A stretch of DNA of 64,000 bases from Firmicutes bacterium ZOR0006 (GTDB taxonomy: Bacteria; Bacillota_I; Bacilli_A; Culicoidibacterales; ZOR0006), in the NCBI GenBank assembly GCA_000798955.1, contig JTLC01000001.1:1-64000 (forward strand), read 5' to 3'. Shown here piece after piece: positions 1 through 64,000 of the stretch. A model generated the notes under the pieces. That model was not told the origin of the DNA and made no database searches. It worked only from the letters and a program-made list of their open reading frames with translations. Positions within the stretch are counted from its first letter, which is position 1. The number at the start of each line of letters is the position of its first letter. The translations under genes were made by a program, and so were the position numbers.

Positions 1-80
1 TTTGTTTGCTTTCCTTAAGGACAAGTATTATGATATCACTCACTCTCAATATCGTCAAGCTTTTTTTTGAAAAAAGTTTA

Positions 81-111
81 AAAAAGAATTTAGCTGCTAA
101 TCAGCTAAATT
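81..111 (-). terminator. Rho-independent terminator after pulA
   Basis: A perfect 10-bp inverted repeat (87-96 with 102-111, 5-nt loop) is followed on the minus strand by a T-rich run. It sits just past the pullulanase stop codon. Confidence 0.85.
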
Positions 112-123
112 CCCTCTCATTCT

Positions 124-2271
124 CTATACAGTTTTTTGTGCAAGCAATACAACACTATACGGTGCGATATATGCCTTGCAAATATTTTCTTTAATTGGTG
201 TTACGCCTGCATATTGTTCATTAACATATAATGACCAACCTGGTTCATCAATCTCAAAACGCAACGTCTCTGAAGTTGTATTGATTGCCATGAAGATATC
301 TTCCCACGGACCATACTCGCTCACATTTTCCATTTCGTATGTCGTCATTCCATTCGGTAACATTTCAATTCGACAATGTTTTTTGATTAAGTTCTTATCT
401 GAAAAGCGGAATGCAGAATGTAATTTACGAATAGCAATTAATCCTTGGATATAATCAACGTTATCACGATACTGCGCTAGGCGTTTCCAATCAAACTGAT
501 TAATGCTATCATCAACATTATAACTATTCTCCACACCTTTTTTTGTCCGGAAAAATTCCTGCCCGGCATGTATAAATGGGACTCCTTGTGATAAAAGCGT
601 GATACTTGTTGCTAAACGATGAATTTCTTGGAGCATTGTCGTGTGCCCAGAAGGGTATTCAATTTGGAAAAAATCCCACATAGTGTGGTTATCATGACAC
701 TCAACATAGTTAATGCATTCTATCGGGCTTTTGAATAAATTTACTTGCCCATACATACCAAGACTTGCCGTTAATAAATCTGGAAGTTTTTGATTAAATT
801 GCTTCGAACCAGTCACAATTCCTGTTTGCTGCCCATTCGTTTTTCGAATTGTATCTCCTTTTAATGAGTCACGGAACACATCATTAAAGTGACCAATTTG
901 TGGCATCTCCTTATTGTTGAACATATGTGCTTTTTGTGATTCAACTAAAGCCGTTGGCATATCCCAACCTTCACCATACAGCATCAAGGTCTTATCTATT
1001 TTTGTTAACATCGTACGAATAGCGTTCATCGTTGTAACATCAAGTATTCCCATCAAATCAAACCGGAATCCATCAACACCAAAAATTTCTACCCAGTCAC
1101 GAATCGAATCCAGAATGTACTTCCGGACCATCTTCCGCTCACTCGCAATATCATTTCCACAAAATGTTCCATTAGACATTTCACCGTGTGTATCATAACG
1201 GAAGAAATATCCAGGTACAGTTTTTTCAAAAGCATGGGTTTTATGATTATAGACGTGGTTGTAAACAACATCCATATTAATTCGTAACCCTGCTTGATGA
1301 AATTGTGCAATCATTTGTTTTAATTCTGTGAGTCTTGCATATGCGTCATTTGGATTACTTGCATAGCTACCTTCTGGAACATTATACTGCACGGGATCAT
1401 AGCCCCAATTATATAACTGGAACTGATCTAATTCATCAACACTTCCAAAATCGTATATTGGTAGTAATTGAACGTGTGTCACGCCCATTTCTTTCAAATA
1501 ATCAAAACCAATCACATCACCATTCTTTTTAATTGTTTCTGTCATTCCACTAAATTTACCACGATTTTTAAATCCTGCATCTGCCTGCACACTAAAATCG
1601 CGCACATGAACTTCATAAATGATTGCATCTGTAAACTGCGAAAGTACTGCCCGTTGGTTAAGGTGGCTATCAATTCGTTTGATTTTATCAATATCAATAA
1701 TATAATTTTCTTTTCCATTGGCTGTTGAGGCTTTCGCATATGGATCAATCGTTTGATGCCATTTACCATCTAAACATGTTAAATAATGGTAATGTGCTCG
1801 CTCGTAGTCACCCAACATTTCTGTTGCAAACACACCTTTTTCTTGTCGAACCATCGGCATAACTTGTGTTTGCGTGCCTTGACTGACAACAGCATACACT
1901 TCGGTTGCGATTGGTGCCCAAAGTTTTAACGTTGTTTTTTCATTTGTATATGTAACACCTAAATCGTTGCCTTCATAATAGTACTCTTCATCAAAACGGA
2001 CTGTGCGTACGATATCTCGCATCCGTAGTACACTCCGATTGCCTCGTTGATCAATCACCTCATAAGCTTGACCAATCGCTAATTCATGATGTGGAATTAG
2101 ATAGTAGTTAATATATGATTCTTTTGTTTCATACCCACTAACAGTCAATGGTGTATTGCCATACTCTGGTAGTGATAAAAAAAAGTGCATCCCTTTTTGA
2201 TCAAATTCTAGTGGCATCTCCACTGTAATCAATGCATAATCATCTAAATACGCTTTAAATTCACGAAACAT
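124..2271 (-). CDS. pulA: Type I pullulanase (GH13), debranching enzyme
   Basis: This 715-residue protein should hydrolyse alpha-1,6 branch points of glycogen, pullulan or limit dextrins. No signal peptide is visible, so it is probably cytoplasmic and acts on stored glycogen or imported dextrins. The type I signature YNWGYDP is at about residues 287-293. The GH13 conserved regions are present: DVVYNH (334-339), GFRFDL with nucleophile D405, YGEGWD with acid/base E434, and ECHDNH with D527. Residues 1-200 look like the usual beta-sandwich N-terminal modules. The start is well placed behind a GGGGGAAGGA ribosome site. It lies downstream of glgP, glgB and pgcA on the same strand, each gene separated by a terminator-like hairpin. 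Confidence 0.93.
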   Translation of the reverse strand: MFREFKAYLDDYALITVEMPLEFDQKGMHFFLSLPEYGNTPLTVSGYETKESYINYYLIPHHELAIGQAYEVIDQRGNRSVLRMRDIVRTVRFDEEYYYEGNDLGVTYTNEKTTLKLWAPIATEVYAVVSQGTQTQVMPMVRQEKGVFATEMLGDYERAHYHYLTCLDGKWHQTIDPYAKASTANGKENYIIDIDKIKRIDSHLNQRAVLSQFTDAIIYEVHVRDFSVQADAGFKNRGKFSGMTETIKKNGDVIGFDYLKEMGVTHVQLLPIYDFGSVDELDQFQLYNWGYDPVQYNVPEGSYASNPNDAYARLTELKQMIAQFHQAGLRINMDVVYNHVYNHKTHAFEKTVPGYFFRYDTHGEMSNGTFCGNDIASERKMVRKYILDSIRDWVEIFGVDGFRFDLMGILDVTTMNAIRTMLTKIDKTLMLYGEGWDMPTALVESQKAHMFNNKEMPQIGHFNDVFRDSLKGDTIRKTNGQQTGIVTGSKQFNQKLPDLLTASLGMYGQVNLFKSPIECINYVECHDNHTMWDFFQIEYPSGHTTMLQEIHRLATSITLLSQGVPFIHAGQEFFRTKKGVENSYNVDDSINQFDWKRLAQYRDNVDYIQGLIAIRKLHSAFRFSDKNLIKKHCRIEMLPNGMTTYEMENVSEYGPWEDIFMAINTTSETLRFEIDEPGWSLYVNEQYAGVTPIKENICKAYIAPYSVVLLAQKTV

Positions 2272-2293
2272 ATTCCTTCCCCCTTAAACTTGC

Positions 2294-2314
2294 AAAAAAG
2301 GCAGCAATGCTGCC
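2294..2314 (-). terminator. Terminator between glgP and pulA
   Basis: The stem GGCAGC/GCTGCC (2300-2305 with 2309-2314) has a 3-nt loop and six T on the minus strand. It ends glgP transcripts or partly limits read-through into pulA. Confidence 0.85.
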
Positions 2315-2349
2315 TAAGTTTACAAGCCTGTCATCTTCCTCTATTGGTA

Positions 2350-4779
2350 TTATTTGTCAAAGCGAATGCGTTTTACATTCCAAATATCATCGACATAATT
2401 TTGAATAGTACGATCACTTGTAAAGAATCCTGATTGTGCAATATTATTGATACACATTGTCGTCCATTGTTGCGTTGTATATAAACGGTTCAATTTTGCT
2501 TGGGCCTTCACATAGGCATCAAAGTCTGCAAATAGGAAATATTCATCATTATTATTCAATAAATCATTGATGATTACATCAAATTCATCTTGCGCGATAT
2601 GTTCCCCAAAGAAAAATTGCGGATTATGAATTTGGCTCATCACCTTCTCTAATCTTGGATCTCTGGCAATTGTTTGTCTTGCATCGTATTTATGACTTGA
2701 GCGTAAAGCATCAACTTCTTCCGTCGTCATGCCAAAAATTGCAATGTTTTCATCACCAACAAGCTCATGAATTTCAACATTAGCCCCGTCTAATGTCCCT
2801 AAAGTAAGTGCTCCATTCATCATAAATTTCATATTTCCGGTTCCACTTGCTTCTTTTCCAGCTGTCGAGATTTGCTCACTCACATCAGCCGCCGGGAATA
2901 GGATTTCTGCTAAGCGGACATTGTAGTTTGGTAAGAAAATAACTTGTAATTTTTGGTTTACTTCTGGATCATTATTAATTTTGTGCATTAATTCATTTAT
3001 TAATTTAATGACACGCTTTGCAAAATAATATCCTGGTGCCGCTTTTGCCGCAAAAATAAATGTTTGTGGTTGAATTGAAAAATCAGGATTTGTTTTTAAT
3101 TCGTTGTAGAGATACATAATATGTAACACATTTAATAACTGGCGTTTATATGCATGTAATCGTTTAATTTGAATATCGAAAATTGAATCGATATTTACTG
3201 AATAGCCTGTTTCTTTTAAAATGTAATCTGCTAAAATTTGCTTCCGTTCACGTTTAACAGCTGTTATCTTTTGTAAAAATTCAGAATCCTTATTAAATTT
3301 CGTTAATTTACGGAACTCTAATTCGGGATTTTTTATCCACTCACTTCCAATTTTATCAGTAATCACAGCTGCTAGTTTCGGATTTGCATACGCAAGCCAG
3401 CGGCGATGGGTAATCCCATTTGTTTTATTATTGAAACGTCCAGGGAATAGTTCGTGAAAACGCCGCATTTCCTGTGTCATTAATAATTCAGTATGTAATG
3501 CCGCCACACCATTTACGCTATATGCTCCAAGCACAGCTAAATGAGCCATATGCACATTTCCATTAGCAATAATTGCTAATTCATTGACTTCATTTTGTTG
3601 GCATCCTTGTGCAATGAGCCAACCACAGTAGCGACGGTTGACTTCCTCGATGATTTGATAAATTCGCGGTAATAACGATTGCACCATCCCAAGTGGCCAT
3701 TTTTCTAAAGCTTCCGATAATAATGTATGGTTTGTATACGCTACTGTTTGCGATACAATATTCCAAGCTTTATCCCACGAATAGCCATATTGATCAAGAA
3801 GAATTCGCATTAATTCTGGAATTACTAATGTCGGATGTGTATCATTAATTTGAATACAAACTTTTTCATGGAAATTATCAAGTGAAGGATTTTCTTGTAA
3901 ATGACGATCAATCACCCATTGGACACCTGCACTACTAAAGAAGTACTGTTGTTTTAATCGCAATACTTTTCCATCCCATGTTGTATCGTCTGGGTAAAGA
4001 AAATTAGAAATTGATCGCGTATCTTTTTCATACTGTTCAAAATCACTATTAGCAATTGGATAATCCGCACTTACTTCTGCTTTCCACATGCGCAGTGTGT
4101 TAACTGTCTTTGTATCATGGCCAATAATTGGTACATCGTATGGCATTGCTCGTACAACTTGTGCATCTAAATGACGATAACGAATATTCCCTTCAGCATC
4201 AAGATATTGTTCGATTCGTCCCCAGAAGTTAATTTGCTTCGCTTGCTCTGGCTGTGGCGTTTCCCAAACATATGGTCCATCAGCTAGCCATTGATCAGGT
4301 GTTTCGACCTGGTAGCCATTTTTAATTTTTTGGTTGAAGAATCCATATTGATAACGAATCGTATTCCCGTGTCCTGGATATTGTAACGATGCAATCGAAT
4401 CAAGGAAACACGCTGCTAATCGTCCTAATCCTCCATTCCCTAGTCCAGCATCACTTTCAACTTCTTCTAATTCATTCAAATTGATATTCAATCTTTTTAA
4501 GGCTTCTTCGGCATCTTGATAAATCCCCAAATTCATCAAGTTATTTGTTAATAAACGCCCCATCAAAAATTCCATTGAAAAATAGTACACTTGACGTTGG
4601 TTATTTTTCGCTAAAGTGAGTTCTGTCGTTTCCCAATTTTCCGATGCATATTTTTTTACGACTGCTGCTAACGCAACAAATAATTCATGTTTACTCGCAA
4701 TATTCACTTCTTTGCTAAATAATTCTCTTACTGTTTGCTGATATTCTTGTTCAAATTGCTCGATTTTGTTCATTATCAT
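2350..4779 (-). CDS. glgP: Glycogen/maltodextrin phosphorylase (GT35)
   Basis: This is a roughly 809-residue PLP-dependent phosphorylase releasing glucose-1-phosphate from alpha-1,4-glucans. Full family length and diagnostic motifs are present: the N-terminal GNGGLGRLAACFLDS stretch, and the PLP-lysine segment EASGTGNMKF with the lysine near residue 652. Three start codons lie close together after AGGAGG (4782, 4779, 4773). The first leaves only 2 nt of spacing, so the second (5 nt) or third (11 nt) is more likely; I use 4779. Its product feeds pgcA encoded upstream. A promoter with an overlapping cre-like site precedes it, suggesting glucose repression. Confidence 0.94.
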   Translation of the reverse strand: MIMNKIEQFEQEYQQTVRELFSKEVNIASKHELFVALAAVVKKYASENWETTELTLAKNNQRQVYYFSMEFLMGRLLTNNLMNLGIYQDAEEALKRLNINLNELEEVESDAGLGNGGLGRLAACFLDSIASLQYPGHGNTIRYQYGFFNQKIKNGYQVETPDQWLADGPYVWETPQPEQAKQINFWGRIEQYLDAEGNIRYRHLDAQVVRAMPYDVPIIGHDTKTVNTLRMWKAEVSADYPIANSDFEQYEKDTRSISNFLYPDDTTWDGKVLRLKQQYFFSSAGVQWVIDRHLQENPSLDNFHEKVCIQINDTHPTLVIPELMRILLDQYGYSWDKAWNIVSQTVAYTNHTLLSEALEKWPLGMVQSLLPRIYQIIEEVNRRYCGWLIAQGCQQNEVNELAIIANGNVHMAHLAVLGAYSVNGVAALHTELLMTQEMRRFHELFPGRFNNKTNGITHRRWLAYANPKLAAVITDKIGSEWIKNPELEFRKLTKFNKDSEFLQKITAVKRERKQILADYILKETGYSVNIDSIFDIQIKRLHAYKRQLLNVLHIMYLYNELKTNPDFSIQPQTFIFAAKAAPGYYFAKRVIKLINELMHKINNDPEVNQKLQVIFLPNYNVRLAEILFPAADVSEQISTAGKEASGTGNMKFMMNGALTLGTLDGANVEIHELVGDENIAIFGMTTEEVDALRSSHKYDARQTIARDPRLEKVMSQIHNPQFFFGEHIAQDEFDVIINDLLNNNDEYFLFADFDAYVKAQAKLNRLYTTQQWTTMCINNIAQSGFFTSDRTIQNYVDDIWNVKRIRFDK

Positions 4780-4795
4780 CATAGCCTCCTAGTTG

Positions 4796-4809
4796 TAATA
4801 GCGCTTTCA
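4796..4809 (-). promoter_or_regulatory. Candidate CcpA cre site at the glgP promoter
   Basis: On the minus strand this 14-mer reads TGAAAGCGCTATTA, one mismatch from the cre consensus TGWAANCGNTNWCA. It overlaps the predicted transcription start, a classical place for CcpA repression. Confidence 0.6.
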
Positions 4810-4814
4810 TAAAG

Positions 4815-4823
4815 ATTATAGCA
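4815..4823 (-). promoter_or_regulatory. Extended -10 promoter of glgP
   Basis: The minus strand reads TGCTATAAT, an extended -10 with a perfect TATAAT (4815-4820). The -35 is poor, as expected for an extended -10 promoter. Predicted transcription starts near 4808. Confidence 0.65.
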
Positions 4824-4856
4824 TAGCAATATTCTAAAACCTATACTATCGGCACT

Positions 4857-4870
4857 TGTTACTGGTAACA
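4857..4870. other. Inverted repeat upstream of the glgP promoter
   Basis: The sequence TGTTAC-TG-GTAACA is about 50-60 bp upstream of the predicted glgP start. A second TGTTACTG occurs near 4944-4951. It could be an operator for a sugar-responsive regulator; none is encoded nearby. Confidence 0.35.
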
Positions 4871-4970
4871 GATTTATTTTTCCTAATATTTTTCCTTTTT
4901 ATTTAATCATTATAGAGTTATACTCTTCAATTGTATGGGTTTTTGTTACTGACTGCAACTAAAAATAAAG

Positions 4971-5001
4971 AAAAAACGTGAGTAGAAACTCACGTTTTTT
5001 T
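4971..5001 (-). terminator. Terminator after glgB
   Basis: A long perfect stem (AAAAAACGTGAGT with its complement, 4-nt loop) with T-runs on both strands sits immediately downstream of the glgB stop. Confidence 0.88.
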
Positions 5002-5006
5002 CATAT

Positions 5007-6851
5007 TTATAATTGTGGCTGTAAATAAATTGTTGTAAATGGTGGAATAGTTACATCAATTCGCTGCCGATAATTATCACATGGATCTGGTTTAACAGTA
5101 TAGGTTTTTGGTGTTTGTAAAACACCATTTTCCATTTCTCGATATGAGTGGAAAACTTCTGTATATCCCTTCACATTTGGTACACCCATTGGTCCATTGA
5201 ATTCATGATCACTAAAGTTTGTTAATACAATACGATGTTCTTCCGCTCGTGTTGTTCGTCTTTGAAAACCAAAAACATTTTGTTCCCCACGAATCATTAA
5301 CCATTCAAACCCGCGGAAATGATAGTCCCATTGCCAGAAAGCGGGTGTTTTATGATAGTAACTTCCTAAGTTTTTGAAAAAGTTTTGAAAACCAATATGT
5401 GTCGGATACTTTAGTAAAAGCCAATCAAGTTCTCGATACTCGTGCCACTCACGCAGATGACCAAATTCATTCCCCATAAACGATAATTTTTTTCCTGGAT
5501 GAGCAAACATCCACGCGTAATATGCTCTTGCTTGACGGAACTGTTCTTCGTAGTTTCCACTCATTTTTTCGACAATTGTTCGTTTCCCATGAACTACTTC
5601 ATCATGTGAAAGCGGCAAAATAAACTGTTCACTATAATTATAAAACATTGAAAAGGTAATTTCACCAGTGTGATACTGACGATGAATCGCCTTTCTCCCC
5701 ATATATTTCAATGTATCATTCATCCAACCAAGATTCCACTTGAGATCAAATCCAAGACCGCCTTTATCCAGTGGTGTTGTCACCTTTCCATAACTTGAAG
5801 AATCCTCAGCAATCATGAGTGCACCTTTGAAATGTTCATGAACCATGTAATTAACACGCTTCATAAAATCAACGGCCCCATTATTCACGGCGCCTTGATC
5901 ATTCCCATGCCAGTAAATCAAGTAGGAAACTGCATCAACACGAATTCCATCAAAATGGAATTTTTCCAACCAATAGCGAACATTGGACAATAAGAAGCTT
6001 CTCACTTCTGGCTTATGTAAGTTGAAATTAGCCGTCCCCCATTGATAGTTTTCACGATCATGTTCTTGATCATACTCAAACTGCGGTGTGCCATCAAACA
6101 TATACAACCCGTGGCTATCCTTACAAAAATGGACAGGTACCCAGTCAAGTAAGACCCCAATCCCCGCTTGGTGACACCGATCAATAAAGTACATCAAATC
6201 TTTTGGTTCCCCATATCGACTTGTTGTACTATAATATCCTGTTACTTGATATCCCCATGAAGCATCGAGTGGATGCTCCATAATCGGTAGTAGCTCCACA
6301 TGTGTAAATCCATGTTCTTGGACATATTCAATGAGCTCATCAACAATTTCACTATATTTATAATATAGTTCTTCGCCTTTTGTTTTCCAAGATCCTAAAT
6401 GTAATTCATAGACCATCATTGGCTCTTGTTGAAAATTTTTCTCTGCCCGTGTTGTGAGCCAATTTTCATCTTGCCAATTATAGCCTTCTAAATTATACAC
6501 TCGCGAAGCAGTATGTGGACGAACCTCACTCCAAAAAGCAAAAGGATCGGCTTTCGCAACTTTATTGCCATTTTGGTGTTCGACTAAATATTTATATTCA
6601 TAATAATCTTCAACGTGCGGAATATATAACTCCCATAACCCACTTTGAAGTCGGTGCATATAGTTGCCTTCTTCCCAGTTGTTAAAGGCTCCTATCACTT
6701 GTATGCTTTTCGCATTTGGTGCCCAAACACGAAAAGTAGTTCCACATGGCCGTTCATTATGGTATTGAATGTGCGCCCCAAGAATTTCGTGGAGTCGTTC
6801 ATGTTCCCCTTTTTCAAGAAAATAGTAATCTTCTGCTGTTAATGTTCTCAT
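5007..6851 (-). CDS. glgB: 1,4-alpha-glucan (glycogen) branching enzyme, GH13
   Basis: This 614-residue enzyme moves alpha-1,4 chains onto 6-OH groups of glycogen. A CBM48-like N-terminal domain (GTTFRVWAPNAKSIQVIGAFNNW) is followed by the GH13 barrel. The barrel carries DGIRVDAV (nucleophile Asp), MIAEDSS (acid/base Glu) and LPLSHDEVVHGK (third carboxylate). The frame stays open upstream to 6935, but the start at 6851 is preferred. It follows an AGAGGG ribosome site at good spacing, and the upstream extension would contain the pgcA terminator hairpin and overlap pgcA. Glycogen synthase and ADP-glucose pyrophosphorylase are not in this window. Confidence 0.94.
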   Translation of the reverse strand: MRTLTAEDYYFLEKGEHERLHEILGAHIQYHNERPCGTTFRVWAPNAKSIQVIGAFNNWEEGNYMHRLQSGLWELYIPHVEDYYEYKYLVEHQNGNKVAKADPFAFWSEVRPHTASRVYNLEGYNWQDENWLTTRAEKNFQQEPMMVYELHLGSWKTKGEELYYKYSEIVDELIEYVQEHGFTHVELLPIMEHPLDASWGYQVTGYYSTTSRYGEPKDLMYFIDRCHQAGIGVLLDWVPVHFCKDSHGLYMFDGTPQFEYDQEHDRENYQWGTANFNLHKPEVRSFLLSNVRYWLEKFHFDGIRVDAVSYLIYWHGNDQGAVNNGAVDFMKRVNYMVHEHFKGALMIAEDSSSYGKVTTPLDKGGLGFDLKWNLGWMNDTLKYMGRKAIHRQYHTGEITFSMFYNYSEQFILPLSHDEVVHGKRTIVEKMSGNYEEQFRQARAYYAWMFAHPGKKLSFMGNEFGHLREWHEYRELDWLLLKYPTHIGFQNFFKNLGSYYHKTPAFWQWDYHFRGFEWLMIRGEQNVFGFQRRTTRAEEHRIVLTNFSDHEFNGPMGVPNVKGYTEVFHSYREMENGVLQTPKTYTVKPDPCDNYRQRIDVTIPPFTTIYLQPQL

Positions 6852-6861
6852 TTTTTTCCCT

Positions 6862-6910
6862 CTTTTTTTAAAAACGATACCTTCAACAAATAATTGTGAC
6901 GGTATCGTTT
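6862..6910 (-). terminator. Terminator after pgcA
   Basis: Arms AAACGATACC and GGTATCGTTT (6872-6881 with 6901-6910) enclose a 19-nt loop, followed by TTTTT on the minus strand. It lies between the pgcA stop and the preferred glgB start. Confidence 0.65.
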
Positions 6911-6915
6911 CCCCA

Positions 6916-8628
6916 TTAAATGATTGTATTGACAATTGCCATTACATCAGCTTCAATTTTCGCAACCATCTCTTGGCTTTCTGCTTGTGTTGCTTTTTTC
7001 GCGCTAATATAAACTTTTGCCTTCGGTTCAGTTCCGCTTGGACGTAAGCAGAACCAGCTACCATCTGCAAGATAGTATTTTAAAACGTCAGCTTGTGGTA
7101 ATTCAATAATTGTTTCACCAGTTTCATCACGACGTAATTGTTGGTGGTAATCTTCGTGTGCAATCACGACTTGACCAGCAATTGTTGTAAATGGTTGTTT
7201 ACGTGCTGTTGACATTAGTGTTTGAATTTTTTCAAGGCCATCTTTTCCAGGCAAACTCATACTAATAAGTCCTTCTTGGAAGTAACCAAATTCATCACCA
7301 ATTTCTGCTAACACATCAAATAATGTTTTCCCTTGTGCTTTATAGTAAGCTGCCATTTCCACAGCAATGACAACAGCTTGCACAGCATCTTTATCACGAG
7401 CAATAGTGGCATCTACTAGTGAACCAAAGCTTTCTTCGTAACCAAAGATAAAGTTTTTCTCGCCAGTGTTTTCATAATGATGTACACGATCACCGATAAA
7501 TTTAAATCCTGTTAATGTACGTTCTGTTGAAACACCATACTTTGTCGCAATTTCTTCCGCTAAGTCACTTGAAACAATTGTTGTGAACATCACAGGGTTT
7601 GTTGGTAATGTCCCTTTTGCTTGGCGTTGTGTCACTAAATAGTGGAATGTTAATGCCCCTGTTTGATTTCCATTTAATAACTCGTATGTACCATTTGCTG
7701 TTTTGACAGCTAAACCAACACGGTCAGCATCAGGATCAGTTGCTAATAAAATATCAGCATCTACTTTCGCTCCTAGTTCCATCGCCATTGTGAATGATTT
7801 TGGATCTTCTGGGTTTGGTAATTCAACTGTTGGGAAGTCACCATCTGGTGTTGCTTGTGCTTCAACCACATGGACATGTTCGTATCCTAATGTTTCTAAC
7901 GCGCGACGAACTGGAACATTTGCCGTTCCGTGTTGTGGTGTGAAAACAATTCGAAGTTCATCTTTTGGTACATCATTAATTGTAATGTTGCAAACAACTT
8001 CATTATATTTCGCATCGATTTCTTCACCAAGCATTTCAATTAACCCTTGCTCCATATAGACTTTTTCATCTGCTACTGTTAATAACAATTCGTTTTCAAC
8101 TTCGTTGACTAACTCAACTACGCGTGCAGCTTCAGCTGGTACTGATTGACATCCCGTTTGATCATAAATTTTATATCCATTATATTCTTTTGGATTATGA
8201 CTCGCTGTAATCACAATTCCTGCAAAAGCATTTAATTCACGTACAGCATATGACAATTCTGGTGTCGGCCGTAAGCTTTCGAACACATACGCTTTAATTC
8301 CGTATGATGCCATAACCTTTGCTGATTCCATCGCAAATTCTGGTGACTTATGGCGGCAATCATAAGCAATGACAATTCCACGTTGCTTTGCAGCTTCCCC
8401 GTGTGCAGCAATATAACGAGCAAATCCATCATTCGCTTTACGAACTGTATAAATATTCATGCGATTTGTTCCAGGTCCTAAAATTCCACGCATTCCTGCT
8501 GTTCCAAATTCAAGTTCTTTATAAAATGCATCTTCTTTTGTTTTTTCATCCATTACCACTAATTGTTCACGTAATTCCATATCTAATTCTGAGAAATTTT
8601 CCCACTTTTCATATTCTGTTTTCCACAT
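6916..8628 (-). CDS. pgcA: Alpha-phosphoglucomutase (PgcA type)
   Basis: This 570-residue alpha-D-phosphohexomutase interconverts glucose-1-phosphate and glucose-6-phosphate, linking glycogen breakdown (glgP) and cell-envelope sugar synthesis to glycolysis. The four expected motifs are visible. TASHNP has phospho-Ser143. The Mg2+ loop DPDADR is at 298-303. GYEESFG is the sugar-binding loop, near residue 400. RPSGTEPK is the C-terminal phosphate loop. The start follows AGGAGGG at good spacing. It is upstream of glgB in the same direction. Confidence 0.95.
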   Translation of the reverse strand: MWKTEYEKWENFSELDMELREQLVVMDEKTKEDAFYKELEFGTAGMRGILGPGTNRMNIYTVRKANDGFARYIAAHGEAAKQRGIVIAYDCRHKSPEFAMESAKVMASYGIKAYVFESLRPTPELSYAVRELNAFAGIVITASHNPKEYNGYKIYDQTGCQSVPAEAARVVELVNEVENELLLTVADEKVYMEQGLIEMLGEEIDAKYNEVVCNITINDVPKDELRIVFTPQHGTANVPVRRALETLGYEHVHVVEAQATPDGDFPTVELPNPEDPKSFTMAMELGAKVDADILLATDPDADRVGLAVKTANGTYELLNGNQTGALTFHYLVTQRQAKGTLPTNPVMFTTIVSSDLAEEIATKYGVSTERTLTGFKFIGDRVHHYENTGEKNFIFGYEESFGSLVDATIARDKDAVQAVVIAVEMAAYYKAQGKTLFDVLAEIGDEFGYFQEGLISMSLPGKDGLEKIQTLMSTARKQPFTTIAGQVVIAHEDYHQQLRRDETGETIIELPQADVLKYYLADGSWFCLRPSGTEPKAKVYISAKKATQAESQEMVAKIEADVMAIVNTII

Positions 8629-8710
8629 ATAAAAACCCTCCTAATTCTTTTTTTATGTCTTCTTTATTTTACCAAAAAAACATTCATAAAACGATACATT
8701 TATTATAAAT

Positions 8711-8743
8711 TTACAAAAAAAGTAAGACATTTTGTCTTACTTT
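8711..8743 (-). terminator. Terminator of the YitT gene, overlapping its stop codon
   Basis: An 11-bp perfect stem (8719-8729 with 8733-8743, 3-nt loop) is followed by seven T on the minus strand. The 5' arm includes part of the stop codon. Confidence 0.85.
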
Positions 8744-9698
8744 AGTCTGTTTGTTCACTTAATGTATCAATTACATCTTTCGGAAGTCTTTTTCGCCCAA
8801 GTTTTCGGTAACGCTGGCTAAATCCTTCACCATGGACTTCACCGACACTACTAATAATCATAAATGCATTAGTATCAAGAGTATACACAATTTCCTTGAG
8901 AATTGGTAACTGTTCATTATTCACAACACACAAGAGCATTTTACGTTCTTGGCCGGTAAATTCACCCGTTGCCCGCCATGATGTAACACCTCGAATAACT
9001 TTTTCAAAAATAGCTGTTTTTATTTGTTCTGCTTCATTAGAAATAATATAAACGGCTTTTGAACGCGTCAAGCCAGTTTCTATATAATCAATCAAAATTC
9101 CCGCAATCACAATCACGAATAATGAATATAGCATTTGTTCTGGCGTAAATGCTAATAATGAGCTAAAGACAACAATCGCATCAAAAGCAATTGAAGACTT
9201 CCCAAAAGAAATTCCAGCATACTTATTTAATATCATCGCTGGCACACTCAAACCACCGGTCGAACCCCGACCAAGGAAGACGATAGCCACACCCAGTCCA
9301 ATAATTAGCCCCCCATAAATTGTACTCATCAATAAGTCACTAGTCATTTGATAAACTGGGACAAGACTTGTAAAAAATGGTAGTGCGTAGGTTCCAACAA
9401 CAGTCCCAGCTGCAAAGCGATAACCTAAAAATAACCATCCAATTAATAAGAAAAAAGTATTGAGCACGAGCATCACTAGTGATAAGTCCCAATCAAAAAG
9501 TTTGTTGGTAATAATCGAAATCCCCACAACGCCTCCGGTTGCAATATCATTTGGAACTAAAAAGAAATTGATTCCAATAGCTAGGATGAGCGTTCCAATT
9601 AAAATCTTCAGTAAATTAAATCCTTCACGTAAAATATTTTCACGTGTGAATCCAAGTTTTTTGTAGCGTTCATAGCGTAATGCTCGCGAATTTTGCAT
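8742..9698 (-). CDS. YitT family membrane protein (DUF161 plus DUF2179)
   Basis: This is a 318-residue integral membrane protein of the YitT family. A cytoplasmic N-terminus is followed by about five or six hydrophobic segments (residues 28-220) and a soluble C-terminal domain (about 230-318) of the DUF2179 type. Family members are widespread in Bacillota, often in several copies, and their transport role is unproven. The start follows AAGGGAG with 9-nt spacing. It lies 28 nt downstream of prfB, so it may be co-transcribed with secA-prfB. Confidence 0.85.
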   Translation of the reverse strand: MQNSRALRYERYKKLGFTRENILREGFNLLKILIGTLILAIGINFFLVPNDIATGGVVGISIITNKLFDWDLSLVMLVLNTFFLLIGWLFLGYRFAAGTVVGTYALPFFTSLVPVYQMTSDLLMSTIYGGLIIGLGVAIVFLGRGSTGGLSVPAMILNKYAGISFGKSSIAFDAIVVFSSLLAFTPEQMLYSLFVIVIAGILIDYIETGLTRSKAVYIISNEAEQIKTAIFEKVIRGVTSWRATGEFTGQERKMLLCVVNNEQLPILKEIVYTLDTNAFMIISSVGEVHGEGFSQRYRKLGRKRLPKDVIDTLSEQTD

Positions 9699-9726
9699 AC
9701 GAATATACTCCCTTCTTTTGCTTTAT

Positions 9727-10837
9727 TTAATTTTCATCACCTACTGTTGCTTGCAAATACGCCCGGATAAATGTTGTTATTTCTCCGTCCATAACCGCTT
9801 GCACATTCCCCATTTCTGTATTTGTTCGATGGTCCTTTACCATTGAATATGGGTGGAAAACATACGAACGAATTTGACTTCCCCAGCCAATTTCTTTTTT
9901 CTCACCACCAAGCCCTGCTAGTTTCGCTGCTTGTTCCTCAACTTGCTTTTCGTACAAGCGCCCACGTAAAACTTGCATCGCTGCTGCACGATTCTTAATT
10001 TGTGAGCGTTCGTTTTGGCATGTCACGACAATACCTGTTGGCAGATGGGTAATACGGACCGCTGAATCTGTTGTGTTTACTGACTGCCCACCAGCACCAC
10101 CTGAACGGTATGTATCAATTTTTAAATCATTTTCGTTGATTTCAATACTGACATCATCATCAATTTCTGGCATGACATGGCAAGATACAAATGATGTGTG
10201 CCGACGACCTGAAGAGTCAAATGGAGAAATACGGACAAGACGGTGAACACCTCGTTCAGATTTCAAATAACCATATACATTTACGCCCTTGATTAAAATC
10301 GTAACACTTTTAATTCCAGCCTCATCACCAGCCAAATAATCGAGCACTTCAACTTTAAATCCTTGTTTTTCCGCCCAACGTGTATACATTCGATACAACA
10401 TTTCTGCCCAATCTTGTGATTCTGTTCCACCGGCACCAGGATGTAATTCTAGAATCGCATTATTTTTATCATACGGTCCTGATAAGAGAACAGTCAGCTC
10501 AAACTCCTTTAATGTCTCTAAAAAAGGAATTAGCTCCTCTTCCAATAAGCTTTGCATTTCTGGATCCGGATCACTTTTTTGCATTTCATAGCCATCTTGG
10601 AGATCTGTTAACTGGTTCTCTAAGGCTTCGAGTGCTTCGACCTGTGTTTTCAAGCCATTGAGTTGTTGAATCACTGCTTGTGCTTGTTTTTGATCATCCC
10701 AGAAATTATTTTCTATCATTTTTGCTTCTAACTCAGCAATAATTAGGGCTTTTTGAGCTATGTCAAAGAGACCCCCTAAATTCTTCCAGCTTCGTCGTTG
10801 CATGTGTCAATTCATTACGAATTTCATATAATTCCAT
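9727..10837 (-). CDS. prfB: Peptide chain release factor 2, with programmed +1 frameshift
   Basis: Release factor 2 terminates translation at UGA and UAA. The gene is in two frames. The first starts at ATG 10837 behind GGTGG and runs 24 codons ([10 protein letters not shown] onward) to an in-frame TGA at 10765-10763. The sequence before it is AGGGGGTCTCTTTGAC, the canonical RF2 shift site (internal Shine-Dalgarno, CUU slippery codon, UGA-C). After a +1 shift, reading continues as DIAQKAL to give about 369 residues. The SPF anticodon tripeptide ([10 protein letters not shown]) and the catalytic GGQ (GGAGGQSVN) are present. It follows secA, as in many Bacillota. Confidence 0.96.
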
Positions 10838-10911
10838 GTCAATATCCACCTTTCGTTTTACATTAGCTTGATTATAACGAATTTCAACTACTTTTTAAAG
10901 AGTCGGCTACC

Positions 10912-10936
10912 AAAAAAACTACCCGAAGGTAGTTTT
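10912..10936 (-). terminator. Terminator after secA
   Basis: A 9-bp stem (10915-10923 with 10928-10936) is capped on the minus strand by a C(TTCG)G tetraloop and followed by seven T. It may attenuate read-through into prfB. Confidence 0.85.
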
Positions 10937-10939
10937 ATT

Positions 10940-13441
10940 TTAACGGTTACAGCAGTCTTTTGATTTTTTTCCGCTTCCACATGGACACGGTTCATTACGA
11001 CCCACTTTTGCTTCGTTACGCTTTGGTTGTGCTTTTAAATTGGTATCTGCTTTCGGACTAATTGCTTGTCCTTTCACAACTTCTTGACGTTTTAAATTAT
11101 CAACAATTTCAGCACGAATAATGTACATACTAATTTCAACGGCAATACGGTGATTTAGGTTCGCAAACATTTGGAATCCTTCCTCTTCGTAGGCACGTAA
11201 TGGGTCTTGTTGTGCATAGGCACGGAAATGGATACCATCACGTAAGTGACTCATTGCATCAATGTGCGACATCCAATTTTGATCGACTACGCGTAAAGAA
11301 ATTACTTTTTGGAATTCTTTCCAAGCTTGAGGATCAGCTAATTCATGCTTCTGCTCATATACCGCAACTAACGTTTCATGCACAAGTGCAATGGCTTCTT
11401 CATATGTTTTACCATTCATCTGTTCAAAGCTTAATGTTTGTTGTCCAGTAAACTGTAGATTCACTTCATCAATTAAAGCACGATAACTTTTTTCAGTGTG
11501 CTCGCGCAATTCAGGATTTAGGTGACGTTGCACGAGCGTTTCTGCCGCGACATTAAACATTGTATGAACTAAGTTTGTCACATCATCAGCAAATAAAATC
11601 TCATCTCGCTGTGCATACATGATTTCCCGTTGTTGGCGGAGTACTTCATCGTATTGTAAGAGTGATTTACGAATATCATAGTTAACACCTTCGACACGTT
11701 TTTGTGCTGATTCAACTTGGCGTGTTAACATTTTACTCTCAATCGGTTCATTCCCAAGTCCAAGGTTTTGCATCATCCCTTTGATACGATCACCACCGAA
11801 ACGAACCATGAGCTCATCTTCAAGAGAAATGTAAAAACGTGTATATCCGGCATCACCTTGACGTCCAGAGCGCCCACGTAATTGATTATCAATTCGGCGT
11901 GATTCATGACGTTCCGATCCAATAATAGCTAGACCGCCAAGTTCACTCACACCTTCACCAAGTTTGATATCAGTTCCCCGACCAGCCATATTTGTTGCAA
12001 TTGTTACTGCGCCCTTTTGACCAGCAAGCATAACAATTTCGGCTTCACGTTCATGGTTTTTCGCATTTAAAACCTCATGGCGAATTCCAGCTTTTTGGAA
12101 AGCTTTTGAAAGTAATTCTGATGTTTCAATCGCTACCGTACCAATTAACATTGGTTGTCCTGTTTCATGGCGTTGCTTAACTTCTTCAACAATTGCTTGA
12201 TACTTTGCTTCAATATTTGCGTACACTAAATCTGGTGCATCAATACGAACAATTGGTCGATTCGTTGGAATAGCAATAACACGCATATTATAGATATTAC
12301 GGAATTCTTCTTCCTCAGTTTTTGCTGTTCCTGTCATTCCTGAAATTTTCTCATAGAGGCGGAAAAAGTTTTGGAATGTAACAGTTGCTAACGTTGTCGT
12401 TTCCTCTTTAATTGAAACACCTTCTTTTGCCTCTAATGCTTGGTGTAATCCCTCACTGAATTGACGTCCTTGCATAATCCGCCCTGTAAATTGATCAACA
12501 ATCAGGATTTCATCATTTGCTACCACATAATCAACGTCATTGTGCATTGTATAGTTTGCTTTCAATGCTTGTTGGATTCGATGAACAAGCTCTGTATGTT
12601 TAATGTCAAATAAATTCTCTAATTTGAAAATTTCTTCGGCACGACTAATCCCATTTTCAGTTAACTGAATTGATTTAGCCTCTACATCGACTTCATAGTC
12701 TTGCTCCGGTTTCAACATTTTTGCAAACATGTCCGCATAGCGATACAGATTAGCAGTATTTTTTTGGCCACCAGAAATAATTAACGGTGTACGAGCTTCA
12801 TCGACTAGAATCGAATCGACCTCATCAATAATTGCATAATGTAGTGGCCGCTGTGATTTATTTTCTTTATAAAGCACCATATTGTCACGTAAATAGTCAA
12901 ACCCTAATTCATTGTTTGTACTATAAGTAATATCGCATGCATATGCTGCTTGCTTTTGTTCTGGTGTTAGGGCATTGACGTTTAAACCAACACTTAGTCC
13001 TAACCATTGGTGAAGTTGTCCCATTTCGGTCGCATCACGATTTGCTAAATATTCATTGACTGTAACGATGTGTACACCTTTTCCAGTCAAGGCATTTAAA
13101 TATGCTGGCATTGTTGATGTTAGGGTTTTTCCTTCCCCAGTTCTCATTTCTGCAATGTCACCACGATGCAAAGTAATCCCCCCAATTACTTGCACATAAT
13201 ATGGTTTCATCCCAAGCACACGAACAGCTGCTTCACGAACTACTGCAAACGCCTCAGGCAGTAGCTGCTCAAGTGTTTCGCCATTTGTATATCGTTCTTT
13301 AAATACTGGTGTCATCGCTTGCAGTTCTTCATCTGTTTTTTGCGACATTTGCTGTTCTAATGCCATTACTTGATCAGCAATTTTTTCAATTTTACGTAAT
13401 TCTTGACGCCCCTCGTCAAATAGGTTTTTCAAAAAATTCAT
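10940..13441 (-). CDS. secA: Preprotein translocase ATPase SecA
   Basis: This 833-residue motor drives Sec-dependent export through SecYEG. Walker A GEGKT is at 102-106, followed by the Walker B/DEAD segment IIDEVDSILVDEARTPL. Also present are the helicase-like TNMAGRGTDI and the C-terminal zinc-binding tail CPCGSGKKSKDCC, which contacts SecB-like partners or ribosomes. Length and motif order are normal for the housekeeping SecA1. The ribosome site is GAGGAG with about 10-nt spacing. It sits between hpf and prfB, with terminator hairpins on both sides. Confidence 0.97.
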   Translation of the reverse strand: MNFLKNLFDEGRQELRKIEKIADQVMALEQQMSQKTDEELQAMTPVFKERYTNGETLEQLLPEAFAVVREAAVRVLGMKPYYVQVIGGITLHRGDIAEMRTGEGKTLTSTMPAYLNALTGKGVHIVTVNEYLANRDATEMGQLHQWLGLSVGLNVNALTPEQKQAAYACDITYSTNNELGFDYLRDNMVLYKENKSQRPLHYAIIDEVDSILVDEARTPLIISGGQKNTANLYRYADMFAKMLKPEQDYEVDVEAKSIQLTENGISRAEEIFKLENLFDIKHTELVHRIQQALKANYTMHNDVDYVVANDEILIVDQFTGRIMQGRQFSEGLHQALEAKEGVSIKEETTTLATVTFQNFFRLYEKISGMTGTAKTEEEEFRNIYNMRVIAIPTNRPIVRIDAPDLVYANIEAKYQAIVEEVKQRHETGQPMLIGTVAIETSELLSKAFQKAGIRHEVLNAKNHEREAEIVMLAGQKGAVTIATNMAGRGTDIKLGEGVSELGGLAIIGSERHESRRIDNQLRGRSGRQGDAGYTRFYISLEDELMVRFGGDRIKGMMQNLGLGNEPIESKMLTRQVESAQKRVEGVNYDIRKSLLQYDEVLRQQREIMYAQRDEILFADDVTNLVHTMFNVAAETLVQRHLNPELREHTEKSYRALIDEVNLQFTGQQTLSFEQMNGKTYEEAIALVHETLVAVYEQKHELADPQAWKEFQKVISLRVVDQNWMSHIDAMSHLRDGIHFRAYAQQDPLRAYEEEGFQMFANLNHRIAVEISMYIIRAEIVDNLKRQEVVKGQAISPKADTNLKAQPKRNEAKVGRNEPCPCGSGKKSKDCCNR

Positions 13442-13500
13442 CTATCTCTCGCTCCTCTTATTGACTTTGATATCTTTTTACTTCTTCATTCGTCCTTACT

Positions 13501-13533
13501 ATCATAACATATTCTTTCTTAAAGTGTACACTT
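13501..13533 (-). promoter_or_regulatory. Possible secA promoter with overlapping palindrome
   Basis: The minus strand shows TATGAT (13501-13506) and TGTACA 18 bp upstream. The -35 lies inside a perfect 12-bp palindrome AAGTGTACACTT (13522-13533). The palindrome could be an operator, but no cognate regulator is evident. Confidence 0.35.
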
Positions 13534-13574
13534 GCCTACGAAAAAAGCTTGATTATACCTACTGAAATCGACAG

Positions 13575-13602
13575 AAAAAAGCGGATACTTCAGTATCCGC
13601 TT
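13575..13602 (-). terminator. Terminator after hpf
   Basis: The stem AAGCGGATACT/AGTATCCGCTT (13579-13589 with 13592-13602) is followed by six T on the minus strand. Confidence 0.88.
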
Positions 13603-13612
13603 GGAATTTTGC

Positions 13613-14176
13613 TTATTCAGGTTCAATCACACCAAATTTTCCATCTTTTCGACGGTATAGCACGCAAACTTTGCTGACATCTAAGTCACGATAAACAAAG
13701 AAATCATGTCCTAATAATTCCATTTGTAAAATTGCTTCTTCGACATCCATTGGTCGTAATTCCACGTGTTTTGTTTTCACAATCGCTTCTGCTGCTTCAG
13801 TGTAAACATCGTCTGGATAATCGGCATCTTCAACTTCAACAAAACCACTATTCACTCCATGGTGATTATATGGTTTATGTTTCATTGTTCGAACCATACG
13901 TCCACGATGTTTGCGAATTTGGCGCTCTAATTTATCAACGGCAACATCAATTGCTGCGTATAAATCATCTTGCTTTTCATCAATGCGTAAAATGAAGCGA
14001 TTCGCAAAAATTGTTGCTTCAATTCGTTGCATGTGATTATAAATTTTAAATAATACTTTTGCTTCTACCTCTTCTGGTACTTCGAAAAAGCGATCTAAGC
14101 GTGAAAATTTCTCTGTCACATAATCTTGAATCGCCGGTGTAACTTCGACATTTTGACCACGAATATTTAGTTTCAT
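13613..14176 (-). CDS. hpf: Long-form ribosome hibernation promoting factor
   Basis: This 187-residue protein dimerises 70S ribosomes into inactive 100S particles in stationary phase or stress. The N-terminal YfiA/HPF domain (about 1-105, beginning MKLNIRGQNVEVTPAI) is joined by a linker to the C-terminal dimerisation domain (about 128-187, ending LYRRKDGKFGVIEPE). That makes it the long form typical of Gram-positives. The ribosome site is AAGGGGG with 8-nt spacing. It has its own strong promoter just after comFC and its own terminator, so it can be expressed independently of secA. Confidence 0.95.
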   Translation of the reverse strand: MKLNIRGQNVEVTPAIQDYVTEKFSRLDRFFEVPEEVEAKVLFKIYNHMQRIEATIFANRFILRIDEKQDDLYAAIDVAVDKLERQIRKHRGRMVRTMKHKPYNHHGVNSGFVEVEDADYPDDVYTEAAEAIVKTKHVELRPMDVEEAILQMELLGHDFFVYRDLDVSKVCVLYRRKDGKFGVIEPE

Positions 14177-14207
14177 AAAGAGGACCCCCTTGCTGCTTAT
14201 ATAAGTT

Positions 14208-14235
14208 ATTATACCACAAAAGAAAGCGATTTCAA
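14208..14235 (-). promoter_or_regulatory. Promoter of hpf
   Basis: On the minus strand, TTGAAA (14230-14235), a 16-bp spacer and TATAAT (14208-14213) preceded by TGG form a strong extended -10 promoter. It begins right after the comFC stop codon. Confidence 0.75.
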
Positions 14236-14236
14236 G

Positions 14237-14914
14237 TTATCGGAACAAAGAAAATGTTTGAATTTTATTTTTTGCCATGCCTGCCTGTTCCAATGCGTGT
14301 ATTGCTTGATAGAGTGTCGCGCCGGTGGTGTAAACGTCGTCTATTAACAATAATTTTTTAGGAACCGTTTGGCACACTTGAAATGGATAAACCAATTTGA
14401 GTCGTTCTGTTTTTGACTGCTCACTTTGATGTGGGGTATGAAGTAATTTTACCAAAAAACTGTCAAATGCATAGTCTAATTGATCACAAAAATGCTTGAT
14501 TACATCAATTTTACGAACTTTTAAGCGTTCTGTAGCCGAAGGTATACCAGTTATTAGCTTTTTATTCATATTTTTTCGAAAATATTCATTCGTTGGTTCG
14601 ACAAATCCATCAATAAGTGCAATATCACCCAGAAATTTGATTTGGTGCAAAACTTGCTTTGCTCCTTCGTTATATGCAAATAATGCATGATGTTCTGGAA
14701 TCCAACCATACTGTTTTTCCCAATATCGACACTGCTCACAAATAGACTCTGTCTTTTTTACAAGACCACAGCAACGTTGGCAGCGTTCTTCACGTTGAAT
14801 ACATTCAAATCCTTGCCAGCAACTTAAGCAAAAATCTGGTTGTGTCTTGGCAAATAATTGTCCAAAAGTTGGTTCATGTTGTAAAATTTGATCACATAAT
14901 AAACACCTTCTCAT
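14237..14914 (-). CDS. comFC: ComFC-type phosphoribosyltransferase-like competence protein
   Basis: This 225-residue protein is needed for DNA uptake during natural transformation in Bacillota. N-terminal cysteine pairs (MRRCLLCDQIL, then CLSC, CQRCC and CEQC) suggest zinc binding. The C-terminal PRTase-fold domain carries the PRPP loop LLLIDDVYTTGATL. It overlaps the 3' end of comFA by 4 nt (ATGA), so the two are translationally coupled. Only the late competence pair is present here; no comG or comE genes are in the window. Confidence 0.92.
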   Translation of the reverse strand: MRRCLLCDQILQHEPTFGQLFAKTQPDFCLSCWQGFECIQREERCQRCCGLVKKTESICEQCRYWEKQYGWIPEHHALFAYNEGAKQVLHQIKFLGDIALIDGFVEPTNEYFRKNMNKKLITGIPSATERLKVRKIDVIKHFCDQLDYAFDSFLVKLLHTPHQSEQSKTERLKLVYPFQVCQTVPKKLLLIDDVYTTGATLYQAIHALEQAGMAKNKIQTFSLFR

Positions 14915-16155
14915 TCTATTAATCCCCTTTTCTTCGCTAATTTATTACATGCCTGTATTTCTTTGATTGCTACCATCATTGCACGGGTTTTTGCTTCTCC
15001 AATGAATAAAATACTGGCATATTGATCACTATTTTTCCGATCAACGCGTCCGCTAATTTGTACAAGTGCCGACCAATCGAATACTTCATGATCAGCATCC
15101 AACACAACAACCTCGCACCAATTGATTGTCACGCCTCGCTCCAGAATTGTCGTGGTTACTAAAATTTTGAGTGTGCGTTCACGTAATTTCTGTACTTTTT
15201 CCTGGCGATCTGGGTCTTGACTATGGACGAAGTCACATTGTGATCCAAACTCAGTACTGAGGGCGCCGATAAAAACCTCACCACAGTGAATCGTTGGAAC
15301 AAAGATCATGACCACGCGATCATTTTCAATTAATGTTTGGAGGTGTCGAAAAAGTTTTTTTCGTAAAAAACGAGTTGTGATAATTTTTCTACTTGTTCCC
15401 CAGAGGCAATATTTTGGTACTGGGAGTGCACGTCGATGATACCGCCCGGGTAATTGCCAAATCTCATACTGATTTTCTTGGAATTTTCGGCGCAATTGCT
15501 GACTTGGTGTAGCCGTCAAATAAATGAAGTGTCCTTGCTCGTTCAAGGCTCGTTCCGCAAAGCGGGCTAATTTAGTGTCAACAGTATATGGAAAAGCATC
15601 AACTTCATCAATGATAATACAATCAAATGCCTGATAATAGCGTACCAATTGATGTGTTGTTGCTAAAACGAGCTGTGCATCTAGTTGTCCATCTGGCGAG
15701 TTCTGATAGTGACTTGCCAGTTTGGTTTGGGGAAATGCTTGTTGGAGTCGTGGTTGAAGTTCTTTTACCACATCAGTTCTTGGCGTTGCCCAACAAATTC
15801 TTTTTCCAGCTTCGAGTGCTGCATAAATCCCTTCAAACATCATCTCCGTTTTTCCAGCACCACAAACAGCATAAACCATTCCTGTTTTTTGCTGACAGAT
15901 CCATTCACGAATCATCCGACTTGCTTCTGCCTGTGCACAGGAAAGTTGTCCATTCCAGGCATATACAACCGAATCGAGTGAAAATTCTTGCGTATCAACC
16001 ACAATATGTGTACAGGTTGTAACAATCCCGAAATTCACACATGATCGACAATACCAACAATGTTGTTGACACTTTTCACAAAAATAACGATAAAAGAGTC
16101 GTTGTTCGTAATTGCCACAGCGCCGACAATAGTATTGACTGTTGAGCATTTGCAC
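14911..16155 (-). CDS. comFA: ComFA, DEAD-box ATPase for DNA uptake
   Basis: This 414-residue superfamily 2 helicase-like ATPase drives ssDNA import through ComEC. The N-terminus has a four-cysteine zinc site (CRRC, CEKC, CWYC and CRSC pairs within residues 10-40). The helicase core contains Walker A CGAGKTEMM, DEVD (IIIDEVDAF), YLTATPS, and a C-terminal helicase domain with ISGRVDRK. The favoured start is GTG at 16155, 10 nt after GGAAGG; an ATG two codons later is possible but too distant from that site. Coupled to comFC. Confidence 0.92.
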   Translation of the reverse strand: MQMLNSQYYCRRCGNYEQRLFYRYFCEKCQQHCWYCRSCVNFGIVTTCTHIVVDTQEFSLDSVVYAWNGQLSCAQAEASRMIREWICQQKTGMVYAVCGAGKTEMMFEGIYAALEAGKRICWATPRTDVVKELQPRLQQAFPQTKLASHYQNSPDGQLDAQLVLATTHQLVRYYQAFDCIIIDEVDAFPYTVDTKLARFAERALNEQGHFIYLTATPSQQLRRKFQENQYEIWQLPGRYHRRALPVPKYCLWGTSRKIITTRFLRKKLFRHLQTLIENDRVVMIFVPTIHCGEVFIGALSTEFGSQCDFVHSQDPDRQEKVQKLRERTLKILVTTTILERGVTINWCEVVVLDADHEVFDWSALVQISGRVDRKNSDQYASILFIGEAKTRAMMVAIKEIQACNKLAKKRGLIE

Positions 16156-16240
16156 CGCAATTTCACCTTCCTCATCACTACAGTGTATTCATTTTTGTCT
16201 TTTCATTCTATCCCCCCTCTCTTTAATATGCACAGAAAAC

Positions 16241-16275
16241 AAAAAAAAATTCAGATTTTCGTCTGAATTTTTATT
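16241..16275 (-). terminator. Terminator after degV
   Basis: A 9-bp stem AAATTCAGA/TCTGAATTT (16247-16255 with 16262-16270) is followed by nine T on the minus strand. Confidence 0.85.
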
Positions 16276-16285
16276 TTTTAATTTT

Positions 16286-17134
16286 TTATTTTTCGTAATT
16301 TTTCAACCAAACAAGTCCAATTCCCGTGGGACCAATATGTGCACCTACTGTTGGTGATAGAAAGAATTCTTCACATGGTACACCTGGTAAGGTTAATTCA
16401 ACTGCTTGGCGTAATTGCTTGATAAGTTTTTCATCGCCCGTATGGATAATAAAAACTTGTTTCGGATTTTCTTTCAATGCTTCTTGTGCAATCATCTGAA
16501 CGGCTTTTTTAAACGTGCGCATTTTTTCAATCACCTTTAATTCACCATCAATAATTGTTAAAATTGGTTTGATCTGCAGTAATTCACCTACTGTCGCCGA
16601 GACGCGGCTTAATCGCCCACCACGTTGAAGATATGTTAACGAATCAACTGTAATACGTGCATCAACATAGCGTTCGCGAATCAGCTGATGTAATAATGCA
16701 ATTGCTTCTTCGCTTGTTTTGCCTTGCTGTAATGCAGCGGCCATTTCCATTACTGCTATTCCACCAAAAATTGTCGTTGATTCTGTATCAACAACGGTAA
16801 TTTTGATGCCATCAACAAATTCAATTGCTGCCGTTGCTGATTGGTATGTACCACTCATTTTCGAAGACATGACTGTAACGATAATCTCATCATACCCCTT
16901 CGCTTTGAGCATCTCATATTTTTCGACAAAGTCACCTGGAGCTGCTTGTGAAGTTGTTGCCATTTCACCAGTATTCAGGCGCGCAAAAAATTGTTCATAG
17001 GTGATTTCCTCAACATCTTTATATGGCTGCCCGTCAAAAATTACATATAATGGGATTGTATAAATATTGTGTTTGTCCGCAAATTCTTGTGGAATTGTCA
17101 TTGTTGTATCGCTTAAAATTGCTATTTTAGCCAT
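16286..17134 (-). CDS. DegV family fatty-acid-binding protein
   Basis: This 282-residue protein has the DegV fold (MAKIAILSDTTMTIPQEFAD onward). The family binds one fatty acid; FakB members present it to the kinase FakA for phospholipid synthesis. The conserved segments TSQAAPGDF and the C-terminal GAHIGPTGIGLVW are present. No fakA is nearby, so the exact partner is unknown. It starts after AAAGGAG, has a good promoter, and is divergent from yigZ across a 173-bp region containing a palindrome. Confidence 0.88.
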   Translation of the reverse strand: MAKIAILSDTTMTIPQEFADKHNIYTIPLYVIFDGQPYKDVEEITYEQFFARLNTGEMATTSQAAPGDFVEKYEMLKAKGYDEIIVTVMSSKMSGTYQSATAAIEFVDGIKITVVDTESTTIFGGIAVMEMAAALQQGKTSEEAIALLHQLIRERYVDARITVDSLTYLQRGGRLSRVSATVGELLQIKPILTIIDGELKVIEKMRTFKKAVQMIAQEALKENPKQVFIIHTGDEKLIKQLRQAVELTLPGVPCEEFFLSPTVGAHIGPTGIGLVWLKNYEK

Positions 17135-17165
17135 GGTAACACTCCTTTAAAGTGATTTCTTTTCA

Positions 17166-17194
17166 ATTATATACTAAAGCGTTTATGCTTGCAA
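17166..17194 (-). promoter_or_regulatory. Promoter of the degV gene
   Basis: The minus strand has TTGCAA (17189-17194), a 17-bp spacer and a perfect TATAAT (17166-17171). Confidence 0.75.
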
Positions 17195-17218
17195 TTTTTT
17201 CCGACTCGTTTTGAACTT

Positions 17219-17233
17219 TAGTTATCATAACTA
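17219..17233. other. Perfect palindrome in the degV-yigZ divergent promoter region
   Basis: TAGTTAT-C-ATAACTA is a 15-bp perfect dyad. It lies between the degV promoter and a TATAAT at 17255-17260 on the plus strand that probably serves yigZ. The position fits a shared operator. Confidence 0.4.
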
Positions 17234-17307
17234 CTCCACTCTTACTTTTTCGTGTATAATGAGAGGATGTCCTGTACTCAATCTATTATTTTAAAGGAGT
17301 TAGCTTT

Positions 17308-17952
17308 ATGAACTGTTTTGGTATTCAAGCTGCCGGTGATTACGAAATCCAAATTGAAAAATCTCGTTTTATTTGTTATTTTGCTCCCGTCAATACTGCT
17401 GAGGAAGCACAAGCATTTATCGAGACAATAAAAAAACGGAACTGGGATGCAACTCATAACTGTTCAGCTTATTTGCTCGGGGAAAATCAACAAGTACAAA
17501 AAGCAAATGATGATGGCGAACCAAGTGGTACTGCTGGCATCCCGATGCTTGAAGTCTTAAAAAAAAGAAACCTAACCAATATCGTAGTTGTTGTCACGCG
17601 CTATTTTGGTGGTATTAAATTAGGTGCTGGTGGCTTAGTTCGTGCATACACGCAAAGTGTCGTGAGTGCTCTTGATACAGTTGCAACTTTAGTTGAAAAG
17701 CTTCCCTTATTGCGAATACAATTTATGTTACCTTTTGAGCTTGCTTTTAAGGTCGAAAATACGCTTCGTCATGACACTCGTTTTATTGTCGAATCTGTTG
17801 CTTATTTTTCTGAGGCAGTTACTTTTTTTGTTCTAATTTCTCCTGAAAGTGAAGTGCTATTTCAGGAAAACTTACATATGCTCTGCAATCAAGAAGTCGA
17901 TATTTATCCAATTGAAACAATTTATCATGAAAAAATTCTTGTTTCTGATTAA
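17308..17952 (+). CDS. yigZ: YigZ/IMPACT family protein
   Basis: This 214-residue protein has the UPF0029/IMPACT N-terminal domain (about 1-120) with the family signature DDGEPSGTAGIPML. It also has a VVVVTRYFGGIKLGAGGLVRAY segment, written here only as its conserved core RYFGGIKLGAGGLVRAYT, and a C-terminal DUF1949-like domain. The yeast and mammalian relatives modulate translation stress signalling through Gcn1; the bacterial role is unclear. The start follows AAAGGAG at 7 nt. A plus-strand TATAAT lies at 17255-17260. Confidence 0.9.
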   Translation: MNCFGIQAAGDYEIQIEKSRFICYFAPVNTAEEAQAFIETIKKRNWDATHNCSAYLLGENQQVQKANDDGEPSGTAGIPMLEVLKKRNLTNIVVVVTRYFGGIKLGAGGLVRAYTQSVVSALDTVATLVEKLPLLRIQFMLPFELAFKVENTLRHDTRFIVESVAYFSEAVTFFVLISPESEVLFQENLHMLCNQEVDIYPIETIYHEKILVSD

Positions 17953-17990
17953 ATTATCAATATTCTATTTTGCTTTTAGGTAAAAAACTT

Positions 17991-17996
17991 TATAAT
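17991..17996 (+). promoter_or_regulatory. Possible -10 element of the LCP gene
   Basis: A perfect TATAAT lies 40 bp after the yigZ stop and about 60 bp ahead of the LCP start. The -35 region is weak. Confidence 0.4.
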
Positions 17997-18054
17997 AAAA
18001 AAGTATGTAGTTTATTACTATTACATATCCCAACTCAAAAAGGAGGCGTTAATC

Positions 18055-19617
18055 ATCGCTGAACTACAAAATAATAAACCAAAAAAATCGCTTTTAAAGC
18101 GGGTGATCATTAGCCTCTTAAGTGTTTTACTTGTGATTGGCCTTGGTTACTCTGCTTTTATCGTTTATAAACTTTTCCAATCTGCCGATAAAATTATTGA
18201 TAGCAGTAAAGAGTCTACTGTCAATGTGACTACGGAACCATTCAATATTTTACTTATTGGTATGGATGAAGAGAACCTTGATAAAGGTCGCGCCGATTCT
18301 TTGAACTTGGCAACAATCAATCCCAAAACAGAGACAATTCAAATGACAAGTATCCCTCGCGATACCTATGTCGAAATTCCATGTAAAAATAACTTACGTG
18401 ATAAAATTACACATGCCCACGCTTATGGGGGAACTGACTGTACAATTGACACAGTTGAACAACTCTTCGATACAACTATTGATTTTTATGTAAAAGTCAA
18501 TTTTAATGGTTTCGTTGATGTCATCGATGCAATTGGTGGTGTTGAAATGAATGTTCCTGATTTACGTGAAGGCTTCTTGAGTTATATCCAAAGTCCAGAT
18601 GATCCAGGTCTTGTACCTTTTCCAGAGCAAATGGCTGTTTTCCAAGAAGGAAATGTCTGGTGTGAATCAGATAGTTCACGTGAACGTTATGCGATTTGTT
18701 TTGATACATTTGGTGTTCAACAAGTAAACGGCGAAGAAGCCCTCGCACTAGCACGAACTCGCCATTATGATTCAGATGGTGATCGTGGTAATCGTCAAAT
18801 GGAGGTCGTCAAAGCTGTTGCAAAAAAAATGGCGAGTCTAGAAGGTGTTTTTTCTCTCGACAAAGTTCTTGATGCTGCTGCCGATAATGTTGCCACTAAC
18901 ATTACTGTCAGTCAAATGACATCACTCGTTTCCTTAGGACAAAAGATTTTAGCTGCCCGTGGTGGCGATATCGATGGCTTTGCTTTCCGTACCCTCCAAA
19001 TTCAAGGTGAAGGCTTCATTTTTGAAGGTGAACTGAATGGACGTGCTTGGTATTCAATCCCCTATTTAGAAAGTATTGAATACTTACGTCAACAAATTAG
19101 TATGGCTCTTGGCCTCTCACCTGTTATTATGGCTGGTGAAGTGAGCTACAATGCAAATTTACAATACCCTCGTCCGGAGTATATGGCTAATTTAACACCG
19201 ATGTTCAGTGATATTGTTCCTTCCGCGGATGATTCTCCTGTGATTGAAAATGATCCCCTTGTCGAAACGGAAGTAAAAGAATTTACGTGTGAAGATGGTC
19301 AAACTTCTGTCAATGGTATTTGTCCAACGCCAATTGTACCGGAAGAATTTACGTGTGAAGATGGTCAAACCTCTGTCAATGGTATTTGTCCGGCGCCAAT
19401 TGTACCGGAAGAATTTACGTGTGAAGATGGTCAAACCTCTGTCAATGGTGTCTGTCCGGCACCAGTTGTACCAGAACCGGAAACATGTCCTGATGGTCAA
19501 GCACCAGTTAATGGTGTCTGTCCGGCACCGGTTGTACCAGAACCGGAAACATGTCCTGATGGTCAAGCACCAGTTGATGGTGTCTGCCCTTCGAACACTA
19601 AACCCGAAGAAGAATAA
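18055..19617 (+). CDS. LytR-CpsA-Psr (LCP) family cell-wall glycopolymer transferase with cysteine-rich C-terminal repeats
   Basis: LCP enzymes attach teichoic acid or capsule precursors to peptidoglycan outside the membrane. A basic N-terminus (KPKKSLLKR) leads into one transmembrane helix, then the LCP domain. That domain has RADSLNLATINPKT, SIPRDTYVEI, AYGG, ARTRHYDSDGDRGNRQ and other family motifs. The only conventional start is GTG 18103, which has no ribosome site and begins inside the helix. AAAGGAGG at 18039-18046 instead fits an ATC at 18055 (8 nt) or 18052, giving about 520 residues and the expected N-terminus. Two cysteine pairs sit inside the LCP domain, and ten more in five C-terminal 22-residue repeats. 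It ends at its own terminator. Confidence 0.85.
   Translation: MAELQNNKPKKSLLKRVIISLLSVLLVIGLGYSAFIVYKLFQSADKIIDSSKESTVNVTTEPFNILLIGMDEENLDKGRADSLNLATINPKTETIQMTSIPRDTYVEIPCKNNLRDKITHAHAYGGTDCTIDTVEQLFDTTIDFYVKVNFNGFVDVIDAIGGVEMNVPDLREGFLSYIQSPDDPGLVPFPEQMAVFQEGNVWCESDSSRERYAICFDTFGVQQVNGEEALALARTRHYDSDGDRGNRQMEVVKAVAKKMASLEGVFSLDKVLDAAADNVATNITVSQMTSLVSLGQKILAARGGDIDGFAFRTLQIQGEGFIFEGELNGRAWYSIPYLESIEYLRQQISMALGLSPVIMAGEVSYNANLQYPRPEYMANLTPMFSDIVPSADDSPVIENDPLVETEVKEFTCEDGQTSVNGICPTPIVPEEFTCEDGQTSVNGICPAPIVPEEFTCEDGQTSVNGVCPAPVVPEPETCPDGQAPVNGVCPAPVVPEPETCPDGQAPVDGVCPSNTKPEEE
19279..19608 (+). repeat. Five in-frame 66-bp tandem repeats in the LCP gene
   Basis: Five units with exact 66-bp period each encode 22 residues of the pattern C-x-DGQ-x2-V-[ND]-G-[IV]-C-P followed by a proline/valine/glutamate linker. 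Units 1-3 (CEDGQTSVNG) differ from units 4-5 (CPDGQAPVNG or CPDGQAPVDG), so two repeat subfamilies are present. Each contributes one cysteine pair spaced C-x(10)-C. Confidence 0.95.
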
Positions 19618-19625
19618 ATCATTTC

Positions 19626-19661
19626 AAAAACGGCTACTCCTATTGGAGATAGCCGTTTTTC
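19626..19661 (+). terminator. Terminator after the LCP gene
   Basis: A long hairpin (AAAAACGGCTA CTCC / GGAG A TAGCCGTTTTT) ends in T-rich sequence on the plus strand. Confidence 0.88.
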
Positions 19662-19675
19662 TTTATCTTTACTAT

Positions 19676-19706
19676 AAAAAAAAGCGATACAAGCATCGCT
19701 TTTTTC
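19676..19706 (-). terminator. Terminator after the membrane-anchored hypothetical gene
   Basis: The stem AAAAAGCGAT/ATCGCTTTTT (19679-19688 with 19695-19704) is followed on the minus strand by a T-run. It is convergent with the LCP terminator. Confidence 0.85.
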
Positions 19707-19708
19707 GC

Positions 19709-20425
19709 TTATTCAGTAGGTGTTTCCACATCAGTTGTCGTAAAAGCATCGATAACTGCTAGTGTGTCATCATGTTCAGTTGTAAAATCGACTAAGAACC
19801 AGGTATTTTGCTCTTCGTTATAAATCCAAGTGAATGTTCCTGTATTTGGCCATTCTTGTTCACTATCGATTGTCGCCGGGCTTTCTTCATAATCCCAATT
19901 CACAGCTACTTTATAGGCAGTGACTGTTTCATCAGTCATTTCATCTGTAAAATCATCTTCAAATGTATCGACTATTTCAATATTTGCAACAACTGGTAAC
20001 CCATCTTCACCATACGCTGTGACTAAGTCTTTGTAGTAAAAGTAAAGTGTTGTTTTGAGAAATTCAAGATAATCTTGACGACGTTCAGGGATAATATGTC
20101 CTGTCCCATGAAATTGAGTTTCTGGTGACAACGGCATATATGTAAAAATTTGTGCCACAGCATCAGTAGTTAATAGTTCCAATTCTTGATAATCACCAAC
20201 AATTCGCTGACTTTTTACTGCCGCTTGAGTCTCAGTTAATTTTGTTGATAACGATACCGAAATTTGCTCGGGTGTTTGTGTTGGTGTTTCCGTATTCAGT
20301 GTGTTTAATAAAAATACCGTGCCACCACCACCAATTGCTATCACAGCGAAAATTAAAATAATTAATAGCACTCGGAGCCCTTTTTTTTGCTTTCGAGCTT
20401 GCTTCCGTTCTTGTCGATTTGCCAT
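19709..20425 (-). CDS. Membrane-anchored hypothetical protein
   Basis: I do not recognise this protein of about 238 residues. It has a strongly basic cytoplasmic start (RQERKQARKQKKG), one transmembrane helix (about 18-40, ending in a run of glycines) and an acidic Thr/Glu-rich extracellular domain of about 195 residues without cysteines. The topology suggests an envelope protein. Two ATG codons follow GGAGGG; the second (20425, 5-nt spacing) is better placed than the first. It lies just downstream of mbl, separated by a terminator, and is convergent with the LCP gene, so a cell-wall role is possible but only by context. Confidence 0.75.
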   Translation of the reverse strand: MANRQERKQARKQKKGLRVLLIILIFAVIAIGGGGTVFLLNTLNTETPTQTPEQISVSLSTKLTETQAAVKSQRIVGDYQELELLTTDAVAQIFTYMPLSPETQFHGTGHIIPERRQDYLEFLKTTLYFYYKDLVTAYGEDGLPVVANIEIVDTFEDDFTDEMTDETVTAYKVAVNWDYEESPATIDSEQEWPNTGTFTWIYNEEQNTWFLVDFTTEHDDTLAVIDAFTTTDVETPTE

Positions 20426-20439
20426 CATTTCCCTCCTAT

Positions 20440-20467
20440 AAAAGAAACCCTCACACCGTGAGGGTTT
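20440..20467 (-). terminator. Terminator after mbl
   Basis: The stem AAACCCTCAC/GTGAGGGTTT (20445-20454 with 20458-20467, 3-nt loop) is followed by a T-rich minus-strand tail that abuts the ribosome site of the next gene. Confidence 0.85.
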
Positions 20468-20475
20468 GCTGTTGT

Positions 20476-21471
20476 TTACTTTAAGCTATATTTATCAATG
20501 TTTTCTAACATAATTCCTGTTCCACGTGCAACACAACTTAATGGTTCTTCCGCAATAAATACAGGTACTAGTAATTCATCTGATAATAAGTGATCAAGAC
20601 CATGTAATAAAGCCCCTCCACCTGTTAACACGATTCCGCGATCGATAATATCAGCTGCTAATTCTGGTGGTGTTTGTTCTAATACTGTTTTTGCTGCAGC
20701 AACAAGAACTGATACTGATTCACGTAATGATAATTCAATTTCTTCTGAAGTAATTGTAATTGTTTTTGGCAATCCAGAAACAAGGTCACGTCCACGAACC
20801 TGCATTGTTTCCTCGCGGCTACCTGCATAAACAGTTGCAATTTGGATTTTAATTTGTTCAGCAGTACGTTCACCGATTAATAGTTTATGCTTATCTTTGA
20901 TGTGACGTAAGATATCTGCATCAAATTTATTACCAGCAATTTTCACTGATGCGCTTGTTACGATTTCACCTAAAGAGATAACCGCAATATCAGTTGTTCC
21001 ACCACCGATATCAAAAACCATATTTCCTGTTGGACGCGAAACATCAAGTCCAGCACCAATTGCTGCTACTTTTGGTTCTTCTTCCAAGAAAACTTGTTTT
21101 GCTCCTGCACGCTCAGCAGCTTCACGAATAGCGTTACGCTCAACTGTTGTAATATTTGTTGGGCAACAAATTAAGATACGTGGGCGTGAGAAAAGACCAC
21201 GTACATTTAAAGAGCTCATGAAATATTGTAGCATTGCTTCTGTTGCTTCAAAGTCAGCAATAACCCCATCCTTTAATGGACGAATTGCTTCAACTTGACC
21301 TGGCGTACGCCCAATCATTTCGCGGGCTTCTTCACCAACTGCTAATAAGCGACGTGTTTTCGAATCAACAGCAACAACTGTTGGTTCGTTTAATACGATC
21401 CCTTTTCCTTGTACATAAATTAAAATATTCGCTGTTCCTAAGTCAATTCCGACATCTTTTGAACCAAACAT
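20476..21471 (-). CDS. mbl: MreB-like actin, Mbl type
   Basis: This 331-residue bacterial actin forms membrane-associated filaments that direct lateral cell-wall synthesis. The ATPase signatures are present: GIDLGTAN (phosphate 1), DIGGGTTDIAV (phosphate 2) and ILTGGGALLHGL (adenosine). Segments such as GKGIVLNEPTVVAVD and PRILICCPTNITTVE resemble Bacillus Mbl more than MreB, and mbl also lies downstream of murAA in Bacillus. Other mreB paralogues cannot be assessed here. It has an extended -10 promoter of its own. Confidence 0.9.
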   Translation of the reverse strand: MFGSKDVGIDLGTANILIYVQGKGIVLNEPTVVAVDSKTRRLLAVGEEAREMIGRTPGQVEAIRPLKDGVIADFEATEAMLQYFMSSLNVRGLFSRPRILICCPTNITTVERNAIREAAERAGAKQVFLEEEPKVAAIGAGLDVSRPTGNMVFDIGGGTTDIAVISLGEIVTSASVKIAGNKFDADILRHIKDKHKLLIGERTAEQIKIQIATVYAGSREETMQVRGRDLVSGLPKTITITSEEIELSLRESVSVLVAAAKTVLEQTPPELAADIIDRGIVLTGGGALLHGLDHLLSDELLVPVFIAEEPLSCVARGTGIMLENIDKYSLK

Positions 21472-21551
21472 CCAATCATTCCTCCAATTTTACTTACCGT
21501 TTATTCATCAAAGAGTTTTTGTTCATGTTATTTTCTTCAACATTCCAAACA

Positions 21552-21560
21552 ATTATATCA
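21552..21560 (-). promoter_or_regulatory. Extended -10 promoter of mbl
   Basis: The minus strand reads TGATATAAT, with TATAAT at 21552-21557, between murA and mbl. The -35 is poor. Confidence 0.55.
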
Positions 21561-21617
21561 TAAAAAAACATGACTTTTAGCCTAAATTTGATTAAATTTC
21601 AAACAACACACGCAGTA

Positions 21618-22877
21618 TCAACTAGAATGTCGCGAAATTTTTGCACCAAGTTTTTGGAGTTTTTCGACAAAATCGACATATCCACGATCGAGGTGATAGA
21701 GTTTCTCGATTCGAGTTTCGCCATCTGCTAATAACCCTGCTAGGACCAGTCCTGCTGCTGAGCGTAAGTCAGTTGCTTTAACGCGAACCCCATGTAATGA
21801 TTGTTTAGTCACAATACACGTCCGACCATCAACTATGATTTGTGCCCCCATTCGATTCAATTCTTCAACATGCATAAACCGATTTTCGAAGATAGTCTCT
21901 GTTAATGTTGAAACGCCATCCGCACACAGTAAAATGGCTAACATCGGTGATTGCATATCAGTTGGGAAGTTTGGATGTGGCCCAGTTTTAATATCAATTG
22001 CTTGGTAATCTTTATTTCCTTGCACACCAATCCAGTCATCACCAATTGTAATCTTGGCACCAAGCTGTTGTAATTTTGCGGTAATTGGTTGAAGATGATC
22101 CGGAATAATATTCTTGATAATCACATCACCTTGCGTAATGGCTGCCGCTATCATAAATGTTCCCGCTTCAATTCGATCTGGTAAAATTTCATACTCACAA
22201 GCAGTCAGAGTTTCAACCCCCATAATTTCAATTGTATCTGTTCCTGCACCATGGATTTGTGCGCCCATTGCATTTAAAAAGTTGGCAAGATCAATAATTT
22301 CCGGCTCTTTTGCGACACCACGTAAAATTGTTTTTCCTTCTGCACGACTAGCTGCAATCATTAAATTTTCTGTTGCGCCAACGCTTGGAAAGGCTAAATC
22401 AAATTCTGCTCCTTGCAAGCGCCCATCAACACTTGCTTCGATAATTCCGTGACTCAACTGAACAGTTGCACCTAGTGCTTCAAATCCACGAAGATGAATA
22501 TCAAGTGGGCGTGAACCAATAGCACAACCACCTGGTAAGACAACACTGACTTTCCCTTCTAATGCTAATAATGCGCCCATCACTAAAACAGATGCACGCA
22601 TTTTACTGACTAAGTGTTCTGGTGTCTGTGTCTGCAATATACTTGGCACCTCTACATGCATATGTTGACCATTACGAACAACTTTTGCTCCTAAATTACT
22701 TAATACGGCTGCCATTGTCTCAACATCACTGAGTTGTGGTACTCGCTGTAAATGAATCGTATTATTTTTTGCTAGTAAACTTGCTGCCATGATTGGTAAA
22801 ACCGCATTTTTGGCACCTTCAATTTGTACTTCACCAGCTAATGGATGTCCTTTTTCAACTAAAATATATTCTTCCAT
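21618..22877 (-). CDS. murA: UDP-N-acetylglucosamine 1-carboxyvinyltransferase (MurA, ATP-operon copy)
   Basis: This enzyme adds enolpyruvate from PEP to UDP-GlcNAc, the first committed step of peptidoglycan synthesis. It is about 419 residues. The N-terminal GAKNAVLP loop and the PEP-binding cysteine in PGGCAIGSRPLD (Cys118 from the chosen start) are present; that cysteine is the fosfomycin target. The start at 22877 is chosen because ATGAGGGA just upstream is its ribosome site; the ATG at 22892 is part of that site. It follows DUF1146 after atpC as in Bacillus (murAA). A second murA is at 36.3-37.6 kb. Confidence 0.95.
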   Translation of the reverse strand: MEEYILVEKGHPLAGEVQIEGAKNAVLPIMAASLLAKNNTIHLQRVPQLSDVETMAAVLSNLGAKVVRNGQHMHVEVPSILQTQTPEHLVSKMRASVLVMGALLALEGKVSVVLPGGCAIGSRPLDIHLRGFEALGATVQLSHGIIEASVDGRLQGAEFDLAFPSVGATENLMIAASRAEGKTILRGVAKEPEIIDLANFLNAMGAQIHGAGTDTIEIMGVETLTACEYEILPDRIEAGTFMIAAAITQGDVIIKNIIPDHLQPITAKLQQLGAKITIGDDWIGVQGNKDYQAIDIKTGPHPNFPTDMQSPMLAILLCADGVSTLTETIFENRFMHVEELNRMGAQIIVDGRTCIVTKQSLHGVRVKATDLRSAAGLVLAGLLADGETRIEKLYHLDRGYVDFVEKLQKLGAKISRHSS

Positions 22878-22898
22878 GATTAATTCCCTCATGTATCT

Positions 22899-23135
22899 TT
22901 AGATTTGTAAGTTCACAATTGTTCTACCGGCATGAAATAATGCGAGCAAAAATTGTGTCGATAAATATGATAATCCCATCGCTACTACCGTTTGGCTTAA
23001 CAGAATCTGACTTGCACTATTTTTGCGAAAGAGATACTGCCACTGTACGGCTTGAAGCGCCCAAAATATAGCTGCAAAATTCAAAAGATATAAAAATAAA
23101 TTGAGAATTGATTGGCTAAAGAGTGCCTGTCCCAT
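22899..23135 (-). CDS. DUF1146 small membrane protein (YwzB-like)
   Basis: This 78-residue protein has two hydrophobic segments, and its core FWALQAVQWQYLF resembles the WALQAV motif of Bacillus YwzB. Its function is unknown. The frame is open further upstream to 23234, but the start at 23135 has an AGGG ribosome site at good spacing and gives the normal family length. Its position between atpC and murA is conserved in Bacilli. Confidence 0.82.
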   Translation of the reverse strand: MGQALFSQSILNLFLYLLNFAAIFWALQAVQWQYLFRKNSASQILLSQTVVAMGLSYLSTQFLLALFHAGRTIVNLQI

Positions 23136-23232
23136 TATTTTCCCTACTTTCTCCAAGTCATTTTTGTTCCTTACCAAATGTTTGAAATTTTTCAGGACTG
23201 CTTTTAGTATATCAAATCGTTTCTGCTTTGAC

Positions 23233-23275
23233 AAAAAGAAAAAGCCAAAAGTCCATAAGAACTTTCGGCTTTTTT
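23233..23275 (-). terminator. Terminator of the ATP synthase operon
   Basis: A hairpin (AAAAGCC, one mismatch, AAAGT paired with the complementary arm at 23261-23273) ends in a T-rich minus-strand tail directly after atpC. Confidence 0.82.
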
Positions 23276-23278
23276 CAC

Positions 23279-23689
23279 TTATGCTTTTTTATGATAAAGA
23301 TCAAAGACATGTAAACGATTAATTGCTTTTTGCAATTCTTTTTCGGCTACGGCTGGATCAACATATTCAAGTGGATGCTCAATCGCATGACGCGCGCGTT
23401 GTTCGGCTTCTTCAACACGATCGCGATCAATTTCATGTGCCCACTCGGCAATATCAGCAACAATCAAGGTTTCATGACGTTGAATACTCATGTAACCCCC
23501 ACTAATTGCTAAATATTTCTTTTCACCTTCATGTTCAATAATAAGCGGTGCAATTTTCAGCACTGATACTAATGGTATATGATTCGGTAAAATTGTTAAT
23601 TGTCCATCTGTCGTCGTCACTTGCATTTTATCAATATCACCTTCAAACAACAACCGATCAATAGCTACAACTTTTAGATGAAAACTCAT
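23279..23689 (-). CDS. atpC: F1Fo-ATP synthase epsilon subunit
   Basis: This 136-residue central-stalk subunit couples rotor and catalytic head and can inhibit ATP hydrolysis. The N-terminal beta-sandwich (LTILPNHIPLVSVL) and C-terminal two-helix region (ERVEEAEQRARHAIE-like) are both present. It is the last gene of the atp operon, 2 nt after atpD, and is followed by a terminator. Confidence 0.95.
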   Translation of the reverse strand: MSFHLKVVAIDRLLFEGDIDKMQVTTTDGQLTILPNHIPLVSVLKIAPLIIEHEGEKKYLAISGGYMSIQRHETLIVADIAEWAHEIDRDRVEEAEQRARHAIEHPLEYVDPAVAEKELQKAINRLHVFDLYHKKA

Positions 23690-23691
23690 AG

Positions 23692-25107
<1,416 letters not shown>

Positions 25108-26004
25108 CTAATTTAAACTTTCAGATCCCCCAATAATTTCTGACATTTCTTGGGTGATTGCTGCCTGACGCTCACGATTATAGAGAATCGATAAGTTATC
25201 AAGCATTTGATCAGCATTGGTATTTGCACTTTCCATTGCCATTCGACGACTCGCTGATTCACTCGTTAGCGATTCTAACAAGTAAATATATGCCATTGTC
25301 GAAATCATTTTCGGTGCTAAATAGGTTAATACTGAGTTGGGACTTGGTTCAAACAGCGTATCTGCTGTAATGACCGGCTCCCCACTTGCTTTTGTTGTGT
25401 CAGTATTTTCAAACTGTGCTGGTAACATTTGTGTTAGTACCGGTGTTTGGACAAGTGGGTTTTTGTAATCAGTGTACATTATTTTAATCGCATCAATTTC
25501 TTCACGCGCATACATGTCCATTAATGGCATCACAATCTCATCTGTTAACTCCTCATATGTGAGTGTTTCATTGCGTCCCGTTAAAGCAAAAGTTGTCGTC
25601 AAGTTATAAAAACCTGATTTTTCAGCACCATTTTTACCAATGAAGTAAAAAAGATGTTCAACTTCTGGATTATTTCTGACTTCTTCGCGTAACGCTCGTA
25701 AAACATTGACATTATAACCACCACAAAGGCCCACATCTGATGTGAAAACAATATAAGCGATTTTTTCAATTGTTTTTGGTTGACGGAAGTACGCGACATC
25801 AATATCCGTTTGCTTATTTTTGGCAGCATTGAGAATATGTTGCATATGTTGTTCAACGAGATTTTTGTACGACTTAATTGGAATAATTTGTCGTTGGTAT
25901 TTTTGCAATTTCGCCATTGAGACGAGTTGCATTGCACTCGTGACTTTTTTGGTTGATTTAATCGAAGACATTCTGTCTTTGATAGCTTTCATCCCTTTTG
26001 CCAT
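25108..26004 (-). CDS. atpG: F1Fo-ATP synthase gamma subunit
   Basis: This is the rotor shaft of F1, 298 residues. The N-terminal KDRMSSIKSTKKVTSAMQLV and C-terminal AMESANTNADQML coiled-coil helices that form the central stalk are conserved. Its start overlaps the atpA stop by one base (TAATG), indicating tight translational coupling. Confidence 0.95.
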   Translation of the reverse strand: MAKGMKAIKDRMSSIKSTKKVTSAMQLVSMAKLQKYQRQIIPIKSYKNLVEQHMQHILNAAKNKQTDIDVAYFRQPKTIEKIAYIVFTSDVGLCGGYNVNVLRALREEVRNNPEVEHLFYFIGKNGAEKSGFYNLTTTFALTGRNETLTYEELTDEIVMPLMDMYAREEIDAIKIMYTDYKNPLVQTPVLTQMLPAQFENTDTTKASGEPVITADTLFEPSPNSVLTYLAPKMISTMAYIYLLESLTSESASRRMAMESANTNADQMLDNLSILYNRERQAAITQEMSEIIGGSESLN

Positions 26005-27524
26005 TAACGATCACCTGCTACTGCAAAGTTCGCCATAAATTTATCAAGTTCAACGCGAAGTGCTGCTTCAACTTCAGGTGTCAAGGCTTTCTGCTCGCGA
26101 ATAAGAGCATATGTATCTTGTCCTTGAATTTCGAAGAATTCTAATACTTCTTTTTCAAAACGTTTCATTTGATTTACGGCAATTTTTGCTAAGTATCCAT
26201 GTTGTGCGACAAATAAAAGGACAACTTGTTCTTCTAAGCGAACTGGTTGATTTACTGGCTGTTTAATCATTTCCATTAATTTCGCTCCGCGATCAAGCAC
26301 GGCTTTTGTTGTTGCATCTAAATCTGAACTAAATTGTGCGAAAGCTTGTAATTCTGAATACTGTGCCAAGTCAATTTTCATTGATCCTGAGAGTTTTTTG
26401 ACAATTTTTGTTTGCGCATCTCCACCAACACGTGAAACTGAAAGTCCTGTGTCAATTGCTGGACGTTGTCCGGCATTGAATAAATCTGCCTGTAAGAAAA
26501 TTTGTCCATCAGTAATCGAAATAACATTGGTTGGGATATATGCTGAGATATCTCCTGCTTGCGTTTCAATGATTGGCAATGCCGTCATTGATCCACCACC
26601 ATAATCAGCATTCAATTTACATGCACGCTCTAATAAACGTGAATGTAAGTAGAAAACATCTCCAGGGTAGGCTTCACGACCTGGTGGGCGACGAAGTAAT
26701 AATGACAATGTACGATAAGCAACCGCGTGTTTTGATAAATCATCATACACGATTAACACATCTTCACCATTATCCATCCACTCTTCACCAATAGCACACC
26801 CAGCATATGGTGCTAAGTATTGTACTGGTGCCATATCTGAAGCACTTGCTGCCACAATTGTTGTATATTCCATTGCTCCATGACGAAGTAAAGTGTTATA
26901 AACACTCGCAATTGTTGAATTTTTTTGTCCGATTGCGACATAGATACATTTTACATTTTCACCTTTTTGGTTCAAAATTGTATCGATTGCAATTGCTGTT
27001 TTTCCGGTTTGGCGGTCACCGATGATTAACTCACGTTGACCACGTCCGATTGGGAACATTGCATCAATCGCTTTGATTCCCGTTTGTAGTGGTTGGTGAA
27101 CACTTTTACGTGTCATAACCCCTGGGGCGATACGTTCAATTGGGCGTGTTGCCGTTGAAACTAACTCCCCTTTACCATCAATTGGTTCGCCAAGTGGATT
27201 GACAACGCGTCCTAACAACCCGTCTCCAACTGGCACTTCAACGATGCGGCCTGTTCGTTTGACAATAGACCCTTCACGAATTTGATCACTCTCGCTGAGC
27301 ATAACAATCCCGACTGTATGCATTTCAAGGTTGATTGCCATTCCTAAAGTACCATCAGCAAATTCAACAAGCTCACTCATCATAATATTATCTAATCCGT
27401 TCGCCGTCGCTACACCATCTCCGACTTTGACAACGACACCTGATTCATAATAATCAACTGTTTGTTCATAGTCTTTCAATTTTTGGGCGAGGACACGGCT
27501 TAATTCTTCTGGTTTTAAGCTCAT
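26004..27524 (-). CDS. atpA: F1Fo-ATP synthase alpha subunit
   Basis: This is the non-catalytic, nucleotide-binding head subunit, 506 residues. Walker A is [13 protein letters not shown], the signature [13 protein letters not shown] is present, and length is normal. It lies between atpH and atpG in the conserved order. Confidence 0.97.
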
Positions 27525-27540
27525 ATATACACCTCATGGT

Positions 27541-28074
27541 TTAAATTGTCAGTTTTTGTAAATCTGACTGTAATTTTTGTAATTTGGTTGCAAAAGAATC
27601 ATCAAACGTTTGTGTGCCCACGCTTACCTTCACGCCACCAATGATACTTGGATCAATTACATGCTTGCTCACAAGTTTTGTCATTGTCCGCTTCTCAGCA
27701 GCAGCAATCAAGATTGCTAACGTTTCTTTGTCTAACGCGGTAGCAGTTGTAATTACTGCCTTTTGCTTTCCTTGCATTGCTAATACAAGCGCCTCAAAGT
27801 ATTCAGCGATTGCTGGCAATTCACGTCCACGTTGGTTTTTTGCAATTAGTTGAATAAAGTCAATCACATCATTATCAGCACCAGCACATGTCTGGGCAAT
27901 AAATGTTTGCTTTTCTTGAGTACTTAAACGTGGATCTTCGAGCAAACGAAATACTGCCGGCTGGTCTTGAAAGTTTTGCGCAATCAGCACTAATTGCTCA
28001 GCTTTCATTTGGTGACTATCTGTGACTGCACTTAATAATGCTTGGGCATATTTTTGAGCGACACTAGCGTTCAT
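27541..28074 (-). CDS. atpH: F1Fo-ATP synthase delta subunit
   Basis: This 177-residue subunit links the alpha subunits to the b-subunit stalk. It begins MNASVAQKYAQALLS and ends with the typical GGVKVSVGTQTFDDS segment. Its start overlaps the atpF 3' end by 11 nt. Confidence 0.94.
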   Translation of the reverse strand: MNASVAQKYAQALLSAVTDSHQMKAEQLVLIAQNFQDQPAVFRLLEDPRLSTQEKQTFIAQTCAGADNDVIDFIQLIAKNQRGRELPAIAEYFEALVLAMQGKQKAVITTATALDKETLAILIAAAEKRTMTKLVSKHVIDPSIIGGVKVSVGTQTFDDSFATKLQKLQSDLQKLTI

Positions 28075-28573
28075 TTGTCATCACCATTTTCTCAGCCATT
28101 GCCAATGCACGGGCTTTTGTATTCGTTTCGTCCACTTGCTCTTGTAATAATTGACTCGCAATCGACACTGATAGATCAATTGCTTGATCTTTCATTTCTT
28201 TTTGAGCTAATTGCTGGTCAATTTCTAACTGTGCATCAAAGGCTTCACGGCGTTTTCGTAAATCAGCTTGTAATTCTTCAGCAAGTTTTGTTGCTGTTTG
28301 ATCAGCACGAACTCGCGCCGTCTCTAAAATTTCAGTGGCTTCTTCTTGAACACGACGGAGGCGTTTTTGCGCTTCTGTGTTTGTTGCAACTGCTTCTTGA
28401 TTTTGTGTATCTGCTTGGGCAATTTGATCAACAACATATTGTTGGCGTCGATCCATATAAGCTTGTAATGGGTTCCATAACAATTTAAACAGAACAAAGA
28501 ATAAAATTGCAGTTGAAGCTAAACTCAAAATAAAAGTTAGTATATCAAAATTCAAAGAAAAATTAATATCCAT
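28064..28573 (-). CDS. atpF: F1Fo-ATP synthase b subunit
   Basis: This is the peripheral stalk subunit, 169 residues. One N-terminal transmembrane helix (about 10-30, ending FKLLWNPLQ) is followed by a long charged helical region rich in Ala, Gln, Glu and Arg that forms the dimeric stalk. It overlaps atpH. A single b gene is present, with no b' partner. Confidence 0.94.
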   Translation of the reverse strand: MDINFSLNFDILTFILSLASTAILFFVLFKLLWNPLQAYMDRRQQYVVDQIAQADTQNQEAVATNTEAQKRLRRVQEEATEILETARVRADQTATKLAEELQADLRKRREAFDAQLEIDQQLAQKEMKDQAIDLSVSIASQLLQEQVDETNTKARALAMAEKMVMTNER

Positions 28574-28602
28574 TTCGCTTCACCTCACTCAGCAACCATC
28601 GA

Positions 28603-28869
28603 TTAAACGAGGTTACCACCTAAGATGAAGATTAACATGATTGAAACAAGTAATCCGTAGATTCCTGTTGTTTCCGCCATCGCTAAACCAACGATCATTA
28701 ATTGTTGAATTTTATCTGCTGCTTCAGGGTTGCGTCCTACGGCTTCTACTGCTTTACCAGCACCAACACCTTGTCCAATCCCTGCTCCAAATCCTGTTAA
28801 AACTGCCAATCCGGCACCAATTGCGATCCCCGCAACTGCAATAGCATTTCCTACTTCTAAAGCTGCCAT
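28603..28869 (-). CDS. atpE: F1Fo-ATP synthase c subunit, with Na+-type ion-binding residues
   Basis: This 88-residue two-helix proteolipid forms the rotor ring. The loop is GRNPEA. The ion site looks Na+-specific: Gln33 in GAGIGQGVGAGK on helix 1, and Glu66-Thr67-Thr68 with Tyr71 in AMAETTGIYG on helix 2. These match Q32, E65, S66, T67 and Y70 of the Na+-binding c ring of Ilyobacter tartaricus, with Thr replacing Ser66 and Met64 replacing Val63. Typical H+ rings of Bacilli lack the Q, T/S and Y set. It has a strong AGGAGG ribosome site, as expected for the most abundant subunit. Confidence 0.95.
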   Translation of the reverse strand: MAALEVGNAIAVAGIAIGAGLAVLTGFGAGIGQGVGAGKAVEAVGRNPEAADKIQQLMIVGLAMAETTGIYGLLVSIMLIFILGGNLV

Positions 28870-28949
28870 CTGTAATTCCTCCTAAAACTCTTATCATCAT
28901 TATTTTTTATACATCTATAGTGGTACACATAACTGTGTGATACCCAAAA

Positions 28950-29627
28950 TTATTCTGTACGGCTTGAAATTAAAATTGCCGTTAACATGGTAAATACCAA
29001 GGCTTGAATCGTTCCTGAGAAAATATCTAGATAAAAACTCAAGGCGACACCAGGGATAAAATACCCCAGCGGAGTAATCAGTGCCCGCAACACTTCTGCT
29101 AAAACAGTCCCTGCAACCATATTCCCAAACAAACGGAGAGAAATTGTCACTGATTCTGTTGCAAAACTAATCATATTCAATGGTAACATGAAGCCAAATG
29201 GTTTCATATACTGACCAAAATACCCTTTAAATCCGTATGTGCGGAATGAAAGTGTATGCATAATAATGAATGTGAGTAATCCAAGCGAAAGGGCAATAGA
29301 TAAATCATATGCCGCTGGACGTAGTCCCCATAGTGATAACGTATTAACGAGTAATAAATACGTAAATAACGTTGCCAGCATCGGTCCAATCACTCGTCGG
29401 TATGGATTTGTTGTTACTGTACTATCAAAAAAGCCTAGTAATTGCTCACAGACAATAATAAATTTAGGGGGTTTGCCATTTGGTTCTAAACGATTTAAAT
29501 ATCGTCTTCCAACCAATCCTAAACCAACTAAAATTAGCATGACTGCCCAAGCATAAAACATTTCCGGACCAATTGTAAAATTACCGATTGTGAGACCTTC
29601 TTTTACTGTCGTCAGCATGAGATTCAT
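28950..29627 (-). CDS. atpB: F1Fo-ATP synthase a subunit
   Basis: This 225-residue stator subunit forms the ion half-channels. The essential arginine sits in SLRLFGNMVAGTVL, and the C-terminal helix has the conserved SGTIQALVFTMLT. The start (29627) lies inside the 3' end of atpI, 47 nt before its stop, with AAAGGAGGT as ribosome site; an ATG three codons later is possible. Confidence 0.94.
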   Translation of the reverse strand: MNLMLTTVKEGLTIGNFTIGPEMFYAWAVMLILVGLGLVGRRYLNRLEPNGKPPKFIIVCEQLLGFFDSTVTTNPYRRVIGPMLATLFTYLLLVNTLSLWGLRPAAYDLSIALSLGLLTFIIMHTLSFRTYGFKGYFGQYMKPFGFMLPLNMISFATESVTISLRLFGNMVAGTVLAEVLRALITPLGYFIPGVALSFYLDIFSGTIQALVFTMLTAILISSRTE

Positions 29628-30018
29628 TGTGTTCTCGACCTCCTTTCACAGCTGGTTGCCGGCGCCGATACACCAAAATAATCATTGGTGCAAGCATGAC
29701 ACCGACAAAAACAGCGAAAATATTTAACCATTGAGGGTAAATCATTGCCGCAATAAATGCTGCAGCGGTTACTCCTAAACGGATAAGCGAGCCAAAGATA
29801 AAACGCTGTGGTTTTTCCATAAAAACAATACTCTTCACATACCGAACTTGTAGCCAAAAATTTAGCATTGAAATTGCACTTCCGACTAGTACACCAAGTA
29901 GAATCGGCAGACTAAAACGAAAAATTAAAAATCCTATCAGTGCTAAAACAATCGCAACAAGTGGTATTCGAATGAAAACATTACGAGCATAGTTTATACT
30001 AAAGTTATCTTCGTGCAT
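29581..30018 (-). CDS. atpI: ATP synthase accessory protein AtpI
   Basis: This 145-residue protein has four predicted membrane helices (about 15-33, 36-52, 74-94, 98-115) and a hydrophilic tail. AtpI proteins help assemble the c ring and may move Mg2+. Its last 47 nt overlap the first codons of atpB and hold the atpB ribosome site. It starts 3 nt after the upp stop, so upp and atp genes are likely co-transcribed. Confidence 0.85.
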   Translation of the reverse strand: MHEDNFSINYARNVFIRIPLVAIVLALIGFLIFRFSLPILLGVLVGSAISMLNFWLQVRYVKSIVFMEKPQRFIFGSLIRLGVTAAAFIAAMIYPQWLNIFAVFVGVMLAPMIILVYRRRQPAVKGGREHNESHADDSKRRSHNR

Positions 30019-30021
30019 AGC

Positions 30022-30648
30022 TTATTTCGTCCCGAACAAACGGTCTCCAGCATCACCAAGACCTGGAACAATATAGCCTTTATCATTTAATTTTTCATCA
30101 AGTGACGCTAAGTATACATCAACATCTGGATGAGCAGCATGAACTGCTTCAACACCTTCAGGTGCACCGACTAAACACACAAGTTTAATTGTTTGTGCAC
30201 CACGTGCTTTTAACATCGTAATGGCTGCAATCGCTGAACCACCAGTTGCTAACATCGGATCAACAACTAAATTCATTGCTGTCTCTAATCCTTGTGGTAA
30301 CTTTGAAAAATATTCTTTTGGCTCTAGTGTTTCTTCATCGCGATAAATTCCAATATGACCAATTTTTGCTGTTGGAATTAAGCGATTAATTCCATCAACC
30401 ATCCCAAGACCAGCACGTAAAATTGGAATAATAAATACTTCTTGTGCAAGTTCTTTTTGTGTCGTTGTTGCAACAGGTGTCTCAATCGTGACATCTTGTA
30501 ATTTTAAATCACGTGTAATTTCGTAAGCCATAAGTCCGGCAATTTCATTGACTGTCTCACGAAAATCTTTCGTTGCAGTTGTCACTTTACGAATATTTGT
30601 TAACTTGTGACTAATGAGCGGATGGTTAAAAACATGTAGTTTACTCAT
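30022..30648 (-). CDS. upp: Uracil phosphoribosyltransferase
   Basis: This enzyme salvages uracil to UMP using PRPP. It is 208 residues from the preferred start ([12 protein letters not shown]) behind AAAGGGGAA; the frame is open 11 codons further up, but those overlap rpiB. The PRPP loop [14 protein letters not shown] and the uracil-binding C-terminus [16 protein letters not shown] are intact. Its place between rpiB and the atp operon matches Bacillus. Confidence 0.95.
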
Positions 30649-30649
30649 T

Positions 30650-31108
30650 TTAAGCTTCCCCTTTACAATTTTTTTGTTCAATTTGGGTAATTTTAGCTAA
30701 TCGTGCAACGTGGCGGTCACCTTCAAAATCGGTTTCCAGCCATGTTTGCGTAATCATTTTGGCTAATTCAATCCCAATTACGCGAGCACCGAGTGCTAAA
30801 ACATTCGTATCGTTGTGTAATCGTGTTGCTTGTGCACTATACACATCACTTACTAACGCACAACGAATTCCGTTTACTTTGTTCGCGGCAATACTCATAC
30901 CGATTCCAGTACCACAGATTAATATTCCACGATCTGCTTCATTGCCTGCTACTTTATTCGCAACAATTTCTGCATAATCCGGATAATCAACCGAATCACA
31001 GTTATAAGTTCCGTAATCTTCACATTCATAACCAAGTTGTTCGAGCAACTCAACTAATTCTGCTTTCATTTGAACGCCACCATGATCAGAAGCAATTGCG
31101 ATTTTCAT
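30650..31108 (-). CDS. rpiB: Ribose-5-phosphate isomerase B
   Basis: This 152-residue enzyme interconverts ribose-5-phosphate and ribulose-5-phosphate. The N-terminal IASDHGG, the catalytic-cysteine segment [17 protein letters not shown] and [10 protein letters not shown] are present. It ends 1 nt before the upp start and likely shares its transcript. Bacillus has the orthologue ywlF here. A related LacAB-type isomerase is less likely given context and motifs. Confidence 0.92.
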
Positions 31109-31244
31109 TCTCTCATCACCCTTTGCAAATAAAATTTAAATATCTGTTCTATTGTACCATATCTCCGAATTTTTGGGGAATTTTCTCAACGGATTTCGCT
31201 CATTTTTTTGTTTTCTTATCAACAAATTTCCATTTTATTATCTA

Positions 31245-31272
31245 TAGAAAAAAACTAGCCGCAGCTAGTTTT
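31245..31272 (-). terminator. Terminator after glyA
   Basis: A 9-bp stem AAAACTAGC/GCTAGTTTT (31251-31259 with 31264-31272) is followed by seven T on the minus strand. Confidence 0.88.
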
Positions 31273-31281
31273 ATGTTCTCT

Positions 31282-32481
31282 TTATATTAATTCCTGTACT
31301 TGTTCAGCGACTCGTTTCAAATCGGTACTCGTTGCTTCCTGATTTAATGCTTGGGTGATTAATTGTGCAAGTGTAATAAAATCAGCTTCTTTGAAGCCTT
31401 TTGTCGTCATTGCCGGTGTCCCTAAGCGTAATCCACTCGTGATTTGCGGACTCAGCGTTTCGTTTGGAATTGTGTTTTTGTTCGTCGTAATCCCGACACT
31501 ATCTAATCGTTCTTGTGCCCATTTCCCTGTTAGTCCATGTTGACTATGAACATCTACAAGAAAGAGATGATTATCTGTCCCTTCACCAATGACTGGCCAG
31601 CCATGACTTATCATTGCTTGAGCAAATGCTTGCGAATTTAAAATTACTTGCCGTTGGTAGATATGATAATCTGCCGTTGTCGCTTCATATGCTGCAATGG
31701 CTTTTGCAGCAATGACATGCATCAGTGGTCCACCTTGCATCCCAGGGAAAATAGCCCGATTGAGCTGCGAAGCAAATTTTTGCTTGCAAAAAACGAGTCC
31801 TCCGCGTGGACCGCGTAAAGTCTTATGTGTTGTTGTTGTCACAAAATCAGCAATCGGCACGGGATTTTCATGTACATTTGCCGCTACAAGACCAGCAATA
31901 TGAGCCATATCAACCATAAAATAGGCTCCAACCTCATCAGCAATTGCTCGAAAGTGTTGAAAATCAATTGCGAAAGGATACGCACTCGCTCCAGCAACAA
32001 TTAATTTTGGTCGATGCTCATGAGCAAGTTGCCGCACAGCTTCATAGTCAATTCGTCCATCTTCATTGACACCATAAGCGACAAAATTATAGTTCATTCC
32101 ACTAAAGTTTAATGGGTGGCCATGCGTTAAATGTCCTCCAGCCGCTAAATCCATCCCTAAGACACAATCACCAGCTTGAAGTACCGTCATGTACACTGCC
32201 ATGTTTGCCTGACTACCTGAATGCGGTTGAACATTAACATGTTCTCCATCGAAAAGTGCCAAAAAACGATCAATTGCCAATTGTTCTACTTCATCAACAA
32301 CTTCACAACCACCATAGTAACGTTTACCTGGATAGCCTTCGGCGTATTTATTGGTCAATACTGAGCCTTGTGCCTGTAAAATAGCTTCACTCACAAAATT
32401 TTCTGAAGCGATGAGCTCGATTGTCTGAGCTTGCCGCTGATTTTCTTTCCTAATTAATTGTTCTATTGCTTGGTCGCGCAT
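31282..32481 (-). CDS. glyA: Serine hydroxymethyltransferase
   Basis: This 399-residue PLP enzyme makes glycine and 5,10-methylene-THF from serine and THF, supplying one-carbon units. The PLP-lysine motif [14 protein letters not shown] and the N-terminal [13 protein letters not shown] are present. The ribosome site is AAGGA with 9-nt spacing. A TG-A-TACAAT on the minus strand close upstream may be its promoter. It ends at its own terminator. Confidence 0.96.
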
Positions 32482-32548
32482 AACCCACCGTCCTTATTCG
32501 TATTTGCAAAATTGTATCACAGCTACTAATAAAAAACTATTTTTTTGC

Positions 32549-33157
32549 TTATTCTTTTCGTTCGTGTAGACACTCACTAATTTCTTGTTCAGATATTGCT
32601 CCTTCACGCAAAATACGATATGTATTTTGTTCTGTCACTTCAATGACTGTTGATGGAATCCCGCATTTAGCCGTACCAGCAAAAGTCACAACTTGATCAC
32701 CAAAGACAGCTTCAACTGCTTGACTATTTGTTGCTGCCTCTTCACCTGAAATATTCGCACTAGTTGTTGCTAAAGTGACTTGCGTTTGCTCAAGTAATGC
32801 CAAAATTTCAGGTTGATTTGGCATACGTAACCCAATTGTCTGTAATCCCGAACTTATCTGCTTACTCACTGTTTCTTTCTTTGGCAACACGATTGTCAGC
32901 GGACCAGGCCAAAAGCAATCCATGAGCTGTTGTGCTAATGGTGGTACTACCTTCGCAAACTCAGTCACTTTTTTCGAATTTCCCACAAATAAGATAAGTG
33001 GTTTTTCACTTGGTCGCTGTTTTAATTGATAAATACCTTGCAATGCCGCCAAATTTTGCGCATCACATCCAAGACCGTACACAGTATCTGTTGGAAACGC
33101 AACTACTTTCCCAACTTTGATCGCTTGTACGAGTTGTTCACTTGTGTCAACAATCAT
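32549..33157 (-). CDS. tsaC: Threonylcarbamoyl-AMP synthase, short TsaC form
   Basis: This enzyme makes threonylcarbamoyl-AMP for the t6A37 modification of ANN-decoding tRNAs. At 202 residues it is the single-domain TsaC form, whereas Bacillus YwlC is the roughly 340-residue two-domain Sua5 form. Typical motifs are FPTDTVYGLGCDA, LKQRPSEKPL and TTSANISGEEA. No frame continues downstream with a Sua5 C-terminal domain. The position downstream of prmC is conserved. Confidence 0.9.
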   Translation of the reverse strand: MIVDTSEQLVQAIKVGKVVAFPTDTVYGLGCDAQNLAALQGIYQLKQRPSEKPLILFVGNSKKVTEFAKVVPPLAQQLMDCFWPGPLTIVLPKKETVSKQISSGLQTIGLRMPNQPEILALLEQTQVTLATTSANISGEEAATNSQAVEAVFGDQVVTFAGTAKCGIPSTVIEVTEQNTYRILREGAISEQEISECLHERKE

Positions 33158-33221
33158 TTCTTCACCTCATTTTATGCTGAAAAAAATCTTTCCAACATAG
33201 TGTCAAAAAGATTTCTTCCCA

Positions 33222-34091
33222 TTACTTCATATTATTGTAAATAAACAGCATTCGGTCTTTTCCATTAATATCTTGCTTCACTTCAATTTCAGCAGTTGGA
33301 AAATATTGCGCCGCTAAGTTTGAGAGGCGCTCACCTTGATCATACCCCATCTCAAAAGCTAAAACACTTCGGTCTGGATTCAGAATTGTTTTCACCTGTT
33401 CAAAGATACGGTGATAGAAATAAAGTCCATCATTCCCACCAAAAAGTGCTACATGTGGTTCATTATCTTTGACTAACGCATCGACTGCTTCTTCAACAGG
33501 AATATATGGCGGATTTGAGATGAAAATGTCAACAATAACCGCTTTATCAACAAGTGGTTGTACCATATCACCTGCTACAAACTCAACTTGTGGTGCGAAA
33601 TCTCGTGCATTTGCTTGGGCAACTTCAAGTGCTTCCTCACTAATATCAGTTGCAATCATTGTCACTTTTTCTGATTCAGCTGCTAAAGAAACACTAATAG
33701 CACCGCTTCCTGTTCCAACATCACAACAACGAACACTCGCTGCTTCCTCATAGTATTCATCAATAATATCTAAGATATGATAGACAAGTTCTTCTGTTTC
33801 TGGACGAGGAATTAAAACTGCTTCACTTACATGAAAATTACGCCCCATGAAGTATTCATATCCGATGATATATTGCACTGGTTCATTTTTTTCGATGAAA
33901 CGCATTAAATTAGCCGTAAATTTCTCAGCTTTTGCTGCTTCAACTTCTTCGTCTAACCGCATGAGAATTTCATAACTTTCCATTTCCAGCGCATCAACTA
34001 ACAAAATTTTAGCAATTGAGCGTTCGCTCCCATTGGCATCGAGTTGTTGTTCAGCATTTTTGAGCATAGTTTGGATTGTCATCTTACTCAC
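33222..34091 (-). CDS. prmC: Release factor glutamine methyltransferase
   Basis: This 289-residue SAM-dependent enzyme methylates the GGQ glutamine of RF1 and RF2. The catalytic FISNPPYIP and the SAM loop [14 protein letters not shown] are present. The start overlaps the prfA stop by 8 nt, coupling it to one of its substrates. Confidence 0.95.
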
Positions 34092-35166
34092 CTAATCCCT
34101 CGGCTAATTTTTCACGTTGTTCTTCAACAAGTAAAGCATCGATAATATCATTGAGTTTTCCTTCAATAATACGATCAAGTTGTTGAATCGTTAAACCAAT
34201 ACGGTGATCAGTCACACGGTTTTGTGGGTAGTTATACGTACGGATTTTTTCCGAACGATCACCACTTCCTAATTTCGACTGACGCATGGCCGCTAATTCT
34301 GCTTGTTGCTGTTGTAATTCCATGTCATATAATTTAACACGTAAAACTTTCATTGCTTGATCACGGTTTTCATGTTGCGAACGTCCATCCTGACAAGTAA
34401 CAACTAACCCAGTTGGTAAATGGGTGATTCGTACAGCTGAATCGGTTGTATTAACAGACTGTCCTCCAGCTCCACCCGAACGATACACATCAATTTTGAT
34501 GTCATTTGGTTTAATATCAACTGTAATTTCATCATCAACTTCAGGCATAACCAAAACTGTTGCTGTTGATGTGTGAATGCGCCCTTGGCTTTCAGTTGCT
34601 GGTACACGTTGAACACGGTGTGAACCTGATTCAAACTTTAATTTTGAATACGCACCTTGGCCTTTGATTAAGAACGAAATTAATGAGAATCCACCCATGT
34701 CAGCTTCATGTGATTCCATAATTTCAACTTTCCACCCTTGACTCTCCGCATAACGAGCATACATACGATATAAATCACCCGCAAAAATATTCGCTTCGTC
34801 TCCACCAGCAGCTCCACGAACTTCAACGATAACATTTAAGTCATCATTTGGATCTTTTGGAATCAATAAAATTTTGATTTCATCTTCTAGTGGCTCAACA
34901 TGTTGCTCAAGTTCACGTAATTCTTCTTTGGCCATTTCACGAATTTCTTCGTCTTTTTCCTCGGCAATTAAAAATTTCGCATCTTCAATTCCTTCCATTA
35001 CGGCTTTATATTCATTATATTTATCATAAACTGCTTGGAGTTGTGATTGCTCACGCGATAATGACATCAAGCGTTTGGGATCACTTCCAATATTTGGATC
35101 ACTTAGTTGCTCCGTCAATTGGTGATAACGATCAGCAAGTGTTTGTAAACGTTCTAGTAAACTCAT
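34084..35166 (-). CDS. prfA: Peptide chain release factor 1
   Basis: Release factor 1 reads UAA and UAG. It is 360 residues from [11 protein letters not shown], preceded by AAGGAG at 7 nt; the frame is open upstream to 35253 but that would overlap tdk and exceed family length. The PAT tripeptide ([10 protein letters not shown]) and GGQ (GGAGGQSVN) are intact. It lies between tdk and prmC as in Bacillus. Confidence 0.96.
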
Positions 35167-35167
35167 C

Positions 35168-35773
35168 TTAATTCTCCTTAATTTGGTTTCGATAGTCTTT
35201 TTGCACTTGGTGGCAATGGCGGCATCGTGCCTCATAACTCTCTTTTGCTCCAACTAAAACAATTGGGTCATGGTAATTTGCTGGTTGGCCATCAATGAGA
35301 CGCTGCGTTCGCGTTGCTGGTTCACCACAGACAGTACAAATTGCCGTTAACTTCGTCACAAATTCAGCTTTTGCTAAGAGCTTTGGAATAACACCAAAGG
35401 GCTCACCCCGAAAATCCATATCAAGTCCTGCGGCAATCACACGAATTCCTTTTGCGGCAATTAATTCAATCACTTCAATGACACTCTCATCAAAGAATTG
35501 AACTTCATCAAACGCAACAACTGCTGTATCAGGTGTTAAAAAGTCCAAAGCTTCTTGTGGGCTGTTGATGGCAATCGCTTGAATTGCTTGTCCATTATGT
35601 GAAACGACATCCGTGTCACTATAACGGTTATCAATTTGTGGTTTAAATACATAAAAGGTTTTTTTTGCGTATTCTAAACGTTTTAAACGACGAATGAGTT
35701 CTTCTGTCTTACCAGCAAACATGCTTCCACAGATGACTTCTAACCAGCCCTCTTTACGTAAATCAAAATACAT
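35168..35773 (-). CDS. tdk: Thymidine kinase (type II, zinc-containing)
   Basis: This 201-residue kinase salvages thymidine to dTMP. It has the P-loop [15 protein letters not shown], the DEVQFFD segment, and a zinc lasso with CTVCG and CRHCH pairs. The start follows GGAGG. Its stop is 1 nt upstream of the prfA start. Confidence 0.95.
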
Positions 35774-35830
35774 GTGACAACCTCCCTCTATTTCTCCACT
35801 TTCGTGGGTTATCTTGTTCTTATTTTAGCA

Positions 35831-35855
35831 AAAAAACAGGTGCATCGCACCTGCT
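35831..35855 (-). terminator. Terminator after rpmE
   Basis: The stem CAGGTGC/GCACCTG (35837-35843 with 35847-35853, 3-nt loop) is followed by a T-run on the minus strand. Confidence 0.85.
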
Positions 35856-35874
35856 TTCTTTGGAGATGGATGAA

Positions 35875-36090
35875 TTATTTCTCTTCCGTCTTCATACCAT
35901 ATTTTTTGTTGAAACGGTCTACACGTCCATCAGCTGTAACGAAACGTTGACGTCCTGTATAGAATGGGTGACAGTTTGAACAAGTATCCACACGGATTTC
36001 GTCTAAAACTGAACCTGTTTCAAATTCTGTATTACATGAAGTACATGTAACTTTTACTGCTTTGTAATTTGGGTGAATTCCCTTTTTCAT
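35875..36090 (-). CDS. rpmE: 50S ribosomal protein L31, zinc-binding type
   Basis: This 71-residue ribosomal protein keeps both CxxC pairs (TCTSC and TCSNC), so it is the zinc-containing form, replaced in some Bacilli under zinc starvation by a cysteine-free paralogue. The ribosome site is GAAGGAG. It is preceded by a structured leader of about 190 nt. Confidence 0.95.
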
Positions 36091-36288
36091 AATAGTTCTC
36101 CTTCTGCCCTAGATAATCTACTTATCTAGAATAAGCGTTTGATGTGGGTCTTCCAACCCCGCTGAAGTTCTTTTTCAAATAGTTGAACGGCGAACTTTTA
36201 CCAGTCTATAGTTGAGTGACCATCAAAATGCATCACTGTACTACTAGCTGTAGTTGATATGAGCGTATTCTAGCTAATACCATATGAA
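36091..36288 (-). promoter_or_regulatory. Structured 5' leader of rpmE, candidate L31 autoregulatory element
   Basis: About 190 nt of untranslated RNA lie between the predicted start (near 36282) and the rpmE ATG. On the minus strand it can form GTATT/AATAC, ACTAC/GTAGT, a helix pairing GTTC with GAAC, and CTAGATAA/TTATCTAG close to the ribosome site. Ribosomal-protein leaders for L31 have been described in Bacillota, but I cannot confirm a match to that model from sequence alone. Confidence 0.5.
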
Positions 36289-36317
36289 ATTATACCAATT
36301 CCGTTGTTGGGATGCAA
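36289..36317 (-). promoter_or_regulatory. Promoter of rpmE
   Basis: On the minus strand, TTGCAT (36312-36317), a 17-bp spacer and TATAAT (36289-36294) preceded by TGG give an extended -10 promoter right after the murA stop. Confidence 0.65.
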
Positions 36318-36328
36318 TAAAATTTCGA

Positions 36329-37600
36329 TTAGATTTCTTCAAACCAAATTTTCGCACCAACATTTGTCAACTTTTGGATAATGCGTTCATAACCACGTTC
36401 CACATGCTCAATTTCATGGATTTCAGTAATACCACTTGCGATTAAGCCAGCTAAGACCATCGCTGCCCCAGCTCGTAAGTCAGTTGCTGTGACTTTTGCA
36501 CCTTCTAGCTCACTTGGACCAACAACGATTCCTGTTGAAGCTTCATTGCGAATTGATGCTCCCATGCGTTGTAATTCATCAACATGTTTGAAACGTGCGC
36601 TATAGATTGTATCAGTAATCACGCTTGCTCCTGTTGCTTGTGTAAGTAATAATGTAAATGGTTGCTGTAAATCAGTTGCGAATCCTGGAAAAACACCAGT
36701 TTTGACATTCACGGCTTTTAGCGCTTGTGTCGGCCGAATTGTCACTGAATCCATACCCACTTCCATATTCACACCAGCATCATGCATTTTTGCTAAAAAC
36801 GCTTCCATGTGTTCTGGAATAATATTATCAACTTTCACTTCCATACCTTCACCAACACCAATAGCTGCTGCTACCATATATGTTCCTGCTTCGATACGAT
36901 CAGGAATTACTTGGTGACGGCAACCATGCATCGAATCAACGCTCACACCTTTGACACGAATCGTATCCGTTCCAGCACCAGTAATGCGAGCACCCATATT
37001 ATTTAACATTGTTGCAATATCTACAATTTCTGGCTCTTTGGCAACATTTTCAATCACCGTTGTACCTTCAGCATGAACTGCGGCTAGCATAATGTTAATT
37101 GTTGCACCTACACTCGGAATATCTAAATTAATTTTTGCTCCCTTTAGGCCGTCTTGAGCATGTAGTCGATAAGCACCATGCTCAATTTTGACTTCTGCTC
37201 CTAAAGCTTGAAACCCTTTTAAATGCAAATCAATTGGTCGTGGTCCTAAGTAACATCCACCAGGCATACCAATGATAGCTTCGTTATAACGGGCAAGCAT
37301 TGCTCCCATCAAATAGTATGATGCTCGCAATTCTTGCACAGCCCCCTCAATTAAAGGTGTATAGTTTACATTAGTCGCATCAATAGTGAGCGTATTATTT
37401 TCAAATGTTGTTTGAACATTTAATTCTTTTAAGATTGTATTTAAAGCGTATACATCTGATAGTTCTGGGACATTTTCTAAAATGACAACATCGCCAGCAA
37501 GAATTGCAGCTGGGATTAATGCTACAACACTGTTTTTTGCACCGCTTACTTCTATTGTTCCGTTCAAAGGATATTTCCCTTCAACTTTAAAGACTCGCAT
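36329..37600 (-). CDS. murA: UDP-N-acetylglucosamine 1-carboxyvinyltransferase (second MurA)
   Basis: This 423-residue MurA paralogue corresponds by position (upstream of rpmE-tdk-prfA) to Bacillus murAB/murZ. The substrate loop SGAKNSVVAL and the catalytic cysteine Cys116 in PGGCYLGPRPID are intact, so it should be active. Two functional MurA enzymes are common in low-GC Gram-positives. The start is preceded by GGAAAGGAAG. A TATAAT close to the GNAT terminator (about 37677-37682 on the minus strand) may be its promoter. Confidence 0.95.
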   Translation of the reverse strand: MRVFKVEGKYPLNGTIEVSGAKNSVVALIPAAILAGDVVILENVPELSDVYALNTILKELNVQTTFENNTLTIDATNVNYTPLIEGAVQELRASYYLMGAMLARYNEAIIGMPGGCYLGPRPIDLHLKGFQALGAEVKIEHGAYRLHAQDGLKGAKINLDIPSVGATINIMLAAVHAEGTTVIENVAKEPEIVDIATMLNNMGARITGAGTDTIRVKGVSVDSMHGCRHQVIPDRIEAGTYMVAAAIGVGEGMEVKVDNIIPEHMEAFLAKMHDAGVNMEVGMDSVTIRPTQALKAVNVKTGVFPGFATDLQQPFTLLLTQATGASVITDTIYSARFKHVDELQRMGASIRNEASTGIVVGPSELEGAKVTATDLRAGAAMVLAGLIASGITEIHEIEHVERGYERIIQKLTNVGAKIWFEEI

Positions 37601-37683
37601 GGCGTTCTTCCTTTCCCATAAAACTTAATTACTATTTATGATTCCCTTTTTAAATTAGATAAAGAAACACATCTTCTATTATA

Positions 37684-37724
37684 TAAAAAAAAACACCAAA
37701 ATAAAATCTCTTTTGGTGTTTTTT
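37684..37724 (-). terminator. Terminator after the GNAT gene
   Basis: A 12-bp stem AAAACACCAAAA/TTTTGGTGTTTT (37690-37701 with 37711-37722) ends in a T-run on the minus strand. Confidence 0.88.
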
Positions 37725-37731
37725 AACTTTT

Positions 37732-38178
37732 TTATTGTGAAACTTTTTCATTTAATTGGCAAACCATCGCAATATGTGGTTGACCATCTTCTAGAAAGAC
37801 ATCGCCAATGGCTTCAAAACCTAAATGTTCATAAAAACCTTGTGCATGCGTTTGTGAATGTAACACGATTTTATCAATCCCAAGCATCTGAGCTTTTTCA
37901 ATTAAAGCTTGCATCACTTGCAGCCCTAGTCCACGTTTGCGGGCTTCTTTGACAACAGCAACACGCCCTATTTTATACTTCCCGTGAACTTCAATTAGTC
38001 GTGCCGTCGCTAATGGATAATCATCTTCAGTAATGATGACATGCCAAGCATTTACATCATATTCATCAATATCAATTTCAGACGGATAGCCTTGCTCTTG
38101 GGTAAAAACTAAATCACGAACCTGGAATGCCAATTGGCTTTTTTCTTGATCTGTCCCTAAAAAAACTTGTACTTTCAT
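37732..38178 (-). CDS. GNAT family N-acetyltransferase
   Basis: This 148-residue acyl-CoA transferase has the acetyl-CoA loop VAVVKEARKRGLGLQVMQ (motif A, R/Q-x-x-G-x-G/A) and the C-terminal FYEHLGFEAIGD. The N-terminal VRDLVFTQEQGYPSEIDID resembles ElaA/YjcF-type proteins. The substrate is unknown. It lies 3 nt after the old-yellow-enzyme gene and is probably co-transcribed with it. Confidence 0.85.
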   Translation of the reverse strand: MKVQVFLGTDQEKSQLAFQVRDLVFTQEQGYPSEIDIDEYDVNAWHVIITEDDYPLATARLIEVHGKYKIGRVAVVKEARKRGLGLQVMQALIEKAQMLGIDKIVLHSQTHAQGFYEHLGFEAIGDVFLEDGQPHIAMVCQLNEKVSQ

Positions 38179-38181
38179 CTG

Positions 38182-39189
38182 TTAAATCCCCTTATTGTAT
38201 GGTTTCATTTGTAGTAAGCGTTGCCCACTTTGACGTGCCAAAGCAATTGGCAAATGCGGATTTGTTAGCATTGAGCGTCCTAGCGCAACAAAGTCTGTAT
38301 GCCCACTTTCAATGGCAAATTGTGCCAAGTCATATTCTTGTAAGAGGCCCGCAGCAATGACTGGTAATTGCGTTGCTTCACGGAGTGCTTTCGCATACTT
38401 CAACTGATAACCAGGGTATACATGGGGCTGAATTGGGATTGCACCACCACTTGAAACATCTAAAATATCAATCTCTTTCGCAATTGCCTTCATCATCTCT
38501 TGATATTCAGCTAAACCATTTCCGTCCGCATGATAATCATCAGCTGAAATTCGTAATAACAACGCTTTTTCTGCTGGCCACTCACTTTTAACCGCCGCAA
38601 GGACTTCCCGCAAAAATTTTAACCGTGCGCGATATGTTCCGTTGTACTCATCTTCTCGCTGATTTGAGAGCGGTGATAAAAATTGATGTAACAAATAGCC
38701 ATGTGCTGCATGTAATTCGAGTGCATCGAACCCTGCTGCTGCTGCATACTTCGCACTTTGAGCAAAAGCTTCAACAATTCTGGCGATATCATCTTTTGTC
38801 ATTGTTTTCGGTGTACGAAACGACTCATCAAAACGGATACTACTTGGTGCATACTTCGTTGGATCATTTGTTGTTGACTTGCGGCCAGCATGATTCAACT
38901 GAATTGCGAGCGGTGTCCCAAAATGCCGAACTTCATCAACAAAAGACTTCATTTTCTCAGCTTGGTATTCAGTGTAGAGTCCTAAATCTTGTTCGCTAAT
39001 TCGTCCTTCCGGTGTTACTCCTGTTGCTTCAACGATAATCAGTCCCGGTTGTCCAAGTGCCATTGCACCATAATGCGTATGATGAAATTGATTCACTTCA
39101 CCTGATTGAGCTTGATACGTGCACATCGGTGGCACGACAATACGATTCTGTAAATCGAGGTTTTTAACCTGATATTTTTCAAATAACAT
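38182..39189 (-). CDS. Old yellow enzyme family NADH:flavin oxidoreductase (YqjM-like)
   Basis: This is a 335-residue FMN-dependent ene-reductase-like protein. The N-terminal VVPPMCTYQ matches the cysteine-containing flavin-tuning motif of YqjM. LNHAGRKS, LHAAHGYLLHQFLSPLSN and FVALGRSMLTNP are family motifs. YqjM relatives reduce alpha,beta-unsaturated carbonyls or nitro-compounds; the physiological substrate is unknown. The start at 39189 follows AAAGGCGGG; the frame is open to 39237. It is probably in one transcript with the GNAT gene. Confidence 0.9.
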   Translation of the reverse strand: MLFEKYQVKNLDLQNRIVVPPMCTYQAQSGEVNQFHHTHYGAMALGQPGLIIVEATGVTPEGRISEQDLGLYTEYQAEKMKSFVDEVRHFGTPLAIQLNHAGRKSTTNDPTKYAPSSIRFDESFRTPKTMTKDDIARIVEAFAQSAKYAAAAGFDALELHAAHGYLLHQFLSPLSNQREDEYNGTYRARLKFLREVLAAVKSEWPAEKALLLRISADDYHADGNGLAEYQEMMKAIAKEIDILDVSSGGAIPIQPHVYPGYQLKYAKALREATQLPVIAAGLLQEYDLAQFAIESGHTDFVALGRSMLTNPHLPIALARQSGQRLLQMKPYNKGI

Positions 39190-39258
39190 CCTTTTCCCGC
39201 CTTTCAATTCTTTCTTTTTCATCATACCAAAATTCATATCTATTTGGTATCAAAGATT

Positions 39259-39289
39259 AAAAAAACGCCAGCTGGCGTTTTTAATCTTT
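39259..39289 (-). terminator. Terminator overlapping the end of the YheO-like gene
   Basis: A near-perfect long inverted repeat (CAAAGATTAAAAAAACGCC - AGCT - complementary arm) spans the stop codon region and has T-runs on both strands. Confidence 0.82.
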
Positions 39290-39940
39290 GATTTTATTTA
39301 AATATCGATATACTGTCGGTTCTGATGTTTTTAGTAATTTCGCAACTTCACTCACACACCCTTTTAGTAAAAAGGCCCCTTGGTCTGATAAAGCCCGGAT
39401 AATTATCATTTTTTCATCTGCCGATAAACGCATTGGATCAACACCAAAGCGATCAATTTCTGAGGTAATCATTGAGCGCAATACATCATCAATATTTCCG
39501 TTAAGGTGCTCGGTTACTTTCGGTTCCGCTCCTGTTGGTTCTTCAGGTTCATGACTAAAGTGCAAAAATTGGCTAATCACTTTTTCTAAATCATGATACG
39601 CTTGAATATCTTGATTTATCCCTAGCAATCCAATCAACCGCCCAAAATCATCTTTGATAAAAAAGGTTGATGACCGACAAATCTGATTATTTTTGCCAAC
39701 TGCTTTATAGTTCGTAATATAATCTTTGTCTTGATATTCGCGATCTTGCATGATTTTTAAAATTAAATCCGTTGGCGAATCACCGACTTTGCGACCACTA
39801 ATTTGGCTATTTTCAATTGCAACAATCGTTCCCCCATCTTTCGTTAAATCATGTAAGACAACTTCACAATTCGATCCCATTGCCTCAGCGATGAACTTCA
39901 CGAACGGAATATAAAGCTTAATCATTTGACTTGCTGTCAT
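39281..39940 (-). CDS. YheO-like transcriptional regulator (PAS-like plus HTH)
   Basis: This 219-residue protein has the YheO PAS-like domain (about 5-115, with NCEVVLHDLTKDGGTIVAIE and SSTFFIKDDFGRLIGLLGIN) and a C-terminal HTH of the DauR type (VSEVAKLLKTSEPTVYRYL). Relatives sense small metabolites; DauR represses D-arginine use. The start at 39940 follows AGGTGG; the frame is open to 39988. Its neighbour downstream is the old-yellow-enzyme gene, a possible target, though a terminator separates them. Confidence 0.85.
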   Translation of the reverse strand: MTASQMIKLYIPFVKFIAEAMGSNCEVVLHDLTKDGGTIVAIENSQISGRKVGDSPTDLILKIMQDREYQDKDYITNYKAVGKNNQICRSSTFFIKDDFGRLIGLLGINQDIQAYHDLEKVISQFLHFSHEPEEPTGAEPKVTEHLNGNIDDVLRSMITSEIDRFGVDPMRLSADEKMIIIRALSDQGAFLLKGCVSEVAKLLKTSEPTVYRYLNKIKD

Positions 39941-40045
39941 TCTCCCACCTCTAGCTTTCCTTTGCTTTTTATCTATTTTAACAAACATCTCTTTGCTTTT
40001 GCAAGTTGCTTTTGAAAAATAGTTTTATTTTCAAAGTTTTTGCAT

Positions 40046-40074
40046 AAAAAAAAGCCATCGAAATGGCTTTTTTC
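40046..40074 (-). terminator. Terminator after fba
   Basis: The stem AAAAAGCCAT/ATGGCTTTTT (40049-40058 with 40063-40072) has a TTCG loop on the minus strand and a T-run. Confidence 0.9.
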
Positions 40075-40078
40075 ACAA

Positions 40079-40948
40079 TTATGCTTTGTTGATTGAACCG
40101 AATAGTTCCATTTTTTCAGTTACAGTCGCTTTAATTGCTTCGTATCCTGGACCTAATAATTTACGTGGGTCAAATCCTTTACCATTTTCTGGTAAGTCTT
40201 TTCCAGCTAACACGTATTCACGAGTTGCAGCTTGGAATGCTAATTGACACTCAGTGTTTACGTTAATTTTTGCAACTCCTAAAGAGATTGCTTTTTTAAT
40301 CATATCAGCAGGGATTCCTGTTCCACCGTGTAATACTAATGGAGTTTCTCCAGTTGCAGCATTGATATCTTCTAATGCATCAAATGCTAAACCTTCCCAG
40401 TTTGCTGGGTATTGTCCATGAATGTTTCCGATTCCAGCTGCTAACATATCAACACCTAAATCAGCGATTAATTTACATTCAGCCGCATCAGCGATTTCAC
40501 CTTTACCAACGATTCCGTCTTCTTCTCCACCGATAGAACCAACTTCTGCTTCTACAGAGATTCCTTTTGCGTGTGCGAATTCAACGATTTCTTTTGTTTT
40601 AGTGATATTTTCTTCGATTGAATAGTGTGATCCATCGAACATTACTGATGAGAAACCAACTTCGATTGCAGCTTTTGCTCCATCGTAGCTTCCGTGGTCA
40701 ACGTGTAATGCAACTGGTACAGTAATTTTTAATGTTTCCATTAATCCGTTTACCATTCCAACAACAGTGTTAAATCCACCCATGTATTTTGCAGCTCCTT
40801 CAGAAACTCCTAAAATAACTGGTGAATTATTTTCTTGTGCAGACGTTAAGATTGCTTTTGTCCACTCTAAGTTGTTGATGTTGAATTGTCCTACTGCATA
40901 TTTACCTGCATAGGCTTTGTCTAACATTTCTTTTGCTGAAACTAACAT
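40079..40948 (-). CDS. fba: Class II fructose-1,6-bisphosphate aldolase
   Basis: This 289-residue zinc aldolase splits fructose-1,6-bisphosphate in glycolysis. The zinc and catalytic residues are in LHVDHGSYDGA, AEVGSIGGEEDG and VLHGGTGIP. The start follows GGAGG. The gene is transcribed from its own promoter through a structured leader of about 145 nt, and its codon use looks more uniform than its neighbours, fitting high expression. Confidence 0.96.
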   Translation of the reverse strand: MLVSAKEMLDKAYAGKYAVGQFNINNLEWTKAILTSAQENNSPVILGVSEGAAKYMGGFNTVVGMVNGLMETLKITVPVALHVDHGSYDGAKAAIEVGFSSVMFDGSHYSIEENITKTKEIVEFAHAKGISVEAEVGSIGGEEDGIVGKGEIADAAECKLIADLGVDMLAAGIGNIHGQYPANWEGLAFDALEDINAATGETPLVLHGGTGIPADMIKKAISLGVAKINVNTECQLAFQAATREYVLAGKDLPENGKGFDPRKLLGPGYEAIKATVTEKMELFGSINKA

Positions 40949-40959
40949 AAAAATACCTC

Positions 40960-41092
40960 CAAATGATTATGGCATTCACTCAAGTGATTCCTAAAAAATT
41001 TAGGCACTGCGGGTCTGCCTGACCCGGGATCCGTTATCTTCCTGATTCCCTTGCAATAAAGGCAAGAAATCAAGAACATATCGAAAGGATAC
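40960..41092 (-). promoter_or_regulatory. Structured 5' leader of fba with possible pseudoknot
   Basis: On the minus strand the leader can form several helices in order. First, CTTGC/GCAAG with an outer TGATT/AATCA (41043-41071). Second, a perfect CGGGTC/GACCCG hairpin with loop AGGCA (41010-41026). That loop complements TGCCT three nt downstream (41002-41006), giving an H-type pseudoknot or an alternative AGGCA/TGCCT helix followed by a T-run. Third, CCTAAA/TTTAGG, and last TCACT/AGTGA near the ribosome site. No known riboswitch class was recognised. Confidence 0.5.
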
Positions 41093-41098
41093 GGCAAT

Positions 41099-41127
41099 AT
41101 TATACCGCAATCACTAGAAAATGAAAA
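41099..41127 (-). promoter_or_regulatory. Promoter of fba
   Basis: On the minus strand, TTTTCA (41122-41127), a 17-bp spacer and a perfect TATAAT (41099-41104). Confidence 0.7.
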
Positions 41128-41134
41128 TATTTAT

Positions 41135-41164
41135 ACGCTTAAAAATCAGTTTTTAGCGTTTTTT
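41135..41164 (-). terminator. Weak terminator-like hairpin after pyrG
   Basis: An imperfect stem ACGCT-A-AAA paired with TTT-TAAGCGT follows the pyrG stop. The T-run is better on the plus strand, so minus-strand termination may be inefficient. Confidence 0.4.
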
Positions 41165-41179
41165 TGTTTCATTTATCAT

Positions 41180-42939
<1,760 letters not shown>

Positions 42940-42966
42940 TGCTAATTCAAAAAGAATTGTTAAATT

Positions 42967-43386
42967 TTAAAATTCTTCTTTCACTTTTTCACGATAACGA
43001 TTCAACTCTTCAGCATATTCCGTTGTAAAAGTTTCTTCATTTGCTGGACGATCGATTAATCCTAACTCTTCTGCATCATCTTCATCGATGTCTAACTCTT
43101 CTTCTTCATCAAGCATGAAATCATCGTTATTGATTTCTTCAAAACGGTGACGTGTCCGTAAATCCCAGCTTCCATCTGATAATGCTAAAAAACGTCCATC
43201 AGTTGTTAAATCTGTATAATATTGTCCTAAATTCATTTCTTCTGCTGAGGCAATATTTTGCGCACTTTGAACACGAACAACAAGTTCGTTAAATTGTAGT
43301 GGTGCATTCATTTCTGTCAAAATTTCGTATGCTAATTGCACAAATGACATTTCCATAATTTGTTGTTGTGTAAATTTATCTAACAT
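42967..43386 (-). CDS. rpoE: RNA polymerase delta subunit
   Basis: This 139-residue subunit is specific to Bacillota and increases polymerase recycling and specificity. The folded N-terminal HARE-type domain (about 1-90) is followed by a highly acidic, probably disordered tail (EEEELDIDEDDAEELG). The gene lies between argS and pyrG as in Bacillus. Confidence 0.94.
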   Translation of the reverse strand: MLDKFTQQQIMEMSFVQLAYEILTEMNAPLQFNELVVRVQSAQNIASAEEMNLGQYYTDLTTDGRFLALSDGSWDLRTRHRFEEINNDDFMLDEEEELDIDEDDAEELGLIDRPANEETFTTEYAEELNRYREKVKEEF

Positions 43387-43410
43387 AGTGTAACTTCCTT
43401 TCGCGTTTGC

Positions 43411-45078
43411 TTACATTTTTTCCGGTGCACTAACACCAACTAAATCTAAAGCATTGTGTAATGTAATTTGCACTGCTTTTACTAAAGCTAATTTTTGCTG
43501 CGTATACACAACGTTCGTTGTATCAATAACTTTGATTTCATTGTAGAACGAATGGAATGTTGAAGCAAGTTCATGGATATAATTCGTAATTTTATGTGGT
43601 TCGCGTCGTGTCGCTGCTACTTCAACCGTATGTGTAAATTCACCTAATTTATTCATTAAGTTAATTTCTTTCTGGTGTGTTAAAGTATCAAAATTACTAA
43701 TTGTGTGATCGAAAGCAATACCTTGATCAGCAGCATTACGTAAAATTGAGCTTACACGTGCATGTGCATATTGTGCATAAAAGACTGGATTATCACTTGA
43801 TTGACTTTCAGCGAGACCCAAATCAAAATCAAGTTGCGTATCAGCACTACGCATCGCAAAAAAGTAACGCGTTGCGTCAAGCCCAACCATTTCCACAAGA
43901 TCACGAATTGTCACTGCATCACCGCGTCGTTTACTCATTTTCACTTCTTCACCATCACGGACAAGACGTACCATTTGAATAATTGGCACTTCAAGCATAT
44001 TTGCTTTACCCGTCAGTGCTTGGATTGCTGCTTTCATTCGTGGAATATATCCATGATGATCAGCACCCCAAATATCAATTAACATATCGTAACCACGACT
44101 CAATTTAATCATGTGATAAGCAATATCCGGTGTGAAATATGTAAATGAACCATCTGATTTTTTCAATACGCGGTCTTTATCATCGCCAAGATCAGTCGTT
44201 CTAAACCATGTTGCACCATCTTGTTCATAAATAAAGCCTAACTCTTGCAACTTAGTAATCGCTGGCTCAATCCGATTTTCATTGTAGAGACTTTGTTCAC
44301 TTGACCAAATATCAAATGGAACCCCAAAGTATTCAAGGTCCGTACGGATTTTTTCCAACTCATACTTCAAACCATATTGACGGAAAATTACAAGTTGTTC
44401 TTCTTCATTTGCACTTTCAATTTCTGCTTGATGTTTTTCTTTTAAGATTTGCGCGATATTCACGATATCTTGACCATGGTACCCTTCTTGTGGCATCTCC
44501 ATGTCTTGTCCTTGCGCTTGAAAATAACGTGCCCGCAATGATAATGCCAAATTATGCATTTGGTTCCCAGCATCGTTAATATAGTATTCACGAGTCACAT
44601 CATACCCAGCGGCACCCATAATTCGTGCCATTGAGTCACCAATTGCAGCTCCACGAGCATGACCTAGATGCAAGTCACCTGTTGGATTGGCTGAAACAAA
44701 CTCAATATTTACTTTTTGCCCCTTACCAATTGTGCTTCGTCCGTAATTTCGATCAAGATCAATAATATTGCGGACAACTTGTGTTAATGTATCATTTTTT
44801 AAATAAAAATTGATAAATCCTGGTCCCGCAATTTCGACACGCTCAACCGCATCCCAAACAAAATTCGCCACGATTTCCTGGGCAATTTCACGGGGATTGC
44901 GTTTCGCAATTCGAGTAAGTTGCATTGCAACATTTGTCGAAAAATCACCTTTTGTTCCGTCCTTTGGTTTCTCTAATTGCACTTCAACATTTTCATTTGT
45001 TGCAATAATTTCTGCTTGTTTTACTGCTTGTTGGATTTGTTCACGTAACTGTTCTTTAAGTTGTTCCACAACTGACAT
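43411..45078 (-). CDS. argS: Arginyl-tRNA synthetase
   Basis: This 555-residue class I synthetase charges tRNA-Arg. The HIGH-like motif is in [20 protein letters not shown] is represented by [11 protein letters not shown], and the C-terminal DALR anticodon-binding domain ends [13 protein letters not shown]. The start follows AGGAGGA. It is 11 nt downstream of the DUF1934 gene and 24 nt upstream of rpoE, so likely one operon. Confidence 0.96.
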
Positions 45079-45089
45079 AGATAATCCTC

Positions 45090-45524
45090 CTAATTAATCG
45101 TGCGAATCATAAGTTCGAGCGTAAATTCGCCACTAAATTCTGTTTCAATATAAAAATCATAACGTACCGTAAAATGACCTTGTTGGTCTTGTTCGTCCCA
45201 ACGATAATCAAGTTCATGCGTCTGAGCTTTCGTTTTCAATCTTCCGTACGGAACAACATATGTTCCTTCAGCAAGTCCTGACAAAGTAAACTCTTGTTGC
45301 ATTTGAATGACTCCCGTTCGCGTCATGACGACTTTTTGAGGAGTTGCAATGATTCGTGCTTGAATTGTACCTTCTAATCCTTCAACTCCCGGTTCTGTGA
45401 AGCTTAAGATTAAACTTTCCCCATCACTTTGGAGTTGTCCTCGTGATGTAAAACTATGGGTAAGCAACTCACCATTCAATTTCGTTTGGCTCATAAAATC
45501 AATCCATACTTCTTCCATTGCCAC
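45090..45524 (-). CDS. DUF1934 family protein (YwiB-like)
   Basis: This is a 144-residue predicted beta-barrel of the YwiB/calycin-like family, rich in beta-strand patterns ([40 protein letters not shown]). Function is unknown; its place upstream of argS-rpoE is conserved in Bacilli. A minus-strand TGATATAAT (45555-45563) directly upstream is a probable promoter for the operon. Confidence 0.85.
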
Positions 45525-45554
45525 GGCCTCGCTTCCTTTTAAGAATCACGCTCA

Positions 45555-45563
45555 ATTATATCA
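45555..45563 (-). promoter_or_regulatory. Extended -10 promoter of the DUF1934-argS operon
   Basis: The minus strand reads TGATATAAT. It is flanked by an inverted repeat ATCACA-N12-TGTGAT (45561-45584) that may be an operator. Confidence 0.55.
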
Positions 45564-45605
45564 CATTTTTTGTTTTTTGTGATGTCAATCTGTGTTTTTC
45601 TTTCA

Positions 45606-45634
45606 TTGTCTTTCGAAAATAAACTTGATATAAT
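45606..45634 (+). promoter_or_regulatory. Promoter of the tautomerase gene
   Basis: On the plus strand, TTGTCT (45606-45611), a 17-bp spacer and TATAAT (45629-45634) preceded by TGA form an extended -10 promoter. Confidence 0.75.
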
Positions 45635-45667
45635 CAAAAGCGAAACATTCCTTAGGAGGTCTTTATT

Positions 45668-45853
45668 ATGCCAATCGTAACTATTAAAATGCTAAGCGGC
45701 CGTACTGATGAACAAAAACGTGAACTTGTCGAAAAAGTAACGACTGCTGTCAGTGAGAGTGCACATGCACCAAAAGAGCGAATCCATGTCATTATTGAAG
45801 AAATGAAGCCAACTGATTATGGTGTTGGTGGTATCCGTAAAAGCGATGAATAA
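45668..45853 (+). CDS. 4-oxalocrotonate tautomerase family enzyme
   Basis: This 61-residue protein is full length for the family. After Met removal, Pro1 (MPIVTIKMLSGRTDEQKREL) is the catalytic base. The C-terminal VIIEEMKPTDYGVGG is typical. Small housekeeping copies like this are common in Bacilli and their natural substrate is unclear. It is monocistronic, with AGGAGG and its own promoter, divergent from the DUF1934-argS operon. Confidence 0.93.
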   Translation: MPIVTIKMLSGRTDEQKRELVEKVTTAVSESAHAPKERIHVIIEEMKPTDYGVGGIRKSDE

Positions 45854-45858
45854 TAGTT

Positions 45859-45926
45859 AAAAAGACTGTCGTCCTGTCCCACATTATTTGGTTACAAATA
45901 ATTGGACAGTGCCCGACAGTCTTTTA
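45859..45926. terminator. Large three-tier bidirectional terminator hairpin
   Basis: Three nested stems: AAAAGACTGTCG with CGACAGTCTTTT, then CTGTCC with GGACAG, then ATTATTTG with CAAATAAT around a GTTA loop. It separates the convergent tautomerase and HD-hydrolase genes and has T/A runs on both sides. Confidence 0.85.
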
Positions 45927-47222
45927 TTTTTCAGATAATAACACTGCTAATGATTCTTGATATTCTGGATGTTGCTGTAACAACTCGTTAATTTGCTGAT
46001 ACGGATAGAATAATAACGGCTCACCAACAAATTCTTCCTGACTAATTGCTCGAACAATTGGCGAAATTTCAGAAATTTCCACAACTTGTCCGTTCGGTAA
46101 AACAAACTCAATTGGGACAATCATTTTCGTTTCACTTTGTTGATAGTATTGGTACGGTTGTTGCACCATCGGCTCATCTCGGACACACAATGGTAATAAT
46201 TGTGGGCTATAGCGTTCTATCAACGTTGATAGCTTTTGAAATAACGTCCCATCCGGATCAGGACAATATTGTAAAAGTTGACGATTTAAAAAACGACTTG
46301 AAATTGCTGCTAATGATTCATCCTGTTCTTGAGTCATCATTGTTACATAATAATAAATTGTATTTTCATCAATTAATAAATATGTGGCTAAATCGATTTT
46401 TTGCCCCTGATCCATTAAGGCAAAAATCAAAGTTGGTTCGACTTGAAATTGATAGCCTTCAGTACGCAATGTTCGTAGCCGGTTCACCAAAGCCGCTAGC
46501 ACGAGTTCGTAACTTCGACCAATTGGATGAAAATAAATTTGCCAATACATATGGTAACGACTCATTATGTAGTTTTCAATCGCATGCATGCCACTTTCTT
46601 TAAAAACGACACGATCTTCAACAACACGCATGACCCGCAGAATCCGAACTGGATCAAAATTCCCATAAGGCACACCACTAAAATACGCATCACGACGCAA
46701 GTAATCCATCCGATCAGCATCAAGCTGACTCGAAACAAGTTGTACAAGCAATTCTCGTGGATATTTTTTGGCAATAATCGCGGCGACATCTGCTGCAAAT
46801 GTCGCATCAATTTTTTGCAAAAGAGGATAAATTTCACCTGATTGATCTAAAATTAACTGGACACTGAGTGCTTCATGATCCATCTGAAATAACGTTTCCA
46901 TCGCATGGGAAAATGGTCCGTGTCCAATATCATGTAGTAGTGCGGCACATTTGACCAACAGTTGTTCGCGCTCATTCAAGGCCTCTTGCAAATCAGGGAC
47001 GGTTTCAATCAGCAGTCTAGCCATTTCATACACTCCAAGTGCATGCCCAAAACGAGTATGTTCCGCACTTGGAAAAGCCTGAAAAGTCCCTCCTAATTGG
47101 TGGATACGGCGAAGGCGTTGCATTGGCTTTGTATTAATTAAATCCCAAACAATGCGATCTTTCACATAAATATATGTGTAAATTGGATCTCGAAACACTT
47201 TAACTTCTGCTAATTTTTCCAT
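45924..47222 (-). CDS. HD-domain phosphohydrolase (YwfO-like, SAMHD1/dGTPase-related)
   Basis: This 432-residue HD-superfamily protein has metal ligands in EHTRFGHALGVY and LLHDIGHGPFSHAME, and a downstream Asp in SQLDADRMDYL. YwfO-type proteins of Gram-positives hydrolyse dNTPs and the Enterococcus homologue is allosterically activated. It probably tunes dNTP pools. It is downstream of the DUF1450 gene and ends at the large bidirectional hairpin. Confidence 0.88.
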   Translation of the reverse strand: MEKLAEVKVFRDPIYTYIYVKDRIVWDLINTKPMQRLRRIHQLGGTFQAFPSAEHTRFGHALGVYEMARLLIETVPDLQEALNEREQLLVKCAALLHDIGHGPFSHAMETLFQMDHEALSVQLILDQSGEIYPLLQKIDATFAADVAAIIAKKYPRELLVQLVSSQLDADRMDYLRRDAYFSGVPYGNFDPVRILRVMRVVEDRVVFKESGMHAIENYIMSRYHMYWQIYFHPIGRSYELVLAALVNRLRTLRTEGYQFQVEPTLIFALMDQGQKIDLATYLLIDENTIYYYVTMMTQEQDESLAAISSRFLNRQLLQYCPDPDGTLFQKLSTLIERYSPQLLPLCVRDEPMVQQPYQYYQQSETKMIVPIEFVLPNGQVVEISEISPIVRAISQEEFVGEPLLFYPYQQINELLQQHPEYQESLAVLLSEK

Positions 47223-47253
47223 CGCTTCTTCCCATCCTTTATCTGTTGTAATG

Positions 47254-47517
47254 CTATTTCAATTCTTTTGCAACCTTTGCAACAAGTTCATCCTCAGTTG
47301 GAGCTAAAATCGCCTTATCATTCACAATTGCAAATGGCTTTTTGCGTCCGGGACCACAAAATGATTGGCAGCCAACAGCGTACTTCGCTTCTGGAGCAAT
47401 CGCCTTTAATTTAGGAAGAAGTGTCTGAACATTCGTTCCTTTACATTTATCACAAATACGGATTTCATCTTGGTCTCCCAAAATAGCCGCTAAAACATCA
47501 TCAATACTTTTTGCCAT
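47254..47517 (-). CDS. DUF1450 family small cysteine protein
   Basis: This protein is 87 residues from MAKSIDDVLAA, preceded by GAGG at 8 nt; the frame is open to 47583. It resembles Bacillus YuzB-type DUF1450 proteins: ICDKC, then a second cysteine pair in AVGCQSFCGPGRKKPFAIVND. The cysteine spacing is reminiscent of thioredoxin-like 2Fe-2S ferredoxins, but cluster binding is unproven. Function unknown. Confidence 0.8.
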   Translation of the reverse strand: MAKSIDDVLAAILGDQDEIRICDKCKGTNVQTLLPKLKAIAPEAKYAVGCQSFCGPGRKKPFAIVNDKAILAPTEDELVAKVAKELK

Positions 47518-47610
47518 AGCTTTCGCCTCACTTTCAAAATTACATACGTTTATTATTTCATATTTCAAGGGAAAATTCAGCAAAAATACCTAAAAGTATT
47601 CGCAATTTTC

Positions 47611-47654
47611 AAAAAAGAAAGAAGCACACTGTGACTTTTATCACAATGTACTTC
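47611..47654 (-). terminator. Terminator after pta
   Basis: A 14-bp imperfect stem (47621-47634 with 47641-47654) is followed by TTTCTTTTTT on the minus strand. Confidence 0.85.
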
Positions 47655-47663
47655 AGTTATTCT

Positions 47664-48692
47664 TTATTCATCACATGATTCTAGCGGAATATTCACAACG
47701 TTTTCAGCTTTCACTTCAACATCAAGAACTTGCATCGCTGTAATCATCGCTAATTTATATACATCTTCTTCTGTACATCCTCGGCTTAAATCATTAATTG
47801 GTTGCTGTAATCCAATCAATACAGGACCAATCGCTTCAAAACCACCAAGACGTTGCGCAATTTTATAACCAATATTTCCTGCATCTAATGTTGGGAAAAT
47901 AACAATATTTGCATGTCCCGCAACATCTGAGTCTGGTGCTTTTCGCATCCCAACTTTTGGTGAAATCGCGGCGTCAAACTGAAGTTCACCATCAATTGCT
48001 AAATCCGGACGTTTGGCTTTCGCAAATTCAACAGCTTTTGCGACTTTTTCAACCTCTAGCGCACTAGCAGACCCTTTAGTTGAAAAACTTAACATTGCGA
48101 CTTTCGGATTAGAAATCCCAAAGAACGGTGCACTTTCTGAACATTCAATCGCGATATCTGCTAAATCTTCTGATGATGGATTTACATTGATTGCACAGTC
48201 ACCAAAAATCAATTTTTCTTTATCACGTGTCATTAAAAACATGCTCGAAACTTTTTTAATACCTGGCTTAGTTTTAATAATTTGTAGTGCCGGACGAACT
48301 GTATCGGCCGTTGAATATAATGCCCCACCGACTAATCCACGTCCAATCCCCATTTTCACTAACATCGTTCCAAAATAGTTCGGTTTACGTAACATTGCGA
48401 TTGCTTCTTCACGTGTATGTTTGCCAGCACGAATTTCCATAAATAAATCAACCATATCTTCGAAACGGGCACAATTATACGGATCAGCAATCCGAATTCC
48501 CTCTAATGATGCTCCGGTTTGTTCAGCTAACTCTTGAATCATTTGAGTATTTCCTACTAAAACAGGCTTGACTAAGCCTTCTTGGCGTAATTTTCGTGCT
48601 GCTGCCAAAATACGCACGTCTGTTCCTTCTGTAAAAACAATTTCAATCTCTTTTCCTTTAATTGCTTGGGAAATATTTTTAAAAATACTCAT
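47664..48692 (-). CDS. pta: Phosphate acetyltransferase
   Basis: This 342-residue enzyme interconverts acetyl-CoA and acetyl-phosphate, feeding acetate kinase for ATP in fermentative metabolism. Motifs: VFTEGTDVRILAAA, and the C-terminal ARMVGHANI-like region seen here as DVAGHANIVIFPTLDAGNIGYK. The start at 48692 follows GAGGAG at 8 nt; an upstream start at 48725 would overlap the ribosome site. No ackA is in the window. Confidence 0.93.
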   Translation of the reverse strand: MSIFKNISQAIKGKEIEIVFTEGTDVRILAAARKLRQEGLVKPVLVGNTQMIQELAEQTGASLEGIRIADPYNCARFEDMVDLFMEIRAGKHTREEAIAMLRKPNYFGTMLVKMGIGRGLVGGALYSTADTVRPALQIIKTKPGIKKVSSMFLMTRDKEKLIFGDCAINVNPSSEDLADIAIECSESAPFFGISNPKVAMLSFSTKGSASALEVEKVAKAVEFAKAKRPDLAIDGELQFDAAISPKVGMRKAPDSDVAGHANIVIFPTLDAGNIGYKIAQRLGGFEAIGPVLIGLQQPINDLSRGCTEEDVYKLAMITAMQVLDVEVKAENVVNIPLESCDE

Positions 48693-48801
48693 TTTTTCAG
48701 CTCCTCTTTTTTTCTCAATTACCACTATTGTATCATAGAATTAAGATTGTGAAAGGGCTTTTTTATTGTGAAATTAATCACTTTTTATTTTGTTTTTGGG
48801 A

Positions 48802-49464
48802 TTACCAATGAATTTCCGGTAGTTGTTGAGCAACAAGGTAGGTATTTATTTGGCTAAAGGGTTTACTTCCAAAAAAACCTCGATAAACCGAGAGCGGACT
48901 TGGATGAGGGCTTTCAATGATAAAATGATTCGGATTTGTCAGTAGCTTTTTATATTTTTGTGCTTGCTTCCCCCATAAGACAAAGACAATCGGCTGCTGT
49001 GCCGCACTTAATTTTGTGAGAATCAATTCCGTTAACGTCTCCCATCCTCTTCCTTGATGGGAATTTGCTTGATGTGCTCGAACGCTTAACACCGTATTTA
49101 AGAGTAACACACCCTGTTTCGCCCAATCACTTAAATCAGAATCATATCGTTCAATCTGCAAATCATTTTTGAGTTCTTGAAAAATGTTTCTTAAACTTGG
49201 TGGTAGCTTCTGTCCATTTGGGACTGAAAAACTTAAACCATTCGCCTGATTTTCACCATGATATGGATCCTGTCCAAGAATAACGACTCGCACTTGCGTA
49301 TAATCTGTTAATTCTAAGGCGCGGAAGAATTCGGTAGTTTTTGGATATACCGTATAGCCTAGCTGTTCTTCCTCAAGAAAGTGTTGTAAAGTTTGCCATT
49401 TTTCACTGATAAAGAAACTCGTGAGTTGTTGGTGCCATTGCGGGGCAATTTTGACTGGTATCAT
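48802..49464 (-). CDS. ung: Uracil-DNA glycosylase (family 1)
   Basis: This 220-residue repair enzyme removes uracil from DNA. The catalytic loop GQDPYHGENQANGLSFSVP and the leucine loop HPSPLSVYRGFFGSKPF are canonical. The start follows AAAGGAG. It neighbours pta, as in many Lactobacillales. Confidence 0.96.
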   Translation of the reverse strand: MIPVKIAPQWHQQLTSFFISEKWQTLQHFLEEEQLGYTVYPKTTEFFRALELTDYTQVRVVILGQDPYHGENQANGLSFSVPNGQKLPPSLRNIFQELKNDLQIERYDSDLSDWAKQGVLLLNTVLSVRAHQANSHQGRGWETLTELILTKLSAAQQPIVFVLWGKQAQKYKKLLTNPNHFIIESPHPSPLSVYRGFFGSKPFSQINTYLVAQQLPEIHW

Positions 49465-49533
49465 AAAATTCTCCTTTCGATTTTCAATAAAAACATGTTA
49501 CACTACAACTAACACACTTAGGAGGTTTTGACA

Positions 49534-50340
49534 ATGACTTATAACTATTTAGCACTTGATTTTGATGGAACACTATTAACAAGTGATCATATTATTGATG
49601 AAAAAACAAAAGCAGCTTTAATTGCTGCTCAAGAACAAGGTGTAAAATTAATCCTTGCATCTGGACGACCAACATACGCGATGACAAAATTTGCCGAAGA
49701 ATTACAAACAGCTCACTTTGGTGGTTATCTTCTTTCATTTAACGGCTCGTATATGTTTGATTTAGCAAACAATACTCGTATCAGTGCCGATGAACTTCAA
49801 GCAGATGATGTCCTATCACTCTATAATTACAGTAAAAATTTCGAATTCTCAACACTGATTTATGATGACACAACAATTTTAACCGATAAAATTAATCATT
49901 ATGCTGCCATCGAATCAGAAATTACTGGTATGAAGCTTGCGGAAATTTCCGACTTCCATCGATCTTCAGCGAAGATCATTTTCGTCCACACTGCTGAATA
50001 TATTGAAGCTGTTGAAGCTCAAGTCAAGGCTGATCTTGGTCAAGCATTCACAGTTGCTCGTTCACTACCATTTTTCTTAGAGATTACGCCAAAAGGAATT
50101 GATAAAGGTGCTAGTTTAACAAAACTTTTCAACTTAATTCAAGCGCAACCCGAAGAATTAATTGCTTGTGGTGATGGCGGAAACGATTTAACAATGATTC
50201 AATTTGCTGGATTAGGTGTGGCCATGGATAATGCTCGGGCAGAAGTGAAACAAGCAGCTGATTTTATTACTGCTGATAACAATTCCTACGGGATTGCTCA
50301 AGTTATTGAGAAATTCATTCTTAAAACCCCATCACGTTAG
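49534..50340 (+). CDS. Cof-type HAD phosphatase
   Basis: This is a 268-residue HAD hydrolase of the Cof/YidA group, which dephosphorylates sugar phosphates, FMN or PLP. Motif I DFDGTLL, motif II ASGRPTY, a cap domain (about 85-185), motif III lysine and motif IV GDGGNDLTMI are present. The ATG at 49534 follows AGGAGG at 8 nt; a TTG two codons upstream is in frame but worse placed. The substrate cannot be deduced. Confidence 0.9.
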   Translation: MTYNYLALDFDGTLLTSDHIIDEKTKAALIAAQEQGVKLILASGRPTYAMTKFAEELQTAHFGGYLLSFNGSYMFDLANNTRISADELQADDVLSLYNYSKNFEFSTLIYDDTTILTDKINHYAAIESEITGMKLAEISDFHRSSAKIIFVHTAEYIEAVEAQVKADLGQAFTVARSLPFFLEITPKGIDKGASLTKLFNLIQAQPEELIACGDGGNDLTMIQFAGLGVAMDNARAEVKQAADFITADNNSYGIAQVIEKFILKTPSR

Positions 50341-50360
50341 TTTGCAACCACGTTTTATTG

Positions 50361-50389
50361 TTGTTTCCACTAAATATTCGTGCTAAAAT
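50361..50389 (+). promoter_or_regulatory. Promoter of the AbgT-family transporter
   Basis: On the plus strand, TTGTTT (50361-50366), a 17-bp spacer and TAAAAT (50384-50389) preceded by TGC. Confidence 0.6.
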
Positions 50390-50424
50390 TTAACTTTGTG
50401 ATTTAAATTTTGGAGGTCTATTGA

Positions 50425-51996
50425 ATGAATCAACAGAAAAAGAAAAAAAAGAAATTCTCATTAGGAATTTTAGATCGAATTGAACGGATTGGAAATAAAC
50501 TTCCTGATCCTGTTGTCCTTTTCATGTTATTTGCCTTAATCATCATCGTGGTTTCACACTTTGCTGCTAGCACAGGCTTAAGTGCTACGTATGAATCAAT
50601 TAATCCTAGCACACAGGAGCTAGGGTCAGTCACTGTTGAAGCAGTATCGTTGATGACACCTGCTGGATTGCAATATATGGTTGAGTCTGCTGTGACAAAC
50701 TTTACCTCATTTGCTCCACTTGGAACTGTCTTAGTCGCCCTACTGGGGGTCGGAATTGCTGAAACATCTGGCTTAATTTCCGTTTTACTTCGTCGTGCTG
50801 TGCTCGTTGCACCAAAAGCACTGCTTTCCGCAATGGTCGTTTTCCTTGGAATTATGGCAAATATTGCCAGTGATGCTGGCTATGTCGTCCTTGTCCCACT
50901 TGGTGCAATTATCTTCTTAAGCTTTGGTCGCCATCCCCTCGCTGGGATTGCTGCTGCTTTCGCTGGTGTATCAGGCGGTTTTAGCGCCAACTTACTTTTA
51001 AGCCCTACTGATCCATTACTTGCTGGTATTTCACAACAGGCAGCAGAAATGATTAATCCTGCTTACCAAGTAAATATTGCTGGAAACTGGTTCTTCTTAA
51101 TTGTTTCAACATTTATTATTACAATTGTTGGTGCCCTAATTACGGATAAAATTGTTGAACCTCGCCTCGGAAAATATAAAGGCGCGCGCGAAGACTCAAC
51201 CGAAATTGAAATTACGCCAATTGAGAAAAAAGGATTACGTTGGGCCGGAATTGCCTTCTTCATCTTCTTAGCACTTGTCGTTTTCCTTGGTTGGCCTGGA
51301 AATGCTTTAAATCCATTCACAGATGCCAATCCAACAGCTGACATTTTGAAATCACCATTAATGAACGGTATTGTCTTGCTAATTGCCCTCTTCTTCGCTG
51401 TTCCTGGTGTTTTCTACGGATTTGTAACAAAAGCGTTCAAGAGTGATAAAGATGTGGTCAAAGCTATGGCAAAATCAATGAGTACAATGGGTGGCTATCT
51501 CGTTCTTGTATTCTTTGCTGCTCAATTTATCGCATATTTCAACTATACAAACCTAGGAACATTATTAGCCGTGAACGGTGCGACATTGCTCCAAAATATT
51601 GGCATGACTGGACCGGCACTCATGATTGGCTTCATTGTGGTTTCGGCAATTATCAATATCTTTATTGGTTCAGCGAGTGCAAAATGGGCAATTATGGCAC
51701 CCATTTTCGTTCCAATGTTTATGGCATTGTCAATTTCACCAGAAGCGACACAAATGGCATTCCGTATCGGTGACTCAGTGACAAATATTATTTCGCCGCT
51801 CATGTCTTACTTTGCGATTGTCATTGCCTTTTCGCAAAAATATGATGTTGAAGGTGAGCCTTCAACTGGAATTGGAACCCTTATTTCGATGATGCTTCCA
51901 TATTCAATGGCCTTTATGTTATTCTGGTCAGTCATCTTCTTCATTTGGTTCTCATTGAACTTCCCACTTGGACCAGGTACTTTCCCGATGTTATAA
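50425..51996 (+). CDS. AbgT family transporter
   Basis: This 523-residue protein has a basic start (MNQQKKKKKKFSLGILDRIE), about a dozen membrane segments and typical AbgT sequences (ERIGNKLPDPVVLFMLFAL, GFSANLLLSPTDPLLAGIS, GSASAKWAIMAPIFVPM). Family members import p-aminobenzoyl-glutamate or export antifolates using H+ or Na+. Given the possible Na+ economy of this organism the coupling ion deserves attention. It has its own promoter and a shared terminator. Confidence 0.92.
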   Translation: MNQQKKKKKKFSLGILDRIERIGNKLPDPVVLFMLFALIIIVVSHFAASTGLSATYESINPSTQELGSVTVEAVSLMTPAGLQYMVESAVTNFTSFAPLGTVLVALLGVGIAETSGLISVLLRRAVLVAPKALLSAMVVFLGIMANIASDAGYVVLVPLGAIIFLSFGRHPLAGIAAAFAGVSGGFSANLLLSPTDPLLAGISQQAAEMINPAYQVNIAGNWFFLIVSTFIITIVGALITDKIVEPRLGKYKGAREDSTEIEITPIEKKGLRWAGIAFFIFLALVVFLGWPGNALNPFTDANPTADILKSPLMNGIVLLIALFFAVPGVFYGFVTKAFKSDKDVVKAMAKSMSTMGGYLVLVFFAAQFIAYFNYTNLGTLLAVNGATLLQNIGMTGPALMIGFIVVSAIINIFIGSASAKWAIMAPIFVPMFMALSISPEATQMAFRIGDSVTNIISPLMSYFAIVIAFSQKYDVEGEPSTGIGTLISMMLPYSMAFMLFWSVIFFIWFSLNFPLGPGTFPML

Positions 51997-52000
51997 ACAC

Positions 52001-52055
52001 AAAAAGAGCTGAACCCCTCTCGTCTATGACGAATCAGGGATTCAACTCTTTTTTC
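52001..52055. terminator. Bidirectional terminator between AbgT and pepA
   Basis: An imperfect stem (AAAAGAG-C-TGAA-C-CCCT with its complementary arm at 52036-52053) has T-runs on both strands between convergent genes. Confidence 0.8.
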
Positions 52056-52095
52056 TTTACTCTATTTCCAAGTTGCTCGCCACGAGCTATAGTGC

Positions 52096-53523
52096 CTACA
52101 CTTCTTCATTCAAAAAGAGTTGTGTTAATGTCCGCACCATCACACCTGTTGCCCCAGCTGGTCCTAAATCAGATGCTGATTTAGTATCTCCTGTTCCGGC
52201 AATATCTAAATGAATCCACGGTGTATCTACAGCAAATTCTTGTAAGAATGCGGCAGCAATTGATGCACCACCCTCACGACTTGGTGAGTTGATCAAGTCT
52301 GCGACCTTACTTGAACGTACTTGCTCTGTGTACGCTTCATCAAGTGGCAAACGCCAAACTTTCTCATCTGCTTGTTTGGCTGCTTGCGCCAAACTTGACA
52401 TAAACTGATCATTATTGCTGAAAGCACCTGTCATTGCACTTCCTAAAGCTACAACACATGCACCAGTTAAGGTTGCCATATCAATAATGCGAGTTGCACC
52501 TAATTGTCGCGCATATTCAATTCCATCTGCTAAAATCAAACGTCCTTCAGCATCTGTGTTATTCACCTCAATAGTTTTCCCAGCTAATGAACCGATCACA
52601 TCATCCACTTTCAATGCTTGACCATTAATCAAGTTTTCTGTTGCTGGGATGACAACTAATACATTTGCCTTCACTCCCATATGGGCAATCGCTTCAATTG
52701 CACCTAGGACATTCGCTGCACCAGTCATATCATGTTTCATTCCTTGCATGCTTCCACTGATTTTTAATGAATAACCACCAGCATCAAATGTTAAACCTTT
52801 ACCAACTAATGCTGTTGGATTTTCCCATGTTTCTAGCCCTTGGTACTTCAAGACAATCATTCGTGCCGGTTCATCACTTCCGCGATTCACTGCTAATAAG
52901 GCATTCGCTTGCATATTTAACAAGTCACTCGTCTTTAAAATATGATGCTCCATCCCATATTTATCAGCTAATTTTTTCGCATATTTCGCCAAATCGCGAG
53001 GTGTCATTTTATTTCCTGGTTCATTTGATAATGTTCGTGCATGGTTAATTGCTTGTCCTAACGCTTCACCTTGTGCAAGTTCGAGTTGAACATTTTCACT
53101 CGCAACAACATGACCAGATAATTGAGAGAATTTTGCTGTGAAATTTCCATGCTTCTTGAATTCATAACGAGCAATAATCATCGTTTCAGCAAAAATGACT
53201 GCGACCTCACGCAAAGTAATTGTTGATGTCACAAAGTGATCAAGTTCAATCGTGAAATCACCTTTAATCATTTGGGCAAAGCGACCAAATAATTGTCGTA
53301 ATTTTGTCACTGTTAGTTCACTACGAGCTCCAAGTCCCAAAACATAGAGCTGTGAAAATGCGTGTTTTCCATAAGTCGGTAATACTGTAACTGCTTTATA
53401 TGCAGCATCAATTTCTGCACCTGGTAAAAGCGATTCAATTTGGGTATTATTTTCATCGACAGCAGCACCAAATACTACTGGCTGTGTAGTTGTTAAATCT
53501 AAATTTGCAATTGTTGTAAACAT
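52096..53523 (-). CDS. pepA: Leucyl aminopeptidase (M17)
   Basis: This is a 475-residue cytoplasmic zinc/manganese aminopeptidase. Metal and catalytic residues lie in VGKGLTFDAGGYSLK, MKHDMTGAANVLGA and the family signature NTDAEGRLILADG. The N-terminal domain (about 1-160) is divergent as usual. It is monocistronic and convergent with the AbgT transporter. Confidence 0.94.
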   Translation of the reverse strand: MFTTIANLDLTTTQPVVFGAAVDENNTQIESLLPGAEIDAAYKAVTVLPTYGKHAFSQLYVLGLGARSELTVTKLRQLFGRFAQMIKGDFTIELDHFVTSTITLREVAVIFAETMIIARYEFKKHGNFTAKFSQLSGHVVASENVQLELAQGEALGQAINHARTLSNEPGNKMTPRDLAKYAKKLADKYGMEHHILKTSDLLNMQANALLAVNRGSDEPARMIVLKYQGLETWENPTALVGKGLTFDAGGYSLKISGSMQGMKHDMTGAANVLGAIEAIAHMGVKANVLVVIPATENLINGQALKVDDVIGSLAGKTIEVNNTDAEGRLILADGIEYARQLGATRIIDMATLTGACVVALGSAMTGAFSNNDQFMSSLAQAAKQADEKVWRLPLDEAYTEQVRSSKVADLINSPSREGGASIAAAFLQEFAVDTPWIHLDIAGTGDTKSASDLGPAGATGVMVRTLTQLFLNEEV

Positions 53524-53554
53524 AATCAGTCTCCTTTTTTTCTTTCATCATACA

Positions 53555-53585
53555 ACAAAAGCTCGCGTGTTGCACGAGCTTTTGT
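53555..53585 (-). terminator. Terminator after the UspA gene
   Basis: An 11-bp perfect stem ACAAAAGCTCG/CGAGCTTTTGT (53555-53565 with 53575-53585). Confidence 0.75.
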
Positions 53586-53608
53586 CTTTTTTCGGCTGAA
53601 ATCACCTA

Positions 53609-54079
53609 TTACCGAACAATAAAAACATCACAAGGTGCATGAGCAACAACAAATTTACTCACTGATCCAAGGAGAATCGATTGAATTCCTTTTTTATTTG
53701 TTGCTCCAAGCACAATCAAAGTTTGATCATAGTCATCATACGTCTCTAACAATAAATCAACGGCTTGTGCGAGTTCAACCTCAACACTTACCATCTCGAC
53801 ACCAGCTTCTCGAGCTTGTTTCACAAGCTTTTCAACATACTCTTTTCGTCGGGCAATCGCTGCCTGATTAATTTCGTTTGATTGTACAACCATTTGACTA
53901 AAACCAACTTCATTCATAATTGGCCCAGCAATTTCTGCATCTGTTGTTAAATGAACTGCGGACATTAAAACAAGTTCTGCATGACTTTCTCTTGCAAAAG
54001 CAACCCCACGCTCAAAAGCTCGCATCGATGTCTCACTAGTATCAATTCCGACAATAACACGTTTATATAATGTTTCCAT
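53609..54079 (-). CDS. Universal stress protein (UspA family)
   Basis: This 156-residue Usp domain protein has the nucleotide-binding signature GATNKKGIQSILLGSVSKFV (G-x2-G-x9-G[ST]) and N-terminal VIVGIDTSETSMRAF. ATP-binding Usp proteins are induced by stress or growth arrest. The ATG at 54079 follows GGGGAGGG at 6 nt; the ATG at 54085 abuts that site. Confidence 0.92.
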   Translation of the reverse strand: METLYKRVIVGIDTSETSMRAFERGVAFARESHAELVLMSAVHLTTDAEIAGPIMNEVGFSQMVVQSNEINQAAIARRKEYVEKLVKQAREAGVEMVSVEVELAQAVDLLLETYDDYDQTLIVLGATNKKGIQSILLGSVSKFVVAHAPCDVFIVR

Positions 54080-54200
54080 ATACATCCCTCCCCATATATT
54101 TCAAAACGTTTTTATTAGTATACAGAAGTTTCCAATGAAACAAAAGAGGAAACATCAGGCATTCTCAAAATTCACGAATTTTTATTATAAAATCAGGCCT

Positions 54201-54824
54201 TTACTCATATTTTTCCGGAAAAATTTCTCGCCACCGCCGCCGTGGTAATTGCCATTTATAGTGAATTGCAATTAGGCGACAACTTAAGAGAAAGATAAGT
54301 AACCCAATTTGTAACCAAAATGATTCTTGTACAGTTGGTATCAATAAGCAAATGCCCCCGAGAACGGCCCAAAAAGCATACACTTCACGACGGAACACTA
54401 GCGGTTGGCGCCGTGCAAGAATATCACGAATAATTCCCCCACCAATTCCAGTAAATAAAGCTGCCATGACAATGGCAATTGGTTGAGCATCAATATGAAC
54501 AGCTATCAATGCTCCTTGAATAGCAAAGGCAGCCAAGCCAATTGCGTCAAATACATCTTCGACTTTTGGCCAGTATCGTAACAATCGAGGAAAGATATAA
54601 ATCAAAGTAATTGCCAAACTGGCAGTAAAAAATAATGGTGTTTGTAACCAAATAAGCTGTGCTGGGTAGCCTATAAGTAAATTGCGAATTGCTCCACCCC
54701 CAAAAGCAGTCACAAAACCTAAAATAAAGACACCAAAAATATCATAATCTTCCTCCATTGCGACAACTGCTCCACTTAACGAAAATGCAATTGTCCCAAT
54801 CACTGCAAAAATATCCCAAACCAT
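54201..54824 (-). CDS. TRIC-type cation channel family protein (UPF0126)
   Basis: This 207-residue membrane protein has two homologous three-helix halves plus a seventh helix. Each half has the conserved glycine-rich kink (FGGGAIRNLLIG and GIGGGIIRDILARR). Prokaryotic TRIC proteins form trimeric K+-permeable channels. The start at 54824 follows AGGAG at 8 nt; the frame is open to 54986, but the extension is non-homologous and crosses the preceding terminator. Confidence 0.9.
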   Translation of the reverse strand: MVWDIFAVIGTIAFSLSGAVVAMEEDYDIFGVFILGFVTAFGGGAIRNLLIGYPAQLIWLQTPLFFTASLAITLIYIFPRLLRYWPKVEDVFDAIGLAAFAIQGALIAVHIDAQPIAIVMAALFTGIGGGIIRDILARRQPLVFRREVYAFWAVLGGICLLIPTVQESFWLQIGLLIFLLSCRLIAIHYKWQLPRRRWREIFPEKYE

Positions 54825-54893
54825 TTCTTTATCTCCTATTTCCTTCATAATCTTGCTTCTTTCATCATAGCGGAAAATCCGTTTTTTGCCTAG

Positions 54894-54920
54894 AAAAAAA
54901 CACAGGCAAAGCTGTGTTTT
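54894..54920 (-). terminator. Terminator after the L,D-transpeptidase gene
   Basis: The stem AAAACACAG/CTGTGTTTT (54897-54905 with 54912-54920) is followed by a T-run on the minus strand. Confidence 0.87.
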
Positions 54921-54927
54921 CTTGTAA

Positions 54928-56280
54928 CTATTGATAAATAACAACTGGCGTTCCAACGCTGACACTATTAAAAAGTTGTTCAGCAATTGCTGGTGGTAAG
55001 TTCACACATCCATGCGAGCCACCACCACGATAAATCGTTCCACCAAAGGTACTGTGCCAAGAAGCATCATGAATTCCTGTACCATCCGAATAAATTGGCA
55101 TCCAATATTTGACGGGTACTGAATAATCCCAGCCATAACTATAGCCCTCTAGTACTGCATCACGCTCTTTTGCTTGAATACTGTACACACCTGTGATTGT
55201 TCCCCAACCTTGCGTTTCATCGCCAGTAATAACTGCACTTTCTAAAACCAATTTCCCATTTTGATAATACCATAAATGTTGATCTTGAATTGAAATTTGT
55301 ACATATGTCTCGCCAACGCCTTGAATATGTGTTGGTGAACTTATTTGACTGAGCGTGGCCGGAGTTGTTTGTTTTTTTTCACTTTTTATTGCTGCAACAA
55401 GCGCCTTTGTCGTCTCACCAACTGCAATTGTTGAACCTTCTATCCCACCACTTTGTTGCATTGTCGTTGTATCTAATGTCCGTGCGGTTGCCATAACTGT
55501 ATAGTCATTGACGAATGCTTGCACATAACTACTGATTGCCGCTTCATCAATAACAACTGTTTCATTGTCCACAATATTCACCCAAGCAAAAATTTGCTTG
55601 GCGGGGATTGTGATTGTTTCCTCACGCACTGTTAATATTTGATCATTTGCACTCATTTTATTGGCAGTATCAATTACTGGTTGCAGTTGCTCTGCTTGAA
55701 CACTCGGCAGTTCTCTTGCATCCACAACTGAAACGCTATCTTCACCTTGAGCGACTGCTTTCGCTACCAACTCATAGGTTTTATCAGGATTTAATACTGT
55801 CCCAGAAACCTCTGTTGTTAAGGCAAAATTAGTTTCTGTTTTTTCAATCGTGGCATTACTTGCTGCTACTTTTCCTTCCGGATTTGTAATGCCTGCGTTA
55901 AATAAAGCTTGTTTCATCACTTCTTGATTGATTTGGTATTCTTGTGTTTGTGTTGCCTCAACTTGGACGAAAGCGAATGGCCATAACCAGGTTTGTTGTC
56001 CTGCGAGTGTCTGTTCGGCTAATGCTGTTGAATCAATTGTGACACCCAATGTACCAAGATCCAATCCAACTGTGTTATCAACAACTTCAATTTTCATTTC
56101 TTGTTCCGCTATTGCCGTGTCGATTAGGGTAATTGCCTCAGTTGCTGTTGTTAAACCAACATTAACGCCTTGAATTGTTTGCGTCGGCAAGAAATGATCT
56201 TGAAAATACCATACGCCAGCAAAATAGCTACAAACTAACATGACTCCGATACTTGTTAAAATTATTGGTAGTTTTTTCAA
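54928..56280 (-). CDS. L,D-transpeptidase (YkuD) with peptidoglycan-binding region
   Basis: This is a 450-residue cell-wall enzyme. One N-terminal transmembrane anchor (about 5-25) is followed by a repeated extracellular region of the PG_binding_4 type (about 35-280), then a C-terminal YkuD domain (about 320-450). The catalytic site is intact: IHDASWHSTFG and SHGCVNLPP with Cys425. Family enzymes form 3-3 cross-links or attach proteins to peptidoglycan and resist most beta-lactams. It is monocistronic. Confidence 0.93.
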   Translation of the reverse strand: MKKLPIILTSIGVMLVCSYFAGVWYFQDHFLPTQTIQGVNVGLTTATEAITLIDTAIAEQEMKIEVVDNTVGLDLGTLGVTIDSTALAEQTLAGQQTWLWPFAFVQVEATQTQEYQINQEVMKQALFNAGITNPEGKVAASNATIEKTETNFALTTEVSGTVLNPDKTYELVAKAVAQGEDSVSVVDARELPSVQAEQLQPVIDTANKMSANDQILTVREETITIPAKQIFAWVNIVDNETVVIDEAAISSYVQAFVNDYTVMATARTLDTTTMQQSGGIEGSTIAVGETTKALVAAIKSEKKQTTPATLSQISSPTHIQGVGETYVQISIQDQHLWYYQNGKLVLESAVITGDETQGWGTITGVYSIQAKERDAVLEGYSYGWDYSVPVKYWMPIYSDGTGIHDASWHSTFGGTIYRGGGSHGCVNLPPAIAEQLFNSVSVGTPVVIYQ

Positions 56281-56377
56281 TTGTAAAACTCCTTTACGTC
56301 TTCTTCTCTTTTATTTTAACAAAAAAAAGAGCATTTCAGAAAAAATTCTACTTAAAAAACGATGTATTTGTTTAGAT

Positions 56378-56401
56378 AAAAAAAAGAGGCGGTGCCTCTT
56401 T
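56378..56401 (-). terminator. Terminator after lysW
   Basis: The stem AAAGAGGC/GCCTCTTT (56383-56390 with 56394-56401, 3-nt loop) is followed by eight T on the minus strand. Confidence 0.87.
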
Positions 56402-56419
56402 CAGTTTTATCTATAGTTA

Positions 56420-57931
56420 TTATTGGAGTGGTTTTTGCGACAGTTTCCGCCCAACAATGGCAAATGTTGCCAGAAGCACAAGTACTGCTCCCCACGACAA
56501 CAAGGCACTGCCTGTTACTGTTAAGATTAAAAATGCTACTGCCGTAATCGCTAAGCCGATTAATGTGTACGGAAATTGCGTTTCAAAGTGACTCTCCGGT
56601 TCACACTGGGCTCCAGCAGCAGACAGAATCGTATTTCCATTTAATGGTGATGCATGATCTCCAAAAACCGCACCACTCACTACAGCTGCAAGTGAAACAA
56701 GCACTAATTCCGGTGCAATCGTATTCACAATTAAAGCTACAATTGGGATAAATAACGAAATTGTCCCCCAACTCGTTCCAGCAACAAATGAGAAAAATGC
56801 TGAAATACCAAGGAAAATAATTGGTAAAATCACCAATGGCACTTGTAAGTTTTGGATAATTTCTCCTAGCTGCTCACCAAGACCAAGGGCTTTAATCATA
56901 TCTGATGCCATAAAGGCTAGCACTAAAATCATAACAGTACTAAATGCTCCCATTGCCTCCACTCGAATTGAAGTAAAGTAGTCTTTAACTGGTAATTTGG
57001 CAAATACTGCTTGAATTGAAACAGTAATTAACGTCACCAATGATCCAGTAAATAATGCTAACGATGAGTTCATATTCGAAATAATATCAATAACTGTTAC
57101 CGTTGTGAGCCCTGACTCTACCGAGGCAGCATACCCCGTGTATGCAAACATTCCGACCGTTGCAACAACAGTTAAGACTAACGGCAAGATAATATTCCAA
57201 ATATTACTCCGATCATGATCGACATGAGCATTTTCTGTATGCCATTTTGATGGATCATTTCCTGCTTGTGTTGCTTGCTCAACTTTTTTCATTGGGCCAA
57301 TTTGGATATCGAACCATACAGTGACGAAAGCTAATAAAATTGCTGTAATTGAATAAAAGTTAATTGTTAATAACGTAAAATATGCTTGACTCGCATTAGG
57401 AAATAATGCTGTTGCTGCTAAACTCCCTACTAATAACCCTGTCCAACTTGAAATTGGCATAGCAGAAGAGACTGATGCGGCTGTCGTATCAATGATATAC
57501 GCTAACTCTGCTCGCGAAACATTATTGTCATCTGCCAGTTCACGACTTAATGGTCCAACAATTTGCGTACTGAATGTATCATCCAAGAAAATTACAACTC
57601 CGGCTGTCAAACCGAATAATTTTGCTTGCTTCGGTGTTTTTACACGTTTTAACATCCATGCCGCTAAGGCTTTCGTTCCACCATTCGCATGAGCCACACT
57701 AATGGCACCAGCGAGAATAACGATAAAAGCAAATAACATCAATGTGTCCGTATCTGTAAGAATTCCCATCGCGTATTCATAAAAAATACCCGGAATCGTT
57801 GCTAAATTTCCTTGAGATAAGACGAGCAATGCTGCAACAATTCCACCTGCTAGTGATAATAAGACTCGCTTTGTCGTAAAGACTAAAATAATAATCACCA
57901 ATGGTGGGAATAAAGTCAGTGCTAATTCCAT
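56420..57931 (-). CDS. lysW: NhaC-family transporter under lysine riboswitch control; predicted lysine transporter LysW
   Basis: This 503-residue polytopic membrane protein belongs to the NhaC Na+/H+ antiporter superfamily (VIFLDDTFSTQIVGPLSREL, SSAMPISSWTGLL, FFSFVAGTSWGTISLFIPI, SGAVFGDHASPL). On sequence alone it would be called a Na+/H+ antiporter. A lysine riboswitch with a terminator lies directly upstream, and comparative genomics has proposed NhaC-like LysW as a lysine transporter in such contexts, so lysine uptake, perhaps Na+-coupled, is the better prediction. The start at 57931 follows GAGGA; the open frame to 57994 lies inside the riboswitch terminator region. Confidence 0.8.
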   Translation of the reverse strand: MELALTLFPPLVIIILVFTTKRVLLSLAGGIVAALLVLSQGNLATIPGIFYEYAMGILTDTDTLMLFAFIVILAGAISVAHANGGTKALAAWMLKRVKTPKQAKLFGLTAGVVIFLDDTFSTQIVGPLSRELADDNNVSRAELAYIIDTTAASVSSAMPISSWTGLLVGSLAATALFPNASQAYFTLLTINFYSITAILLAFVTVWFDIQIGPMKKVEQATQAGNDPSKWHTENAHVDHDRSNIWNIILPLVLTVVATVGMFAYTGYAASVESGLTTVTVIDIISNMNSSLALFTGSLVTLITVSIQAVFAKLPVKDYFTSIRVEAMGAFSTVMILVLAFMASDMIKALGLGEQLGEIIQNLQVPLVILPIIFLGISAFFSFVAGTSWGTISLFIPIVALIVNTIAPELVLVSLAAVVSGAVFGDHASPLNGNTILSAAGAQCEPESHFETQFPYTLIGLAITAVAFLILTVTGSALLSWGAVLVLLATFAIVGRKLSQKPLQ

Positions 57932-57962
57932 AATTTTTTCCTCTTTTCTTTCCGTTACTGAT

Positions 57963-58003
57963 AAAAAAACAGCCGTTAGGAGTCTAAATTCCAATCGACT
58001 GTT
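57963..58003 (-). terminator. Riboswitch-controlled terminator upstream of lysW
   Basis: An imperfect hairpin (AACAG at 57968-57972 paired with CTGTT at 57999-58003, with inner pairs) is followed by seven T on the minus strand. It lies between the lysine aptamer and the gene. Confidence 0.75.
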
Positions 58004-58024
58004 AAAAGTTCTTGTGTATTACAA

Positions 58025-58192
58025 GTAAGCACATCATTTCTGAATAAAATGACAGTCCGATTCTTATTTAAAATCGGCCCAACACAGCTTGTTTTGCGAC
58101 AAACTGCATTTCGGCAAAAACTCCTTTTATTGACCCTCATCGCCGCAACGCTCTGTTCAATGACTCTTAGTTTTTGCAACCTCTTAACTTTG
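58025..58192 (-). ncRNA. Lysine riboswitch (L box)
   Basis: The minus strand carries the aptamer landmarks in order: AAGTTAAGAGGTTGC, AAGAGT, AAAAGGAG, TTGCCGAAATGC, GTTGGGCCGAT, then AATCGGACTGTCAT, and a closing strand CTTACTT. The last pairs with AAGT(T)AAG at the 5' end to form P1. The central GCCGAA and the hairpin ending in ACTGTCA are characteristic. Lysine binding should favour the downstream terminator and shut off lysW. The region 57932-58288 has no gene; it holds this aptamer, its terminator and a promoter. Confidence 0.93.
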
Positions 58193-58198
58193 TTTGAA

Positions 58199-58204
58199 AG
58201 TATA
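58199..58204 (-). promoter_or_regulatory. -10 element of the lysW leader
   Basis: The minus strand reads TATACT, 7 nt before the riboswitch 5' end. The -35 is weak. Confidence 0.5.
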
Positions 58205-58288
58205 TGATTTTTGGCTATTTGTATACTGTTTCATTTTACCTGTTTTTATTTTTTTAATCAAGCTCTTGTTCATAAATTATTCAAATTA

Positions 58289-59731
58289 CTAATCTGTTTT
58301 TAAAGGTAAGTGTAAAATTGCCACAATGCTCGTTGACTTCCCTTGTAAATTAAACTGATAATGACATCGTTTGGCTATTTGTTTGACGATATATAACCCT
58401 AGTCCACTTCCGCCTGTTTGTCGGTTTCGTGACTGTTCTAACCGATTAAATGGTTGCAGTACATACTGGATTTGTTCTGATGTCATCGTCACTCCATAAT
58501 TTTCAATACTCACTTGAATACCAGTTATATCTTGATTCGCTGTAATTACAATCTCAGCCTGCATTGGTGAATAATAAATTGCATTCCGCAATAAATTAAT
58601 CACTGCTTTTCTGAGTAGCTGTTCATCACTTCGCGTCAATAGATTATCTGCTATCGAAATTGTGATTTCTTGCTCTTTCTCTTGAGCAAGATAGAGGTTT
58701 TCTGCAATACACGACTGTAAAATTCTTGTTACTGAAATCTGTTCACTTTTTGGCTTAAATGCTTCGGATTCTAATTTCGAAACCGCAACAATTTCATAAA
58801 CAAGCTGTTCCATTTGCTTTGCCACATCATATGTTTGTTGCAAATATTTATCTCGATCACTAAAAGCCCCAATATTATAAATCATTCCCTCAAGTCGTCC
58901 TAAAATTGCTGTCAGTGGTGTCTTCAATTCATGTGAAACAGTGGCAATAAATTCTCGACGTTGTTGTTCAATTAAGCGTTCTTTCTCAATATCATTGACT
59001 AGTTGGCGGTTAATCGTTTGTAATGTTGTCATTGATTGATCAAGATTGTGTGCCAACTTTTCTAAATTACGTGCAATTTCACCAATCTCGTCATTTGCTT
59101 CAATCGGTAAATCCGCGGTAAAATCAAGTTCTGCCATTTTCGAAGCCGCCGCATTCAAACGTAAGAGCGGTTTCGCAATCATTCGCGTCAGAATAAAAGC
59201 CGCAATGAGAGCAACACATACGATAATTAACAATAAGTATGGTAAAAAATTATTAATAGCTTGCGACGCTTCATCAATCGGCTGTAATGGCACGCGAACA
59301 ACAAGTTTTAACGGTGCCGAAACATCGCTTAATTGCAAATCATACTGAGCCACTAAATAATCATTCGTTGAATTCAATATTTGTTGCGGTAAATAGAGAT
59401 TTGGAATAAACTCACTTAATGCTTGGTATTGCGTTAGCATGTTTGGAACATAGATAATTTGACTATTCGCATCTGTCACAATGAGTTGCATGCCACTTTC
59501 TAAGGCAAAACTATCAATCACACGAATTGCTTCTTCAAAAGAAAACTGATCAATGCCTTCAAGTAAAAATTCCATTTGCGCCGTCATCTGTTTTTCTTTG
59601 TATTGTAAATAAAATCCTGGTAAAAAGAAGTTAAAAAGACTATGGATAGTCAGTGCTGTCAAAGTAATTAACAACGTCGTGATCAAAAAAATGCGAATTG
59701 CAAGTCGACTATGTACAAACTGTCTGATCAA
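58289..59731 (-). CDS. Two-component sensor histidine kinase
   Basis: This 480-residue membrane kinase has TM1 at about 12-36, an extracytoplasmic sensor of about 125 residues, TM2 at about 162-182 and HAMP to about 235. A HisKA follows with phospho-acceptor His267 (ATVSHELKTPLTAI), and then an HATPase domain with the G-boxes (QTGGSGLGLYIVKQIA). It starts at TTG 59731, overlapping the response-regulator gene by 23 nt. The stimulus is unknown; the sensor does not resemble a family I recognise. The downstream gene is the riboswitch-controlled lysW, which has its own promoter. Confidence 0.92.
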   Translation of the reverse strand: MIRQFVHSRLAIRIFLITTLLITLTALTIHSLFNFFLPGFYLQYKEKQMTAQMEFLLEGIDQFSFEEAIRVIDSFALESGMQLIVTDANSQIIYVPNMLTQYQALSEFIPNLYLPQQILNSTNDYLVAQYDLQLSDVSAPLKLVVRVPLQPIDEASQAINNFLPYLLLIIVCVALIAAFILTRMIAKPLLRLNAAASKMAELDFTADLPIEANDEIGEIARNLEKLAHNLDQSMTTLQTINRQLVNDIEKERLIEQQRREFIATVSHELKTPLTAILGRLEGMIYNIGAFSDRDKYLQQTYDVAKQMEQLVYEIVAVSKLESEAFKPKSEQISVTRILQSCIAENLYLAQEKEQEITISIADNLLTRSDEQLLRKAVINLLRNAIYYSPMQAEIVITANQDITGIQVSIENYGVTMTSEQIQYVLQPFNRLEQSRNRQTGGSGLGLYIVKQIAKRCHYQFNLQGKSTSIVAILHLPLKTD

Positions 59732-60380
59732 TGGTATACCCCACTCCTTTTATGGTTTTAATACAATCGATTGGTAACTTTTTACGTAAATTTTTGATGT
59801 GAGCATCAACAATGCGACTATCGGCATAATAATCATATCCCCAAACGTGGTCAATAATTTGATCACGCGTCAAAACTTTGCCTAGATTTTCTAGCAAATA
59901 GACAAGCAAATCAAATTCCTTCACAGTACATTCAATAATCTCATCTTCGTATGTGAGGGTGTACGCATCGCGATTAATAATAATACCACCACATTGTAAA
60001 ACATTGGCTTGTTGTAACGGTTGGCTTCGCCGCAGCAATGCTTCAATTCGTTTCATTAACACATTAAATGAAAATGGCTTACTAATAAAATCATCGGCAA
60101 GATGTTCAAACGCACGAATTTGATCTTGTTCTTCTTGCAAAGCAGTCAACATAATAATCGGTACTTCTTTCTTATTGCGAATCATCTTACAAACCGAAAA
60201 ACCGTCTAATTGTGGTAACATCGCATCGAGCAAAACCAAGTCAAAATCCTCTTGCAAGGCAACTTCTAGTCCACTCATCCCATCTATTCGGCTTACAACT
60301 TCATATTGTTGCGCTTTTAAAAATTCTTCGATTAATTCTAAAATATAGGCATCGTCTTCGACAACTAAAATTCGTTTCAT
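59709..60380 (-). CDS. OmpR/PhoB family response regulator
   Basis: This 223-residue regulator has a receiver domain with D8-D9-type acidic pocket (VVEDDAYI), phospho-acceptor Asp52 (VLLDAMLPQLDG) and Lys in ISKPFSF, then a winged-helix DNA-binding domain ending IKTIKGVGYTID. The ATG at 60380 follows GAGGTG; a GTG three codons upstream is less likely. It pairs with the overlapping kinase gene. Its regulon is unknown. Confidence 0.94.
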   Translation of the reverse strand: MKRILVVEDDAYILELIEEFLKAQQYEVVSRIDGMSGLEVALQEDFDLVLLDAMLPQLDGFSVCKMIRNKKEVPIIMLTALQEEQDQIRAFEHLADDFISKPFSFNVLMKRIEALLRRSQPLQQANVLQCGGIIINRDAYTLTYEDEIIECTVKEFDLLVYLLENLGKVLTRDQIIDHVWGYDYYADSRIVDAHIKNLRKKLPIDCIKTIKGVGYTIDQTVCT

Positions 60381-60447
60381 TTCGTTCACCTCGTTTTCTA
60401 TATTATACCTAGCCTGTATGAAACTGATGTGAATTTTATTTTTTTCA

Positions 60448-60482
60448 GCAAAAAAGATACCTCAGTAACACTGAACTATCTT
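60448..60482 (-). terminator. Terminator after the PHP phosphatase gene
   Basis: The interrupted stem AAGATA-N3-CAGT / ACTG-N3-TATCTT is followed by six T on the minus strand. Confidence 0.75.
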
Positions 60483-60518
60483 GATTTTGCCTGTGATTAG
60501 CACTATGGCTTATTTTGA

Positions 60519-61343
60519 TTATGCTATGATATCGGCTATACGAATTTGTTGTGACCTACCTGTTTCATAACTCGTAATCGCCTCAAAGCCCAAATTTTGT
60601 AGCACTTGTAATGCTTGCATAAAGTCAGCATTTACATCTTCTATCTTATGAGCATCTGAACCTAAACAGATTCGCTCACCACCCATTTCGCGATAAAGTG
60701 CCAAAATTTCTGGTTGTGGATGTGCATATCCAAGCCCATATCGCCAACCAGATGTATTCAAATCCAAAGCAATTTGTTTTTCAATCAATTTTGCGAAAAA
60801 CTGTTCGAATACTATACGATATTTTGACACACTAAATCCACTTCGGTCTACATATCGTAAAATATAATCAAGATGGCCAAAAATTTGAAAATGTTCCAAC
60901 GTTGTCACCGCTTCAACTGCTGCTTCCAAATATTGTTGAATTGGATCAGCTGAAAATGGCCAATATCCATGTTTTTTATACGTTCCTGCGACATCTTGTC
61001 CCCCAGCTAGCGTATGGATTGAAATAATTATAAGATCAAATTGCTGTGAATCTATTAATGCTTGCACATCCTGAGCAACTTGGGTTTCATAACCAATCTC
61101 AATCCCACGATAAATGGTGATTTCTGGATATTTTTCTTGAAGTGCCGTCATTTTCTGACAGTACTTCGGAATATCGACACAAAAAAAACCTGTTTCTTGA
61201 AAAATTGGTTCATAATGTTCTGTTGTTACAAAAGCTGATTTTCCCATTTGAATAGCCTGTTGGACAAGCATATCTAAGTTTTGTGTGGAATCAGCTGAAA
61301 ATTCGCTATGCATGTGATGGTCAAAAAGTTGTTCGACACGCAT
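60519..61343 (-). CDS. PHP-domain histidinol-phosphatase-like protein
   Basis: This 274-residue PHP metallohydrolase begins with the metal motif FDHHMHSEFSADS and contains VTTEHYEP, GIEIGYE, IISIHTL, FGHLDYILRY and LGSDAHKIEDV, the usual histidine/aspartate ligand set of HisJ-type phosphatases. No other histidine genes are nearby, so the true substrate may be another phosphomonoester. The ATG at 61343 follows GAGGTG at 6 nt; a GTG at 61361 is in frame. Confidence 0.88.
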   Translation of the reverse strand: MRVEQLFDHHMHSEFSADSTQNLDMLVQQAIQMGKSAFVTTEHYEPIFQETGFFCVDIPKYCQKMTALQEKYPEITIYRGIEIGYETQVAQDVQALIDSQQFDLIIISIHTLAGGQDVAGTYKKHGYWPFSADPIQQYLEAAVEAVTTLEHFQIFGHLDYILRYVDRSGFSVSKYRIVFEQFFAKLIEKQIALDLNTSGWRYGLGYAHPQPEILALYREMGGERICLGSDAHKIEDVNADFMQALQVLQNLGFEAITSYETGRSQQIRIADIIA

Positions 61344-61398
61344 GACTATCACCTCTTTCACTCACAAGTATAACGATTCTTTTTTTAAATAACAACTT

Positions 61399-61794
61399 TT
61401 ACTCACTTAAAAAAATGCCACTCACTGCTTTCGTCTCACAATGTGGACAAATAACAGCTTCCCATTCGACTTTTTTATACTGTGTTTTATGGATATTTTG
61501 CTGGCAGAACGAACAACGAAACTGACTCTCATACAGTAACTTCCCTTTTGTAAATAAGCACACATGCATCTGCACTTCAACATGCTGACAAGATTGACAA
61601 AAATAAAGATTATGATTAGCAAAATAATCATCCGCTTGCAGTAGTAATTGTTCTAACTCAGAAAACATTGCTGGATATTTCTGATATAGCAACGTACTAA
61701 ATGCTTGAATATTCCCCCCCGGTAAAATAGTTCCCACATTAAATTCTCGTTGTGACTGACAACTATCACAAGCAATCCGTAACTTTCGATTCAT
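61399..61794 (-). CDS. Zinc-ribbon (CpXC-like) hypothetical protein
   Basis: This 131-residue soluble protein has four CxxC pairs (CDSC at 9-12, CQSC, CSFC and CPHC), consistent with two zinc ribbons. The layout resembles CpXC proteins of unknown function. It lies between the PHP gene and the znuA gene on the same strand. The start is behind AAGGGGTG. Confidence 0.75.
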   Translation of the reverse strand: MNRKLRIACDSCQSQREFNVGTILPGGNIQAFSTLLYQKYPAMFSELEQLLLQADDYFANHNLYFCQSCQHVEVQMHVCLFTKGKLLYESQFRCSFCQQNIHKTQYKKVEWEAVICPHCETKAVSGIFLSE

Positions 61795-61871
61795 ATTAAC
61801 ACCCCTTTTTAGTAAACGCTTACATTTAGTATACCGAAACTTTACACAAATTACTAGTGGATTTCTGCAAA

Positions 61872-61909
61872 CAAAAAAGTTGAAGTTCTAATTGAAACTT
61901 CAACTTTTT
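61872..61909 (-). terminator. Terminator after znuA
   Basis: A 14-bp stem AAAAAGTTGAAGTT with its complement (61874-61887 with 61896-61909) is followed by a T-run on the minus strand. Confidence 0.9.
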
Positions 61910-61913
61910 GTTT

Positions 61914-62876
61914 TTATTGATTTTGTAAGGCAAATCCTTCAGCTAAAGCTGCTAAATTTGCTTGCATTATTGTAAAATAATCAGCCCCAGATTGGCTCTC
62001 ACTTGCCGATAAGGTCTCGAGATTTTGCAAGCTAAATTCACTCAAGTTAAATTGTTGAATAAAATTTTTGGCGTATTGCGATTGAATATTTGGTGCTGTA
62101 AAAATTGCTTTAACCCCTTTTGCAACAATCTCTTCATTAATCGCGATAATTTCTTGCTGCGTTAATTCAGCATTATTTGTCAAATCGCTGAGTGCAATAA
62201 TTTCAACACCATAACGATCTTCCCAATACCCATATGCATTATGTGTCACAAGTAAATGTGTATTTTCTAGCCCTTGTAGCACTTCCACGTACTCTTGATC
62301 AAGCGCTTCTAATTTTGTTTGGATTTCTTCGTAATTTTCCCGTAATTGTGTGGCTTCATCAGGCAATTGCTCACTAAGTGTCATATAAACATTTTCTGCC
62401 ATTTTCGCCATTCTCACCGGATCTAACCAAATATGCGGATCAGCAGATAATGCTGTCTCATCATGAGCTTCTTCATCCTCATCATGCTCTTCGTGCTCTT
62501 CATGGCTATGACTTCCTTGAATCGTTGTGATATTTTCTGCCGCATCCATAAAAGTAACTTTTTCATTCGTTAATACCGCTGCTAATTCATCAACGAGTAA
62601 TTCTTGATCACCAATTCCTAAATAAAAGAAAACATCACTTTCACCTAGTCTAATAATTTCTTGCTGTGTTGGTTCGTAATCATGTGCATCAGCGCCTGCT
62701 GGTAAAATCGATTCAACTTCAACAGCATCGCCACCAATTGCTTCAACTAAATACGTGAGTGGATAAACGGTTGTTTTCACTTGTAAGCGCCCTTCATTTG
62801 CTACCTCCGATGACTGACATCCAGCCATAAAACCAACAGCAATAACTGCTAGTGCCATACTAATTATTTTCTGCAT
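61914..62876 (-). CDS. znuA: Zinc ABC transporter substrate-binding lipoprotein (ZnuA/AdcA-like)
   Basis: This 320-residue lipoprotein has lipobox FMAGC (Cys20) and cluster A-I fold motifs (TTVYPLTYLVEAIGGD, GADAHDYEPTQQE, DPHIWLDPVRM, THNAYGYWEDRYG). A His/Asp/Glu-rich loop of about 18 residues (near 122-140) is typical of zinc rather than manganese binders. The permease and ATPase genes are not adjacent, so the partners are encoded elsewhere. It has an AGGAGG site and its own promoter and terminator. Confidence 0.93.
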   Translation of the reverse strand: MQKIISMALAVIAVGFMAGCQSSEVANEGRLQVKTTVYPLTYLVEAIGGDAVEVESILPAGADAHDYEPTQQEIIRLGESDVFFYLGIGDQELLVDELAAVLTNEKVTFMDAAENITTIQGSHSHEEHEEHDEDEEAHDETALSADPHIWLDPVRMAKMAENVYMTLSEQLPDEATQLRENYEEIQTKLEALDQEYVEVLQGLENTHLLVTHNAYGYWEDRYGVEIIALSDLTNNAELTQQEIIAINEEIVAKGVKAIFTAPNIQSQYAKNFIQQFNLSEFSLQNLETLSASESQSGADYFTIMQANLAALAEGFALQNQ

Positions 62877-62918
62877 TTTCCATCCTCCTGATTGTTTTCT
62901 TCCTACCTTGTCTTTCTT

Positions 62919-62947
62919 AGTTTAGGTGCAGTCGTAGCGATTGTAAA
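62919..62947 (-). promoter_or_regulatory. Promoter of znuA
   Basis: On the minus strand, TTTACA (62942-62947, one mismatch from consensus), a 17-bp spacer and TAAACT (62919-62924). No clear Zur box of the Bacillus type was seen. Confidence 0.6.
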
Positions 62948-62990
62948 GGAAAAGACTTCGTTTTTTTGTTTTTTAATCAAAAAAAGCTTG

Positions 62991-63014
62991 ACATTCAAAT
63001 GGCCGTTTGAATGT
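62991..63014. other. 24-bp near-perfect palindrome upstream of znuA
   Basis: ACATTCAAA-TGGCCG-TTTGAATGT has 9-bp perfect arms and a GGCC core; only one central pair is not complementary. It lies between the arcC terminator and the znuA promoter. It could be an operator or a second, weak terminator for arcC (a T-run follows five bases later on the minus strand). Confidence 0.5.
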
Positions 63015-63030
63015 TGACGAAATAATGAGC

Positions 63031-63075
63031 AAAAACAAAACACATCTGGTGCTTTTTCAGCAGCACCAAATGTGT
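63031..63075 (-). terminator. Terminator after the carbamate kinase gene
   Basis: A 13-bp stem with one mismatch (63040-63052 with 63063-63075) is followed by TTTGTTTTTG on the minus strand. Confidence 0.87.
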
Positions 63076-63091
63076 TCCTCTCAGATAAATT

Positions 63092-64000
63092 TTAATAGAT
63101 GACAGTCCCACTTTCTCCTTGCAAAGCTTGCTCTGCTTTCTCTAAAGCGGCAATAATCGCTTTTTTACCAGGATTTGCTTCTACGAAACGAATTGCGGCT
63201 TCAACTTTTGGCAACATACTTCCAGCTGGAAAATGGCCTTCACGGCTATATTGTTTTGCTTGTGCCACTGTCATTTCATCAAGTGCTTGTTGCTGTGGTG
63301 TTCCAAAATGAATTGCTACGCGCTCCACTGCCGTTAAAACAACGAGGAGGTCTGCATGCAGTTCCGTTGCCAGTGTTTGTGCAGCAAAATCCTTATCAAT
63401 CACTGCAGCCACTCCATGGTAGTGACCATTATCAATAACGACTGGTACACCACCACCGCCACAGGCAATCGGTACAACTCCTTGCTCAACAAGCAGCTCA
63501 ATCACATGTTTTTCAACAATTTCTACTGGTTGTGGTGAAGCAACAACACGACGATAACCGCGACCAGCATCTTCTTTCATCACATAACCTTTTTCCTGAA
63601 TGAGCTTTTGCGCATCACTTTGCGTATAAAATGGTCCAATTGGTTTTGTTGGATCATTAAAAGCTGGATCTTTTTCATCCACAACAACTTGCGTCACAAT
63701 TGAGGCAACATCTTTGTGAATTCCGCGCCGATAAAATTCTTCTTCCATTGCTTGTTGAATATGATAGCCAATCATTCCTTGGCTCATCGCATCACAAACA
63801 TCAAATGGCATTGCCGGTGTTGTGGCATCTGCAAGTTCATTCTGCATCACAATTCGACCGACTTGTGGTCCATTGCCATGAACAATAATTAACTCATGGC
63901 CATCTTCAACAATATCAACTAAGTACTTAGTTGTTTCATGCACAACCTCTAATTGTGCTTGAGCAGTGGCTGGTTTTCCTTCTGCTTGTAGGGCGTTTCC
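63092..64000 (-). CDS. arcC: Carbamate kinase, 5' end beyond the window
   Basis: This kinase makes ATP and ammonia/CO2 from carbamoyl phosphate and ADP, the last step of arginine deiminase or agmatine pathways. The frame runs open to the window edge as GNALQAEGKPATAQAQLEVV, which is the normal region just after the N-terminal GGNA loop, so only about ten residues are missing. Further motifs: VHGNGPQVG, ACGGGGVPV and VIDKDFAAQTLA. A GTG at 63943 is internal, not the start. The stop is followed by a good terminator. Confidence 0.94.
   Translation of the reverse strand, partial: GNALQAEGKPATAQAQLEVVHETTKYLVDIVEDGHELIIVHGNGPQVGRIVMQNELADATTPAMPFDVCDAMSQGMIGYHIQQAMEEEFYRRGIHKDVASIVTQVVVDEKDPAFNDPTKPIGPFYTQSDAQKLIQEKGYVMKEDAGRGYRRVVASPQPVEIVEKHVIELLVEQGVVPIACGGGGVPVVIDNGHYHGVAAVIDKDFAAQTLATELHADLLVVLTAVERVAIHFGTPQQQALDEMTVAQAKQYSREGHFPAGSMLPKVEAAIRFVEANPGKKAIIAALEKAEQALQGESGTVIY

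Follow-up and report, generated by a model that had tools for sequence, protein, structure and literature searches.

An LCP-family transferase of Firmicutes bacterium ZOR0006 bears a tail of putative one-disulfide hairpins that looks like a reusable surface spacer

The closest described counterparts of the enzyme presented here are TagT, TagU and TagV of Bacillus subtilis and Cps2A of Streptococcus pneumoniae. They share with it the N-terminal transmembrane helix, the LCP fold and family, the SIPRD motif and the arginine residues, but not the two cysteine pairs within the domain nor the tail of disulfide-hairpin repeats. Firmicutes are thought to use few disulfides outside the cell and to avoid exported cysteines (PMC6606811). 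In LcpA of Actinomyces oris, the disulfide C179-C365, which joins helix H2 to the C-terminus and depends on MdbA/VKOR, is needed for enzyme stability (PMC6381275). Our protein resembles LcpA in being, probably, stabilised by disulfides outside the cell; its domain pairs, however, occupy other positions, and searches for VKOR gave nothing in its genome or in that of a second species of the genus (G001). As for the tail, wall enzymes with PASTA or proline-rich tails likewise carry an extracytoplasmic C-terminal extension, but the unit described here is far smaller, and a Pfam search gave no PASTA match in the protein. BAD-1 of Blastomyces also bears tandem short one-disulfide loops on a surface protein; it differs by an unrelated sequence, a WxxWxxW motif, 41 copies and glycan binding (PMC3708853).

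The DNA analysed, hereafter the window, comprises 64,000 nucleotides of contig JTLC01000001.1. On its forward strand, the LCP gene (18055-19617; 520 amino acids plus stop codon) is a single open frame, with the repeat in its C-terminal part. The frame has no ATG, GTG or TTG upstream of a GTG at 18103. A perfect Shine-Dalgarno motif, AAGGAGG (18040-18046, forward strand), stands 5-8 nt ahead of two consecutive ATC codons (18052-18057); the motif is identical in G001, and the whole arrangement recurs there (AAGGAGGCGTTTATCATCGC). Since AAGGAGG lies at this distance and is kept in the genus, the gene probably starts at one of the two ATC codons (18052 or 18055), a start conserved in the genus, and not at GTG 18103. 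AUC starts are very rare. This start puts the positively charged KPKKSLLKR ahead of the transmembrane helix, as expected of an N-in, C-out protein. An ATG in G001 aligns with GTG 18103 of the window, and an internal start at these codons is conceivable, with no ribosome-binding site at the usual spacing there. A likely promoter -10 region (AAAAACTTTATAATAA; 17980-18000, forward strand) was read from the sequence 5' of the gene, in a stretch also kept in G001, and a likely intrinsic terminator (19630-19661; ACGGCTA ... TAGCCGT, then a T-run) lies between the LCP gene and a convergent one. The latter (19709-20428) adjoins mreB/mbl and encodes a cysteine-free protein of 239 aa that spans the membrane once and shares 48% identity with its G001 counterpart. 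The gene adjoining the LCP gene is presumably of the YigZ family. By gene names read from the translations, a 13-kb neighbourhood of the LCP gene is kept in G001 and the yigZ-LCP pair in a genome of the same order (G002).

That the product is an LCP enzyme, as a preliminary description made from the letters alone had proposed, is borne out by Pfam PF03816 (LytR_cpsA_psr; E 3.5e-38, 131.5 bits, cut-off 24.6), by the NCBIfam LCP domain TIGR00350 (116.5 bits, cut-off 62.3), by a sequence search of the PDB, where the best matches were structures of TagU, TagT and TagV, and by Foldseek, in which the AlphaFold2 model (mean pLDDT 67.6) matched Cps2A and TagV at E ~1e-22 with probability 1.00, and TagT/TagU as well. 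The protein passed none of the NCBIfam equivalogs TagU, LytR and CpsA; with 188.7 bits against TagU equivalog NF006897, under the cut-off of 441, it is by these scores an LCP enzyme that should not be named TagU. Among the residues invariant in an alignment of 11 proteins are D71, D81, R102, D103, R234 and R236, and the catalytic arginines and aspartates are thus conserved. Hydropathy predicts a single N-terminal transmembrane helix at about residues 17-39 (18103-18171, forward strand; model helix 11-47), with KPKKSLLKR on the cytoplasmic side, and the Pfam match, the model and Foldseek place the catalytic domain at residues 79-260 (18289-18834, forward strand). By family membership, the enzyme would transfer a lipid-linked glycopolymer onto peptidoglycan. 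The family search counted five LCP genes in this genome, the present one among them. A scan of a collection of genome contigs yielded only distant LCP proteins. A TGA seemingly inside an LCP paralogue at C40 was absent in the family search and reflected an alignment overrunning the frame. The LCP enzyme itself is ordinary; of interest is that various surface proteins of the class make use of the same one-disulfide hairpin.

Of the protein's 14 cysteines, four belong to the LCP region and the other ten to the tail, just as had been described (residues 94, 113, 187 and 199 counted from the GTG, plus ten). Numbered from ATC 18055, the four form core pair A (C110 and C129; 18382-18441) and core pair B (C203 and C215; 18661-18699), both on the forward strand. 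We counted them in 57 LCP homologues taken from fetched loci, allowing three alignment columns and ignoring kinship, a few rows being near-identical. Pair A was complete in 29 homologues, missing from 27 and reduced to a single cysteine in 1; for pair B the corresponding numbers were 24, 33 and 0. Both pairs were found together in 23 homologues, A only in 6 and B only in 1. That the cysteines of two independent pairs are nearly always kept or missing together speaks strongly for two disulfides in the domain; in the AlphaFold2 model, pair B lies in short strands at 202-204 and 214-216. As judged from the alignment, the core pairs are ancient within the class and occur independently of the tail. 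Contrary to what was first thought, they do not sit in inserts peculiar to this protein, their positions being common to many LCP proteins of the class. The expectation that LCP proteins of low-GC Gram-positives have few cysteines holds for the Bacillaceae homologues fetched, with 0 or 1, but not for this class, with both core pairs in 23 of the 57; against the disulfide-poor background of the Firmicutes, many LCP proteins of the class keep two core pairs. Three homologues (L023, L024 and L104, from G013, G035 and G024) retain pair A but have lost both cysteines of pair B, and are natural variants for disulfide tests.

From the domain, a low-confidence linker of residues ~356-408 (19120-19278, forward strand; pLDDT <50 over 356-411) leads to the repeats. 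Between 19279 and 19608, five in-register 66-bp units without indels (Tandem Repeats Finder score 344) encode 22 residues each, with one C-x10-C per unit. As delimited by sequence and by comparison of the units, they are, all on the forward strand, unit 1 (EFTCEDGQTSVNGICPTPIVPE; 19279-19344), unit 2 (EFTCEDGQTSVNGICPAPIVPE; 19345-19410), unit 3 (EFTCEDGQTSVNGVCPAPVVPE; 19411-19476), unit 4 (PETCPDGQAPVNGVCPAPVVPE; 19477-19542), which opens a second subtype, and unit 5 (PETCPDGQAPVDGVCPSNTKPE; 19543-19608), which has diverged at its 3' end. Units 1-3 carry EFTCEDGQTSVNG and units 4-5 PETCPDGQAPV[ND]G. Pairwise identity between units runs from 57.6% (units 1-3 against unit 5) to 95.5% (unit 1 against unit 2), neighbours being most alike. 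The repeats had been called exact; their number, length and cysteine pairs stand, while the exactness does not survive these identities. The stepwise duplication also proposed gains support, since two subtypes and a likeness greatest between neighbours are as expected from stepwise tandem duplication of the units. AlphaFold2, applied to the full-length protein, gave paired strands in two of the units (409-411/417-419 and 431-433/439-441), and a run on the tail alone gave a pLDDT of ~66-82 per block over the repeat region and a pTM of 0.23. This suggests, at the level of a model, local hairpins without a fixed overall arrangement, like beads on a string. The moderate confidence that AlphaFold2 assigns to the tail weighs somewhat against the spacer role argued below.

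The units follow the pattern C-x-[DE]-G-x3-[VIL]-[DN]-G-x-C, and we searched at the DNA level with a degenerate rendering of C-x-[DEG]-G-x3-[VILFM]-[DN]-G-x-C. Within the 1.97-Mb genome it matched 10 times, far beyond chance given a reversed control without a single match, and in two genes only: five times in the LCP gene and five times in that of a class A penicillin-binding protein (PBP), a peptidoglycan synthase of the PBP1a family. The latter (L046:1930-4746; G000:C46:5929-8745; PBP_1a_fam, 517 bits, over the cut-off) has its five hairpin units in a C-terminal tail. Its counterpart in G001 (L088) has four, with all eight cysteines kept despite diverged loops. Beyond the units, both proteins end in an aromatic, hydrophobic stretch similar in the two species (FWQQLNSIFYLTS in this genome, FFSPYLSNIFKY in G001), perhaps binding membrane or a partner.

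The LCP proteins of the relatives are built otherwise. In G001, the syntenic orthologue has no units and its cysteine-free tail ends in PEPSEPETTPEP; in G002, the LCP protein ends in SEPETPTEPETPTEPEKP, again without cysteines, and the PBPs are without units. The tails of both orthologues are of a Pro/Glu/Thr type, and the hairpin tail is, from this comparison of sequences, a separate and younger feature than the cysteine pairs of the domain. The sister species thus offers a natural swap of a hairpin tail for a Pro/Glu/Thr tail. PAPVVPEPET, the second half of the unit, is similar to the PEPET tails of these relatives, a likeness that suggests insertion of the hairpins into a Pro/Glu/Thr tail that was there before. 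A tandem repeat at the C-terminus, missing from the orthologues, might also be DNA that is prone to slippage and almost neutral, and is tolerated because the end is free. We regard this as highly improbable, for the cysteines and their spacing of 10 are kept in the diverged PBP units across two species and in unrelated proteins.

In a wider search over genomes of the class, 10 of 296 matched the pattern; a search set at the phylum likewise drew on genomes of this class only. Two of these matches (L074 and L079) were not in credible genes and are attributed to chance. At the loci read, units directly follow lipoprotein signal peptides (G074 and G129), precede the C-terminal anchors of secreted enzymes (G062, G074, G171 and G276, and G014 by protein match) or occupy free ends, and from these three settings the unit appears to be position-independent. 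Surface proteins of the class have thus repeatedly used a minimal one-disulfide hairpin, of 12 residues and two cysteines, as an extension. Two secreted glycosidase-like proteins, L077 (G276) and L084 (G074), carry eight and six tandem C-x10-C units, respectively, directly before a C-terminal membrane anchor.

These other proteins also bear on how the cysteines pair. All gaps between successive tail cysteines of the LCP protein are 10, inside and between units alike, so that the register cannot be read from it alone and intra-unit pairing rests on the other proteins. Among 23 units of these that were not chosen by the search pattern, the gap inside the unit is 10 in 22, while the gaps between units range from 3 to 9. 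Since the spacing is constant inside units and variable between them, the bond most likely lies within the unit, C-x2-G-x7-C, and PAPVVPEPET would accordingly be a linker. Together with the both-or-neither core pairs, the constant spacing supports the extracellular disulfides that the preliminary description had proposed. The cysteines might instead link molecules, for example the LCP and PBP1a tails with one another or with themselves, giving a redox-switched wall-synthesis complex. In this genome the unit is indeed found only in these two proteins, both predicted to reach into the same space; still, we find such links quite improbable, as a spacing that stays at 10 inside units speaks for bonds within each of them, single copies of the unit are also present in unrelated lipoproteins and glycosidases, and the LCP protein of the sister species has no unit while its PBP does. 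One might speculate that surface proteins of this low-GC class commonly span the wall with the stand-alone one-disulfide hairpin repeat, as an element so far without a name, and that the LCP and PBP1a tails, locked by their redox state, bring peptidoglycan synthesis and the attachment of glycopolymer into a common position, an idea that we put forward as improbable.

Likeness to a common known domain, a point that the preliminary description had raised against itself, is weak. The nearest Pfam model is the EB module PF01683 (cut-off 24.3), against which the LCP tail alone scored 23.9 and the whole LCP protein 11.9, and the PBP tail alone 27.8 and the whole PBP 18.0, no single stretch of the isolated tails passing. 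A single-sequence search of the tail against solved structures found nothing; a 31-unit profile against the PDB gave only marginal matches, to EGF-like domains of RIPR, thrombomodulin and the LDL receptor and to an insect metalloproteinase inhibitor. A further match of this profile to a designed PPR protein was false, inflated by repeats, and weak matches to the plasmid and phage proteins TraN, TspB and a tail lysozyme were taken to reflect a short Cys/Gly motif and not kinship. With two cysteines, the unit is no EGF-like domain, which has six, paired 1-3, 2-4 and 5-6. The cysteines of EGF domains that correspond to those of the unit are C5 and C6, bonded to each other. The EGF C5-C6 hairpin of thrombomodulin, Plasmodium RIPR and the LDL receptor, and likewise the EB module, shares with the unit a loop of the type C-x2-G-x(n)-G-x-C and weak profile matches; the unit resembles this hairpin standing by itself, by likeness of shape and not by demonstrated descent.

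The same likeness, and an acidic loop rich in Asp, Asn and Gly that resembles part of calcium-binding EGF domains, could be taken to mean that the units bind metal, either calcium through that loop or a transition metal through thiols. We consider this very improbable: only the C5-C6 hairpin is common with EGF, the calcium ligands of calcium-binding EGF domains lie largely outside that hairpin, and position 3 of the unit can be Ile or Thr in relatives.

The reading that we hold to be probable is that of a disulfide-stabilised LCP transferase with a five-hairpin, protease-resistant and length-adjustable spacer tail that extends into the wall. The LCP domain, stabilised by its two disulfides, would work at the outer face of the membrane, and the tail would leave it at the far end and point into the wall. 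A flexible linker after the domain would be followed by five 12-residue loops, in each of which a bond between the two cysteines would close a small beta-hairpin, with Pro/Glu-rich linkers of 10 residues between them. The disulfides of the spacer may resist proteolysis and limit collapse, its length could change through duplication of units, and it would do the job of the sister species' cysteine-free, Pro/Glu/Thr-rich tail. As a rough estimate, with a contour of ~4-5 nm per unit the five would span ~20-25 nm, about the thickness of a Gram-positive wall. We favour the spacer because the unit is small, position-independent, variable in number and swapped for Pro/Glu/Thr in orthologues, and because it has no conserved side chains beyond Cys, Gly, Asp/Asn and one aliphatic residue. 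The hairpin thus looks like a reusable structural spacer and not like a new kind of system.

The spacer role is argued from replaceability, which leaves some room for binding. It seems to us rather unlikely that the array is a binding module, with loops that touch wall glycans, a surface protein or the glycopolymer and so keep the enzyme close to its acceptor. Such a role is assumed for PASTA repeats elsewhere, and the presence of units on two wall-building enzymes of this genome would fit. So would the fungal BAD-1, whose 41 repeats are 17-residue disulfide loops, on a protein that binds heparin (PMC3708853). Against this stand a unit consensus (xCxDGxxLVDGxCV) with no conserved exposed aromatic or basic residue, a unit number that varies from 1 to 8, the occurrence of units on either side of unrelated domains, and a same-genus orthologue that does without them. 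For the initial suggestion that the tail binds wall, glycans or metals we found no positive evidence; a unit that can be replaced, and that is used irrespective of position, speaks for the spacer.

Disulfides outside the membrane call for an oxidant. Searches for VKOR, Thioredoxin_4 (DsbA/BdbD type) and DsbD/CcdA gave no match in this genome or in G001, and the oxidation route that the disulfides would need is to this extent incomplete. A DsbD match in G002 corresponded to a permease region, and the single Thioredoxin_4 match there has no visible export signal and looks cytoplasmic. The genome does encode a protein with a thioredoxin domain, a transmembrane helix at its N-terminus and a CSAC site (L137; G000:C36:41601-41909). 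Conserved in the order, this membrane-anchored protein has CSAC in G001 too and CSYC in G002 (further loci L135 and L136), and among NCBIfam models it matches the PedC/BrcD disulfide isomerase best (E 2.7e-12, below the cut-off). By these features it is likely the best candidate for the oxidant outside the membrane, and would provide a candidate extracytoplasmic oxidoreductase in two genomes where VKOR and DsbA-type partners were not found. Elsewhere in this genome, two adjacent and nearly identical thioredoxin genes lie in tandem (L129/L130; G000:C88:86227-86938).
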